From Thysanoteuthis rhombus (lineage: Eukaryota; Mollusca; Cephalopoda; Oegopsida; Thysanoteuthidae), in contig OY735231.1 in assembly GCA_963457665.1 (NCBI GenBank), forward strand, positions 36,703,837-36,767,836: 64,000 nt of DNA, in the 5' to 3' direction. Each line of letters starts with the position of its first letter. Position 1 is the stretch's first letter. The notes under the pieces are model-generated. The model was not told the origin of the DNA and ran no database searches. It saw only the letters and a program-made list of their open reading frames with translations. Positions 1 to 64,000 of the stretch are shown here, piece by piece. Made by a program: the position numbers and the translations under genes.

Positions 1-3000
1 AACAACTTCAGCTGGTTTACTTTCTTCCACAGCCTCAGCTGGTTTACTTTCTTCAACAACTTCAGCTGGTTTACTTTCTTCTACAGCCTCAGCTGGTTTA
101 CTCTCTTCAACAGTCTCAGCTGGTTTACTTTCTTCAACAGCCTCAGCTGGTTTACTTTCTTCAACAGCCTCAGCCGGTTTACTTTCTTCCACAGCCTCAG
201 CTGGTTTAATTTCTTCAACAACTTCAGCTGGTTCACTTTCTTCTACAGCCTCAGCTGGTGTACTTTCTTCAACAGCCTCAGCTGGTGCACTTTCTTCAAC
301 AGCCTCAGCTGGCTTACTTTCTTCAACAGCTTCAGCTGGTTTACTTTCTTCCACAGCCTCAGCTGCTTTACTTTCTTCTACAGCCTCAGCTGGTTTACTT
401 TCTTCCACAGCTTCAGCTGGTTTACTTTCTTCCACTGCCTCAGCTGGTTCATTTTCTCCAACAGCCTCAGATGGTTTACTTTCTTCCACAGTCTCAGCTG
501 GTTTACTTTTTTCCACAGCCTCAGCTAGTTTACTTTCTTCCACAGCCTCAGCTGGTTTACTTTCTTCTACAGCCTCAGCTGGTTTACTTCCTTCTACAGC
601 TGCAGCTGGTTTACTTTCTTCCACAGCTTCAGCTGGTTTACTTTCTTCCACAGCCTCAGCTGCATTACTTTCTTCCACGGCCTCAGCTGGTTTACTTTCT
701 TTAACAGCCTCAGCTGGTTTACTTTCTTCTACAGCCTCAGCTGGTTTACTTTCTTCCACAGCCTCAGCTGGTTTACTTTCTCCTACAACTTCAGGTGGTT
801 TACTTTCTTCTACAGCTTCAGCTGGTTTACTTTCTTCTACGGCCTCAGCTGGTGTACTTTCTTCTACAGCCTCAGCTGGTTTACTTTCTCCAACAGCCTC
901 AGCTGGTTTACTTTCTTCTACAGCCTCAGGTGGTGTACTTTCCTCCACAGCCTCAGCTGGTTTACTTTCTCCTACAACTTCAGCTGGTTTACTTTCTTCC
1001 ACAGCCTCAGCTGGTTTACTTTCTTCAACAGCCTCAGCTGGTTTACTTTCTTCAACAGCCTCAGCTGGTTTACTTTCTTCAACAGCCTCAGCTGGTTTAC
1101 TTTCTTCCACAGCCTCAGCTGGTGTACTTTCTTCTGCAGCCTCAGCTGGTTTACTTTCTTCTACAGCCTCAGCTGGTTTACTTTCTTCTACAGCTTCAGC
1201 TGGTTTACTTTCTTCCACAGCCTCAGCTGGTTTACTTTCTTCTACAGCCTCAGCTGGTTTACTTTCTTCAACAGCCTCAGCTGCTTTACTTTCTTCTACA
1301 GCCTCAGCTGGTTTACTTTCTTCTGCAGCTTCAGCTGGTTTACTTTCTTCCACAGCCTCAGCTGGTTTACTTTCTTCTACAGCCTCAGCTGGTTTACTTT
1401 CTTCAACAGCCTCAGCTGCTTTACTTTCTTCTACAGCCTCAGCTGGTTTACTTTCTTCTACAGCTTCAGCTGGTTTACTTTCTTCCACAGCCTCAGCTGG
1501 TTTACTTTCTTCTACAGCCTCAGCTGGTTTACTTTCTTCAACAGCCTCAGCTGGTTTACTTTCTTCTACAGCCTCAGCTGGTTTACTTTCTTCCACAGCC
1601 TCAGCTGGTGTACTTTCTTCTGCAGCCTCAGCTGGTTTACTTTCTTCTACAGCCTCAGCTGGTTGACTTTCTTCTACAGCTTCAGCTGGTTTACTTTCTT
1701 CCAAAGCCTCAGCTGGTTTACTTTCTTCTACAGCCTCAGCTGGTTTACTTTCTTCTACAGCTTCAGCTGGTTTACTTTCTTCTACAGCCTCAGCTGGTTT
1801 ACTTTCTTCTACAGCCTCAGCTGGTTTACTTTCTTCAACAGCCTCAGCTGGTTTACTTTCTTCTACAGCCTCAGCTGGTTTACTTTCTTCTGCAGCCTCA
1901 GCTGGTTTACTTTCTTCTACAGCCTCAGCTGGTTTACTTTCTTCTACAGCTTCAGCTGGTTTACTTTCTTCCACAGCCTCAGCTGGTTTACTTTCTTCTA
2001 CAGCCTCAGCTGCTTTACTTTCTTCTACAGCCTCAGCTGGTTTACTTTCTTCCAAAGCCTCAGCTGGTTTACTTTCTTCTACAGCCTCAGCTGGTTTACT
2101 TTCTTCTACAGCCTCAGCTGGTTTACTCTCTTCAACAGCCTCAGCTGGTTTACTTTCTTCCACAGCCTCAGCTGGTTTATTTTCTTCCACAGCCTCAGCT
2201 GGTTTACTTTCTTCAACAGCCTCAGCTGGTTTACTTTCTTCAACAGCCTCAGCTGGTTTACTTTCTTCTACAGCCTCAGCTGGTTTACTTTCTTCTACAG
2301 CCTCAGCTGGTTTACTGTCTTCCACAGCTTCCGCTGGTTTACTTTCCTCTACAGCTTCAGCTGGTTTACTTTCTTCAACAGCCTCAGCTGGTTTACTTTC
2401 TTCAACAGCCTCAGCTGGTTTACTTTCTTCAACAGCCTCAGCTGGTGTACTTTCTTCTACAGCCTCTGCTGGTTTACTTTGTTCTCCAGTCTCAGTTGGT
2501 TTACTTTCTTCTACTGTCTCAGCTGGTTTACTTTCTTCTACAGTCTCAGCTGGTTTACTTTCTTCTACAGCCTCAGCTGGTTTACTTTCTTCTACAGCGT
2601 CAGCTGGTTTATTTTCTTCTACAGCGTCTGCTGGTTTACTTTCTTCCACAGCATCAGCTGGTTTACTTTCTTCTACAGTCTCAGCTGGTTTACTTTCTTC
2701 CACAGCCTCAGCTGGTTTACTTTCTTCAACAGCCTCAGCTGGTTTACTTTCTTCTACAGCCTCAGCTGGTTTACTTTTTTCTACAGCCTCAGCTGGTTTA
2801 CTTTCTTCTACAGCCTCAGCTGGTTTATTTTCTTCAACAGCCTCAGCTGGTTTACTTTCTTCTACAGCCTCAGCTGGTTTACTTTCTTCTACATTCGCAG
2901 CCTGTTTACTTCCTTCCACAGCCTCAGCTGGTTTACTTTCTTCAACAGCCTCAGCTGGTGCACTTTCTTCAACAGCCTCAGCTGGTGCACTTTCTTCAAC

Positions 3001-4941
3001 AGCTTCAGCTGGTTCACTTTCTTCAACAGCCTCAGCTTGTTCACTTTCTTCCACAGCCTCAGCTGGTTTACTTTCTCCTACAGCATCAGCTGCTTTACTC
3101 TCTTCCACAGCTCTTGCTGGTTTACTTTCCTCTACAGCTTCAGCTGGTGAACTTTCTTCAACAGCCTTAGCTGGTTTACTTTCTTCCACAGCTTCAGCTG
3201 GTTTACTTTCTTCTACAGCCTCAGCTGGTTTACTTTCTTCAACAGCCTCAGCTGGTTTACTCTCTTCCACAGCCTCAGCTGGTTTACTTTCTTCTACAGC
3301 CCCAGCTGGTTTACTTTCTTCTACAGCCTCAGCTGGTTTACTTTCTTCAACAGGTTCAGCTGGTTTACTCTCTTCAATAGCCTCAGCTGGTTTACTTTCT
3401 TCTACAGCCTCAGCTTGTTTACTTTCTTCAACAGCTTCCGCTGGTTTACTTTCCTCTACAGCCTCAGCTGGTTTACTTTCTTCCACAGCCTCAGCTGGTT
3501 TACTTTCTTCGAAAGCCTCAGCTGGTTTACTCTCTTCCACAGCTTCCGCTGGTTTACTTTCCTCTACAGCTTCAGCTGGTTTACTTTCCTCTACAGCTTC
3601 AGCTGGTTTACTCCCTTCAACAGCCTCAGCTGGTTTACTTTCTTCTACAGCCTCAGCTGGTTTACTTTCTTCTACAGTCCCAGCTGGTTTACTTTGTTCA
3701 ACAGCCTCAGCTGGTTTACTTTCTTCAACAGCTTCAGCTGGTTTACTTTCTTCAACAGCTTCAGCTGGTTTACTTTCTTCCACAGCCTCAGCTGGTTTAC
3801 TTTCTTCTACAGCCTCAGCCGGTTCACTCTCTTCCACAGCCTCTGCTGGTTTACTTTCCTCTACAGCTTCAGCTGGTTTACTTTCTTCAACAGCCTCAGC
3901 TGGTTTACTTTCTTCAACAGCCTCAGCATGTTTATTTTCTTCTACAGCCTCAGCTGGTTTACTTTCTTCAACAGGTTCAGCTGGTTTACTTTCTTCTACA
4001 GTCTCAGCTGGTTTACTTTCTTCAACAGTCTCAGCTGGTTTACTTTCGTCTACAGCCTCAGCTGGTTTACTTTCTTCTACAGCCTCAGCTGGTTTACTTT
4101 CTTCTACAGCCTCAGCTGGTTTACTTTCTTCAACAGCCTCAACTGGTTTACTTTCTTCCACAGCCTCAGCTGGTTTACTTTCTTCTACAGCTTCAGCTGG
4201 TTTACTTTCTCCTACAGTTCCAGCTGGTTTACTTTCTTCAACAGCCTCAGCTGGTTTACTTTCTTCAACAGACTCAGCCGGTTTACTTTCTTCTACAGCC
4301 TCAGCTGGTTTACTTTCTTCCACTGCATCAGCTGGTTCATTTTCTCCTACAGCTTCAGCTGGTTTACTTTCTTCCACAGCCTCAGCTGGTGTACTTTCTT
4401 CTACAGCTTCAGCTGGTTTACTTTCTTCCACAGCCTCAGCTGGTTTACTTTCTTCTACAGCCTCAGCTGGTTTACTTTCTCCAACAGCCTCAGCTGGTTT
4501 ACTTTCTTCTACAGCCTCAGCTGGTTTACTTTCTTCAACAGGTTCAGCTGGTGTACTTTCTTCTACAGTCTCAGCTGGTTTACTTTCTTCCACAGCCTCA
4601 GCTGGTTTACTTTCTTCTACAGCCTCAGCTGGTTTACTTTCTTCTACAGTCTCAGCTGGTTTACTTTCTTCCACAGCCTCAGCTGGTGTACTTTCTTCTA
4701 CAGCCTCAGCTGGTTTACTTTCTTCTACAGTCTCAGCTGGTTTACTTTCTTCTACAGCCTCAGCTGGTTTACTTTCTTCTACAGCGTCAGCTGGTTTACT
4801 TTCTTCAACAGCCTCAGCTGGTTTACTTTCGTCAACAGCCTCAGCTGGTTTACTTTCTTCCACAGCCTTAGCTGGTTTACTTTCTTCCACAGCTTCAGCT
4901 GGTTTACTTTCTTCTACAACTTCACCTGGTTCACTCTCTTC
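1..4941 (-). repeat. 27-bp coding tandem array, about 183 units, encoding VEESKPAEA
   Basis: The plus-strand hexamer agctgg (or a one-base variant) recurs at 10 + 27n wherever I checked: 2467, 3115, 4870, 4897 and 4924 all fall exactly in register. No net insertion or deletion has therefore accumulated over about 4.9 kb. Units differ mainly at the Val codon wobble and at one Glu codon. Replacement variants are scattered: Lys to Thr or Glu, Ala to Ser or Thr, and one strongly diverged unit near 2890-2917. The array is cut by the left edge, so the true copy number is higher. Because the period is a multiple of three, several other frames are also open over long distances without meaning. Confidence 0.97.
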
Positions 4942-7787
4942 CGCAGGGGCAGCCTCTGCAGCTACATTTCTATCTGCAGTCTCAACTGGTTCATTTTTTT
5001 CTGCAGGGACAGCTCCAGTTAGTACACTTCCTTTAGCAACTCCAGCAGCTTCAAGCACTGCTTCTGGTTTACTGTCTTCTGCAGGGATAGCTCCAGCTGG
5101 TACACCATCTTCAGTAACCTCAGAAGGTTTAATTGCTGTTTCAGTCTCAGCTGGTTTACTTTCTCCTACTGATGCAGTTTCAGCTGACAAGTTCTCATCT
5201 GCAGCTTTACTTTCCTTAACAACATCCGCAGATTCGATTGCTATTTTATTCTCAGATGGTTGACTTTCTTCTGCAGGTGCAGTTTCAGCTGGTACATTTT
5301 CATCTGCAACTTTAGAAGGTTCAATAGCTGATTCAGTCTCTGCTGTTTTACTTTCTTCTGTTGGGGCAGCTTTATCTGCAACACTTTCCTCTGCAACATC
5401 ACTTTGTTTACTTTCTTCAGGTGGGATAATCTTTATCTCAATGTCAATTCCTATAGTCTCTTCTCCTACAAGAGTTGGTACACTTTTTTCTGCAGGAGCA
5501 ACTTCAGCTGCTACACTTTCCTCTGCAATTTCACCTGAATCATCAATAGGTTTAGTTTCAGCTCCAGCCTCAGCTGGTTCACTTTCTTCGGAAGGTTCAG
5601 CTTCAGCTGTTACACTTTCCTCAGCAACCTCAACTGGTTTAGTTACTGCTTCAGCCTCAACTGGCTTACTTTCTTCTGAAGGTGCGACTTCAGCTGCTGT
5701 ACTCTCCTCCATAACCTTAGTAGATTCAGCTGTTGCACTTTCCTCTATTACATCAGCTGGTTTGGTTACTGTTTCAGGCTCAGCTGGTTTACATTCTTCT
5801 GCAGGAGCAGCTCCAGTTTGTACATCATCTTCTACAGGAGCAGTTCCAGGAAGTACACTTTCCTCTGCAACCTTAGCCAATTCAATTTCTGCTTCAGCTT
5901 CAGCTATTTTACTTTCTTCTGCAGGAGCTCCAGCTTCTACACTTTCCTCCACTTTATCAGCTAGTTTACTTTCTTCCTCAGCCTTGTCTTGTTTACTTTC
6001 TTCCGCAGGTGCAGCCTTAGCTAGTACACTTATCTCTGCAACATCAGCTGGCTTACTTTCATCCTCAGCTTCAGTAGGTTTACTTTCTTCTACAAGGACA
6101 GATTCAGCCGATACACTTTCCACTGCAACCTCTACTGGTTTAATTTCTGCTTCAACCTCAGCTAGTTGACTTTCTTCTGCAGGGGCAGCTTCAGCTGGTA
6201 CACTTTCTTCTGCAGTCTCACTAGGTTTAGTTTCTGCTTCAGCCTCAGCTGGTTTACATTCATCTACAGAGGCTGATTCAGCTGGTATACTATCTTCTGA
6301 AACCTCAGTTACTTCCCCTGGTTTACTTCCCTCTTCAGGAGAATCCTTAACTGGTGTACTTTCCTCCGCAGGTTTAATTTCCTTTGCAGATGCTGGATTA
6401 CTCTCATCCACAGGTGCAGTTTCACTTTTTTCACTTTTTTCTATAGGTGCAGCCTCAGCTGGTTTATTTTTTTCTGTATGTGAATCAATAGATTCTCCAT
6501 CATTTAAGGCCTCTATACTTGTATCTACCATCTCTAAAGTGTCATCACTTTCAACACTTTGGGAATCATCGAAAGAGTAATACTGTTCCAAATTATCATC
6601 AATGCTCTCTTTATCAGGTGGTACAACCTGGGAGTCTTTCCTCTCCTTATTTTGGAGATTATCTTCTTTTATTTCTTCTACAGCTTCAGTGATTATGCTC
6701 TCAATCTTTTCTTTATTCATTTCAGCTTGTAAACTATTATCTGCAAAATTCTCAGTATGTAATTGGCTTGAAGATGATTCTGCAGGATCCAATGAAGCAA
6801 TTGGATCTTCAAATGTTTCTTCTTCACCATCAGTATCTTTAGCACTACTACTTACTGAAGTATCAACCAAGGCACTAGCTGAAGTTGGATCAACTTCAGG
6901 CTCAGTCTCTGTTTCAGACTTTTCGCACTCTTCTGTTATACCTACTTTTGTACTGGATCCGATTTGATTTCCTTTTGAATCAAGTGCATCAGTATAAAAC
7001 GTAGGCATTCTTTCTTGATTGTCTAAATGTACTTTTCCTTCTTCTGTTTCTTCACTATGTATTTTGCTTTCCTTACAGGCTGTTGACAGTAATAGTGAAG
7101 GGTTTCTTTCAATAACTGAGTTTGCTTCTGATTCAGAATCACTCTCCTCTTCATCTTTAGCAATTTGGCAAGATTCAGCTGAACTCATTTCAACAGCTTC
7201 TTTGGGTAACATAGAATTTTGATTAGCATCTTTTTCCTCAGAACTTTGCTCTGATAAGGCAGTGGAAGAGTTTGAACCACTGTTAATCACTTCTGTACTT
7301 TTTAGATCTTTTGGACAAGGTAGGCACTGTGATTTATTGAAAGACTCGGTATCCTGATCACAACTTTCTGAACTTTGCAATTCAGGTTCATCTGTATTTG
7401 ACCCAATTTTAGCAACAAGAGCTTTAGGAGAACTACTACATGAAGTTATCAAATGAGTATGTATTAAACATTCTGTATGTGGCCCACTAGTATCAGAACC
7501 CATATCTTCTTTGCAAGAACACTTCAACTGTTGCCTATCAGTAGACAAAATACTTAGCGCACCTGAAGAATCAGGTGATATAGGGGAAGCAATATCAGGT
7601 GTAGCAGTATCAAACTCATAGCAAGCATCAGCTGGAGAAATGACATCACCTGTTTGATTAGGAGATAAATCATCTTCTGGTGAACTGGAAGGCAGGCCAT
7701 AAGTTGGAATCCCTTTAGAGTGACTCTCATCATGTTCATATGTTGAAGGAGGAGAAGCTAAAACCACTCCTTCATCTGCATGAGTAT
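1..7787 (-). CDS. Giant acidic 9-residue-repeat protein, large exon (partial, runs off left edge)
   Basis: Read on the minus strand, this frame is open from 7787 to position 1: 2595 codons without a stop, and it continues beyond the window. From its N-terminal end it contains a unique Ser/Asp/Glu-rich part (about 435 residues, beginning DTHADEGVVLASPPSTYEHD), then about 510 residues of imperfect Glu/Ala/Pro/Ser/Lys repeats, then about 183 copies of VEESKPAEA. There is no signal peptide, membrane segment or recognisable folded domain. Each nonamer carries three Glu and one Lys, so the chain is strongly negative and should be disordered, like neurofilament tails, MAP projection domains or the acidic exons of some reticulons. 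Those are analogies, not assignments. The frame is supported because unit-to-unit variation is mostly synonymous in this frame (Val GTT/GTG/GTA, Glu GAG/GAA). The chosen 5' boundary is a CAG acceptor after a short CTCTTT tract, in phase 1 with the exon at 15091-15252. An acceptor at 7776/7775 has the same phase. In-frame ATGs at 7848, 7845 and 7836 allow an alternative unspliced start. Confidence 0.8.
1191..1595 (-). repeat. Higher-order repeat: 135-bp block of five 27-bp units, three tandem copies
   Basis: The same succession of unit variants, including a cttcagctgg unit and a rarer cctcagctgc unit, starts at 1191, 1326 and 1461, exactly 135 bp apart. This shows recent duplication of a five-unit (45-residue) block inside the array, so the array grows by blocks as well as single units. 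The third copy ends in a variant lacking the rarer unit. Confidence 0.85.
4942..6480 (-). repeat. Degenerate Glu/Ala/Pro coding repeat, longer irregular units
   Basis: Part of the large exon. The minus-strand translation alternates blocks such as EESVPAEAAPAEESKPAEAE and AETKPSETAEES, giving irregular units of about 18 to 30 residues built on the same EESKPAEA core. Divergence between units is far higher than in the neighbouring 27-bp array. It is therefore either older or maintained without homogenisation. No stop codon interrupts it in this frame. Confidence 0.85.
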
Positions 7788-10700
7788 CTGAAAGAGTATG
7801 GCATTCATTCTTGCAGCTATCATAGGCAAAGGACATGCAATCCATCATTTGTAAGATTTGAATAAGTATTGCAACAATACTATACTTCGAAAAAAAAAAT
7901 GGATTTTTGATTACTTTAGAAAAATGATGCATAATATGAAATATTGATTAGTATATAAATTTATCATAGTTTCAGCAAACTAAAATGCTTCAAATACTAA
8001 CAACTCAATATCTTAGGATATTAGGATGAATACAGCTGCGATTAGATATTGCTCAGTATTATTATGAAACAGTTTTACCAACAAGCTGTCTAAGATTTAA
8101 CTCGACCACTCGACTCAGTCAAGTCAACTCTCTTTTGGACATGTAAATTTTTCAATGTTGAAAAAATATGACGTTTTATCACATTTTTATATTCATCTAA
8201 TTTTTTTGATATTTAGCAGTGACAAACTGAGCAGAAATAAACAACCCAATAGATTTTACGTCATAAAAATTTCAAAGATGACAGTGTTAATGAATCCCCA
8301 TGCATAACCTATTTTCTTGGCAAAGTTTTTTTACCTTGGAACAGGAAAGATAAAACAATGAAGTCTAAGTCATCATAGATTATCGCACTTTATATGATTC
8401 TTTTCTTTTAAGCATGAGTCAATCCTCCTTGAGTAATCATTTCAGTCAAGACAAATTCTTTCTGGGAGAGTAAACTTTCCCTTTAATTCTTTGAAATCTT
8501 ATAGGTTGCCAGAGAAAAAACTAAAAATATTCCAAAAAATCATGACCTGATGTGATTTTGAACAAGATATTGGCTGAGCCAAGTGAATTACCTCATCAAT
8601 CATGCATATAAATTTGAAGCACATTGTAAATGATGGCATTAAACAATTTGTTTTCCTGGAAAGCAGCAACGCATGTTTATTTTTTCAATGCATGATAGTA
8701 AAAGCTGAATAACATAACAGTATGCATTTTAGTAAAGGTTACAGTTAGTACTGTTATTTGTTAGTAATGGTTATTGTTAGTACTGTTATTCACATTGTTT
8801 TTTTTATAAAACAGAACAAATTATTTTTAATTCTATGGTACAATTAGGAAAAATTCTATCATAAATATTTGACATCAATACAAAAGTTTCATATGAAATT
8901 CTGAAAGGAAAAAGGTTAACTGAGATTCAAGAAACAACAATAAATTAACAGTAATAAATACATAATCCTATTCATGCTAAAAGATAATGAAATTACTTAT
9001 GAAAATTTATAAAAATATGAGAGTTTTAGTTTCATGTGTGAGTATATTTAAATATACATTGTTAAAAAAAAACTTACAAACTCTGTCTATTTAATTTGGT
9101 GGTTAATTTTTCAACGTTGCATACAAACCTCATATTATGTCATCTAAAAACATTCCAAAGTCAGTGGTCTGAGATCTTTCAACCATCATCAGCTATCATC
9201 AAGAAAGTGTGATAGTGGTATTCAAAGAGTGATCAGTACTACTTCTCATTACAATCTTATATTTATATCTGAAATATTGTCTTTTTCCTAATTAGCATAA
9301 TCATGAGTTAATCTTCTCAAATGTGTAACTGAAACTAAAGCAATGTGCTGACTACAACTTTTGGATGTTTCATTAAAAACTTTGATGGCATCAATAATAG
9401 GTTTGTACACAAAGTAGAAAAATTAACCAAAAAATTAAATAATATCTTTCATTAAAAATAACAGGCAAAGAGAATCATATAAATTTTTTTAGTAATCTTT
9501 TCTCATTTTCGTACAAAAAAAATAGATCTTTGGTTCCAATGAATATAGATATTCTCCTAAACATATAGCACTATTGACAACACAATCTGCGATTTTCAAA
9601 TTCAAGGTAGAGTTATACTAGTGTCATGGTAGAGTTATATTCTGTTTGATCATATTTTTTCATTGTGTAATTTTAACCATTAAATTCTACCTTTGCAGTT
9701 TGCTATTCATGGAATGCTTTTTTTAAGTTACTTTGAGTGTTACAGTGAAGTCATTTGGTGGTGTATGGGCATTAGAGAATTTTTCTTTTTATTTGAAGGA
9801 GTTTTTCAATTATCTACTGTATTCAATTAAAAAACTAATTAATTTAAATAATTGATAATCAATCAACAAATTAATCATTAAGTACATTTAATACACCAGT
9901 ACCTTGACTAAAGAGTATATTGTTAAGTGTGGGATTCCTTGACTCTATTATAAGCGCTTCTATCATTTGCAATCTATTAATGTAGTTTATTCTTTATAGT
10001 ATTCACACTTTATCTATTTTGCAAATGGGAGTATCATTATTTAGTTGCTTTCTGTATTTTAGATATGTTTTCATTGCATTTTGATCTGAGAGTTGGCTGG
10101 TTAGATGCCGTGATAATGTTGTTCTTGCATGTCCTATATATGAGCTAGGTGGATCTTCTTCATGTTAGGATACAATCCTTCAAAAGGAAAGTGAATTCAT
10201 ACATGATATTAGTGTAGCTAATTGGGGACTTCTCACAACAGAGGTATTTGGTGAAAATCAAGTTTGATGTCTTAAATCATTTATAATAAATCATTAATTT
10301 TATGTTTGTCTTTTTCAACTGGAGAAGTTCATTGTTATATGATATTTCAGATTACTGATTCATCTTGTTTGTTACTGTGTATTTGGTTACAATGAAATTT
10401 ATTGTATTTTTATCGCATTTGTTATCAATAAGGTTTATAGTTTTGCTATTGAACTTGGTTAGCGTAGGATAACCATGTTTACTAGTACTTGTGTAATATT
10501 GTCAAGTATTTTATAAAACAAATCACAGAAAGAGGATATTAAAAATTGCTCTTCGAATTTACTTCTTGATGACTGCTAACCTACAAGCTCTCAAATTGAA
10601 ATGCAATAAAAACACATTAAACAATAATACACCCATTCATAAAATATTTGTAATTAATACCCGAATACTATAAAAAAATGAACTGCCTTAAAAGAAGATC

Positions 10701-10827
10701 CTCTCACTCGTATCAGAACAAGAAAATATAACTAAGAAATTAAAAAGATACTCCTTGTCAGTCATTTTTAATGAAAGATGTATTAAAATAAATATAGTGC
10801 TAAATTATACATTATCTCTCTCTCACA

Positions 10828-10905
10828 ATATATATATATATATATATATGTCGATGAAAATGACAGTTGGAAGATGGAGAGAAAAACTCACTTCACATCC
10901 ACAAT

Positions 10906-10944
<39 letters not shown>
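10828..10944. repeat. Two (TA)n microsatellites
   Basis: Runs of alternating T and A at about 10828-10849 and 10910-10944, separated by 60 bases of unique DNA. They create a spurious Tyr-Ile ORF. Confidence 0.95.
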
Positions 10945-10948
<4 letters not shown>

Positions 10949-12280
10949 AATATTTTATGACTCTTATCTGCTAATCCAATATAGATTCCCTTATAAGTAT
11001 GGTTTTCAGACTTACCATCATCCACTCTGCCTTAAAAATGTCTGATTTATAAAGTTTTTGAATTAAGTGATATTCATAAAACTGTGTTTATCCTAATTTC
11101 AAGCCTGATTCCTATTCAAAGGACTTATTATAAGATGCTGTTGAAATACACAACCAAATAAATGTTTATACAAACTACAATAAAATAGTATTGTTTCATG
11201 AATTGATGCAAGCATGGCTACAGAACAAACATCAATACAATGACCTCAGTACTAAATTTCATGAATGTAATATATGTTTCAGGTACTGCTAATCCGCCTC
11301 CCCATGAGGACAGAACATGACACAAGGTTGAGCTTAATATGGGGACCGACATACGTACACATGGGTGAGGAAAAAAATTGTCCAGTTCCCTCAACCTTTT
11401 AATGTTATGACCCTACCCCTCTCACTGCAATGAGGAGGAGCAGCCTAGGGGGTTCCCTGGAACTATGCATTGTACTCTTACTGGGACAGATTCTCCTGTA
11501 TCAGGTAAAAAGACAATTTTCCTTTCTTTTTGTAAATAACAATGAAATAGCTCCGCCAAGTTCTAGACCAAAGCTAAGTAAGACACTCATGCAACCCTCT
11601 AGTTATCCAAAAGCATAACAAGACATTTCAATTACTAGAGCAATGAGGTGTTTTTGTTATCAATCTCTCAATTTGAACACTAGAAGGGTTTTATTCTTGT
11701 GTTTAGAGCTACTACTGTATTTCATAGCATCAAAGACACTTTTTTCCCGAAAATAAGTTTTGAAAATTTACCCCATGTCCTACAAGCCAAAGGTTACATT
11801 TTTATAGGCCTATCTAATATTCATTTTTTTTCAAAATTTTGCAACAAAATTGGGGTGCATCCTTGAGGCTCAGAGCTACTTCAGGCCAGGAAATATAGTA
11901 GACATCAATGTCATCTCTTTATTCAGAGCTGCCTAAAAAGAATCATTTGAGTAGTACGGCTAACATAGATTCGCTGGGTTAACACTATAATATATAACTT
12001 TTATTAATTCAGTGATCCCCACACATACCAACATCTTGCTTATGAACTTATACTGCATAGTTTATTAGAATAAAATAACAAAATTGAATTACAGATGAAA
12101 AAAATCAATCTGAACAAGTAACAAGACCTAGTCATTAAATGATATTTTTAAGTAGAGTGTAATTTTGTGTATATCCTTCACTATCCCTTCCTCTTTCTTC
12201 CATGTGAATATATACATTCACATCATTATAGGTAAAAGAACATATTAGAAACTATCAACCAATACTGTCATCAAAACTGG

Positions 12281-12755
12281 TCGTTAGTTTGTGTTCGGCA
12301 GTGTTCATACTTATTTTTTGAAAATTCTGACTTTTTTAGTGATCACTGCCTAACAAAAGGTAAGAGAAGTAACTTATCCATTGCTTACTCCTTAATCATA
12401 TTCTTTAATTGATCATTCTAACATGACACCCTGCTGAATTGTCATGTGATGATTTCTATTTAGGAACTAATCAAAGCTATATTTATAACAATTTATATAT
12501 TTTGGTGTAAAAATTATTGATTGTTTTGCTGACAGTTTCAAATATCAATATAAGCTCTGACTAAAATATAAACAATAGAAACCATCCTAAAACTAACAGC
12601 ATGCTATGGTGAGGCGGATAAATGAAAATATTGGGTAAAGGAATGATCAATTCATGAGTTACTTCTCTCGCCTTTTGTTGGATCACTAAAAGGTCTGAAT
12701 TTTCAAAAAAAATAAGCAGGCACAAACTAGGGACCAATTAAGCATACGCTCACAT
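12281..12755. mobile_element. Foldback pair of a MITE-like repeat (family F)
   Basis: The right arm (about 12575-12755), reverse-complemented, follows the left arm (about 12281-12480). Both carry tagtttgtg, a stretch ending gaaaattctgac or gaaaattcagac, tagtgatc, acaaaagg and agagaagtaact in the same order. The arms are imperfect and separated by about 95 bases. Related single copies occur near 21790-22010 and 24480-24680. No transposase is visible, so this is either a non-autonomous foldback element or two insertions in opposite orientation. Confidence 0.6.
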
Positions 12756-13454
12756 TGCAAACTGAACATCCTTCTAAAAATCTATTTGAAGACGAATTTT
12801 CAAAAGAACATTTCTACTAAACATCGTAAGGAGTAAATATTGAAAACTGAAGAAACCTATTTTGTTTTAGTGTTTAATACTAAGGCTTATATGTTTTATA
12901 TCAGCTGATTGCACATAAATGTCTCAACTTGTATAAAAATTAACAATAATATTAAAAGAATTAAAAGTATAGACAGAAAGAAATATGTTTTTTTAAAGTA
13001 AAAATGATCACATGAATACTGAAATGATAAATTTTTCAATACATAAGTAGAAAGTTCAAAAATTTTAATATCCATCATCATTGAATTAAAAAAAAAAAGC
13101 CTGAAATGAAAATACTTGATTTTTCTTAAATGCATCATTATTAAAATAGAATATGGAAATTAAAAACCTCAATAAATATAGGATTTTTCAAGTTACAATA
13201 GAATTATAAATGCTGTTATTGACAAATATTTCTACTTTCACTTTCAATCTCACTAGTTAAGTTGAATGAATATATCAAAGATTATTAAATCAAATTCACC
13301 ACTTTAGTTCAAAATTTACTTATTTTGATCAACTGCACTTTCATATCTTAGATGCTTGATAAGTTGTCAAGTTTTCTCCCATGTCACACAATCCACCAAG
13401 CCATGATTTCATTTTCAACAATTGTTTGCAGCAATTATGTTTTTGTTTTTGTTT

Positions 13455-13630
13455 TTTTATGGGACCAGGATGCGAGCCAAATGCCCAAGATGGACTGCCT
13501 TACAAGGCTAATGGGCTCCAAATACCCTGCTATTTACCCATAGCTGAGAGAAAGAGGATTCATACCTTTCCTAAGGGTATTAGTGCTAAGTGAACGTAAA
13601 ATGTTCCAGCTGAAGTGAAAGGAAGTGCCT
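13455..13630 (+). repeat. Dispersed repeat family B, copy 1
   Basis: Shares an ordered set of words with 60268-60490 and 19138-19425: a gatggactg...cttacaaggctaa block, then gctatttacccatagctg, then attcatacctttcctaaggg, then attagtgctaagtgaac. The class is unknown. The closing aaactc-like end in some copies recalls a tRNA-type B box, but no full tRNA head is visible. Confidence 0.65.
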
Positions 13631-14074
13631 AAAATTATGTAAATCATTTTGAAAATTGTAAAAGTATAAAAATGAAAAAATAAATTGACAATGAATTACT
13701 TGATTTCTCTCTAAACTGATGCACATTTCACAAAATGTTCATTAGAAAGATAATGACGCAATCATTCTTATCCATGGGAGATAATTCAACATATTTTAAT
13801 CATGATATAGATTCATGAGAAATGTCTAGAACATGTGCAGTATTCTTTCACCTAATCTATCCTATCAATTAATCTTTAAATCTAAATGATCGAAAATTTA
13901 AAGGTATATAACTGCTGATCAAAATTTGTCAAGCCTCTTTACAATTCACTGATACATATAAAATCAATACTATTTCCAGAATATTTCAAATATCATTCTT
14001 ACTATATATATTTTTTTAAATGATGTTTCTTCAAGATATTTATGAAATTCAAAAAATTTTTAATTCTCATACCA

Positions 14075-14230
14075 CATATGCCAGACTATAAGATGATTGG
14101 TTTACAAAGATATTTGCAGGACTACAACTTACTGCAACCCATCCAAGCCCTGTAACTGTCCATATCAAGCTTCAGCAGATGAACTCCTAGTCATAGTACC
14201 AATGCATTGGACACAGTTTAATATTTGCAT
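14075..14230 (+). repeat. Dispersed repeat family A, copy 1
   Basis: Matches 43415-43570 and 49935-50095 in the same order and orientation: ggtttacaaag or ggtttacaagg, a cttgctgcaa-like word, ctgtcc, then an accaatgcattggaca-like or accagcacattgaatg-like end. Three copies in about 36 kb, 60-75% alike by eye. No coding potential or tRNA head seen. Confidence 0.6.
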
Positions 14231-14354
14231 ACTTTGTTTTTTTTAATTGAGTGTCTATCTTATATACCAGCATATATTGCATTCTATAAACAATATTATT
14301 TTATTCACCACAATAATCTATTACGACTTGAATATATAGATATACCATAATGGG

Positions 14355-14515
14355 TGCCAACTGTGGCATGATGGTGAGCCAACGTCTCGCAGACCAGTTT
14401 GCTAAAATAGTGAATTTGATCCTGACTGGATGCTTACTATTGTAGTCTTGTGCCAGTCTAAACCTCAGTTTAATAAATATCTATACACATTATCATATAT
14501 ATATATATATATACA
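14355..14515 (+). mobile_element. tRNA-derived SINE with (TA)n tail
   Basis: A tRNA-like head carries an A-box-like gtggcatgatgg (about 14363) and a B-box-like tttgatcc (about 14415) at normal spacing. A short tRNA-unrelated body (gtcttgtgccagtctaaacc) follows, ending in an alternating TA tail at 14495-14513. Head, body and simple tail are the usual SINE layout. Confidence 0.7.
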
Positions 14516-15090
14516 TTATTTATGATTTTTCCTCATTGAAACAGTACTATATCCAATTTTATCAAGAATATTTCCAGTCATACGTACATTTAAATGAGAA
14601 AATCTATCTTACATACACACATATGCCTATAAGTATGTATTAATCATATTCTGTTGATAGTAATGATGAATGCATTTAATTTCAATCAAAAATTAAATAG
14701 TATGACGAGTGAAAGCTATCATTTTACTCAAATTAACATCTTGGAAAAATCTGTCTTACATTTATGTCAAGCTGGTTAAAGAAATACAAGTCATTCAAAT
14801 ACAATGAAATACACAAATTAAGTAAGAAAATAGATTGTAAATATAAAGATTATACTATACTAAATATAAATATTATGAATTGAAGTGTTGTCAAAATTTA
14901 ATCTTTGGAAAAAAGTTAAAAACATGAAAAATATAAGTCAGGAATATACAAGGTTCTAGAATTCTATATGAAATGTTATAACATAGGATCACCTAAGATA
15001 ATTATGAATATAGTACAGAAATGGTTTTCAAATATGATTGCTTAGATTAGAAACCAATGATAGCCTGATTCATTTGAATAAAAGTCTTAC

Positions 15091-15252
15091 CTTCAATGTC
15101 AAGGGATTGAAATTTATTTGCTGCTGTTTCAGCCATTGTGAAAAATTGTAGAATTCCTAGATTTAGAGATGGTTCAGTTATGGCAGCTGCTGTTTACAAC
15201 AGTCCTCCAAAATGATGTAAGAGCCCATCTGATAGGCTGCTATCTCTGCATA
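15091..15252 (-). CDS. 5' exon with start codon of the repeat-protein gene (CDS part 15091-15136)
   Basis: On the minus strand a T8-GCAG acceptor (exon begins at 15252) and a GAAG|GTAAGAC donor (exon ends at 15091) bound a 162-bp exon. The ATG at 15136-15134 has A at -3 and G at +4, a strong Kozak context. It opens MAETAANKFQSLDIE followed by one leftover G (phase 1). Joining that G to AT at 7787 gives Asp and continues into the large exon without a stop. The upstream 116 bases are 5' untranslated. As the exon has an acceptor, at least one further non-coding first exon should lie to the right, and I could not locate it. An alternative acceptor CAG ends at 15246. Linking the two exons is inference from phase and position; no transcript is available. 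Confidence 0.6.
15178..15228 (-). promoter_or_regulatory. Upstream ORF (16 codons) in 5' UTR
   Basis: Within the 5' exon an ATG at 15228 opens MGSYIILEDCCKQQLP and ends at TAA (15180-15178), 41 bases before the main ATG. The context has G at +4. If the exon is transcribed as proposed, this would lower or gate translation of the main frame. Confidence 0.45.
15240..15251 (-). promoter_or_regulatory. Minimal upstream ORF (ATG CAG AGA TAG)
   Basis: A three-codon ORF begins one base inside the proposed exon start. It exists in the mRNA only if the first of two possible acceptors (after the T8-GCAG) is used. The alternative CAG acceptor five bases further on would remove it. Confidence 0.3.
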
Positions 15253-15470
15253 CTGCAAAAAAAATTGATTTTTAATTGTTTTTAAAAAATCTAAAATAAT
15301 GATAAAAGTCAAATATGCTAAAATAAGAATTACTAATTTTTTTGTTTCCTTTTACTTCATCTTACAAGTAATGTCATCAGCATAGCTTACATTATTTGAT
15401 TCATCTTTGATTAAAAAAGAAAAACAAATGTTATAGAAATCTATTGGCATACATGATTGGTTGTAGGTAA
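15253..15470. other. No recognisable feature
   Basis: Intron side of the 5' exon acceptor. The T8 polypyrimidine tract lies at its left end; beyond that the sequence is AT-rich and unassigned. Confidence 0.5.
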
Positions 15471-15479
15471 TTCTTAGTT

Positions 15480-15654
15480 CAACAGTTAACCAGCTGTCCA
15501 AGGTAGAACAATGTTTGTGGTAGGAAGTGGAGGTGTTTTTACGTGCAGTGTGTACCAGCTGAATGCTATGCTTTGCATCACCAGATTCAGAGGCTGACAA
15601 CCACTGCTATGTGCCTCTATACAAAGTTTGATGATGATGATGATGATGATGATG
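15480..15654 (+). mobile_element. Retroposon 3' end with (GAT)n tail
   Basis: A GC-richer stretch (words ccagctgaatgctatg and agaggctgacaaccactgc) ends in eight GAT triplets at about 15630-15654. Ending in a GAT or ATG microsatellite is typical of RTE-like LINEs and the SINEs that borrow their tails. No reverse transcriptase motif is present, so the parent element is uncertain. Confidence 0.45.
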
Positions 15655-17280
15655 TGAAGTTGATACTGCTGCATTTATTGATTAACTCATTTGCTATGCG
15701 GTTCCAGCAAGCAACAAGGACTGATGCAACAACATTCGGAGAACATCACTGGAAGCAACTATTTCACAATGGAAAGTGACTCAGCAAAAACTAGCAACAA
15801 CTGATCATTTTTGATTGTCATAAAGTTAATATACTTTCTCTCCAAAGTGTACATGTACATACAATGTCATAATACTAGTATTATTGTTGTTGTTATTACA
15901 CAGATGTATGTATACATATTTATATGAATGTATGAATATGTGTGTGTGCCCACACATATGCATAATGCACAAAGCATGAATGAAAAATCACTTTAATCAA
16001 GAAGCCCTTTTCATAAAATGGAAGAGATGTCCAAGAGTCAAAGAGAACAAATTTAGGATAGAATCACACTAGTGTTTAACTTGAACTATTTAAAATCTAA
16101 AAAAGATATTGTCTAATAATTCTATCAGTTCATGAATAATCTAAAATAGAAATGGTTTAAGAGTAAGAAATACATTTGCTTTATGTACAATAAGTATATG
16201 CATTAAATTCAAATCAGACCAAGCAAGTTAATTTCTTGATAATCGAGATATTTTGAAAAATTTTAGGTAGGCAGGTGTGGAATAGATATAATGCATCATA
16301 TTTGACATTATATGAGACCTCCTTATTTTAGCAGGAAATATTTTTTAAAAAACATATTTCCATTAAATTCCTCTCATTTGTCATCCAGTTTTTTAACTCC
16401 TCTGGTTTGCACCAATTTGGAACTGAACAACAAATGTTACGTTTACCTTTTGAGCTATATATTAGTGGGGGAAGAGTTGTCTTATATGCTGTCTAATACA
16501 GTAATCTAAATTCTGACCTAACAGTGTGTATCTGTGCACATGAGTTCTACTATCATATACTGGTAGTATGTTAGAGATGAATAAACAGTTTTATGTTTAA
16601 TGTTTTGGTTCACTATGATATATAAAGCAGGAAATTCATTAGATTTTTATCTGAAGACAAGTAACAAACACTTCAAGTCAAAGAAAAACTAGCCAAAATA
16701 AATTATTGAAAATAAGATGCATGACAAATCATAAATTGATTTCAGTAATAAAGCATTTTGGCCAGTTACATTAATATATAAAACAATTTATACCAATTTT
16801 TTATTAATAGAAATAATGATAAATACTTTTTTTTTTTTAAACCTAATTCCAGTTTTCTATAACTTGGAAGTAAAGAATGAGATGAGCACAAGTATGATAA
16901 ACATCAAATAAGAATAACTGAAATTTATAATTTCTTAAATTATCACTCTATAGACAACAACATTACATTTGATCAAAAATATAAAATTCCTTAAAAGAGA
17001 ATAAAAATCAAGCCAATTAAGAATACATTTAACTACTACTGATTTTGGGATTCATTAATTTTTTTCAGGCCAACTGTTGTTTTTTTTCAACTCTTTTGAT
17101 CAAAAGGTTTCCTATCATCAGATATTTGCAAGCATCAAGATTATTCCATTGCAACATTCATGAACTAGTATAACCAAACTGGTTGAACACAGCAGCCATA
17201 CCAAATGGTTTGAACATGTCAAGATATTAAAATTCAAAAAATAGATATATGTCACTTCCCTGTGACAGTTCTTCACTACA
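15655..17280. other. AT-rich intergenic or intronic DNA, nothing recognised
   Basis: Only short ORFs without codon bias or family motifs, plus poly-A and poly-T runs. No repeat family shared with the rest of the window was noticed. Confidence 0.5.
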
Positions 17281-17283
17281 ACA

Positions 17284-17480
17284 ATCAATAAGTTTGTAGC
17301 CTAACAATGAAAAAGCATCTATTTTACACAATCAGTATTCATTTTTCAACATAATCTCCTTATTTGTCAAAGCACTTGATTCAGTGGTAAATATTACTCA
17401 CATAAATCAAACATTATGCAGTAAAAATTTCAAATTAACATTCAGCTAATTACTATGTGTCAGGCTGCAAACTTGTTGAT
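17284..17480 (-). mobile_element. Internally deleted mariner, copy 1
   Basis: Ends are inverted repeats: atcaataagtttgtagcc at the left and, on the other strand from the right end, atcaacaagtttgcagcc. Read on the minus strand, the interior encodes CFDK, a stop, then GDYVEK and a stop. GDYVEK is the familiar C-terminus of mariner-family (DDD) transposases. Only the end of the gene is left, so this is a MITE-like derivative. Confidence 0.75.
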
Positions 17481-17502
17481 CTATCCTCTCTTCTACATAA
17501 AA

Positions 17503-17672
17503 GTAATAAATTCATAGTCTAATGATGAAAAACCATTTATTCTAAACAACAAATTCTTATTTTTCAATCGCCTTCCTTTTCAATGCAATCAATTTAGTGG
17601 CAAATGTTAATCATCTAACATTATACAGTTGAAATTTCTGTTAAGTATTTGTCAGTATACAGACTCATTGAT
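17503..17672 (-). mobile_element. Internally deleted mariner, copy 2 (adjacent to copy 1)
   Basis: A diverged version of the preceding element in the same orientation, about 20 bases away. It shares atgatgaaaaaccatttatt, attcttatttttcaa, tttagtggcaaatgtt and a right end reading atcaatgagtctgtatactg on the other strand. The C-terminal coding remnant is more decayed here. Either a tandem duplication of the whole element or two insertions. Confidence 0.65.
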
Positions 17673-19137
17673 CCAACCCCTTAAATTGTTATTTTATTGT
17701 TTGATATTTTGTTAATTAAATTGTTTCTCTATTCTACTTTTTGTTTTTTTAATTTTATTTACCAATTATTCCTTAACAAAAACAGTCATCATTTTTTCTT
17801 TGTCATTATTTCTAACTTTTTCATTCATCATAAGAACTCTTATACACACTGGTTGATAATACAAAAACATTTTATATATATTCTTTACTGACAACATATA
17901 CAAAAATCTTCAAAAGATGACAATCACCTTTGGTAGTCCGGTTTATTTTTTTAAAGTAATTTCTCCAAGAATTGAAAAAGCAAAAGTTCTTTTGTTACAA
18001 AATATTTTTGTTTACAACCGCTATCCACATGAGCCCATGTAATTTCTCCAAAACACCCTCAGGACCATTTGCCTCATAGTACAGCATATACTGTAAATAA
18101 TTCACCTATCTTTGGATGTTAGTTTTCTCCCAATCCATTAAAACACACTTGCAATCTGCATAAATCAAATTTTTATCTTGTAGTTTCAATTCTAATACAA
18201 TGATCTTACTGATATGAATACTATCATAATGAGTACAACTCTAATCAAGACGCATAATGTTGAAAAAAACAGCAAATTGCAAGAAAACCTATGCAACCTG
18301 CTAATTTGGATCATTCAGACAGCAGAATCCATTTTTTCTTTCCTCTAAACATTGATGTTAAATAAATCATTAACAGTTTTGTATATGAATATAAAAAATG
18401 ATACAAATGGCATGTACAATGCAAAATTAATAATCTCATATGAACTTTTTATTTTATCAACGGCGACAAAAGTTAGAATGGGGAAAATTTCATGGTAAGA
18501 CCAATTTTCAAATTGGTTAACAGCGTTTGTAAGGAATTAAGTGACTCGAAGAGAGAGTGTTTACAAAGAGATAAACAGCGTCCTTTTTTTTTCCCTCAGT
18601 CCAGAGCATTGCTAATGATAGAAAAATATAATATAGACAGCGGACAAAGAAAGAGAAATATTTTTTCCTTTCTACATCATACTACATCATATCATTCCTT
18701 TTTTAAGTCCATTCTCAAGATGAAAAAAATAGAAAATACAAGAGAGAAAGGAGAGAGATACATATATTTATAACTATTGCATTTGGGGCAATATCTTTTT
18801 ATTTATTCTTTATGCAATCATTATTTTTTGGGGATGTTATTGTTACGGAGATAAGCTTAAAAACTGAATTGGAAACAAATAGTCTTGTTAGAGACAAATA
18901 TAAAGAAATGATGTCAAAAAATGTATATACAATGTCACAGTTGTTGAACAGAGTCTGCTTTTTTTCTTGTTTTCTTTTTCAAATAGCATGATTCACAGCA
19001 AACCAAAGCCAACAGGTCTTTTATGTGACATTTTAACAAAAACAATTTTTTAGACATTATGTATGAAAAAAGATTCTACCCACCTAAGATGAACAAATAT
19101 TATCATTTTATTTCTATCTATTTTTTACTCTTATTCC
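17673..19137. other. AT-rich DNA, nothing recognised
   Basis: No gene or repeat could be supported. Purine-rich stretches occur near 18540-18760 and poly-pyrimidine runs near 18955-18985. Confidence 0.5.
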
Positions 19138-19425
19138 TGGAGACTCCCTGTGAAGCATAGAGCCGCATTGCGGTTTCAGTAACAAGTAGGTTATACTGGG
19201 TGGAGATGCTAGCCCAACACCCAAGATAACCTGTATGACAGAGTTAAAGGGATCCAACTGCCCTGCTATTATCAATAGGTGGGGTGGGGAGTGAATTCAT
19301 GCCTATCCCAAAGATGTTATTAGTGCAAAGTGAACGTAACCAGCTTCAGCCTAAATTAAACTCTATTCACATATTTTGCCTTCTGTGCTGGTAACCACTA
19401 TGCCCCTCCAATTAAGAAATCATTC
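19138..19425 (+). repeat. Dispersed repeat family B, copy 2 (longest)
   Basis: Begins ctggagactccctgtgaagc and carries ggtttcagtaacaagtagg, ccaactgccctgctatt, a tgaattcatgcctatccc block and attagtgcaaagtgaacgta. The order is the same as in copies at 60268-60490 and 13455-13630. A GC-richer block than its surroundings. Confidence 0.7.
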
Positions 19426-19934
19426 AAATATATAACTAAACATCAATGATTCTCACACCAACAAAAACAAATCATACTCAAAAGAGGTTTGCTTATCAAT
19501 AATACAAGCAAATATTGAACTGGCAACAAAGAATTAAAAGGCCATTAATCAACAGACAGAAAATGTCAATGTTAACATTTTTAGAATTATTAACTATACA
19601 AAAAGCAATAAAATTATTTCAAAATAATCTGGAAGGAAATATCAATAACAAAATTTATCATTTTTATTAAGTGGAATCTGAATTAAAATTAGCAATCAAC
19701 CAGTTTTCCAAAGAAGATTTAGGTTAGCCTTATTTCATTTTGAGAGAATAAAGAAAAGGTTTTGTAATTTTGCTAGTACAGGATAGGGCAGCAAGAAAAG
19801 AAACTGATAAAAATGACAAGAGATCAAAGGAATTATCAAGTACAAGAAAAAATATAACCAAGAAAAAATCAAAAACATTCTAAAATGTGTACATAATTTA
19901 CCTCTGCTAACTACTTTGGAAGAAATAAATGTAT

Positions 19935-20380
19935 TCACTCATCTTTGTCTGTTTGTCTTTGTACTATATCTCCAAAAGTTCTCAATAAACTGCAATCAAA
20001 TTTTCTGGAAGGGTGGGCCATGGATTAAGGAAGAATTAAGGGCAGATCTAGAAATTTGTTTTGGTTGAGAGTTTTGTGGGTTTTTTTTCATATATTTATG
20101 AATTCAGTCATGCTTTTCTACACAATACATCCTAAATTTCTCAATGGATTTGAATGACATTTTGTGGAAGGGTGAGCAATATGCCAAGAAAGGAAGGATT
20201 AAATTTGGGGGTAGATGAAGGTATAATTTTTTTACATGGGAGATAATTTTCAATATATTGAAACAACAGTACAAAATATGGATGTTGAAACTTTCACAGT
20301 TACCTCCACCACATTGTAAATATATATGGACAGATTTTCATCCAGGTTATGGCATTGGCAGAGGTGTGATATTTTAAGGA
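19935..20380 (-). repeat. Dispersed repeat family D (reverse orientation)
   Basis: Two successive units, read on the minus strand, follow the pattern cttcctt...cccatggcccaccctt, then an aaatttcattgaaat-like core, then a cttttggagatat-like end. The same family occurs in plus orientation near 22725, 39045, 40930, 52085 and 59215, often ending in gacagacagaca. It is an abundant invertebrate-type repeat. Class not established. Confidence 0.55.
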
Positions 20381-20599
20381 TATGATAATACATAACAGAA
20401 TATAATATGTTATTTCAAACTTATGATGCACAATAAAAATCAACATTTATCCTGTATTTTGTCAATAGAAATATCTTCTTTCTATTTCAGTCCTTCCTCA
20501 CAGGTAAATATATTGGCAGTTCATGAAATTGTTTAACTAATATCAAGCATAAGATTTGTAAATAATGGAATAATGGCTCGTTGGATTAGGACATAATTA

Positions 20600-21550
20600 C
20601 AGCAAACCTTTGCTATAATGAACTAATTGGGGACAGGGGTTGGATGTTAGAGCCGAAAGTTTGTTATGCTTGATGGTTATCCCTTATTCAGTAAATCAGA
20701 AGTAGGTTGGATAGTTTGCCACATTTACAAACATTATTTGGTAAATCCAAAAGCAGTTCAATTGCCACTCATTCTAATAATAAATGAATCATAAATAATA
20801 TGTAGAAAGTTTGTGACACGAGATCAAATTGTAGTATGTGTTCTCACATCAACAAAACAACATTAACTTCCCCAATTTACAATTTTAAACATTATACAGT
20901 TGTATTTCAATTGTTTTCTCCATGAATCCTAATTCGATTTTAATTTTTTTCAGTGGACAAAAATACAAGTTACATTTTGATTATTTTGATTGTTTTCTTG
21001 AATTTTTCTTCTAGAATTTTATAAAACAATAATCTACAAATGAAACACAATAGTTTAATTACGAAAATATAAAACGCGAAATAATTCATTTTGATACAAA
21101 ATTTGATGATAACTAATGAGTTGAAAATTAGTTTTTAAAAAAGTTAATGATCTAGTGAAATCAAATAACTTGACTTTTTCACAGAGTGGAATGCGAGTGG
21201 GGTAAACCTTAAAGTTGGGAACGGGAAGGCCAACACACACAGTTTTCTAGGGACAGCAATGAATAAGATTCATATCAACTTTTGTTTTTGTCAATTGAAA
21301 AAAATATTCGAATTAAATCTAAGTTCATTCAACCATAACTATAATAATGTTTAAAATTGAAAACAGAAAGTTAATGCTGTTTCATTGATATGAGAGGAAC
21401 AGATACTACACTTTATCAAAAGACTGCAAAAGGCTGGACCACGTGTTCACCGTATTTAATAAACTTCATTTGGTAAATCCGATCAGTTCAGATCAGCAGA
21501 TTGAGTGTTTGTTAAAGCCAAAATTTGTTCACTTAAGCGAGGATTTACTA
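20600..21550. mobile_element. Tigger/pogo-like non-autonomous DNA transposon, 951 bp
   Basis: The left end cagcaaacctttgctataat and the complement of the right end, tagtaaatcctcgcttaagt, match at about two thirds of positions over 24 bases. A TA dinucleotide flanks both sides (20598-20599 and 21551-21552). TA target sites plus a CAGTAAACCTCG-like terminus are hallmarks of the Tigger/pogo group. No intact transposase was seen inside, so it is a deletion derivative. Confidence 0.6.
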
Positions 21551-21784
21551 TATTAAGGCTATTATACATTACATTTGGAAGAATCCTACCAAATCTGATC
21601 TGACCAGTTAATTATTTATAATAGCAATAGGTTTTCCAGTTTTTAAGTGATTCTGGCTGTCTTGCTGGCTATCTATCTTTATATCTGTCATATAGGCTGC
21701 ACCAATAGAGATAGAGGGCTGAAAATTGAAATATTTTATTCCTTTTTTTCATGAAAAATTTCCCTACAAAATAAGTTATATAGG

Positions 21785-22012
21785 AGGTTAGATTTACAAT
21801 GTGAGTTTATGCTAGATAGGCCCCTTAGTTAGTGTCTGCAAGAGTTCATGTTTGTATTTTGTAAATTGGGACTTTTTAGTAATTAAACAAAAGATGGAAG
21901 AAGTAACCGATCATTTTTATTGATCAACCCTTTTCCAAATTCTTCAATTGATCATCCCCATCACGGCATGCTGTTAAAAGACATTTGTCACATGACTGTT
22001 TCAATCAAGTGA
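21785..22012 (+). repeat. Family F MITE-like copy
   Basis: Carries in order caatgtgagtttatgctaga, cccttagttagtgtctgc, aaaagatggaagaagtaac, ttgatcatccccatcacggc and catgctgtt. The same order appears in the right arm of the 12.3-kb foldback and in reverse at 24480-24680. Confidence 0.55.
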
Positions 22013-22027
22013 CTAACCAGACCTGTC

Positions 22028-22470
22028 TACATATCATCATCAGCTGTTGTTATGACCACTGGTGGATAAAGGTCTTCCCAATCTCTTTCCATGAAATTTG
22101 CACTGACCTCTGCCATGTCTTTCCATCAACCCTTTCCAAATCATCCCTCTATCTTGAGTCTGGTCTTTTTTTACTGCATTTACTGTCCCCAATCAATTAA
22201 CCTTTCGCTCCTTCTATTGTCATTTCTTCTTGTTAAGTGTCCAGCCCATCTGCATTTTGTTGCTTATTATTTATATGATATACTATAGTCCTCCCTCTGA
22301 ACCATTTTGATTCTTGATCTTATTGCATCCCTTAGAGTTATCCGTAGTATTGCTCTTTTCATGGTTCTCAGTACAATTGTGAGCTGGTTCTCAATTTGTT
22401 TTGATAATTTCCCTAATTTTCATCTGTAAGTCATAGCTGGTATTATGCATCCATTGTATATCTTATACAT
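22028..22470 (-). pseudogene. RTE-like LINE ORF2 C-terminus and 3' tail (decayed)
   Basis: Minus-strand translation, with a few stops and frameshifts, gives RTMKRAILRITLRDAIRSR, then CRWAGHLTRRNDN, then RPDSR and DDLERVDGKTWQRS, and ends QISWKEIGKTFIHQW followed by a GATGATGAT-like tail. The order AGH..RR.D.R, RW.DD, TWQR..Q....W...G....QW is the well-known C-terminal region of non-LTR retrotransposons of the RTE and related clades, downstream of the reverse transcriptase. The 5' part is missing, as expected for truncated insertions. It is dead and not a host gene. Confidence 0.8.
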
Positions 22471-22724
22471 TAAATTTGTGTAAAAATGATGAGATTTCCA
22501 TTTCTTCAGTAATTGCTAAAACAAATTTTCATCTATTCTACTTGTTTTGATAAAGCATTGATATTTTTTTCTTTAATTTCACAGTATCTAGACCCTATCT
22601 AATGCTAGTTTGATGTTATTTCTAGTTCAAATAATTGTATTCAATTACTGTGTTGGAAATATTCAAACAGTTTGGCCTTTTATTTATTTTTTCAGAAAAA
22701 GTTCATATCCATCTTAACCAGAAA

Positions 22725-23130
22725 GCACTCAGAGAGCACTTACCTCTGCCAACACCATTGTTAGGAGGATTAATTGTGCATGGATCCATCTATAATTTAA
22801 TCAGTTCTTCCATACCCATTGTCCACTCTTCCACAAAATATCATTGGAATCTATAGAGAACTTTTGGAGATATTGTGTGGAAAAACATGAAATTTTTGCA
22901 ATATTAGATGATTCTTGGAAATACAACTATTACTATAATGTTGATAACTGGGTATGGATCTGCTCCAAAATTCAAACAGTTCTACTGTAGCCTATTGTCC
23001 ATCAAAATCTATCAGAGAACTCAAATGGCAATGGGCAGGCCCTGTTGCAAGATTGTCAGACAACCACTGGACATCACAACTCACAAGGTGAATCTCCAGG
23101 GTTGTGAAATCGTGGCCAACAAAACATAAG
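22725..23130 (+). repeat. Dispersed repeat family D, copies in tandem
   Basis: Contains cagagagcacttacctctgc, a cattggaatctatagag core, cttttggagatattgtgtgg, and then a second partial unit with ctgctccaaaattcaaacag. Matches 52085-52620 closely in word order. Confidence 0.6.
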
Positions 23131-23565
23131 ATAGTGAACTAGACAAGTTCAGAAAGTACTGGCTCAACGACACTCATTTATGATACGTAGTAATAAAACA
23201 AATAAGGATAAAAATATTTATCTGAATAACTTGTAGATCAATGTCTTGTTTCAGGATTTCAGACAATATTCATCAAACTTTAATCATTTTCAAACACTGT
23301 AAGTTCATCATAAATTTCTTCTTTGTTTCTGATCAGGTCTTCCTTTTTATGTTTTTCCCAGCTTCAATTCTATCAAAATCTTCCTAAATTCTCTTGGTAT
23401 ACTTTCTTTTTTGAAAATTGACTCAAGAGACTTTATACTGGTATAATTAAGCAACACACATCAGCTGTATTTTCTATTATTTACTTCAAATTTCTGTTTT
23501 AATTTCTCCATATCTTCACATAAATCATATATATGCACACACACAAATACACTTACACATGTATG

Positions 23566-23568
<3 letters not shown>

Positions 23569-23614
<46 letters not shown>
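23569..23614. repeat. (TA)n microsatellite
   Basis: Forty-odd alternating T and A bases, preceded by a short (CA)- and (GTAT)-rich stretch. Confidence 0.95.
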
Positions 23615-23616
<2 letters not shown>

Positions 23617-23895
23617 CTAGCATAAGATTAATGGTAGTTAACATTTGACAATGTTTTCTTCATTGATATGGACTTCATAATTGTTCTTTCATTGCTCAAT
23701 ATTCTTTCAACATTTAATTTTTTTCATCAATACATTTATAAGCATTAATATCCCAACTTTTGCTTAGAGGATCATGGGAATTCAAGTATAGAAAAAGTCT
23801 TTAAATACAAGTTTATTGCACACTGATTCTGTAAATATGTTATGTTATTCAGGTAGGATTGTTGAATCTTTTTTTGAATATTCATCCCAGTATAC

Positions 23896-24088
23896 ATCAA
23901 TAAGTGGGCCATGATGAAAAAAGCATTTATTTTACACAACAAAAATTTATTTCTCAACATAATCTCCTTCCTTGTTAATACACATAATCCATCACTTCTT
24001 CTTTAATTATATAGATCAAGGATCATACACTGAGAATTTAAGATTAAAATTCAGATAATAACCATGTCAGGCTCAGGACTTATTGATT
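23896..24088 (-). mobile_element. Internally deleted mariner, copy 3
   Basis: Left end atcaataagtgggcc and, from the right on the other strand, atcaataagtcctgagcc form the inverted ends. On the minus strand the interior reads WIMCINKEGDYVEK then a stop, an intact mariner transposase C-terminus. Only about 190 bp remain, of the roughly 1.3 kb of a full element. Same family as the copies at 17284 and 17503. Confidence 0.8.
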
Positions 24089-24479
24089 CACTCTCAAGAA
24101 TATGTGAGTACATCTTTAGTTCTCGATGTTTGTTGGCAGGTTCAAACCCTAACAAACCAAGTTGATAACAGCATAGCTATTAGAAAGACTATCTTAACTA
24201 CAAGAGCCATTACCAATTTACAAGGAATAATGGAAAATATATATAAAAACATAAATTGCAGCTTTCAGTCACATCTATTTTTGAACCTACACAAATACTA
24301 AATGTACTATAAGAACACCACTAAAGAAAAGCATATTACAAACATTCACTAGCATTATATTTTAATATCTAAACATGCAGATCAATACATAGATAGTCAG
24401 ATAGATTGATTGATAGATTGATAGACAGACTTGTGATGTACATAACAAACTTAAAAATAAACAGGCCTGGTTGGTTACT

Positions 24480-24685
24480 AAATAGAAACCATCATGTGAC
24501 TAATCACTTTTGTCAGCATGCCATGAAGGGGGTGATCAATTGGAAAATTGGGAAAGGGTGATCAATTAACCTTACATCTCTTACACCTGGTTGGGCAGTG
24601 ATCACTAAGTAAGTCTGAATTTTCTTTAAGAATCCAGGACATAAACTAAGAGATCAATTTAGCATAAAATTACATGGCAAGCTCG
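24480..24685 (-). repeat. Family F MITE-like copy, reverse
   Basis: Carries aatagaaaccatcatgtgac, cagcatgccatgaaggggg, tgatcaattgg and ggcagtgatcacta, ending with agagatcaatttagcataaa. This is the reverse order of the 21785-22012 copy. A short (CA)n run follows at about 24689-24703. Confidence 0.55.
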
Positions 24686-24709
24686 CTCACACACACACAC
24701 ACATCCATA

Positions 24710-26245
24710 CACCAAATTTATTATTTTGGGGGGGAATTTTTTTTTTGAATTTTTGAAGTCATAATAAAAAGTAAATATTCAAATTTACAGCCTCCTAGCT
24801 ACATTTGTACAGCCTGTACACATGATACATTCATACACAATCACCTGGACCAACTTGAAAACTGATAGAAACTTATGTTGATAGTTTTAATGACAGTTTC
24901 GGTTGATGTACAAAGAAGCATAGTTTGCAAATTCAAGAAATTTTTCTTTCAATATAGAAATATTTTTCCACATATAAATTAAAGAAAATTTTGGAATGAA
25001 TACATCACACTATTCAAGGTATACCTGTACCTAAAATTTATTAATGCAATATGCAAGAAAATATTCAATTTCAGAATGTTTAATTAAAACTTGATAGGAT
25101 GAATTACTGAACTTCTGAAACCAAGTGAGACAGTGAGGCATCAAACTCTTATGAGATTCAATGAATGTGGCTACTGAACCGCAGAAACAACATTCTTACA
25201 TTATTTCTTTGCCAAAACACATGATTGAAATAAACACTAGTGATTCTAATGAAGTATAGCACAAAATTGGGTTTTGAATACATTGTGCATGGAATTAATT
25301 ACCAGCATAAAGATGGAATAGTGATATGATCTTCATATACACTAGACCTCATAAATTGATTTATAAATATTTTGAAGAAAATCAGATCAAAGTTCAAAAG
25401 TAATATCTCGTTTTATACACTTATTTTTGTAATCTTCCACTTGTGCCAGAGACCCCATTGTAACCATACATTTTTGGGAACACGTTTTCTACTTTCACAA
25501 TGCTGGACGAATTCAGAGTTGTCCCTCTAGACTGGTTATTAATCAAGGCTGAAAAGCCCATCCTACATTAGAGCAAAATGAATGCAAACTGTCTTAGCCA
25601 GAGTTCGAATAAACCTATCAAGCTACCCAAACCTCCAACTTTTATTAGAGAGTTAGTTTAATCAGCTGTATGAATTTTTTAGTAGCTATAGCAGGGAAAA
25701 TGAAACAAAAGAATATTTTGTATGACAAAACTACATTCCAAGTTATAAAAGTATAAAAACTAAAAAGAAAATAGTTCAAGACATAAAAATGAGAAATGAA
25801 ATACTTCACATTATTATAAATGCATAAGTTATAGACAATGGTAACAAGAGAATAGAAATTCTATGTGAATATATTATAGATGCAAATATAAACATTTCTT
25901 TTCATTCAAGGGATAAATTAGTTATGGAAGACCCATGTCTCATTTTTACTAATTTCATTTACAGGTATTTGATAAGTTTAGTATAGTCTAGCACAAAGCC
26001 AATAGTGTAGAGCACTCAGTGAGGAATCAACCACTACAGAGGTAATGGTTTGTTAAGCTAGTTTGTTAGCCATTGCCCTTCAGCAAGAACCCTCTTTCAT
26101 ATCATCTATAAATTGTGTGTGTTGTTGAAATTGAAGACATATTCAATGAAACATAATAATGAATGAGAAAATTTTTCAAAATTTTGATTGCAAAATCTTT
26201 TCAAGATTTATAAATATATATCAATACAGTTTAGTAAATAAGTTT
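24710..26245. other. AT-rich DNA with weak repeat traces
   Basis: No supported gene. A stretch at about 25500-25650, read on the minus strand, holds a ttattcgaactc word reminiscent of a tRNA B box, but no complete head was found. Confidence 0.4.
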
Positions 26246-26250
26246 ATCAC

Positions 26251-27130
26251 CTAAATCAAAAGTTTCCAAATTTTTTCGGATCATGGCATCCTAAGTATAA
26301 AAGAATTTTTTCACAACATCACAACACTAAATCATTGCAATAATATTCATATGGTTAGGTCAGTTAGTAACAAATCATTAAATCCTATAGTTTAAATTCA
26401 TAAAACGTGGTATATTTGTTTCTTTTTTATTAATTATAATTACTAGTGGGATGGGTGAGCCTGTCATTCTTCAGACAATTTTTCAAATATAACACAAATA
26501 TATAAAATTAGTTTAAAAATTTGTATCCACAGAGCATTTGGCATACCTGTGTCCTTGAAAATATGTATATAGTTATTGCTGCAATTCAAACATACAGGAT
26601 AGTACATTGCCACAAGATACATGTGTTTACATAGATTTTTGAAAATTCTTGCTTTCAACGGCTGTCTTTTTATAAAGTTTACACTTTTCACTAAACATTC
26701 CAGGACTAGATTCACTGGGGTTTTAGATACTTCTCAAGTGCTTCCTAGAGAATTATACAATTTGTCCACAGTGCATCCGGAGCTTTGCTCCAAATTTGCC
26801 CTCAACTCTCCATTAGATCTGGACACAGAACAACAATCATCTGTACAGACACAAACTTACTTTGTCCACTCCAAATTATTTTCAATCAAATCTTTAACAT
26901 TTATGCCTCCAGTGATAATTTTATATAAAAGAAGTTCTTCTACAATGTTTTGAGCATCTATGAATCATACATAACAAATCAAATTAGCATCCTTATTACA
27001 GTCTGAAGCCTCATCCTACTGCAAACCAAATTCTTTTCATTTCATTCTTTTCATAAATTGATCATAGAGGTCCTCCACCATGAGCTGGATTTTGCAACTA
27101 ATAGTATTATTTGTTAAAGCCATAATGTTT
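26251..27130 (-). pseudogene. Decayed hAT transposase (ZBED5/SCAND3-like) with one terminal end
   Basis: Minus-strand translation with several stops gives VEDLYDQFMKRMK, FGLQ-DEASDCNKDANLICYV (27020-26950), QNIVEELLLYK, GGINVKDLIENN, a CTDD block, and finally VNFIKRQPLKARIFKNLC (26690-26620). The order of a 'FALQLDES..DV....L..YVRF', 'CTDGA' and 'VNFIK.RPL..R.F..LC' block is characteristic of hAT-superfamily transposases of the ZBED5/FAM200/SCAND3 type. At 26251-26295 the sequence ctaaatcaaaagtttcc with ggatcatggcatcc resembles a hAT terminus. The upstream zinc finger and the catalytic C-terminus were not found, so it is non-functional. Confidence 0.75.
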
Positions 27131-27557
27131 ACCATATCTACATCAGCTGGTAGAATTAGATCTTCCGTCTAGGGTTGGAATGGTTCAACATTAGATGGAC
27201 AGACCGATTCATAAATATTTGATGGACAGACCGATTAACAAAGTACCAGTTTAATATCTTTTCCTATCAATGTGACTGTGTATCAGTGTATATATTACAA
27301 TTGCATAGAATTATCAAAATTTCTGAATATCTTGTAGGGTAACTGCCTAAATCATTATTTTTGACCTAAATCATTATTGTACACTAAATCCTAAAAGCTT
27401 AACATGACTAACACATTGATAAAAGGCTTGAAACAAGAACTTATGTTTCATAAATGACAAATTAAAATAAATAAAAATAATCAAATGACTTCATTAAGTT
27501 AGGGAGATATCATTCAAGCAAAAATATTCAAGTAAACATCAACATTATGAACACATA
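27131..27557. other. No gene; small duplication
   Basis: The words gatggacagaccgatt occur twice about 40 bases apart near 27195-27237. Otherwise AT-rich and unassigned. Confidence 0.5.
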
Positions 27558-27964
27558 CAAGGTCTGTTAGAAAAGTATCCAGCCATTTTGAATACCTTAG
27601 GAACCGGTCATATAGCATTGGTATATCTTGGCAACCAATCAGAGGAGACAATACTATACATGCACAGCTAACAAACACTTTCACATGGGGTTACTCAGTC
27701 GGCAGTAAGATGTTACTGAGTGAGAGAGTGTACTGCGTGAGTGACCATTGTGAGCCAGGTCATTATTCGAATCGCGGCTCCCTCCCTACAGTCCAGACTT
27801 GACTTCCTATGACTTCTGACTTAAAAGGTAGGAGATTTCAAACTGGATGAAATTGAGGAGAACAAGATAAGGCAGCTGATGGGGATATCAAAAGATATCT
27901 TGCCTTAAGTAGGTTATTTTTTTCATAAATATCAAATGGCTGGATACTTTCCAAACATAACTCA
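27558..27964 (+). mobile_element. Internally deleted mariner, 407 bp, with TA target site duplication
   Basis: Inverted ends share the core aaagtatccagcc: caaggtctgttagaaaag... at the left, and tgagttatgtttggaaag... from the right on the other strand. TA flanks both ends (27556-27557 and 27965-27966). Inside, plus-strand PPYSPDLTSYDF followed by stops matches the mariner catalytic signature 'PPYSPDLAP.DF', which contains the final catalytic Asp. The N-terminal half of the gene is largely deleted. Dead element. Confidence 0.85.
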
Positions 27965-29264
27965 TATGTATATGCTTAGATGTCTCAATATCACGTTCCT
28001 ACTAGACTAATCTAGGCTTATGATAAATGCACTATAGGTAAGCATGCATAGGTATAACTATAATTATTCTACATTTGGTGCCAGAATGAAAATAAAGATT
28101 TAGAATTTTAAGTATTTAAAAGATGTCTGATTAGTAAACCTAAAACTAAAACTAATAATATCACTATATAATCCCAGCTAGAAATTCCACAGGCATTATT
28201 AACTAAGATATCATCATTTTTCTTGCATGAATATTTCTGCAATTAAATGTATAATTTTGTAAATAAAATTTATTAGCTATGTAAAGTATCTGTATTAGCT
28301 ACAACTGGGTACCAACAACTTCAGCTCTACCTTTTTGTGGTAGTATTGCAGTTGGCATAATCAGTAAGCAAGTCATAACCTCCATTGAAATGAAAATGGG
28401 TCAAGAGCAAAATTTTGCTAAAACAGGGGTTTCAACTATTTTGCAGTTGCTAGAATCACGGTTTGACTGTAAGAATATGAATAATATAGAATTACCTTAT
28501 TGGAGCCACCCTTTTACATTCACACTTTTGCCATCTTTGTCCATAAGATGCAAGCCTGGAGCCTCTAATCATAACCTCCAAGCAGGTTTGGAGTTCAAAG
28601 CCTGCAACTTTGACTCTACCTTGTTTTGTTTGTATTACAGCCACTTGGAGCTTGCATAATCATGACATACCTGATGCCAGTCTCGCACCAGTAATTATTA
28701 CATCACCTACACCCCATTTATATTTTCACAGTAATTATTGGAGGAGTGAGATGAATGTTGGATTAAGTTGGTCCAAGAACTCCAGTATCCAAATTTTAGC
28801 TATCAGCCTGTATTTCTGTAGTTTATTACCATTATAACTTAATTTTTAGGTTTCAGACTAATGAGAGAGGAGTAATGAATGAATGACTGTAGTAGTGAAG
28901 GTTGAGCTCCTTTTACTCCCACTCAGAAGGAGAAAAGAAAGGATGAAGGAAATGAGGAGAAAGAATGATAATCACAATGGTTGTACATACAAACTGAACA
29001 ATAATATAAGTTAATTTTTAATTCCTAACTGCAATCTGCAAATCTCATCAATCTCACTATTTTAATTAATGATGAATTTGTAATTTGTATTCCAGGCTAT
29101 CATAACCAATAACAATCAATGAGTAATTTTTAGCTTTCATTTTTTTCAGAAAATTCCAATACAGGCATTTTAAAGATGATTTTCATGACACTGGTAATAT
29201 AACTTTTTATCAGTGCAAAGAGATCTTCTCCCAGAACCAATTTGTCAAGGGGGTCTGTACCACT

Positions 29265-30600
29265 CGCAGTTTCTTCCAAGAGAGTAGCTTAATAGATTGC
29301 TGGGTCGAGCTGAAATTTGATGCACGAGATTTTCGGACCAATGTGCAACTTTTGTATATATCGAATAATAAACAGCTCTTTTATGTTGGCTATAGCTTCA
29401 GCCGTTCCTGCTTAGAAAACTGATCCCCTACCATTTTTAGTACTAAGTCTCTAAAACAGTCTAAACGGACTTTAAGTACACTAACGTATATGAATGTATA
29501 GAGATAAGAGAAAAAATACTATAGAGATAATTAAAAAATATTCCCTTTAAAATTTGTTATAAGTACTAGAGATTAAATTCATGAAAATCAGTAGACTCAG
29601 CCTATTCAATATTAACAGAACTGTTAGTATATAATGAAGTGTTTGGTTCATTTAGTTAATAGTGTTGTGAATGAAAGCTGATGGAAGAAGAGTGAGTGGT
29701 GAAGTGACGGGAAGTAAAATCTACTCCCCGACCCCATTTGTTAAGGGTGCTGAAGTATTCACATTCTGTTCCATCAAAGTTGCCTTGTAGATGGCTGAAT
29801 TGAGCTGAAATTTGGTACTTGAGACATTTGGACCAAGGTGCAACATTTATATATGTCGAACAATAAAAATTGCCCTTATGCTGGCTCCGACTTCAGCCGT
29901 TCTAGCTCAGACTTCACATATCATATTACAACTTACTTGGATCCCATTTACAATATATGAAATAGTCTTAAAGATGACAAGCACCTGAAGTAGTTTCACT
30001 CACTTCACCTGCTCTTTCACCCATAGTTTGTGAGAGAAATGGACTAATGCCTTTCCCAGGGGCATTAATGCTAAGTGAACATGAATTGACCCAGCCAGGG
30101 TTTGAACTGTTTTTGTAAAGTCTATTGTCAATGGTATTACTCCCACATCCATCTCATACCTACAATAATTACAGTAAGAATAGAAATGGGGTGTAGGCGA
30201 TGTAAGAATTACTGGCGCAAAACCAGAATTGGGTATGTTATTATCATGCAGGCTCCAAGTGGCTACAATATGAACAAAACAAGGTGGAGTTGAAGTTGCA
30301 GATTTTGAACTCCAACCCTACGGCCAAGATTAGAGGCTCCAGGCTTGCATCATATGAATAAAGATGACAAAAAAATTTGAATGTACAATAATAGTAACCA
30401 GCTCAAAGTAGACTAAAATATCTGAATGTACCGAGATAATTAAAAAACATTCCTTCTGAAATTCAATATAAGTGCTAGAAATTGAATTTATACATGTCAG
30501 TTGACTTCACCTTTTCAACATAAATGAACTGTTACTATATAATGAAATGTTTGGTTAATTTAGTTAATTGTGTTGTGAATAAAAACTGCTCAAAAACATA
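29265..30600 (+). repeat. Direct duplications inside the foldback
   Basis: Block 1 near 29300-29405 (gagctgaaatttgatgcac ... caacttttgtatatatcg ... cttcagccgttc) recurs near 29780-29910 (gagctgaaatttggtactt ... caacatttatatatgtcg ... cttcagccgttc). Block 2 near 29485-29690 (tgaatgtatagagataag ... tgtttggttcatttagttaa) recurs near 30420-30595 (tgaatgtaccgagataatt ... tgtttggttaatttagttaa). Block 1 copies are about 485 bp apart, block 2 copies about 930 bp apart. Confidence 0.7.
30025..30130 (+). repeat. Family B fragment
   Basis: Holds cccatagtttgtgagagaa, aatgcctttcccaggggcat, taatgctaagtgaacatga and cagccagggtttgaactg. This corresponds to the 3' half of the family B copies at 13455 and 60268. 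Confidence 0.55.
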
Positions 30601-30965
30601 CTTTGCACAGGTACAATGATATTATCAATGATGGGTTACTGAAACTCATCAAGTAAGCACAAAGCACAAGAGTCCTAAGGATTCATCCTATGGCCTCAAA
30701 AATAACCCAGCCAAGTCACAGGGAGCAGTACGCCCAAAGGCAGTACCGTTTCATCACACTAAGAGATGGGTTGGGCTTGCCCTGATGCCTATGCAACACT
30801 AGTTGCGGGTACTGGAGCAATTTTTGCAGCAATTCCGTAACTGGAATCCCACTTTAAAAATGAGCAAATACGATAATTATGTTGTGAATAAAACCCGTTT
30901 TTTATTGAAGGTTACGGCTTGCTTACTGATTATGCAAACTATGATACTATTATGAGATGGAGCCA

Positions 30966-33010
30966 AAATCATGAATGCCTACTTAAATTTATTTACATAT
31001 TTACATAATTTTGATCCCCCCAATTCCCCAGAGCTTATCATATAATGATATTTTTTAACTAATGCACCATTTAATGCTTCACAAGAGAAATGCATAATTC
31101 ATTGTACTTGAAAGCCATGTGCTGTTTATTTCTTGTAAATTAGATGCTAAGATGTTAGCCAGTACTTGGTAAAAATAATTGAATCATCAAAAACTCCAGA
31201 TTATAGAAAAAAATACTGTATTGTAAAAATAGAGAAATATTAACAAATATGAAAAAAGATTTCTTTGTAAAAAAGAATTACTTTACCTGATGGTTTATTA
31301 CCTAGATCTTTTTCAATAAATTTAACATTAAATCATTGATAGTTGTTACTCATTTTTGCTTTAACACACTGTAACACATCAAAACCTATTTTTATGAGCT
31401 GTTCAAATTCAAAGAAAATGTCAAGTTGGTAGGATTGTTATAGACAGTAGAAGTAATAAGAACCAATTTTTATCACTCAACTCACTTTCACTTTGATGAC
31501 ACAGACAAATAAATATTCATCATCATTATTTTGTAGTAAATTTTTATCAAATAATATAAAAAAGCTCTTGTTAATGTGCATGAATCTGATAAACATGAAC
31601 AAATACAATAAGCTAACTTTTATACTTCCTTGTTTATAAACTAAATATATATGGAAATATACTGGCAAGAAAAATTATATTTGTAATTCAATAAATATAC
31701 AATTTGGGGTGGATGAGGCTACATCAATGGAAACTAAATCCGTTACCAGCTATATTTCATATTCAATAATTAATGCTTTAAAAGATAGATGCCTTACATT
31801 TGTTGACTTGGTATTTAAATTTTATTTGTTATAATTAGTTTTTAATTAAATTCAAAAGATTTGTGATAAAAATAAGGTACATTATCAAGTTTAAAATGTT
31901 TGCAATTACCACCAAATGTCAGCTTCCAGAGCTAATTGATTGATGAATAATTTGCGTAATTATAAGCTTAAATCCACATACTATTGCCATGTGCTTTAAA
32001 TTGATTACACTGCCTGACAAAGTTATATAATTAATACCACTGAACTAATTCTCACGATATTTCAAGATTAGAATGCATTGTCCAGATTCTTATCTAGATC
32101 TACAATTCTCAGTTTCATTTTTTTTTTTCAAATTTAGACCAAAAATAAATTCAAAATTTTCAATAAGAATTGCTATTTATTGCAAATAAGGATGCAGATT
32201 TTGCAAAGAAGTTGTATATAACTTCTATTATGCATAAATCAAAAAATTTGTCCAAGGCAACACTTTAACAATCATATGTCAAAGTTACTTAGAAGAACTG
32301 GTATTCTAAACTGAGCAACTGTCCCATTTGGAGGGGAAAGAGATTTTTACAGATGTATAAATGCAATGATTGCAATATGGATGATTTACTATGGTATAGT
32401 AGGGCTTTTCTCATCTGAGCTGATTGTTTCTCATCATGTACAATGCAAGAGCTGATGTTTTTTACTCATGTACACATAGAAACAGTAGGTTCTTGCTTTG
32501 ACTGATTCCATATTAATGATTTTCAGAAACAATGAATGCTATAAATTTATGCCTTTCAAAGAAACCATAAAAAAGTAGAGTACTGATAAAAATTCATTCT
32601 TCAAATCTACTGTTTTATCCTTTCCTTCTAGAGTCAATCGCTGTAGATTTACAATTTCTTCAACTCAGAAAAGTTATTAAACCAGTAGTTTATCACAAAA
32701 GACATACAGCACAAGGTTATTAAATTACAAGCAAAAACTAATTATAACTTCCAATCATATGCACGTAAAATCTCTTGACAAATGCCAAATTCAAAATAAG
32801 CAGGATATTATTCATTAAAAGTATATCTTCTAAATTTTTTTTTATAGTATGAGCTTGCATAATATATTTTCTGGTAATCCAAAATAATCAATCAATGTGA
32901 ATTATCAAAACTACAGATAAGCTAAATCTATTATTAGTTCGATTCTATATCTACTTACTTCCATTATAAAACATACTTTCTTGGTTGTATAATGCACATT
33001 CATATTAGGA
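30966..33010. other. AT-rich DNA, nothing recognised
   Basis: No supported gene, SINE or transposon. ORFs here are short and show no family motif. Confidence 0.5.
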
Positions 33011-33012
33011 TA

Positions 33013-33291
33013 GAGCTTTTCAAATTGTGTGTCATGACACTTTAGTATGCCTCTGATAATCTTTAGGTGTGTCATGAGATTAAGTGTAATTTTATATATC
33101 TTTCAAAAGATAGTTGAACTAACTGACTCAGGAAAAGTATTTTTTGAAAGATACACAAAATTATACTGTATTTCGCGACATACCTGTGATGACATTATAC
33201 ACTTGGCTTGACTAATAAAACTTAAGCAATGTGTTTCAAAAAGTTTTATTTTTAGAAAATGTGTTTCAATGCAAGAAGATTAGAAAGCTCT
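33013..33291. mobile_element. hAT-like MITE with internal palindrome
   Basis: Words near the left end (caaattgtgtgtcatgacac, ctttaggtgtgtcatgagat) resemble hAT termini. The segment at about 33060-33110 is repeated in inverse form at about 33144-33190: ttaggtgtgtcatgag pairs with the complement of cgcgacatacctg, and gtgtaattttatatatcttt with the complement of aaagatacacaaaattatac. Arms of about 48 bases with a 35-base loop. Outer limits are approximate. Confidence 0.5.
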
Positions 33292-33329
33292 GATGTGTGA
33301 TATATGAGATTCAACCTTATTATGTGTAT

Positions 33330-33680
33330 AGTAAGCATAAAAGTTTGTTTGTCTTGAAACAACATTGCCATTTCTTAACGAATCTTCACCAATTTTGGCA
33401 GGGAAGTCCAGATGCACCCTCGAATAATACATGAACAAAAAAAAAAAATGTCTAGACTTCCTCCAAAGAAATATCCAATGAAACTTCCACTTATACTTGT
33501 GTTTAGATGTCTTTAGATATTTCTAATCTAGATTTAGTAATTTTGGGCTATGTCACCATTTTACAATGAATCTTTACCAATTTTGGCACATGAGTCCAGG
33601 TGCACCTAAAAATAAAGACGAATTTCCAGGCTCGCACTAGAGCAATGTCTGATGTAGCTTCCCTATATTTAATAAAATAA
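33330..33680 (+). repeat. Two-unit repeat
   Basis: ttaacgaatcttcaccaatt with ttggcagggaagtccagatg near 33376 recurs as caatgaatctttaccaattt and ttggcacatgagtccagg near 33565, about 190 bp apart. Related in style to the units at 45.2, 46.1 and 63.6 kb. No coding sense. Confidence 0.5.
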
Positions 33681-34734
33681 TTATCTTGAGAGCAATAAAT
33701 TCAAGAGGGGTATTTAGAATTTTTAAAAAGTTTCTTATGTAAATATGGTCGTTTGCAGTTGAGTTTAGGTGTCAGAAATTGCTATTTAGTTTATTTGTTC
33801 TAAAATGATTTTTTTAGATGTTTTTTATTACATTCTCTTGAAATTACTGTTCTTCTTCGGAAACCTTTTGGAAAATTTTGCACAGATACGATATTTTTCT
33901 TTCTTTTGTACTTTTGACTCATTTTTCAAGTAATCCTGACAACAATTTTAGTATTTTATCCTAGTGATCTTTTAGTTTAAGTTGACATCACTTATTTTAT
34001 TTCTATTGCAATTTGTATCTTACAGAGATCTTTCAGAACTAGTAGAGGTAACTCTGACATGGTGCAACATTTGCCTAAACCCCAACTACGGAATGATAGA
34101 AAGCATAATAAAATAGTTTTTCACAGGAAAATTTTGCAACACAAATTTCCGCATGAATGTTTTGCAGACATGTTATGATTTTCAAAAAATCAGTTTTTTT
34201 CATGAGAACCTTAGGAAACTTTTGCTCAGACATGATATTTGTCTTCTTTTTCTCCCTATGGAAACATATACACACACTTGAGATTTTTTTCTCATCATCT
34301 TTTCTCGTAGAAAACATTTCCATGCACCTGATATTTTACTAATAAATTGCAGTTTATTTATTAGAAATTTTACTGATAATATTCTTTTTGGGTAATTTTT
34401 TTGCATGTGACATACTTATTGGCAGTAACAATGATATCTAAATATTAGGTGGTAATCAATATGAATGAATAATATCAATATAATATAACCCTTTGGTGTT
34501 GACTCCTTTTTATCCGCTAGGCAACACCTGGTACCCCAGCTAATATGAAATATTTTTAGCCCTCAATTGCCATCATATTCTATTTCAAAGTACAGTAAAG
34601 ATAAACAATTGATTTCTCTGAATTTGGCAACTAACATGAAATGCCTAATGTTTACATGATATACAAATTATATAATAAGAGCCATATCTGTCGCACTTTC
34701 AGTATAAGTAGAAGCCATTTGCCCCTCTCCCTAC

Positions 34735-34960
34735 TGACCCTCTTATAAACCTACCTATCCATCTTTTCTTCCCTTTAATTAAACTATCTCTCTATTCTCC
34801 TTTCTCCCGCTCTACACTCTCATTAAACGGTCAAACTTTCTTTTATTCCATCTCACTTTCTATACTCTTATTGTACTGCAGAACTTTATTTTTACCCTCT
34901 CCCTTTCTACACTCTCATTGAAATACCTAACTTTCTTCTCTCCACTTTCTTTTCCTACCT
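34735..34960 (+). repeat. Pyrimidine-rich tract with three 47-48-bp units
   Basis: ctacactctcattaaac, ctatactcttattgtac and ctacactctcattgaaa begin about 47-48 bases apart (near 34811, 34858 and 34906), each followed by a ctttctttt-like or ctttattttt-like tract. A short degenerate tandem repeat. Confidence 0.55.
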
Positions 34961-35777
34961 TGTCTAACACACACATAGTATCTGCTGACCTTGTTGTAAT
35001 ATAGAGAAGATAATTTTTCAAAATTGCATGAGTTTCAGGCAATAACTTTATATACATACTTTCTCTTACCAATAAGATGATTCTTTAACCTTTTCAAGAC
35101 TTCTGGGAAATATGAAAAGTATGATTCCAAAACGTAATAAGTGCCATTTTTTAAAAAGTAATGTTTAATCAAATTAAAAGGAAAATTCTGGATCTTATTA
35201 CTATCTTATAGATTGTATATACATAAAGATTATAATAGGATAATAGATATAAAAATCCAGAATCTGATTTTTAATCTAATTGAACATATTTTCTTTTTGA
35301 ATGTACTGTAGTTCTCTTTTAAAAGTCTAATTCTAAACCGTATGTTTATTTTGCAACAAGCTTAATAATTGATACAGCTTGGATCTCAAGTTTTCACTCA
35401 TTCACCATTCTAACAAGACTTTATGCCTTCAGATTACTATTTATTTTGGTCTTAATGGAAAAAGTTTAAATGGAATACAGCAAAAGACTCTTATAGCAGT
35501 TCTTCGCTGAGAAAGATAAAAAGCTCTAGGAGGATGGAATTATGAAATTCCCTAAAAAATGGCAGATGATGGGTAAACAAAATGGTTAACATTAGTGGTG
35601 TACAGTGCTTCATATCTTGGGTGTGCTCTGTACTATAGATGCACAAGAAATGTAAAATCATTTTAGTGTCTGTAAAAAGCAATTGACAGTTGCAGCCTTT
35701 TTCGCAAAATGTACTGCATCAGGTAGGGAAGGTGATCCCAGTTGCAGAAATTAGAGAAATAATGGAAAACGGAATTT

Positions 35778-35826
35778 GGATTAGATACTATTATCAGCAG
35801 ATTAGATACTATTATCAGCAGATTAA
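35778..35826 (+). repeat. Short perfect tandem duplication
   Basis: agattagatactattatcag followed by cag occurs twice back to back (23 bp each) and a third partial copy begins. Looks recent. Confidence 0.8.
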
Positions 35827-36089
35827 ATGTTATTATTATTGTCTGATCTAAGTTTTGTTTTCTTTTCATTAAGTCTTTTATTTCTTTTCATTTATGCGTC
35901 ATTTGGAATATTAAATGAGCATGGGTGTGAAACTTTACAATTTACAATTGGGGTCACCTTCACTACATTGTACCAAAAGGGCTTTTCGCGGCCGTTGCTT
36001 TTAATAGGCACTAGAATATTTTTACATCTTTGTGCATCCACAGCACAGAGCACATCCAAGATATGAAGTGAAGCACCATATGCCATCGG

Positions 36090-37500
36090 TAAATATGTTT
36101 TTCAATAAAGTTCATGTTGAAAAGAGAAGAAAATAATGAGTATTTCATTTTTACTTGATAAACTAAACAAATTTTTTACATTACCCAAGTATTTTTATAA
36201 TCTTTGAATCTTCATAAGGAATTAATGCTTGTTAAAATTCTAATAATTTATTTTCACCTTGTTTTCATATTTTGTGTACATCTTTCATCTCTGATATAGA
36301 GTTTGCATTCAAAACAAAATTACTAACTCTTCAATAGCATATCAACTGACTTCAGATTCAGAAAACAATGTGCTTGTGCTTAATCAGACTTTCAAAACAA
36401 AGAATGCACAATAAAACAATCAATATTCATAAAACAATATTTCCTTAAAAAATTTACCGCTGATATTTACAATTTTTCATTCATTAAAGGTGAAAAAATG
36501 AGACCTGAACAATTCTTACATTTCTTTGCTAATTAGTGTTCAGTTGTGAGGAGAAAACTACAACTAACAATGCAATGAACAAGAACCCCTGTATAAAATA
36601 CAGAAATGTTTGTGGTCTGATCAGTATATGTGCAACCACTTCTTTTCTGTTAGGATCTCAGAACATGTATATCCAATATTCTGATTTGCTGCAGTCTGTG
36701 TTACTAACAACTCAATACTCTGGTTACTGTAGTCTGTGCAACAGGAAAACTCACTCATGACAAATCAAGTCTAGATTTGAAGAATCTAAAATACCACACA
36801 TTGGCCACAATAAATCTATGATACAAACTCTTCATGGTCTTTGAATTAAATAACATATAATATTGAAGATATACTTGAAAGAATTGATAGAGTTATATTC
36901 AACCACCTTAAATTTATATTTAGGGGTTGTCTAGGATTCATAATCAGATGGTTCTAAGTATGCAATGAAATGTATTAACAAGGTTTGAAAGATATTGATA
37001 TACTGATAACAAAGCTATAATATATTTTTTTTAATATTATAGAATAAAAGGGGCAATATGTCATATTCTGGTGAAAGCATTATCAACAAATATAGAAGCT
37101 AACTATTTACTTCATTGGAAAATGATCATCACAAATAGAATAAAGATAAAATACAACTATTATTGAAAATGTTAAAAGACAAAATATTTGAAAATCTAAA
37201 TAGATAATTTGAGACAAGCTACAAGTAACCCAATGTATAAGTGAAAACACTTTGAGCTAGAAACGACATCTAACAATAGTTTGAGAAATCTCTGTATACA
37301 TATGTACGCACTGAGATAACTTGACAAATGGCTACTGTATCAAGTTGATATTCACCAAGTGTCAAGTTTGAAGTTGTTCGGATTTGTGGTTCTTTATATG
37401 GGGAGTTGCTTGATTTGCAATAAAAATTCAATTAGGAATGGATATAATTTTTGGCCCAAATATATACTGCATTCACGAGTGCAAGTTTATAGATTTAAAA
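36090..37500. other. AT-rich DNA, nothing recognised
   Basis: No supported feature. A purine-rich (GA)n stretch follows at 37519-37572. Confidence 0.5.
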
Positions 37501-37518
37501 TGTTTGGTGAGTATGGAA

Positions 37519-37572
37519 AGAGAGAGAGAGAGTGAAAAAAAGAATGAGAGAGAGAAAAGAAAGAGAGAGAGA
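37519..37572. repeat. (GA)n purine-rich microsatellite
   Basis: Imperfect GA repeats with interspersed A runs over about 55 bases. Confidence 0.85.
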
Positions 37573-37988
37573 ATCAGAGCGGAGGGATAAGATTTTTCTA
37601 TAGAACAGGATCAAATTATATTATAGTCAAATGATGTAAATTTTAAAATTTCTATTTTGATTGCTGCTAGTAACATTATCATAAATTCATCCTTTTTCTC
37701 TCTCAGTCTTCATTGAATTAAAACAAGAGTTAATTGTAGCAAAATTGCTCCCAACATCATCATAAAGGTAAGTCCTCAAAAGCTTTGTATTGTTATTCAA
37801 GCTAGGTATAACACAATGTTTAAGTGAAAAGTGAATATAATTACATCCCAATTCCATATATTAGATGCAATGCATATCTGATTTTATACAGCTTTTTAGT
37901 AAATATTGCATATGACATTATTGATATCCATATAATATAAATTTACAATCGCAACCATAATTATATGTATGTATACTACAATTGCATC

Positions 37989-38336
37989 TGCTCAAATAGT
38001 GTAATGATTAGCATGTCTGCCTCATATGCAGACGGTCCGGGGTTTGATGCCCAGTTGGAGCAAAGATTATAGAAAACTCTTCATTAAGACAAATTCCTAT
38101 GAGCACTCAGCAGCTAATTGAGTACACTCTAAGCTGTGTGATTAGGGTAGAGGTATCCCTTCAGTGAACTTGAATCTTACCAAGGGAGTAGTCATAAAAA
38201 CTTGTAGGAATAAAATCTTAGTCTACACCAGATTTGAGATCGGCATCCATACTCTACTGAGAGTTGTTACTGGCCTCCATACTCTAATAGAATTGTCTCT
38301 TCAAGGACGGGGCGCCTTACCTTATCTTTTTTTTTC
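37989..38336 (+). mobile_element. tRNA-derived SINE, near full length, T-rich tail
   Basis: The first 74 bases (37989-38062) fold as a tRNA. The ends tgctcaa and ttggagca pair except at one position. The anticodon stem tctgc/gcaga encloses a loop ctcatat with CAT in the anticodon position. The T arm has loop tttgatg. An A-box-like tagtgtaatgatta and a B-box-like ggtttgatgcc are present. A body of about 250 bases follows, ending cttaccttatc and a run of T (to 38335). The body and tail show it is a SINE rather than a tRNA gene. Confidence 0.8.
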
Positions 38337-38339
38337 ATA

Positions 38340-39040
38340 CTAAATACATTTTCAGCATTTCACAATATTACAAACAACAGAAGAATATGCATGGTGAAAT
38401 TTTGAGACTTAATTCAAGGAAAAAATAACAACTTTCGACACTGGGAAATACAGTAACCATAGGTATTTACTAAGCTTAGTTTAATGAAGCACAAGGCCAA
38501 ATAGAGGAATATGGGGATTAGACAGATTGTGTTGTGCCAATGTCCCAAGTTGGGATAGCTTATCTGTCTTGAAAATTCAAAATGTTTTTTCATCTGGGTT
38601 AAAACACCAACCACTGGTGGGAACTACATAACTATCTAAACCATCAAGTAGACTAATTTCAATATCAATTGTATTATTTTTTTTTAATTAGAATTTGAAT
38701 CTTTGATATTTCAGCTTAAGCATCTGGGATATTTGGTACTTGGTTGAGAATGTAGCTGTTTTATTTGGTCTCACATTTTTAGTTGAAAGTAACATGAATG
38801 TATTAAAATATAGGCATAAAATAAATGAACGTAAGACAGAGTAGATTTCATGTAATATAAAAGAACAAAAAAGAAACAAAAGTATAATAGAAAGAAATAG
38901 AGTATAAAGAGAAAGATAGATTGTGTGAGGATAGGAAAATATTGATTATCAAGACTCAAGAGTTGTCTTAACAGTATTTATGGTAATAATAATTACAATA
39001 TGGAGTTAGCAGGGGAAAAGGCACAAAATTGAGGAAAGAA
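38340..39040. other. No recognised feature
   Basis: AT-rich, short unrelated ORFs only. Confidence 0.5.
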
Positions 39041-39044
39041 AAAA

Positions 39045-39260
39045 AATAGAAAGCACTCAAAGAGCACATGACTTTTCCAATGCCATACACTAATTCAATT
39101 CCTAGATCTGCCTTAAAATGTTACAACGTCTCCTTCAGTCCATGTTCCACCCTTCCACAAAATTTAAATAAAATTCATGGAGAACTTTTGGAGATATCCT
39201 GTGGATAGATAGAAAGATGGTAAGACAGACACTGAGTCATACATATACCTATACAACTTT
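39045..39260 (+). repeat. Dispersed repeat family D
   Basis: Carries agcactcaaagagcacatga, cttcagtccatgttccaccc, ttccacaaaatttaaataaa, ttcatggagaacttttggag and agacagacactgag. Same order as 22725 and 52085. Confidence 0.65.
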
Positions 39261-40554
39261 ATTGGCTGAGGTAAGGAAAAATGTGCACAGTTGGTAAATT
39301 GTAAACTTGTAAAAGTAGCCAGTATCTTCATTTTATAGAACCTTAATGTTTTGCCATTACTCTGAAGTTTAAATTCATGGAATTGCTATGATGCTTAGCC
39401 ATTACACCAAGGCTTGAATTCATCGAGCACTAATAAGGAATTTTCTGTTTGTTGATACCAGAACCAAAATGTATACTTCCTAAAAAAAAAAAATTAATTC
39501 TACTCACTAAATGACCAACAGTATCAATATACTTGCATTTATTTATATATCCGTTACCAAACAGGCAAAATAAAATCTTAAAATCAAATATTTCCACTTC
39601 TGTCAAAAAGTGAATCACTATAGCCTAGTTGCTTCATTTTTGTCACAATACCCCAACTCTGGACACTTATCTCTCTGTCACACTAGACTTTACAATTCCA
39701 CTTAACCCACCTGATTTCTGCATAGTAATATAAGGTTATGTAGAGCAATACATCAGTTTAGATCAAAGGTGCCAACACATAGCTGACCGTCTAGCGTTGT
39801 CATTTTCATTCGGGAACAGGTATGACAGAACCAGTAGGACAAAAAAAAGGTTTAAATTTTTATTCTTTAAAAATCTAAAATTGAACTATATACTTACTAT
39901 GTCTCTCTATCAGTCTCTCTCTCACTCTCTATCTCATTCCAGACAAGCTTTTTCACAAATATCTAATATGTTTTAATGTTATGTCATGGTAATGGCAAAA
40001 AAAATATGCCCATCTCACGAGGATTATTATTGTAAATCTAGCACCCCCCCCTAAAAATAAGTGAAAAGAGACAGTCGAGTGAAAAGAGAAGAATACCTGA
40101 ATATGTCATAATTTTTAATATTAAGCCTCATGCCTACAGCAAAGGATGGGCTTGTAAACTTTAGTGATCTCTGATGTTAGGGCTATCATTAGTCTTGATG
40201 TATTATCAGTCATAACGGATAAGGGAAAGTTTCAAGAACTGTTGAAGACAAATGTAAACTTTCACCAATATCAGAGCATCATTTCTGGAATGTTATCCTT
40301 TTTTAACGAAGTATAAATTGAATTGATGAGCAAGAAAGATTAAAACATATTATTCTAAGATTGGCTAATCTAATTTGAGATTAATTTTTTTGTAAACATT
40401 CTCCTATTCAGTCAGGAATCAAGCAATGAAAACAATTTCGGGAGAAGTTAAAATTAGAAAACCAGCAGATAATCAGGATTAAGAGTACTTTAAGTCTGTT
40501 TTAAGATTATGGCTACAATTTTAAATTCTTATTTCCACATTTGGATTATTTCCC

Positions 40555-40700
40555 TTTGGTAAGGCATGAATCCAATCCCCAGCTATGGCTAAATAGCAGA
40601 GTAGTTGGTCCTTCAGCACTGTAAAAAATGGAGGCTTGGATGTGTGGCAAGCACCTCCACTCTATAAAGCCTACTCGTTACCAAAACCACAGCAGAGTGG
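40555..40700 (-). repeat. Dispersed repeat family B, reverse copy
   Basis: Read on the minus strand: ttttggtaacgagtaggc, ccaactactctgctatttag, ccatagctgggga and ggattcatgccttacc. This parallels the 60268-60490 copy word for word in order. Confidence 0.65.
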
Positions 40701-40919
40701 TTGTGACCCTATGCCTAACAAGAGATCTACAGGAATGAAAAAACAAACATTTCCACAGATGAATTCCACTTTTATCTTTGATACTGGGTTTTAAGGTAGG
40801 ATTAACATTCTTGTTTTTTGTCTTTGATGCAGAATCTTTTTTTGCATTCTCTCCATACAAACCATTATTCCTTTGAATTAGCATTGCAAAATGGTTGAGC
40901 AATATCACAAGAAATTTTG

Positions 40920-41290
40920 AAAAGCATGCAGAGTGCACATATCTCTGCCAAGGCCATTTTCTCTAAAAACTTGATGAAAACCAATTCATACATAGCTACG
41001 ATGTAGTAGCGGTAACTGGAAAATCCCTGGATCTGCCAAAAATTTAGGCAATTCTTCCTTAACCAATGGCCCAAACTTCAACCAAATGTCATTAGAATTC
41101 ATTGAGAATTTTTGAAGATATTGTGCGAACAAATTCAAGCAGATATCGACATGAATGTATGAAAAAAATGAAAAGTTGAAAAGTTATTCGTGGATCCACC
41201 CTAAAATCAAACTAATTCTTTTTTATCCCATGGACAGACAGACACCAGTGAATACATATACCTCTTCTAACTTTGTTGCCAGAAGTAAAA
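40920..41290 (+). repeat. Dispersed repeat family D, two units
   Basis: gcacatatctctgccaag near 40937, gccaaaaatttaggcaattc near 41035, ttagaattcattgagaattt near 41090, and a second unit ending catggacagacagacacc near 41230. Same family as 39045 and 52085. Confidence 0.6.
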
Positions 41291-41495
41291 TAATTTTTAT
41301 TTATATCAATTGTCTTTATTTACTCCGATTCCGGACTCTCTCTAATTCTTTCTTACAAAAAAAAAGAAAAATGGAATGATAGGTTTTGAACCAATAATGC
41401 ATGTACAAATGAACGTTATAATTTGGTTTAATAGGGATCGGTTATTTGATATTAGCTTGTAAGATTTAACAATATGTTAATAAAAATTTTCATAC

Positions 41496-41970
41496 ATGGG
41501 ATCTGTTCGCAAAGTATCCCACCATTTTGAACTGCGCTAGGACTGGTGACACAGCCCTGATATAATTTGGTAACCAATCAATGAGAACTTACAGGAACAG
41601 ACACCATTGAGTGAACTGGTTTAATATGTGACCATTGCATTCACAATGAATGTGTCTGCCTATTTTTCACATCTTTTGGAGTGTTTTAGCATCCCCTAGG
41701 TCTGCCAGTCCTCCTACACTCCTGATTTTGCTCCTTGCAACTTCTGGCTTTCCAACATTGAAAGAGAGGAGTTTTCAGACTGTGAATGAGATTAAGCAGA
41801 ATGTGATGACGCAGCTGATAGCAATACGGAAAGAGGACTTTGTAAAGTGGAAGAGATGCTAGGATAAGAGTGTATGGTCCGAAGAGGAGTACTCAGAAGT
41901 AATGCCATTGCCATAGGTAGGCCAATTTTTCATTGATGCTAAGATTGGATTCTGTCCATACAGACCTCAT
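41496..41970 (+). pseudogene. Decayed mariner transposase fragment
   Basis: Plus-strand reading gives YTPDFAPCNFWLSNIE (from about 41716), the mariner 'YSPDLAP.DFWLFP' catalytic signature. A frame change then gives EIKQNVMTQLIAIRKED, FVKWKRC, a stop, and DKSVWSEEEYSE, which matches the mariner helix 'EI......L..I....F....W..R...C....G.Y'. Flanking words gggatctgttcgcaaagtat (left) and, from the right on the other strand, tgaggtctgtatggacag are likely degraded inverted ends. Most of the N-terminal gene is missing, so it is inactive. Confidence 0.75.
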
Positions 41971-42079
41971 ACAGTACTATTGAGAAATACAAAATTCTAA
42001 CTTTACTGATTCTAAGAAAACCATTGAGCAAATGTTGAACAGCGTTTTTTAACTATCAATAAAGAACAGGCATTAAAAT

Positions 42080-42330
42080 GTTTCTACCATCATCATTGCC
42101 ATCAGCCTTTTAAATTCCATTGTTTGACAAATACCTTTCCCAAGATTTGCCAGTCCACTCATTCGAATGAGTCATGAGATCAATACTTGTTCTCATCAAT
42201 AGCTGTCAAAGCATAATAATTTACTGAATCAACATCTATCATCTATTTTTCCCTCTTCTTTGTCTATGATGACTCTCTCATGAATGTTTATGTATGACAT
42301 GGCCAACCAAACAAAAACAAAAACCTTTAA
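42080..42330 (-). repeat. Possible retroposon tail with ATG/CAT triplets
   Basis: Starts catcatcattgccatcag and continues with unique, non-coding sequence. By analogy with 43585 it could be the 3' end of a minus-strand LINE or SINE, but no coding motif is present. Confidence 0.25.
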
Positions 42331-42616
42331 TTTCTCACAAGTAACATTATTAATATGATTATTTTAGAATTAATTATTAGACTTTTTGAAATTCTTTTCA
42401 ACTATTTCATGTATAACATTTCAAATACTATGAATATACCAACAACTTAGTGGTGACATTTATGAATGCTTTGAATACATCAAAACTTATAGCAAAAAGC
42501 TCTATACTTGGGTAGCATATTTTCTTTAATACATCTTCCATTAAGAATGATGGACATCAAGAAAAGATTAGAAAAAATATTTAAATAGATGTTTCTAGTC
42601 CATCATTTTTAATGAA

Positions 42617-42618
<2 letters not shown>

Positions 42619-42675
<57 letters not shown>
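42619..42675. repeat. (TA)n microsatellite
   Basis: Fifty-seven alternating bases, the longest in the window. Confidence 0.95.
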
Positions 42676-42677
<2 letters not shown>

Positions 42678-43414
42678 AACACGTTATTTTCAATACTATA
42701 CTCTTACAATGCAGAGTCAGGAAGTGACAGACCCTATGCAGAGCACACTGATACTTTGATAATAGGCCAATGTGCCAATCCATATAGAAATAATTCCGTT
42801 ATTTTTTACAGGTACTATGCCAGTAAGTCTATAAATCAGAAAATACTTTTCATCTTAAAATTGATTTCTCAGCAAACTTATGCCTAAAATATCAAATATG
42901 ACCCAATTGAGACCTTTTATTAATCATTTTTCATTATCCCAGAATTCTTTTAATTTACTTTGTAATTCTATTTTTCTTAGTACCTAGCTATTGGATAGTA
43001 TTGATTTCTTGCCAGATTTCACATGAAAGTCAATGCATGTGAAGTCTAAAACCAACTTATGTAATAGGTTTAATGAATTGATGCAAAGACAAATTAAAGT
43101 CTTTGCTCTTTGTCAGGTGTAGACTTTTCACATGCCAAAAAGATAATCACTGAAAAATCAACCTGCTTACTTCTTAATTAGCTTAACTCCAGTTCTTTAA
43201 TGGATAATTCCGTTGATCAATTAGAGTTAACCTATTTGGTACACTGCCAAGTCTTTCTTCTTTTTGCTGGTTTCAGTCTTTCAGTTAATCAATTTTTATG
43301 TTTGTTTACTCAAGAGATGTAGGTAAAGCAGATGATCAGCTAATCAGTTACCCTACTTGATGAAATATCAATCATATTCAACACTTAATATCTTTAATTC
43401 TTGCATAGTGTATC

Positions 43415-43570
43415 ATATATGCCAAACTATAAGACATATGGTTTACAAGGGTATTTGGAGGACAACTGCTTGCTGCAAGCCCTATAGCTGTCCCTATTGA
43501 ACTCCGATAGACAGCTCCCTTGTCATAATACCAGCACATTGAATGCTGTGTAATATAGTTTCATTTAATT
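43415..43570 (+). repeat. Dispersed repeat family A, copy 2
   Basis: ccaaactataagacatatgg, tttacaagggtatttggagg, cttgctgcaagccc and taccagcacattgaatgctg occur in the same order as at 14075 and 49935. Confidence 0.65.
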
Positions 43571-43579
43571 TAAATGTCT

Positions 43580-43860
43580 ACCAGTAAATCATCATCATTA
43601 TCAGTCTTCAAATGTCCTTCGTTGGACATAGACCTCCACAAAAAATTGAGAGATCTTCATTACATGCGTCATGGCACCACTATTTTTTTAATCTGTCAAA
43701 ACCTTCTCACCATCTTATTTTCTGCCGATCACAATATCAGTTTTCTAATGGATCCTATTATATCTCTGACTCCTGTTTTTGTTGCACTTACCACTAGGTT
43801 TACTGAATTCCATGGGGAGACCTACTTTCCTGCTTTTTTTATTTAGTTTGTCCATCATAA
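43580..43860 (-). pseudogene. RTE-like LINE 3' end
   Basis: The minus strand ends EVYVQRRTFED, two stops, then TGATGATGAT. This matches the common RTE ending 'EAYVQQ.T' followed by a GAT tail. Upstream about 200 bases are degraded. Same class as 22028-22470 but a different family. Truncated and inactive. Confidence 0.65.
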
Positions 43861-45200
43861 TCACAAGTTCATTAAGTTTAGCATTTGTATTAAATCTGCC
43901 AAATTTTGATTGACAATCAAAAATTACATACTTTTTTTTCCAAGTGATAATTTGATTGGAGTGTATTTTACCTAAAATAAGTATGAAAAAAATAAAAATA
44001 ATAGAATAATTTCATCATAAATAAAAGCAATTTTAAATAATGTTTTATCTCTTAACCAATGAAAAAAATTAAAAAATATACCATTTAGCATAAATGTATT
44101 CCTTTATTAGAATGAAATAAGCTTCTGTGTTAATTTTCAACAATTTCATCATAAACAGCATTCTTGGAGAAAAATATCTTATGCCTTGTTATCATTCTAT
44201 TATATTTTCCTCTCAATAGAACAAGAGAGGGTAGTGAGACCTGTATATATTGGTATATGGGGTTTATCACAAATAGTACATTAGTACATCATTTTGTGAA
44301 AGATTTAATGGAAATTTTACCAATTGATATCCATAAGCTTTATAAATACATCCATGAAATATATTAGGCTTTTCTGGGAATCAAAGACTGGTTATAATAA
44401 AGAGATTATTCATTCTGATTGCTATCTTCAGAAATAATACCATAAGTATTTCAAATTGCTTTCAACTGGATTGATACAAGTTGATATATACAACCAGCCT
44501 GTAAATCACTGAACAAAAACAAGAATAATTAGAATGTCACAGAAGTTGCTTTTATTATCAAACTCAAATAAGAAAATCATTTTTTCTTTATTTTTAAAAC
44601 CTTGATATGAAAAACATTATTAATTAATTTTGAAATAAAAATCATTTTTGTGTTGGCTCAAGAGAAACAAACTATATTAAAATTTGAAGTTTACTATCAA
44701 GCATTTTACATATATATATATATTTATATACTCAACTATGTATGCAATATCTCAAACAATTTCTTCATACAGAAAAATTACACAATGGCTAATATAAAAT
44801 GGGATATGGTCACAGCCATAATAACTGAGTGCATTTTATCTTAAATACAAAACCAGATTCTATTAAAGGATAAAAAATTCAATGCATCACTTTCTCCACA
44901 AGTCCATTAAATTACAATCTTCATAAAAAATTATCAAATCATCTGACCTTTTTATAATGTCACATTTGTATTACATCATTTTTTGAGTATTTTAATACAA
45001 TGCATCTGTTTTTAGAAGCTGCATCATTTTTTGATACCTGTATTAATCTCATTAATCTACATTAATCTTAATACATTTATCCACTCTGATTGTCTAATGA
45101 AAAACTATGTGCAACACTTTTCAAGTCTGTATATTACACTATAGAGTAGTAGAATAAGGATTATGTCAATGGTAGCTATCAAAGAAAGGTTCCACACTTT
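43861..45200. other. AT-rich DNA with a short (TA)n
   Basis: No supported gene. A small TA run lies at about 44709-44731. Confidence 0.5.
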
Positions 45201-45204
45201 TTAT

Positions 45205-46620
45205 ATGTGTGTATGTTTATTTACGACAGTTTGTTTGGTTGCTGGTTTGTTTGTTCCTGCAGTCCTGGCCATACTGTTTTGTCAACAGACTTAAAAATTG
45301 GCATCAGTACTCCACTCTGAGAAAAAAAATTACTTTAGAGAAAGGGATGGGTTCATTGATAGCCCCTAGATTCTAGTGAATGTTCTTTTTATTTTATTCT
45401 ATTTTAGATGTTTTCCAGTGGAAGGCACCATTGGTGTCATAAAAATAAAATTTATTCTGACCATATTTATTCTTTGATGGATTTTTTTTACATGACTTCA
45501 AATTTTGATGCCACAGGAATTCAATTACTGATTGTGATGGCACGTAATTCATATTTTTTTGCTTATTCAGGCATTCATGAGTTGTCTGCCTTAATATGAT
45601 AATTGAATTTAAAGTTCAAGTGGTATGAAACAATGGTCATACCATAGGCCAGAGGTGGCCAAATATAGACTAGCAGGCCACACTTGGCTCTTCAACTCAT
45701 TAAGCACTGCTAATGAGACAAAAGTAAGAATGACTTGTAACACAATGCTTTATATCCTGTCATTTTACTGCTTCTTACATAGAAAAATTACAGAGTAAAG
45801 CAAAGTACTAACTTAGAATTATAAAAACTAGGGCAGTGCTCATTCAAAAAGTACATGTTTAGATAGAGATTTCTTCAATTATGATAATGCAGTGCATGCA
45901 CACAGGGACACATGACTTTATGGTGTGTGGAGAAGCCTGCCACAATTGTCATAGGAAATAACTCTCCATCCATTAAAGGGCTTTCTAATATTTTGGTTAC
46001 TTCTCATCAGTGCGGCCAATTCAAATATTTTATATCAAAACTTGGATAATTCTACACAGAGGAAATTAAGGGAGATAATTCATAGAAACTGGAGAAAGAT
46101 CTATCATCTTTAATTGAACAACCATAGCTTTTTTTATATATGTGTTTGTGTGTTCATACGTTTGTGTGTTTGTTTATTCCAAGGCTCCTGGCCATACCAT
46201 TTTGTCAATAGACTTGAAAATTGGCATCAGTACTCCACTCCACCTTTTAGATTTTCTTTTTTTTTTCTTTTTTTTTTTTTTTAAAGCTATTTAGATCTTT
46301 TAGTGGCCTCATTCTGATGGGACTATCAATAATGACTAGATTCTCCAGAATCTAGATGCTTCTAGATGTTTTTTTTAATTTATTTTTATTAGATTTTTTG
46401 AGAACTGCTGCCCCAAATCTCTTTGAACTTAACAGTACACTGCACAGGCGAGTACCAACTTTGTACAATTGCCTGCTGTTGAGTACATACACACAGAGAT
46501 GTATACACACATGAAGACTTCTTCAATTGTAATTATGTGATGCATGCACACAGAAACACACACAGAAACACAGATTTTTAATTACAGTTTGATACGGTTA
46601 CACCACCAATTTTCTAGCAG
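45205..46620 (+). repeat. Two diverged copies of a long repeat (family E) about 930 bp apart
   Basis: Copy 1 near 45205-45420 has ctggccatactgttttgtca, acagacttaaaaattggcat and cagtactccactc. Copy 2 near 46135-46250 has ctggccataccattttgtca, atagacttgaaaattggcat and cagtactccactc. Later parts also correspond: cttcaattatgataatgcag with tgcatgcacacaggg near 45880, and cttcaattgtaattatgtga with tgcatgcacacag near 46515. The copies are segmental or two insertions of one element. Confidence 0.65.
45650..45705 (+). mobile_element. hAT-like terminus
   Basis: ccagaggtggccaaatatag followed by gcaggccacacttggctc resembles the CAGnGGTGGCCAA-type ends of hAT elements. The other end was not found, so this is only a fragment or a chance likeness. 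Confidence 0.35.
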
Positions 46621-46854
46621 CCTTAGTTTCTGAAGCATGATAGATTATCCCTTTTGCTGAACCAACAGAGGTCATGTAATGATAATTCAGAAATACACCT
46701 TCAACCTACTAATTATGCACATCTCATATTAAGCATTAGAAAATTAAATTAAACAAATATTAAATGCAAATTAAATGGCTAAATAGAAATCATTGACATA
46801 AATGATACAGTTCACTAATATGAATGAAACAGATCAGGTTGTATTAATTGAAGA

Positions 46855-47040
46855 TATATCACCAAGTTTCATCTGCATTACATACTTATTTGGGGCTGAG
46901 GTTCCAGTCAACCACCAGCTTAATGAATTTAGGAACATATTTGGCAGCACCTCTGTGATTTTTTACAGACCATTTTTCTCCATACACTTAATGCATAGAG
47001 ATTCCATGATATTTGTTAAACTTTGAAAGGATTCTTCACT
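46855..47040 (-). pseudogene. Decayed Tigger/pogo (TIGD-type) transposase fragment
   Basis: Minus-strand translation with two stops reads ILSKFNKYHGISMH, VYGEKWSVKNHRGAAKY, VPKFIKLVVDWNLSPK and VCNADETW. This follows the order of pogo/Tigger transposases: the end of the CENP-B-like DNA-binding domain (WL.RFK.RHGI), GEKLS, and the NADETG block that carries the first catalytic Asp. The frame is broken and the rest of the DDE domain was not found. Not a functional TIGD gene. Confidence 0.7.
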
Positions 47041-47229
47041 GTTACTCATGTAGTAATTTACATTCTTCATGGTACAACTCCATACAAAATGCCACCTGTG
47101 GCCACTTAGTGAACTGCTCTGAGAACCATGAGAAATTCAAGTGTCCGCTGATAATTTTTCTCTGGATTAAAAGAGATCCCAATAAAGATGTTGACAGAAA
47201 ATCAGTGGTATATCTGTATTTCATCTAAC

Positions 47230-48080
47230 TCGGGAAATTTGTTGAATATGGCATGCTGTAAGATGAATCTTCTTGGGCCTAACAAAAAGGAAATGTTTAT
47301 GAGTGAATTTCAAATCTGAGATTAAACAGATCCTAAAATCTAATTTATAATCAGTATTTTAGAGAAAGAAAAAGTAATCAAGGTAAATGCCAATGGAAAA
47401 ATAATCTCTCTGGATGAAAGTTTTTTTGAGTAAATCAATCTATGATTTGAAACTAGTCAGACTACTTGAGGGAAGAAAACTAAATGCTGAGATGGATTTC
47501 TCAGTATCTGTTAACGTATATAATTTGATTTGAGAGAGACGAGAGACAGTTGCTTTTGATAAATATGGAAACCCAAAGACTTATATTTCATATGCATTTG
47601 CTGTATATTTCCCTATATCAACCTGAGAGATTCTCATTTTTTTTTTCAAATTTTAAAACTATGCAAGTATTACTTAGCATCCGATATGATATTATCATAA
47701 CAGGATGAGGGTCTACAAAAGCTCAAAATGGACCAAATATGGTTCTCCCAAATACTTTTAGGAAAGAAGTAAACAATTTGTCTTATAGGTTGGCAAATAT
47801 AACACCTAATATATAATATATTATACACGAAAAAAAATTCACATAATCAAACAGTAAAATTACTAATCTTCACAGGTATTTAAGTATTATTGATTCATTT
47901 TACTGATTTTGAAAATATCGGTAGTCAAAATTAGTGCGACAGCTTATGATAAAAGGACTCATATGTCAACACCAATCCAAGTCTGGAGTTAACTTTGGTC
48001 TTCTGCTGTAACAAAAGTGAGAACAATCCTCACCAAATTTGGAGACAAAAACTCTTTACCATTTGTCTGTCCCCTTATGT
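47230..48080. other. AT-rich DNA, nothing recognised
   Basis: No gene or known repeat could be supported here. Confidence 0.5.
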
Positions 48081-48084
48081 TGAG

Positions 48085-48440
48085 CCAAATCAATATGTAA
48101 AATTAACATTCACCAACCATGAATAGAAATCATGACCAACAGATTGGTAGGAGACTCTCTTACCAACAGAGCTATATAGACAAGTCCTATATATCTATGA
48201 AAAATTTTGTTAGAAATATGCAAGGGCTTAATTCATTCAAATAAATGAATGCATTTATCAGATTAAGATTTCCCTACCATGGTTCGAAATTACACCCAAG
48301 TGATTGGTGGCTGACTCTCTAATCGACTGAGCCAAACTGACAAGTCTTACATAGCTATGAAAATTTTATCTTACAGATAACAGGGACTTATTTCATTCTA
48401 ATAGATAAATACATTTATATTAAAAAGTATAAATTTTTAT
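48085..48440 (-). mobile_element. Two adjacent tRNA-derived SINE copies
   Basis: On the minus strand the head at 48268-48340 reads gtcagtttggctcagtcgat then tagagagtcagccacc, with B-box-like aatttcgaacc; it is clearly tRNA-like. A diverged head lies at 48115-48190, about 150 bases away. Each is followed leftward by an aagtccta/aagtctta word and an attcat-rich body. A third copy is at 56548-56640. Confidence 0.7.
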
Positions 48441-48854
48441 AATGTTTAACTTATTATATACACAATACAAAAGTTGCAGAATAGACAGGATGAAGTTTGA
48501 TTCTGCAGCAGAAAGGCTTGTTTATGTATGTTCTTAAAACACTACTATTTCAACCTGAAAGAAACTCACTCTTTCCTTTATCATTTTTCAAGAAACACAG
48601 CATCATCAGATAATAGAATGAATACTCAGATGAAAAATGCAAATAATAAAAGTTTTATACAATATTCTATTTTAATTTGACAGAAAAACACTGAAGTACT
48701 TTATGTGCATCCACAATCTTTATATCACTAGAAAGTAAAATAGTCTTTACAGCTGTATAAGACTCATTGACTTTCCTGAGTAGTTTGGTAAATAATAACA
48801 ATTTACTTGATTACAGTATACAAGAAAGCCAACTAGAAACAGATTTTCAGTACA

Positions 48855-49180
48855 TTTGTGATCATCATGATTATCATCATCAATCACCATGTTCATTTTT
48901 TATGGTCAAAGATGACTATGGATCCAGTTCTGAGTGAGGTAAAAATTGTTGTGTATCATAAGCTGGAAGTCATGACTTGCACTTGGTTTGGAATATAGTG
49001 AGGGGGAGTTGCACACATTATCAGCCTCTCTCTCAGCCTGGGTCCAGTGCTTAGTCATTGTCAGGATAGCTAAAGACACACCTGGATCCAATGGATGACC
49101 AAAGATTTCTGTGTGTTATGCCTTGTTCTCCACACTCTACTACTGCTGGCTTTAAAGGAGCCCACAGCCTAGTTTGGAAT
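48855..49180 (-). repeat. Retroposon-like block ending in ATG/GAT triplets
   Basis: A GC-richer block. On the minus strand it ends gttgattgatgatgat-like. Words include aactggatccatagtcatc and ctggacccaggctgagagag. The triplet tail suggests LINE or SINE 3' end. No protein motif seen. Confidence 0.45.
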
Positions 49181-49194
49181 CAGATTTGCTCATC

Positions 49195-49310
49195 TTCTAC
49201 ACTGGCTACCAGTCTTCCGTGTTTACCCATAACACCACAATGGAGAGAATTAGTGTGGACTTTGCACTAATGTGCTAATACATTGGAAAGGCATGAATTT
49301 ATCTTTTTTT
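49195..49310 (-). repeat. Possible family B fragment, reverse
   Basis: On the minus strand: aaattcatgcctttcc, attagcacattagtgcaaag. It resembles the attcatgcctttcc...attagtgcaaggtg core of family B, with little else matching. Confidence 0.35.
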
Positions 49311-49934
49311 ATTTATGATATATTCAATTCCAATACAATGTGCCAGATCTTCTGAAATTAATCAGATATATTTTCAAATCTAACGGGTCATTTGAAGATT
49401 CAAGCTTAAAAATGTGCTGAGAGGAGTAGTAAAATTATCAGCAAGACCAGAAGTGGAATTTTGACCCACAAAAGAAGCATGCTTCAGAGATATCATTGGA
49501 AAGCTGTTGAAATTCTATTGAAAGAAGTACAGGAGAAAATGTATGGTAAAAATCCATTGTATCAAATAATTTGTATACACTTTATGTCAATAGAAAAATT
49601 CATGACACTCTCTCTTATCAGACTAATTTTTGAAATTTACACTTCCCTCATTCATCAACACCCACGATTTACAACCACCAAGTCTCAGTTATAGGCAATA
49701 AATCTGTGAGCTTTATTAGTCCCCACAAATTCATTAATAAACTAACTTAGAAGGAAAAGGTTAAACTAAATAACAAGAATACACAATGTAAATTTTGAAA
49801 AAGGTAACTTTTATTTCATTTTTTTAATATCAAAAAAAAATTTCAACAAACTATAAAAAACAGTCTTACAATACAGGCACTTAGTAAACAGTAGCCAACT
49901 ACAAAAATCTAAATGACAAATTTTTCAGTTTTTC

Positions 49935-50095
49935 TGGCCTATAAAACACATGGTTCATGAGAGTATTTAGAGGAATAGCGCTCATTGCAGTTCTCCCAAT
50001 CCCAGTAGCTATCCATTTAGAGCCTTAGTCGACAACCCCCTAATCATAGTATCAGCACATTGAACGTAGTGAATACTTGCAGTTTTGAAATTGTT
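49935..50095 (+). repeat. Dispersed repeat family A, copy 3
   Basis: ggcctataaaacacatggtt, gagagtatttagagga, cagtagctatcc, and tatcagcacattgaacg in the family order. Confidence 0.6.
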
Positions 50096-50880
50096 AAAAA
50101 ATTCAAATGTTCATCTTAAATGCTGACAAATATTATACTGTAAAGATTGTTCATTCTGCTTTATATCAAAATCATTTTCAAGATATACATTATCAGATTA
50201 AAGAGGGGATCCACTTCAGTGTTTGAATATTTTCACGTAGACTCGACTACATCAATATGTGATTTATTTGATCTCAACTATCAGGTGTATATCAACTACA
50301 CTATTGCTCAATCCTTTCATTTTGAATATTTATACTTCTTCTAATATATTTTCTATGAGTTTCTAATGATTTATTAAAATATTGATAGAAGTCTATTATC
50401 AATTGGAAAATTATTAGTCAGTCCGGCATGTTAAGTGCTCTGCCCTTAATATGAATAAGTTGACTTTTTGCACCAATTGACGACTTTATTTTTATAGTAA
50501 CTTTTGTAAGATTCAATCAATTCTAATAAAATTTACGTCATCTTGTAGAAACCTTCATTGTGAGTAACTTTTTTATATACACTGACTCATGAGAATTGCT
50601 CTGAAAATCACAAGTTACAATTTTTTAGGGAATTTTTACTTCTAATTTGATATAACACAATGGACACCCAAACTATATAAGTGAATCATACCAAATTTCC
50701 CAAACACACTTAATTTGACCCAACTATTGGTTTTATTTCTTTCTTTTTTTTAAAATAGGAGTGTCCCGATTTATAAATAAAGAACAAGAGTTTTAGTGTA
50801 GGAAAATGAAAAAGATTTCGAAAGTCAGGAAGAAATGTTTTGTTTTTTTTTGTTTTTGCTTCTTAATTAAATTATCTCAT

Positions 50881-50950
50881 GACTCTGTGGCATAGTTGGT
50901 TACTGTGTCCATTCTGCAACTGAGAGATTGGTGGTTCAAATCCACTCAGG
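50881..50950 (+). mobile_element. tRNA-derived SINE head
   Basis: gactctgtggcatagttggt gives an A-box-like segment, and ggttcaaatcc (from about 50932) is a perfect B box. The 5' and 3' ends do not pair well, so it is not a working tRNA. It is followed immediately by the long palindrome at 50984-51202, which may be the SINE body plus an inverted second copy. Confidence 0.65.
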
Positions 50951-50983
50951 AACTATTATTGTTAAACAATATTCAAATCAGAG

Positions 50984-51202
50984 CCAGTAAGAAAAATGCA
51001 TACCTGACAATGTATTCATATAACTGTAAAAACTTCAAGAACACTGAACAAGAATATTTCAATGTAAAATAGACAAAAATATCTTAGCAGTGGCACAATC
51101 ATCTAGTTTTGTCTATTTCATGTTGAAATATTCTTGTTCAATGTTTTTTAAGTTTTTACAATTATATCAACACATTATCAGGTGCACATTTTTCTTACTG
51201 GT
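50984..51202. repeat. Long hairpin: about 95-base arms, 28-base loop
   Basis: Left arm (50984-51078): ccagtaagaaaaatg ... ctgtaaaaactt ... tgaacaagaatatttcaa ... atagacaaaa. The right arm (51107-51202) is its complement: ttttgtctattt ... ttgaaatattcttgttca ... aagtttttacaa ... catttttcttactgg. By eye about 85% paired, with the loop at 51079-51106. It follows a tRNA-like SINE head, so an inverted SINE-body pair is the simplest reading. Confidence 0.85.
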
Positions 51203-51299
51203 CTTATAATGACTTGGTGAAAAGATTCATGTATGTGAAGAGATCAATGTGTTGAAATTAGAAAAAATATGACTGCTTGCACTAAGATAAAAGAATAAC

Positions 51300-52080
51300 T
51301 TAATGATGATGATGATTTATAATTCCTTCATCTAATGAAAAGGAAAAAGAAATTTAAAAAGGGGAAAATGAACTCAGTAATAATTATACAGCAAAGATGA
51401 CTAATTTCTTTCAGGAAAAAAATGAAATATTCAAAATAGTTGTAGTTAAAGCCCTGCCAATTACTGAATTTATGTTATTGTTAAATTTTCAACATAAAAT
51501 CAATTTAAAAATTATTGATAAGAAAGTTATTTATCATCTCAATATTCCTTGATTGAGTTGCTTTTGACATTAGCAAATGTTATAGATATCAAAACATAAC
51601 CCTAGATGGATTGGGGTTTTTTCTCCACAATTTAAGACCATATAATAAAAAGAATTATATGGATGGAACGCAGGATTTTTCATCTAGTAACTAAAAAGCA
51701 TCAAATTTATTGATGAAATCAAACATGTCAGATTCAAGGTTAGGGTCCAATAATTGAACGAGTATCAGACAATTTTATAAATTGTAATATGCTCTTGATT
51801 ATAAGATAAGAAGATTATCATTTTTACAGCAGACAATGAAGTATTTTTCATGCAATTAAATAGGATTAGCTTATGTATGTATGATGAATTGAATTAAGCT
51901 AAAATAAAATCTCAATTAAAAGGAAAAAATTGATTCATTTTTATGATAGATAATCATAATGATGTTCATTTTTAATAATTTGTGCTAAATTTTTACAATA
52001 CCTAATGAACAACAATAAGAATTTGTATATTTGTATTTAATTACTGAAGTACGAAAAAATCATTGAGTTCTAGCAGAAGA
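51300..52080. other. AT-rich DNA, nothing recognised
   Basis: A short GAT run lies near 51304-51317. No gene supported. Confidence 0.5.
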
Positions 52081-52084
52081 AAGA

Positions 52085-52660
52085 GTTAACTACAATTCAC
52101 TCAGAGAGCGCATACCTCTGCCAGCACAAGTCAGGAGAAGTAATTGTGCATGGAACCACCCAAAAATTTAATCACTTCTTCAGTAGCCCATTGCCCAATC
52201 TTCCATCAAATTTCATACAAAATCCATTGAAAAAATTGTGAAGATATCATACGGAGAGACATGAAATTTTGGCAATATTATATAAGTGGTTTGGACATAT
52301 AAGTATAACGGAGAAGAGGTAATTATGCAAGCATCTACTCAAAAATTGAGCAATTCTTCCATAGCTTATTGCCCATCTTTTCCACAAAATTTCATGAAAA
52401 TTCACTAAGAAACTTTTGAGGATATCGTGTAGACGGACATGAATGTATACATAGAACATATGAATAAAAAAAAAATTAAAAAATATCTATTCGGAAAGAA
52501 TTCTTGGACCTGCCCCAACATTCAACCACTTCTTCCTTAGCCAATTACCCATCCTTCCACTAAATTTCATTGAAATCCATTGTGTACTTTCAGAGATATA
52601 TTATAGACAGACAGACAGTCAGTGAGACAGAAATATAGACAGACAGTGTGACAAAAACAG
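52085..52660 (+). repeat. Dispersed repeat family D, three tandem units with GACA tail
   Basis: Units centred near 52190, 52380 and 52570 each hold a cttccat or ccttccac word, a caaatttcat or aaaatttcat core and gagatat or gaggatatcg. The last ends in about 55 bases of degenerate GACA repeats (52605-52660). This is the fullest copy in the window and defines the family. Confidence 0.7.
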
Positions 52661-52924
52661 ACAGAAAGACTGAAAGAGTCATCATAAGTGATTAAAACTT
52701 TCAAAATGCTCTAAATAAAAAGAATGGGAAAACACAACAGTCAGTTTCTTTCTTTTTTATTTCTTTTTGCTCTTCATTCTTTCTTAAAGACACCAGCTTA
52801 GCACACACACAAAGACACACACACCAAGTTTACTATCAATGGTGTGACTAACATGCTAACAACTGCACCATGTGCAGACAACCAGCATCACAACTCATTG
52901 TTACTAATTCATTTTAATTTCTTG

Positions 52925-54015
52925 TTCTAAATCAATTCGTCAATTTACAGTAGAATCAGGATTAAAGATTGTAAATAAAGAAAATAGAATGTATTTAGTA
53001 TTTTAAGTAGTACCATTGAATAAATTATCTCCAATATGTAACCATTGATTTTCATAGCTCAAGTAGTAGAGAAGCTGTTATGTTCAGACAGGCTTCTCAA
53101 GGAAAAAAAGAAACATAATGTCTCATCCAAAGATTATTCTCTACTTCCAATCCGTACTGTTTACCGACAGATGTAGGATGACAGTCTGAGTAGTTGTAAT
53201 TAATATCAATTGAAGTTAAGATGAAGGAAATACTAGTCAAAAATTAATAACTACAACATCCTTCTATCATCCATTTATCAGACTAGTGAACTTCTTGTTT
53301 GTTTCATGTGTACTATCTAAAAGTGATGGTGTTAAGTAGAATTTTTCCAATGATAGCAACGTTAGATTCAGGTGATATACTTTTTTTTATAAGTAGAGAA
53401 TTGTTATCGCATTCAGATAGTACACCTACTGAAATGTTGTGCAAACAACATTAACAACAAAGAGTTCAATTGTCTGAAAAACTCTTTAAAGGTTAATGAC
53501 CCTTCTTAAAACTATAGACAAAATCTTTACAATATCCTTGTTTATCTTTTCAAATGATATTTCTATCTGACTTGTTTTATCTAGCACATACATGCACGCA
53601 TACACAGGCATGTGAAGTTTTTTTCAATCGTGATACTGATAAAATAAGTTATGAGAAAGTACTCTTCCAGGGGCAGTCAATGAAGATTCAAATATTTATG
53701 ACATGCAAGACCAACACACATTAGTATAAGCAACAATTTTAAAAAGCATATTGTCGAAAATTATCACAGTGAATTTACATCCTTAAACTGACAAAAATTG
53801 CTACATTATTCAACTTATACACAAATCTTAAAATCATATGAATAGCTATTATAGTTATAAATAATACATGTTGAGTCAAAATGAGAAATATGACAATCTC
53901 ATTTTTATTAAGTACTACTACTTAAAATACCAAATCCATTCTATTTCCTCATTCTTCATCCATATGTCAATTACAGTAGAGTTAAGATTAAAGATTATGA
54001 ATAAAAATTATAATG
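52925..54015. repeat. Pair of short shared segments, one direct, one inverted
   Basis: caatttacagtagaatcagg with attaaagattgtaaataaa near 52940 recurs as caattacagtagagttaaga with ttaaagattatgaataaa near 53968. The neighbouring agtattttaagtagtac near 52998 recurs in inverted form as agtactactacttaaaatac near 53912. This suggests a rearranged repeat. Confidence 0.5.
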
Positions 54016-54814
54016 CAGTAATGAACGTATGGACAAGAAATAAGACCTGCAACACACAATTAAAGCAATAGAATTACATAATCAAAGTATAATTTCGTAT
54101 GAAAACTTATAAGTAGTTAAATATTTACAGTTGGAAAAACCCAAGCTAAAACGAAAGAATAATTGCTTTAATATTTTTATTAGTCATAGGAATGAGGATC
54201 TACTCAGTTGTATGTCTTTTAGTAAATCCAAATAAATATTTTTGACTTGAATAATTCATTGAAAACAGTTTTGTATGTACTAAAAGAGTGATGATAGAAT
54301 GAACTTTTATTTTTAAAAAAAGCTAAAATAAAAAATTATCCAACAATAATCTGGTAATAATTTCCAACGTTTCTATACTGATAGTTTACAAGATACATCC
54401 TTTCAGATAATAAATCTTTAAATAGTAACTCTTTCATATAATTTTTATTACTATATAAGTGTGCAGGAAAAAATTACAGCCAACTAGGCACATTTTTTCT
54501 TTTCCATGTAAGAGCACAAAACATTAGACATTCCTCATAATAAAGGGAGAGGAAAAGATGTGGGTATGTGTGAGTAGAACGGAAACTAACTTAAGAATAA
54601 AGCCAAGTGTACACGAACACAATTATAGTGAACTACGCACCAAAGAAAATCAAAAAGTATAAAGACAAGATATTTCCTGTACCACAAATATAGACATTGT
54701 AATAAGGCTGAAATATGATGACCATATTTGGAAACCAATAAAAATCTAAAAGCTAACAAGAGTAACAGAATCTACTGTTCTGTTTTCACTTATCTTGATG
54801 AGAGAGCGATTAAG

Positions 54815-54853
54815 TGTGAATAAATGAAATTCAAGTGTGAATAAATGAAATAG
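54815..54853 (+). repeat. Short tandem duplication
   Basis: aagtgtgaataaatgaaat occurs twice, 21 bases apart. Confidence 0.8.
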
Positions 54854-55439
54854 AATAGGCATAACAAAATTATTTATGATCCACATTAAATGTTATTCAT
54901 AATCAAGTATCAATTTTAATGATAAATGGCCTGAGTACTCTTAGACAAAAAAGTCGTTTAACACAATGAAATAGATGATCATTTTAAAATGCTAAATATC
55001 TAGAAAATGCAAAACTCTGATTACAAATATACCAACAGTCTTATTCATTTACTACTATGATAATTATGCAAAGATAAAAAAAAAAACATAAAGAAAAGCA
55101 ATAAAATCAAAATACAATTTAAAAGGTTAATTACTTATTTTAAAGAATTTTCAACCTAAAGATCTTATATTGGTTCTAATATGAGTTTATTATATCTAAA
55201 GAGTATGGAAAGTTTTCTCCAAAGAAATCAAAAGAAATGAAGGTGTGCAAACTTTATAAAGGGTGTCCACAAATTATCTGCACAACTTTGGAAATTCATT
55301 TGAATAAAGAAATATCAAGATAATTATATGCAGTTTATTGCAGAATAAAGACAAAGTAATGGAGTTTTTTTTTTTGCAAATAATAAGACACTTCTACAAG
55401 GGCACTATTGATCGCACAGAGCACATCTAAATTTTATTC

Positions 55440-55895
55440 AATTCCCAGGTGGGTAAGTCAGCAACATTCCATGTAACAGGATTTAAGGGTTGGAAAACTC
55501 ACACTAAACAAGGGAATCGCAGAAGGATAGCCCAAAAAGTCAATGCATGGTGCAGAATCATGTTCAACTGAGTCATTTGCCCATTTTTCTTTGCTGAAAA
55601 ATGTTTTGAAAGAAAATGCTGGGTTGGCATTTTTTTGTTTTTAATTGTTTATATTAGTACATTTTTCCTTTTTTTTTTCAAGTCATATTGGTGTACTGTG
55701 ATGGCTAAATTTACATTTTCTTTGAATTAGTATCACATTTTAACAATACAGCCATTGGTCGACAAAGATATTACTGAGGTCCATGAGCTTGTTGAATTGT
55801 TAAACCTTTCAAAAGCCTAGGGGCCATGGGGAAATTCATTTAAATAAAAAGGGTCCTTGGTGATGAAAAAGCTTGAAACCCCTGTTGTATATAAA
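55440..55895 (+). mobile_element. Possible internally deleted hAT element
   Basis: Plus-strand FHVTGFKGWKTHTKQGNRRR near 55465-55530 resembles the 'F...GF.NWK.A......H..S' start of ZMYM/TTF-type hAT proteins. The right end, read on the other strand, begins caggggtttcaagc, a hAT-like terminus. The left end was not found. Tentative. Confidence 0.35.
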
Positions 55896-56069
55896 AGTTA
55901 CTTCAATTTTCATAAACTTCAAGCCATCAAAAAACAAAAAATGGAGAAAATTCTGAAATGGAAACTATTTGTATACTATATCCAGGAATAATTACATTAG
56001 TCACAGTATCATCCTCTTCTCAAATGTTCGCTTTCCATACCACTCTTTTGCTTTTACAAAAAACAGCAT

Positions 56070-56100
56070 TTGTTTTACAGCATTTGTTTTACAGTAAGCC
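56070..56100 (+). repeat. Short tandem duplication
   Basis: cagcatttgttttac repeated directly twice. Confidence 0.8.
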
Positions 56101-56547
56101 ATTATAGAGGGAGCACATTCTTTCTTCCTCTCTCTTGTACACCCATCTACACCCCAACCTTTAACAACTCAGCCTAACATACCATCATCACCATTTTTAT
56201 GGTCTCAGAATGCTCAAAATTTGATTCTATATACATAATGTAATTGTCTCTTTACTTACAAAGTATTATTATAGAAATACTCTACTTTTGGAGAGTGGGG
56301 TAAACCTGTAATTGAAAAGGCTGGTCACTAACACTGAGGGTCACAGCTATAGTAGACATTTCAAAACCTTCACATTTCACAAATCTATGAAAATTCAAAT
56401 AAGTTCAATAAGACTTTTTGTATTCATTCTGTTATTAAACTTATCTATTAGAGGATTGTCTGGTAATAAAATTAAGATATTTTTTCTTTAATGTAAATAC
56501 ACTCAGCCTTAATGAATTTTTAACATATCTATAAAATGATATGACAT

Positions 56548-56640
56548 TTCCCTTCTGTGATTTGAAATCACAATCAGGTGTTAAGTAGGCGGCTCTCAGA
56601 CCGACTGAGCCAAATTGACAAGTCTTATATATCCACAAAG
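56548..56640 (-). mobile_element. tRNA-derived SINE copy
   Basis: On the minus strand: gtcaatttggctcagtcggt, tgagagccgcctact, and gatttcaaatcac as a degraded B box. Same family as the pair at 48085-48440, including the aagactt word before the head. Confidence 0.65.
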
Positions 56641-57539
56641 ATTTATACACCATACAAAAGTCGTAGTAATCATCTTCACTTGGAATAGGAATGGAGTTGA
56701 ACCCTGCAGTAACAAAGTTTTATCCTTTAAGCAGGTATATACAAGCAAGAGTAATATATTTAATGATGTGTCTACCATCCTTACATCCATATCTATCCAT
56801 GCGGTTGCCTCAATTACTAGCAACCTACAATTAGTAACCATCTTTTTAGCAAGGGACTTCTCATCGATACCCAGTAATTAGCTATCAGCGATTATGACTT
56901 TCCTCAGCAACCAAAGACAAGTAGAAGGAGACAAAAGATAAATCCAATTGAACCAAAGGCTTGATCTAGATTTAAAATCAATCTAACTTGAAAAAGTCTA
57001 AAAATTTGTGGATCTTTCCTTATTCCATGAGAAAGGAAGAGGAGAAGAGGCTAACTTTCAAAAAAAAGGAATAGAAGGAAAGGAGGAGTCATGCATGAGT
57101 GAGTTTCCCAATAAAAATGATTCCTAATTTGTAAGCAAAGTAATAGTAGTTTTAATAGTTGTGGTAGTGGTAGCAAGAGGAAGAAGAGAAAAAGGAAGCA
57201 AAATTGATATTTAACATATTAGGGATCAACAGACAGACTGACCGAAAACTGTCTTATAAAGATATGTGGAAGCATCTAAAAATGTTTTTAGATAATGATA
57301 GTAATGTTGAATAATGAAAAACTTTATTCAATCATCAACTATTCACTAGAGCTAATTTTGATAAATTCTCTGCTAACAGAAGATTATTTGTTTGGGATAC
57401 ATAAAACCCATCAGTATCAATCAAGACATGAAAATTTAGAGTAGTCAAAATTTTCTCATTCACTGAATGAGGCAATAAAGATTTTATACATGATTGAGGA
57501 AACTTGCTAAAATTGATTCATCGCCCTCCCTCCCTACTT

Positions 57540-58500
57540 TTACATAGGAATTAAATATGAAACCCTTCTTTTAGTTAGATATCAAAAACGTCACTTCCTA
57601 CGACGACCCCTATAAAAAGCCCTGAACACACATGGTCAAACACTCATTGTCGCCAGCACTCCTAGGTGGTTACACTTTTGGCCCTGGCACTTGTTGCTGG
57701 TCATTCTTACTCTTTCTTTTTCCTTTTCCCTAAGATTGATATCATTTTGCCTCCCTCCCTGCTGATCCAATCCTAATCATTTTTCCAACATGACCAATCT
57801 CTTAACTAACTTTGCCCATTTCAGTTCACCAATGTTGAGGCATCTCACATATGCAGAGCTACACAGCTACTCAACCGTTTCCTCACTACATGCTCACAAC
57901 GATCTCTCCTAATTCTCTTTACATCAGGAAACATGCATGGATCAAACTCCACATTCTCTGTCTTTCATGGTCTGTCCATTGAGTGTCTACCAGTGTCAGA
58001 AAATACCCCCCAAGTCACACACGCAACTTGGTAGTTTGGCACACTCACTGAACCCGGTCTCCATAATGATTCTTTGGAACGCTGCAAGCCAAATTAATTA
58101 ATTCGAAAGCAGTTCAGACACCTCCACGTTGACTCCAACGCCTGTACTATCAAAGCACCTTTCTTCTCTCTTCACACAATCGATTGTCTTAATGTCATCA
58201 TTATATGTATTTCATTTTCATTCGTTATTTGTCATTTTCATTTGTCCTTCCAAATACTTGTATGTGTCCTTTTCACTTCGTTTCATCCCCACATCTACGT
58301 CCATACTTGGCATGCATTCTCTTTGTACATCCCCCTTCCTCCTTCCACATCTACACGGACGTCGACGCTAACACCAAACCACATGGAAGCAAAATCCTTT
58401 GTCTGCGACAACATCTTCTTGTCACATCTAACTAACAGCTATAATCTACTCTCTCCCACACACAATATAAGGACAATAATTCTTATACATCCATGAAAGT
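57540..58500 (+). other. C-rich island with TATA-like box; candidate LTR, otherwise unidentified
   Basis: About 950 bases clearly richer in C than the surroundings, C/T-biased on this strand and without a long ORF. A tataaaaa box at about 57611 is preceded by acgtcacttcc and followed 20-odd bases on by pyrimidine-rich sequence. An aatata/aataat pair lies near 58465-58480. This layout would suit an LTR or a retroelement 5' region, but I found neither paired LTR nor gag/pol coding. A promoter of an unseen gene is a less likely alternative. Confidence 0.3.
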
Positions 58501-58779
58501 GTAATTCTAAGACTAAAGAACAAAATCCAATTCCAGAGTAGATATGCAAGATACATATACAGGAAAGGTTTTCACCATCCTGTCAGATATAGAGGTGTTT
58601 GAAATGACTTATGTCAGCACACACTTTAAAACCAACACATCTTTGATTTTTGATAAGTGAAAAATCCAGAAATGAAAAAGGTGCTTTTTTATGGTATTTA
58701 AAGCAAAACCTATTGAACATTTTTTTTTCAAAATTTATTTGAGTGATATTGGTTAATTAATTATTTTTGATTTACCTCT

Positions 58780-59360
58780 GCTAATGAAGTTGTTTGTCCA
58801 CACAAAACCTCAGAAAGTTCTCAATGAATTTCAATGACATTTTGTGGAAGAGTGGGCCATAGGCTAAGGTAAAATTGAATAAATTTTTGGAAATGCATGA
58901 ACAAAAAAAATGAAAACATATTTCTTTATTGGGAAATAATTCCAGGGTCTACACCAAAAGTTGACCAATTCTTCCTTACCCCATAGCCTACCCTTCCTCA
59001 AACTTTCATTCATTGAGTAATCTTGGAGATATTGTATGGTGTAGGCATATAGCTATGATCTAGGTTAGGTACATAGATCCGCCCTAAAAATGTATTCACC
59101 ATCGGCCCATGATCTACATTTCCACAAAATTTCATTGAACTTCATTGAGACATTTTTGAAATATTGTGTGGTGTGGACATATACGATGCAGGGTAAATAA
59201 CTGTACAACGGTCATCCCCAAATTGAATAACTTTTCCCTTAGCCCATGGCCCAACCTTGCACAAAATTTCATTGAAATTCATTGTGAACTTTTGATGGAC
59301 AGACAGACACAGAGGAATACATATACCTTTCCCAACTTCCTTGGAAGGTATAAAGGGGTC
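58780..59360. repeat. Dispersed repeat family D, opposed units
   Basis: 58780-58890 is in reverse orientation (ttgtggaagagtgggccata). 58930-59340 is forward (gaccaattcttccttacccc, aaaatttcattgaacttcat, aaaatttcattgaaattcat), ending in gacagacagacac. Opposed orientation suggests a nested or rearranged insertion. Confidence 0.6.
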
Positions 59361-60267
59361 CCAAAATCAATTGATATTAATGAAAACAATGGGCGTTAAG
59401 TGATTAGAGAGTGGAACATTTCATCTAGTTTTCAAAATACCCACTTTTAACAGAAATTAATCACACAAGTAATAATTATTAAAATGAAAGATATTAACAT
59501 AAATAGTTGTCTCTTGGAATGAGATGACAATTATTCCAATGAAAGGCCAAAAACTCATGTAATCAGAATGGTAGCTAATCTGACATCCAATTGAAATTAC
59601 CCACATCAGTTTGTGAAGGAGTAGAGCAGTTTATAAAGTAGAATTCTGTAATTAGCATTAGGACATGATTTGAAAGTGCCGAGAAAAATACTTTCATATG
59701 AACAAAACAATATATAAACCTATAATGGTATGGCATGAAGATGTTCCCATGCAAGAATTTACTCAAAACATTAATTTCTTTATTAAATAGTAATAAACAG
59801 AAGAATTCAATGGTGTTCACTGATCTGTAAGCATACATCAAACAGAACTATTACTTAGTACTGATATCCTGTCTAAAAAAAATGTTCAATACCATCAATG
59901 TGATACCTCTAACCTTTTTATAATTATATAAGTTTAATTATGTATGAATGATGTAAAATTCACTTCTTTTTCTATCGGCTTGATAATCTTCAAGTACCAT
60001 GTCTTTTCTGGCATACTTTAACTGAGTTCCCTCATAATTAAGGGAAAAATCATTTTTCTCTTAGGGTACAGAAAATATAGCATAACATTCTAATATTCCA
60101 TCTGTTTCCCCAACTATTTCAAGATAGTAAGTTTCATATCACTAAAAGTGATTCAACAAATTTTAAATACGAAATGAAAAAAATGAACACTCAAACTGTC
60201 ATCACTCACTTCTAATGCAAGAAGTAATCAAATTCCCTATTTAACTATGTCTACCAATTTTTCTTCC

Positions 60268-60490
60268 TACAGACTCCTTGTGGAGCATAGGGCTGAATGG
60301 TGGTTTTGGTAGCAAGTAGGTTTTACAGTTTGCTTCCTCACACACAAGATGGACTGTCTTACAGGGCTAAAGGGCTCCAACTACCCGGCTATTTACCCAT
60401 AGCTGGAGAGAGAAGTGGATTCATGCCTTTCCTAAGGGCATTAGTGCAAGGTGAACACAAACAACATCAGCCAAAACTCAAACTCAGTTT
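60268..60490 (+). repeat. Dispersed repeat family B, copy 3
   Basis: cagactccttgtggagcata, ttttggtagcaagtagg, acaagatggactgtcttac, agggctccaactacccggct, atttacccatagctgg, ggattcatgcctttcctaag and ggcattagtgcaaggtgaac occur in order. This is the best-preserved copy. Confidence 0.7.
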
Positions 60491-60820
60491 GCTTATTCCA
60501 TTTTCCATTTTCACGTAACTGCTCAGTCAATCCACATCTCCCTACTAATATACAATAACTTAATTTTTTCCTTCTTTTTTAATGACCATTAGAGTGAATG
60601 ACATGCTTAAACTAAAAGCATACTTCTTAAAATTTCTTACAGCATAATTGTCTCAGCTAAAAAAGCATTATCAGAAGCACAAAGTGCAGTCAGTATATAA
60701 TAGAGTGTAAGTATTGAGTAAATGCATCCTTAAATTTGCTTGAATAAAATGTTTCCCTTAATGTATAAGCTCAAAATAGAGAATATCTTTTTCTCTAATC
60801 CTGAACATCTAAATTATCTG

Positions 60821-60824
<4 letters not shown>

Positions 60825-60870
<46 letters not shown>
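60825..60870. repeat. (TA)n microsatellite
   Basis: Alternating T and A over about 45 bases, then a degenerate TG run. Produces a spurious Tyr-Ile ORF. Confidence 0.95.
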
Positions 60871-60877
<7 letters not shown>

Positions 60878-61494
60878 GTGTATGTGTGAGTATTATATTT
60901 ACACTAACATTGAGCCTTTTGTTCGTTCATGCCTCTTCTCCTCCAAAACTACAATGCCGACTGACCTGTTATTCTGGATGGAGAATCAATTAAAATCAAC
61001 TTCCTACATATACTGATCTTCGAGGTCATTCAAGGTCACCAAAAGTCATTCTCTAGACAATCTTCTGTTCCAAACATCAGAAAAAATTATTTTCAATACC
61101 AGGATATTCATCATTCTTCTATGAATGGAAAATCAATTCTTAGAGAAGCATCAGTGTTTTTGGCTTCTTTGGCAATGCAACAGTCATTTTCTAAGATAAA
61201 CTTGAACGTAATTATTCAGTGGAATGAAGTATTGTAAACCATCATTATCAATTTTTGACTACTATTGAAGTTCATCAATTTTTGTTGATTTCTTTGATCA
61301 CTACCAGTAAGGCCATCAATCTACGACAGTCAGTATATTGGAATTAAAGATTTACATTTCTATGTAAATAATTGTTTTTTTAGTTTGTTGCGTTGAGTTG
61401 GAAAAGAAAGATTAAAGACATATTTTTCACTATGTTCTCTAATTTGTGGTTCAGTTTTCCCTGGGTAATGCCAGGTTTCTCTGCAAGTGTGTAC

Positions 61495-61501
61495 GTATAT
61501 A

Positions 61502-61552
<51 letters not shown>

Positions 61553-61553
61553 T
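61495..61553. repeat. (TA)n microsatellite
   Basis: Starts with gtgtgtgtat and continues as alternating TA with one interruption. Confidence 0.95.
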
Positions 61554-61629
61554 ACGGACATTTACATTTATATACACAAAAGACTAATAAATCAGAATAG
61601 ATATATCTTAATAAGAAGTTATATACATA

Positions 61630-63540
61630 TTTAGGGATTCTCTAGTTGATTTTATTAGCAATTTGCAGAAATATTAAGAGGTTCAAGGCCAAAACTATTT
61701 TGCACATGTGAAGAAGAATAATGTCTTTCTTTTGCATCACATGTGATGCACAAGACAGCACATGTTCATGGAACACACATACACTATAATAATCACTTTA
61801 TCAAATAAATAGGTATTTCCAGAGTCTATCACATTATGCACAGAACACAGGTAATAATCACAGGATATTTTTGTTCTGTACATCAAAGTAGACACCCACA
61901 TACTTATGATAGTTCACACACCAAAGACATCAATATTAACACATAACATTTTCATTTTTTGCGACTATATTCTTCCATACAAAAAGCATTCAAGCTAATA
62001 CTGAAGAAACTTTTCAGCCTAAGTAAAGGTCAAAGAAAATATGAATAACTTTTAAAAACAGTATGATATTTTTATTATCATAAGATGTCATCAAGATGCA
62101 ATTCTTTGTATACTCAAAAAACTAATATTTTACCTAGAAACTTACGTTCAATTTTGAATCCTCAGAGTGTCCCACTATTATGTCTATGAGCCAGGTAAAT
62201 ATCAAGTAGTACCAGCTGTACACCAATGATTATTAGCAAGAGAATTTTGTAGAAGACTGCTTTCTGAAGGAGTGTCATAGTGTACTAAATTTGTAAGTAA
62301 GTACGTACAAAAAACAAACAGACAAGACTTCATGACCATGATTATTCTTCCTAAGGTTCTGAGGCAATAAAATGCAATGAAGAAATCTTAACTTATACAC
62401 TGTAACAATAGTGAGGCACACAGACTCTTCTACCTTCCACAAGAAATGGTCAGGAGTCATTGGTTTATTGGAAGAAATCAACTTTGGCACATAGCCAGAT
62501 TATTGGAGCAGCCAGTGAGGATTGAACTTGTTACCAATAGCTTATATGACTAGAACTCTGATCACCACTCTACATTAAAAAAAAAAAACTCTACTAAATC
62601 ATTGCTCTGTATTTCGTTAATCATATTGATTGCATCACACTAGACAGGTTGTAAATAAATACAAATAACTGGCAAATATTTGACTAAGTTGAGTTCATCA
62701 AATAGTACCTAAGTTTCAAGACAATGAAGAATAATTTTCCCATATATTTCATCTGTAAGTATGTACATACCTAATTCAATACCTACAAAAGATACTAAAA
62801 AATGTGAAAAATAATAAGAATTGAATAGGTATTGAAAAAAAAACTTACATATCAAGCTGATAAGGGACTTAAACTAGATATATGTAATCCAAAATATTAT
62901 ACCTTCAGTGTTCCTTCTCTGCAAATGTATAAATCCAAAGTTTAGTTCCTTTTATATCCGCAATTGAAATTTTTTGTAAATTGTAAAAATCTGGAAAAGA
63001 AAGAATAAGATTAATTATTGACATTTTCACTCAAGAAAATCATCAAATAAAATTGATGGAAAAATATAGCAGTATGTTATTTCAGGGATTTATCTCTTCT
63101 TGTTTACAAATTTAAGCATATACAAATGTACAACATTGAAGCACTTATACAGACAATATCATTTAGAACATAAAAAATTCTCACTAATAATGTTATGGTA
63201 CTTCTAAATATCTTATGTATGAGACCTTGTGAACTGTTATGCTGAGTGGGGATCGGTACCAACATCTCACCTGAGGGAAGAAAATTGATTTAAAATATTC
63301 ACCACTGAATGATGCATTGATAAGGAAGGAAACAAAGTTAAAAAATTAATACCTGATTTGTAAAAACATTGCTTTTTACATCACTGGGCTTAGGACTTAT
63401 TGATTTACCTATGTAAAAAGTAAATATGGGAAATCAAAACGATAAGTTAATCTACAAACCTTAACTTTTTAGATTACTGTTTTATACTAAAGATAATTCC
63501 AAAAAGATATTTCTAAAGACATATTTCCCAAATTCAAAGA
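61630..63540. other. AT-rich DNA, nothing firmly recognised
   Basis: No gene supported. ggacttattgattta near 63391 resembles the mariner end seen at 24070, but no partner end was found. Confidence 0.4.
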
Positions 63541-63599
63541 CATTATTTTCTCAAATATGTTCTCTGTCAGTTTGTCCATCAGTTGGTTGTTCAGGAGTG

Positions 63600-63960
63600 T
63601 GTCCCCATACTGTTTCTCAGCTATTTTACATCAGATTTACTTGAAACTTGGTAGAACGGTGTCCCTTGATGAAAAAAATCTTCCACCTAGGATCATAACA
63701 GCATTTAAACTTTATGTTTTGAAATCAATTAAAATTGATTTTTCCAGTTGTTTCCTGTCAGATTTACTTGAAACTTGGTAGAAAGGTGTTGCTTTAAGAT
63801 GCTTCATTAAACTTCATGTTTTAGAATAAATTTTCTCAGCTGTTTTATGTCAGGTTTACTTGAAACTTGATAGAAATGTGTTCCTTGATGCTTCTTACCT
63901 AAAACTATCTTCCACTCAGGGTGACGTGATCTGACAACGATGGCATTTTAACTTTATAGA
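63600..63960 (+). repeat. Three-unit irregular tandem repeat
   Basis: tttacttgaaacttggtaga occurs near 63637 and 63764, and tttacttgaaacttgataga near 63856. Each is preceded by cagctatttta, cagttgtttcc or cagctgtttta and followed by a gtgt-cttgatg-like stretch. Spacing is 127 and 92 bases, so this is a degenerate array that may run past 63960. Confidence 0.65.
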
Positions 63961-64000
63961 GGACATCTCATTGAACTTTCAGTTCTTGTTTCTCTAAACA

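Follow-up and report, generated by a model that had tools for sequence, protein, structure and literature searches.

The question raised by this locus is what a stop-free acidic frame of several thousand codons encodes in the squid Thysanoteuthis rhombus, and whether it is part of a gene of a known kind. The window, meaning the whole 64,000-nucleotide stretch of DNA that was examined first, covers positions 36703837-36767836 of contig OY735231.1 (C36) in an assembly of 2.73 Gb and 514 contigs, and it was analysed together with 100 kb on either side (264 kb in all). Coordinates are those of the window (C36 coordinate = 36703836 + window coordinate), and those below 1 lie to its left on OY735231.1. 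The first-pass annotation, made from the letters of the window alone, described an uninterrupted giant acidic protein on the minus strand that ran past the window's edge. This frame is open from 7932 to 1 and, when extended to the left, on to a TGA at -11627, giving 6,519 codons from the ATG at 7932; no stop or frame break occurs in the chain in this assembly. The C-terminus, which the annotation had expected to be found by extension to the left, is a basic Ser/Lys/Pro-rich tail that precedes the TGA. The single open frame encodes an acidic chain of ~6,490 residues (679 kDa and pI 4.16, counted from residue 33). Its acidic part comprises 6,245 residues with a net charge of about -1,300, and the repeats are flanked by unique open sequence (~450 residues before and ~420 after). 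The reading of this chain as an extended, repulsive, acidic spacer, which is drawn from sequence features, agrees with what was found.

Table 1 Features of the locus, in window coordinates (negative values lie to the left of the window)
Feature	Coordinates	Strand	Remarks
Giant open frame, in-window part	1..7932	-	2,644 of 6,519 codons
Candidate start codons	7848, 7845, 7836	-	
N-terminal acidic Ser/Pro-containing region, residues 33-482	6487..7836	-	Conserved with Octopus bimaculoides P0002; 8 S/T-P sites
Degenerate acidic repeats ahead of the array, residues 483-996	4945..6486	-	TRF, composition
Nonamer array, in-window part (~183 units)	1..4944	-	TRF; array continues to -8960
Degenerate repeats and acidic linker, residues 5632-6277	-8961..-10898	-	
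Basic Ser/Lys/Pro tail, 242 residues	-10899..-11624	-	pI ~11
Repeat exon 1	-19752..-19938	-	No Met; starts mid-protein
Repeat exon 2	-21579..-21694	-	Phase-matching splice sites
14 repeat exons	-27231 to -57944	-	12 are 90 nt, phase 0-0
96-nt repeat exon	-71589..-71684	-	
Terminal repeat exon	from -72006	-	3-4 degenerate repeats, stop at -72594..-72596

Most of the acidic part (4,635 of 6,245 residues) consists of 515 similar nonamers. They follow one another from residue 997 to residue 5631 in one register, without a shift or a stop, when the run is followed for as long as each unit differs from VEESKPAEA at five or fewer of its nine places. Exact copies of VEESKPAEA make up 263 of the 515 units, and 100 different peptides are present altogether. 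For the part inside the window, the ~183 units counted earlier agree with TRF, which gives 182.7 copies of a 27-bp unit at 8-4941, and the charge of about -2 assigned to each nonamer is borne out by the measured -0.222 per residue of the array. Since the unit is stop-free in several frames, the openness of the array alone is weak evidence for a gene; stops within the array number 0 in the reported frame and 3, 19, 30, 202, and 1,100 in the other five, and antisense frames inside it are open for up to 2,456 codons. None of the 515 units carries a stop variant reachable in one step (four single-base changes are possible), where ~10 such copies would be expected at the rate of the other non-synonymous transversions if the copies are treated as independent, which they are not. 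The ratio of non-synonymous to synonymous changes in the array is ~0.27 for transitions and ~0.11 for transversions over all sites, and ~1.1 and ~0.4, respectively, without the two most variable third bases. Because the ratios hinge on these two very variable positions, selection on residue identity in the array is not clear. On the plus strand, the open reading frames at 1-6169 (up to 2,456 codons when extended to the left) mostly represent the stop-poor 27-bp unit read in antisense, and automatic annotation could mistake them for genes. The array also contains identical blocks of 27-mers, one of 13 units (477-489 = 498-510, 21 units apart) and one of 9 units (147-155 = 278-286, 131 units apart), which likely reflect recent segmental duplication inside it.

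The strongest support for the frame being more than a product of chance is its homology to an octopus protein. The N-terminal 430 residues, which the first-pass annotation had singled out for homologue searches, match an Octopus bimaculoides sequence deposited as 'titin, partial' (P0002; 2,625 aa) at E 3.3e-47, with 39% identity and 564 aligned positions. It is likely that the frame has been kept by selection. The alignment extends upstream through CKNxCHxLSDTH to a methionine opposite residue 33. Thus, although the open frame stands over the span that had been given for the exon in the window, 7787 is probably not the exon start, because the octopus match runs upstream of it; judged from the alignment, a boundary or start codon probably lies near 7809-7848. 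P0002 shares the homologous N-terminal 540 residues, is acidic, and has an array further on. However, this array (Pro/Glu/Lys/Ala/Val in composition) is built from units of 8 and 14 residues rather than the 9 found here, so the squid and octopus arrays are not one array inherited unchanged. The octopus sequence ends inside its array and is therefore silent on any link between the giant exon and sequences downstream. P0002 has no match in Pfam, which leaves the name titin without Pfam support. Searches for longer relatives, and those made with a joined query, returned nothing. Three RLSLVEF motifs, each inside a longer similar segment, are present at residues 700, 1002, and 2184 of P0002, and the pattern is absent from the squid frame.

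The earlier statement that no described family has this unit holds, as far as Pfam is concerned, for the chain itself, which has one match, below the cut-off. The tau/MAP repeat exons 8 kb beyond the frame end lie outside the DNA on which that statement was based. The first clue was a match to PF00418 (E 2.5e-8) on raw DNA, in one frame downstream of the giant frame. Downstream, Pfam covered one frame of one locus and the tail, and a sequence pattern served to find the remaining repeat exons. Eighteen repeat exons form a run on the strand of the giant frame; it begins 8.1 kb beyond the frame end, at -19752, and continues to about -72600. A stricter pattern applied to the 264 kb gave 20 matches, every one of them within the run, while the opposite strand gave none. 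The 18 exons match in phase and join into 754 codons that end at a stop. The joined product matches PF00418 at E 2.8e-229 in 18 stretches, and about 21 repeats, three of them weak, can be counted by eye. Among solved chains, tau is the best match to a 155-residue piece of the product (E 1.1e-47). Further, the terminal exon holds the last repeats and then a short tail and a stop, as in tau, MAP2, and MAP4. Judged by these exons, the locus likely belongs to the tau/MAP2/MAP4 family, and the acidic spacer would have an anchor in them.

Several of the 90-nt exons have common intron flanks, as expected of tandem exon duplication. Exons of 90 nt in phase 0 can be included or skipped without a change of frame and, with 12 of them in the run, binding strength would likely be tunable by splicing. 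The acceptor of the exon at -33700 is poor, and the start of this exon was placed by hand (moved from -33707). The joined run leaves out a decayed 90-nt copy at about -30360 to -30480, which carries an in-frame TAA and lies ~300 bp from an intact copy. There is also a gap of 200 Ns at -56734..-56535 inside the run, where one or more exons may be missing from the assembly.

How the giant frame ends bears directly on its relation to these exons. The basic tail contains eight S/T-P sites, six of which are S/T-P-x-K/R, together with lysine clusters and one RGRP motif. Two AATAAA hexamers lie within 800 nt after the TGA, although we estimate that, with the base composition found here, chance would often produce them. 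The first repeat exon needs a donor in phase 0, and no strong one was found at the end of the giant frame. Candidate phase-0 donors are present at -10833 (score 0.9) and -11475 (1.4), along with one of the GC type at -10884. The donors that score best, at -9568 and -10546, are both in phase 1, and their use would remove the basic tail. A weak donor at -11623 (AAAAG/GTTGAA), a few bases before the TGA, is also in phase 1 and fits only the second repeat exon (-21579). On the same scale the repeat-exon donors range between 1.3 and 8.3, the weakest being 1.3 and 1.7; because these donors themselves go down to 1.3, a weak donor is possible for the giant exon as well.

We put the probability at roughly two in three that the giant exon is the projection-domain exon of a tau/MAP2/MAP4-family gene and that the 18 downstream exons are its tubulin-binding repeats. 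Tau is arranged as an acidic region, a proline-rich region, the repeats, and a tail (PMC4962469). The locus has, on one strand, an acidic region, a basic S/T-P region, repeats, and a tail in that order. In this arrangement the basic end of the giant frame would act as the proline-rich region, and a splice would join the giant exon to the repeats in a predicted product of ~7,240 residues and 762 kDa. No other proline-rich region was seen by eye in open stretches of at least 38 codons between the frame and the repeats, the longest of which (155 codons) is TA-simple and the next 84 codons long. The 8 kb between them contain 4 exon candidates in sense, compared with 14 in the antisense control. 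Repeat exon 1 has no methionine and the gap is no richer in candidates than the control, which makes it likely that the repeat gene has its N-terminal half further upstream, at the giant frame. One 44-nt candidate for a linking exon, at -19010..-19053, has a fitting phase; it is not put forward, because such candidates are no commoner in sense (4) than in antisense (14).

The main rival, given the frame's own TGA and the donor phases in the tail, is that the giant exon is an alternative last exon, so that giant isoforms have no repeats and depend on the basic tail, and the repeats occur in short isoforms from which the giant exon is left out. We regard this as rather improbable. The in-frame TGA followed by AATAAA, the lack of a strong in-phase donor in the tail, and the strongly basic character of the tail (pI ~11) are what it would predict, but tau normally has its proline-rich region immediately ahead of the repeats, and no other such region was seen by eye in the open stretches of at least 38 codons between the frame and the repeats. 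The same TGA would also suit two unrelated neighbours, one encoding a giant acidic protein in a class of its own and the other belonging to the tau family, and so would the octopus relative, which is a database protein with its methionine in this exon and the name titin (although it ends inside the array). Two genes are distinctly unlikely, since the repeat gene would then lack both a start and a proline-rich region and the exon candidates between are not above the control. That there is no real gene here, only a satellite array open by chance or an assembly artefact, has next to no credibility: the unit is stop-free in several frames and 27-bp arrays can collapse or expand in assembly, but this would leave the open unique flanks, the octopus homologue, and the 515 units in one register without a stop variant unaccounted for.

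Two further readings would give the chain a role away from microtubules or in another family, and the chance of either is very slim. Ki-67 exposes an acidic arm and holds chromatin with a basic tail, and a nuclear brush of this type would be in keeping with the SPxK sites and lysine clusters of the squid tail and with its one RGRP motif, presumably an AT-hook; the tau repeats 8 kb away account better for the basic region. Giant ankyrin exons, reported in all major bilaterian groups, resemble the squid exon in length, Ser/Glu-rich bias, and repeats (PMC5135030). However, a ZU5 search gave 5 matches among 13 candidates scored, none of them on C36. The match that looks like ankyrin by eye lies on C18, and a giant ankyrin was rejected on the location of these ZU5 matches. 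Over the 76 kb upstream on the coding strand (all three minus-strand frames at 7801-64000 and on to 84000), nothing exceeded the Pfam cut-off, including death domains, which protostome giant ankyrins have upstream of the long exon, and the Ig-like I-set domains of titin, although domains split between exons could be missed. Below the cut-off there were two matches in the flank to 84000, one of them transposase-like, and a codon-bias exon finder gave only low-complexity pieces and unsupported candidates upstream.

Other families with giant proteins were sought by their conserved domains. A squid neurofilament giant was considered and dropped, as the PF00038 rods (8 matches among 38 candidates) map to C19, C15, C34, and C2 and none to C36. 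MAP1/Futsch (PF25281) gave 1 match among 2 candidates, on C15 and not on C36, and RP1/RP1L1 (doublecortin, PF03607) gave 9 matches among 12 candidates on C8, C30, C17, C47, and C2, with none on C36.

With the giant exon read as a projection-domain exon, the likely function, by analogy with tau and MAP2, would be that of a very long microtubule spacer with a high binding valence, tunable through its phase-0 repeat exons. Binding to the acidic microtubule wall, through the repeats and the basic tail, would hold the protein there, while the acidic chain of 6,245 residues would stick out and keep neighbouring microtubules apart. How far the arm reaches would be set by the length of the array. For a neutral self-avoiding chain with as many residues as the arm, the radius of gyration would be ~37 nm and the end-to-end distance ~90 nm, values that come from the chain-size scaling formula and are not a fit; charge repulsion would extend the arm beyond this neutral size. 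In tau, a longer anionic block goes with a wider wall-to-wall distance between microtubules and its deletion collapses bundles, but opposing projection domains also attract, and removal of the full N-terminal tail still left wide bundles (PMC4962469). A long exon 9 marks high-molecular-weight MAP2 (PMC6468450).

A fuller version of this reading holds that the locus encodes a single protein of ~760 kDa, the largest known member of the tau family, in which ~20 repeats clamp a polyanionic arm of 515 units. The arm would serve as a length-coded ruler that spaces microtubules in cephalopod axons far more widely than tau or MAP2 can, and the octopod arm would have been re-invented from another unit. 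We lean towards it at slightly better than even odds. To our knowledge, the natural range of lengths of tau acidic blocks is narrow, and the giant exon is larger than any projection exon of tau, MAP2, or MAP4 that we know of. Cephalopods are known for very large axons. If the reading is correct, the squid locus would be a natural extreme in which to test how axonal architecture is set by the length of the arm and the valence of binding, it would indicate that different repeat units can serve to rebuild arms alike in composition, and the misleading database name titin would be corrected.

The locus shares with the tau/MAP2/MAP4 genes (PF00418) the C-terminal K-[IV]-G-S...N..H.PGGG repeats, ahead of which the genome has a basic S/T-P stretch and an acidic stretch. 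It differs in having 18 Pfam stretches (~21 repeats by eye) and in the length of its acidic part. Proteins of this family have 3 to 5 repeats in the taxa listed in one passage of a survey, and 7-10 in some molluscs, with ten in the Pacific oyster; the same survey of reference proteomes recorded three fragments of one tau-family gene in O. bimaculoides (PMC8985376). Some fish tau has up to 7 repeats, and duplicated repeat exons with phase-0 introns have been described there as well (PMC4815063). In high-molecular-weight MAP2, too, a single long exon lengthens the projection domain, but no sequence relation to it was seen, and the arm here is repetitive and several times longer. The giant ankyrins AnkG-480, Drosophila Ank2-XL, and C. 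elegans UNC-44 are comparable in having one very long Ser/Glu/Lys/Pro-rich exon, sometimes repetitive, for which a spacer role has been proposed, but that exon is joined to ankyrin repeats, ZU5, and UPA (PMC5135030), while the ankyrin-like ZU5 exon in this assembly is on another contig. No giant tau-family protein of a cephalopod was among the literature matches listed for tau in molluscs and cephalopods, giant repeat proteins, futsch, and squid axoplasm. What would be new, if the reading is true, is the combination, in one tau-family gene, of an acidic arm exceeding 6,000 residues and several times the usual number of repeats.

Two minor features lie outside the exons described here. A tRNA-Met-like gene is present at 37990-38062 (Rfam RF00005, 45.7 bits; anticodon CAT by ARAGORN), where the DNA would be either intergenic or part of an upstream intron. 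On the plus strand, outside the window at 103733-104566, a frame of 278 codons resembles a fragment of a reverse transcriptase by eye.
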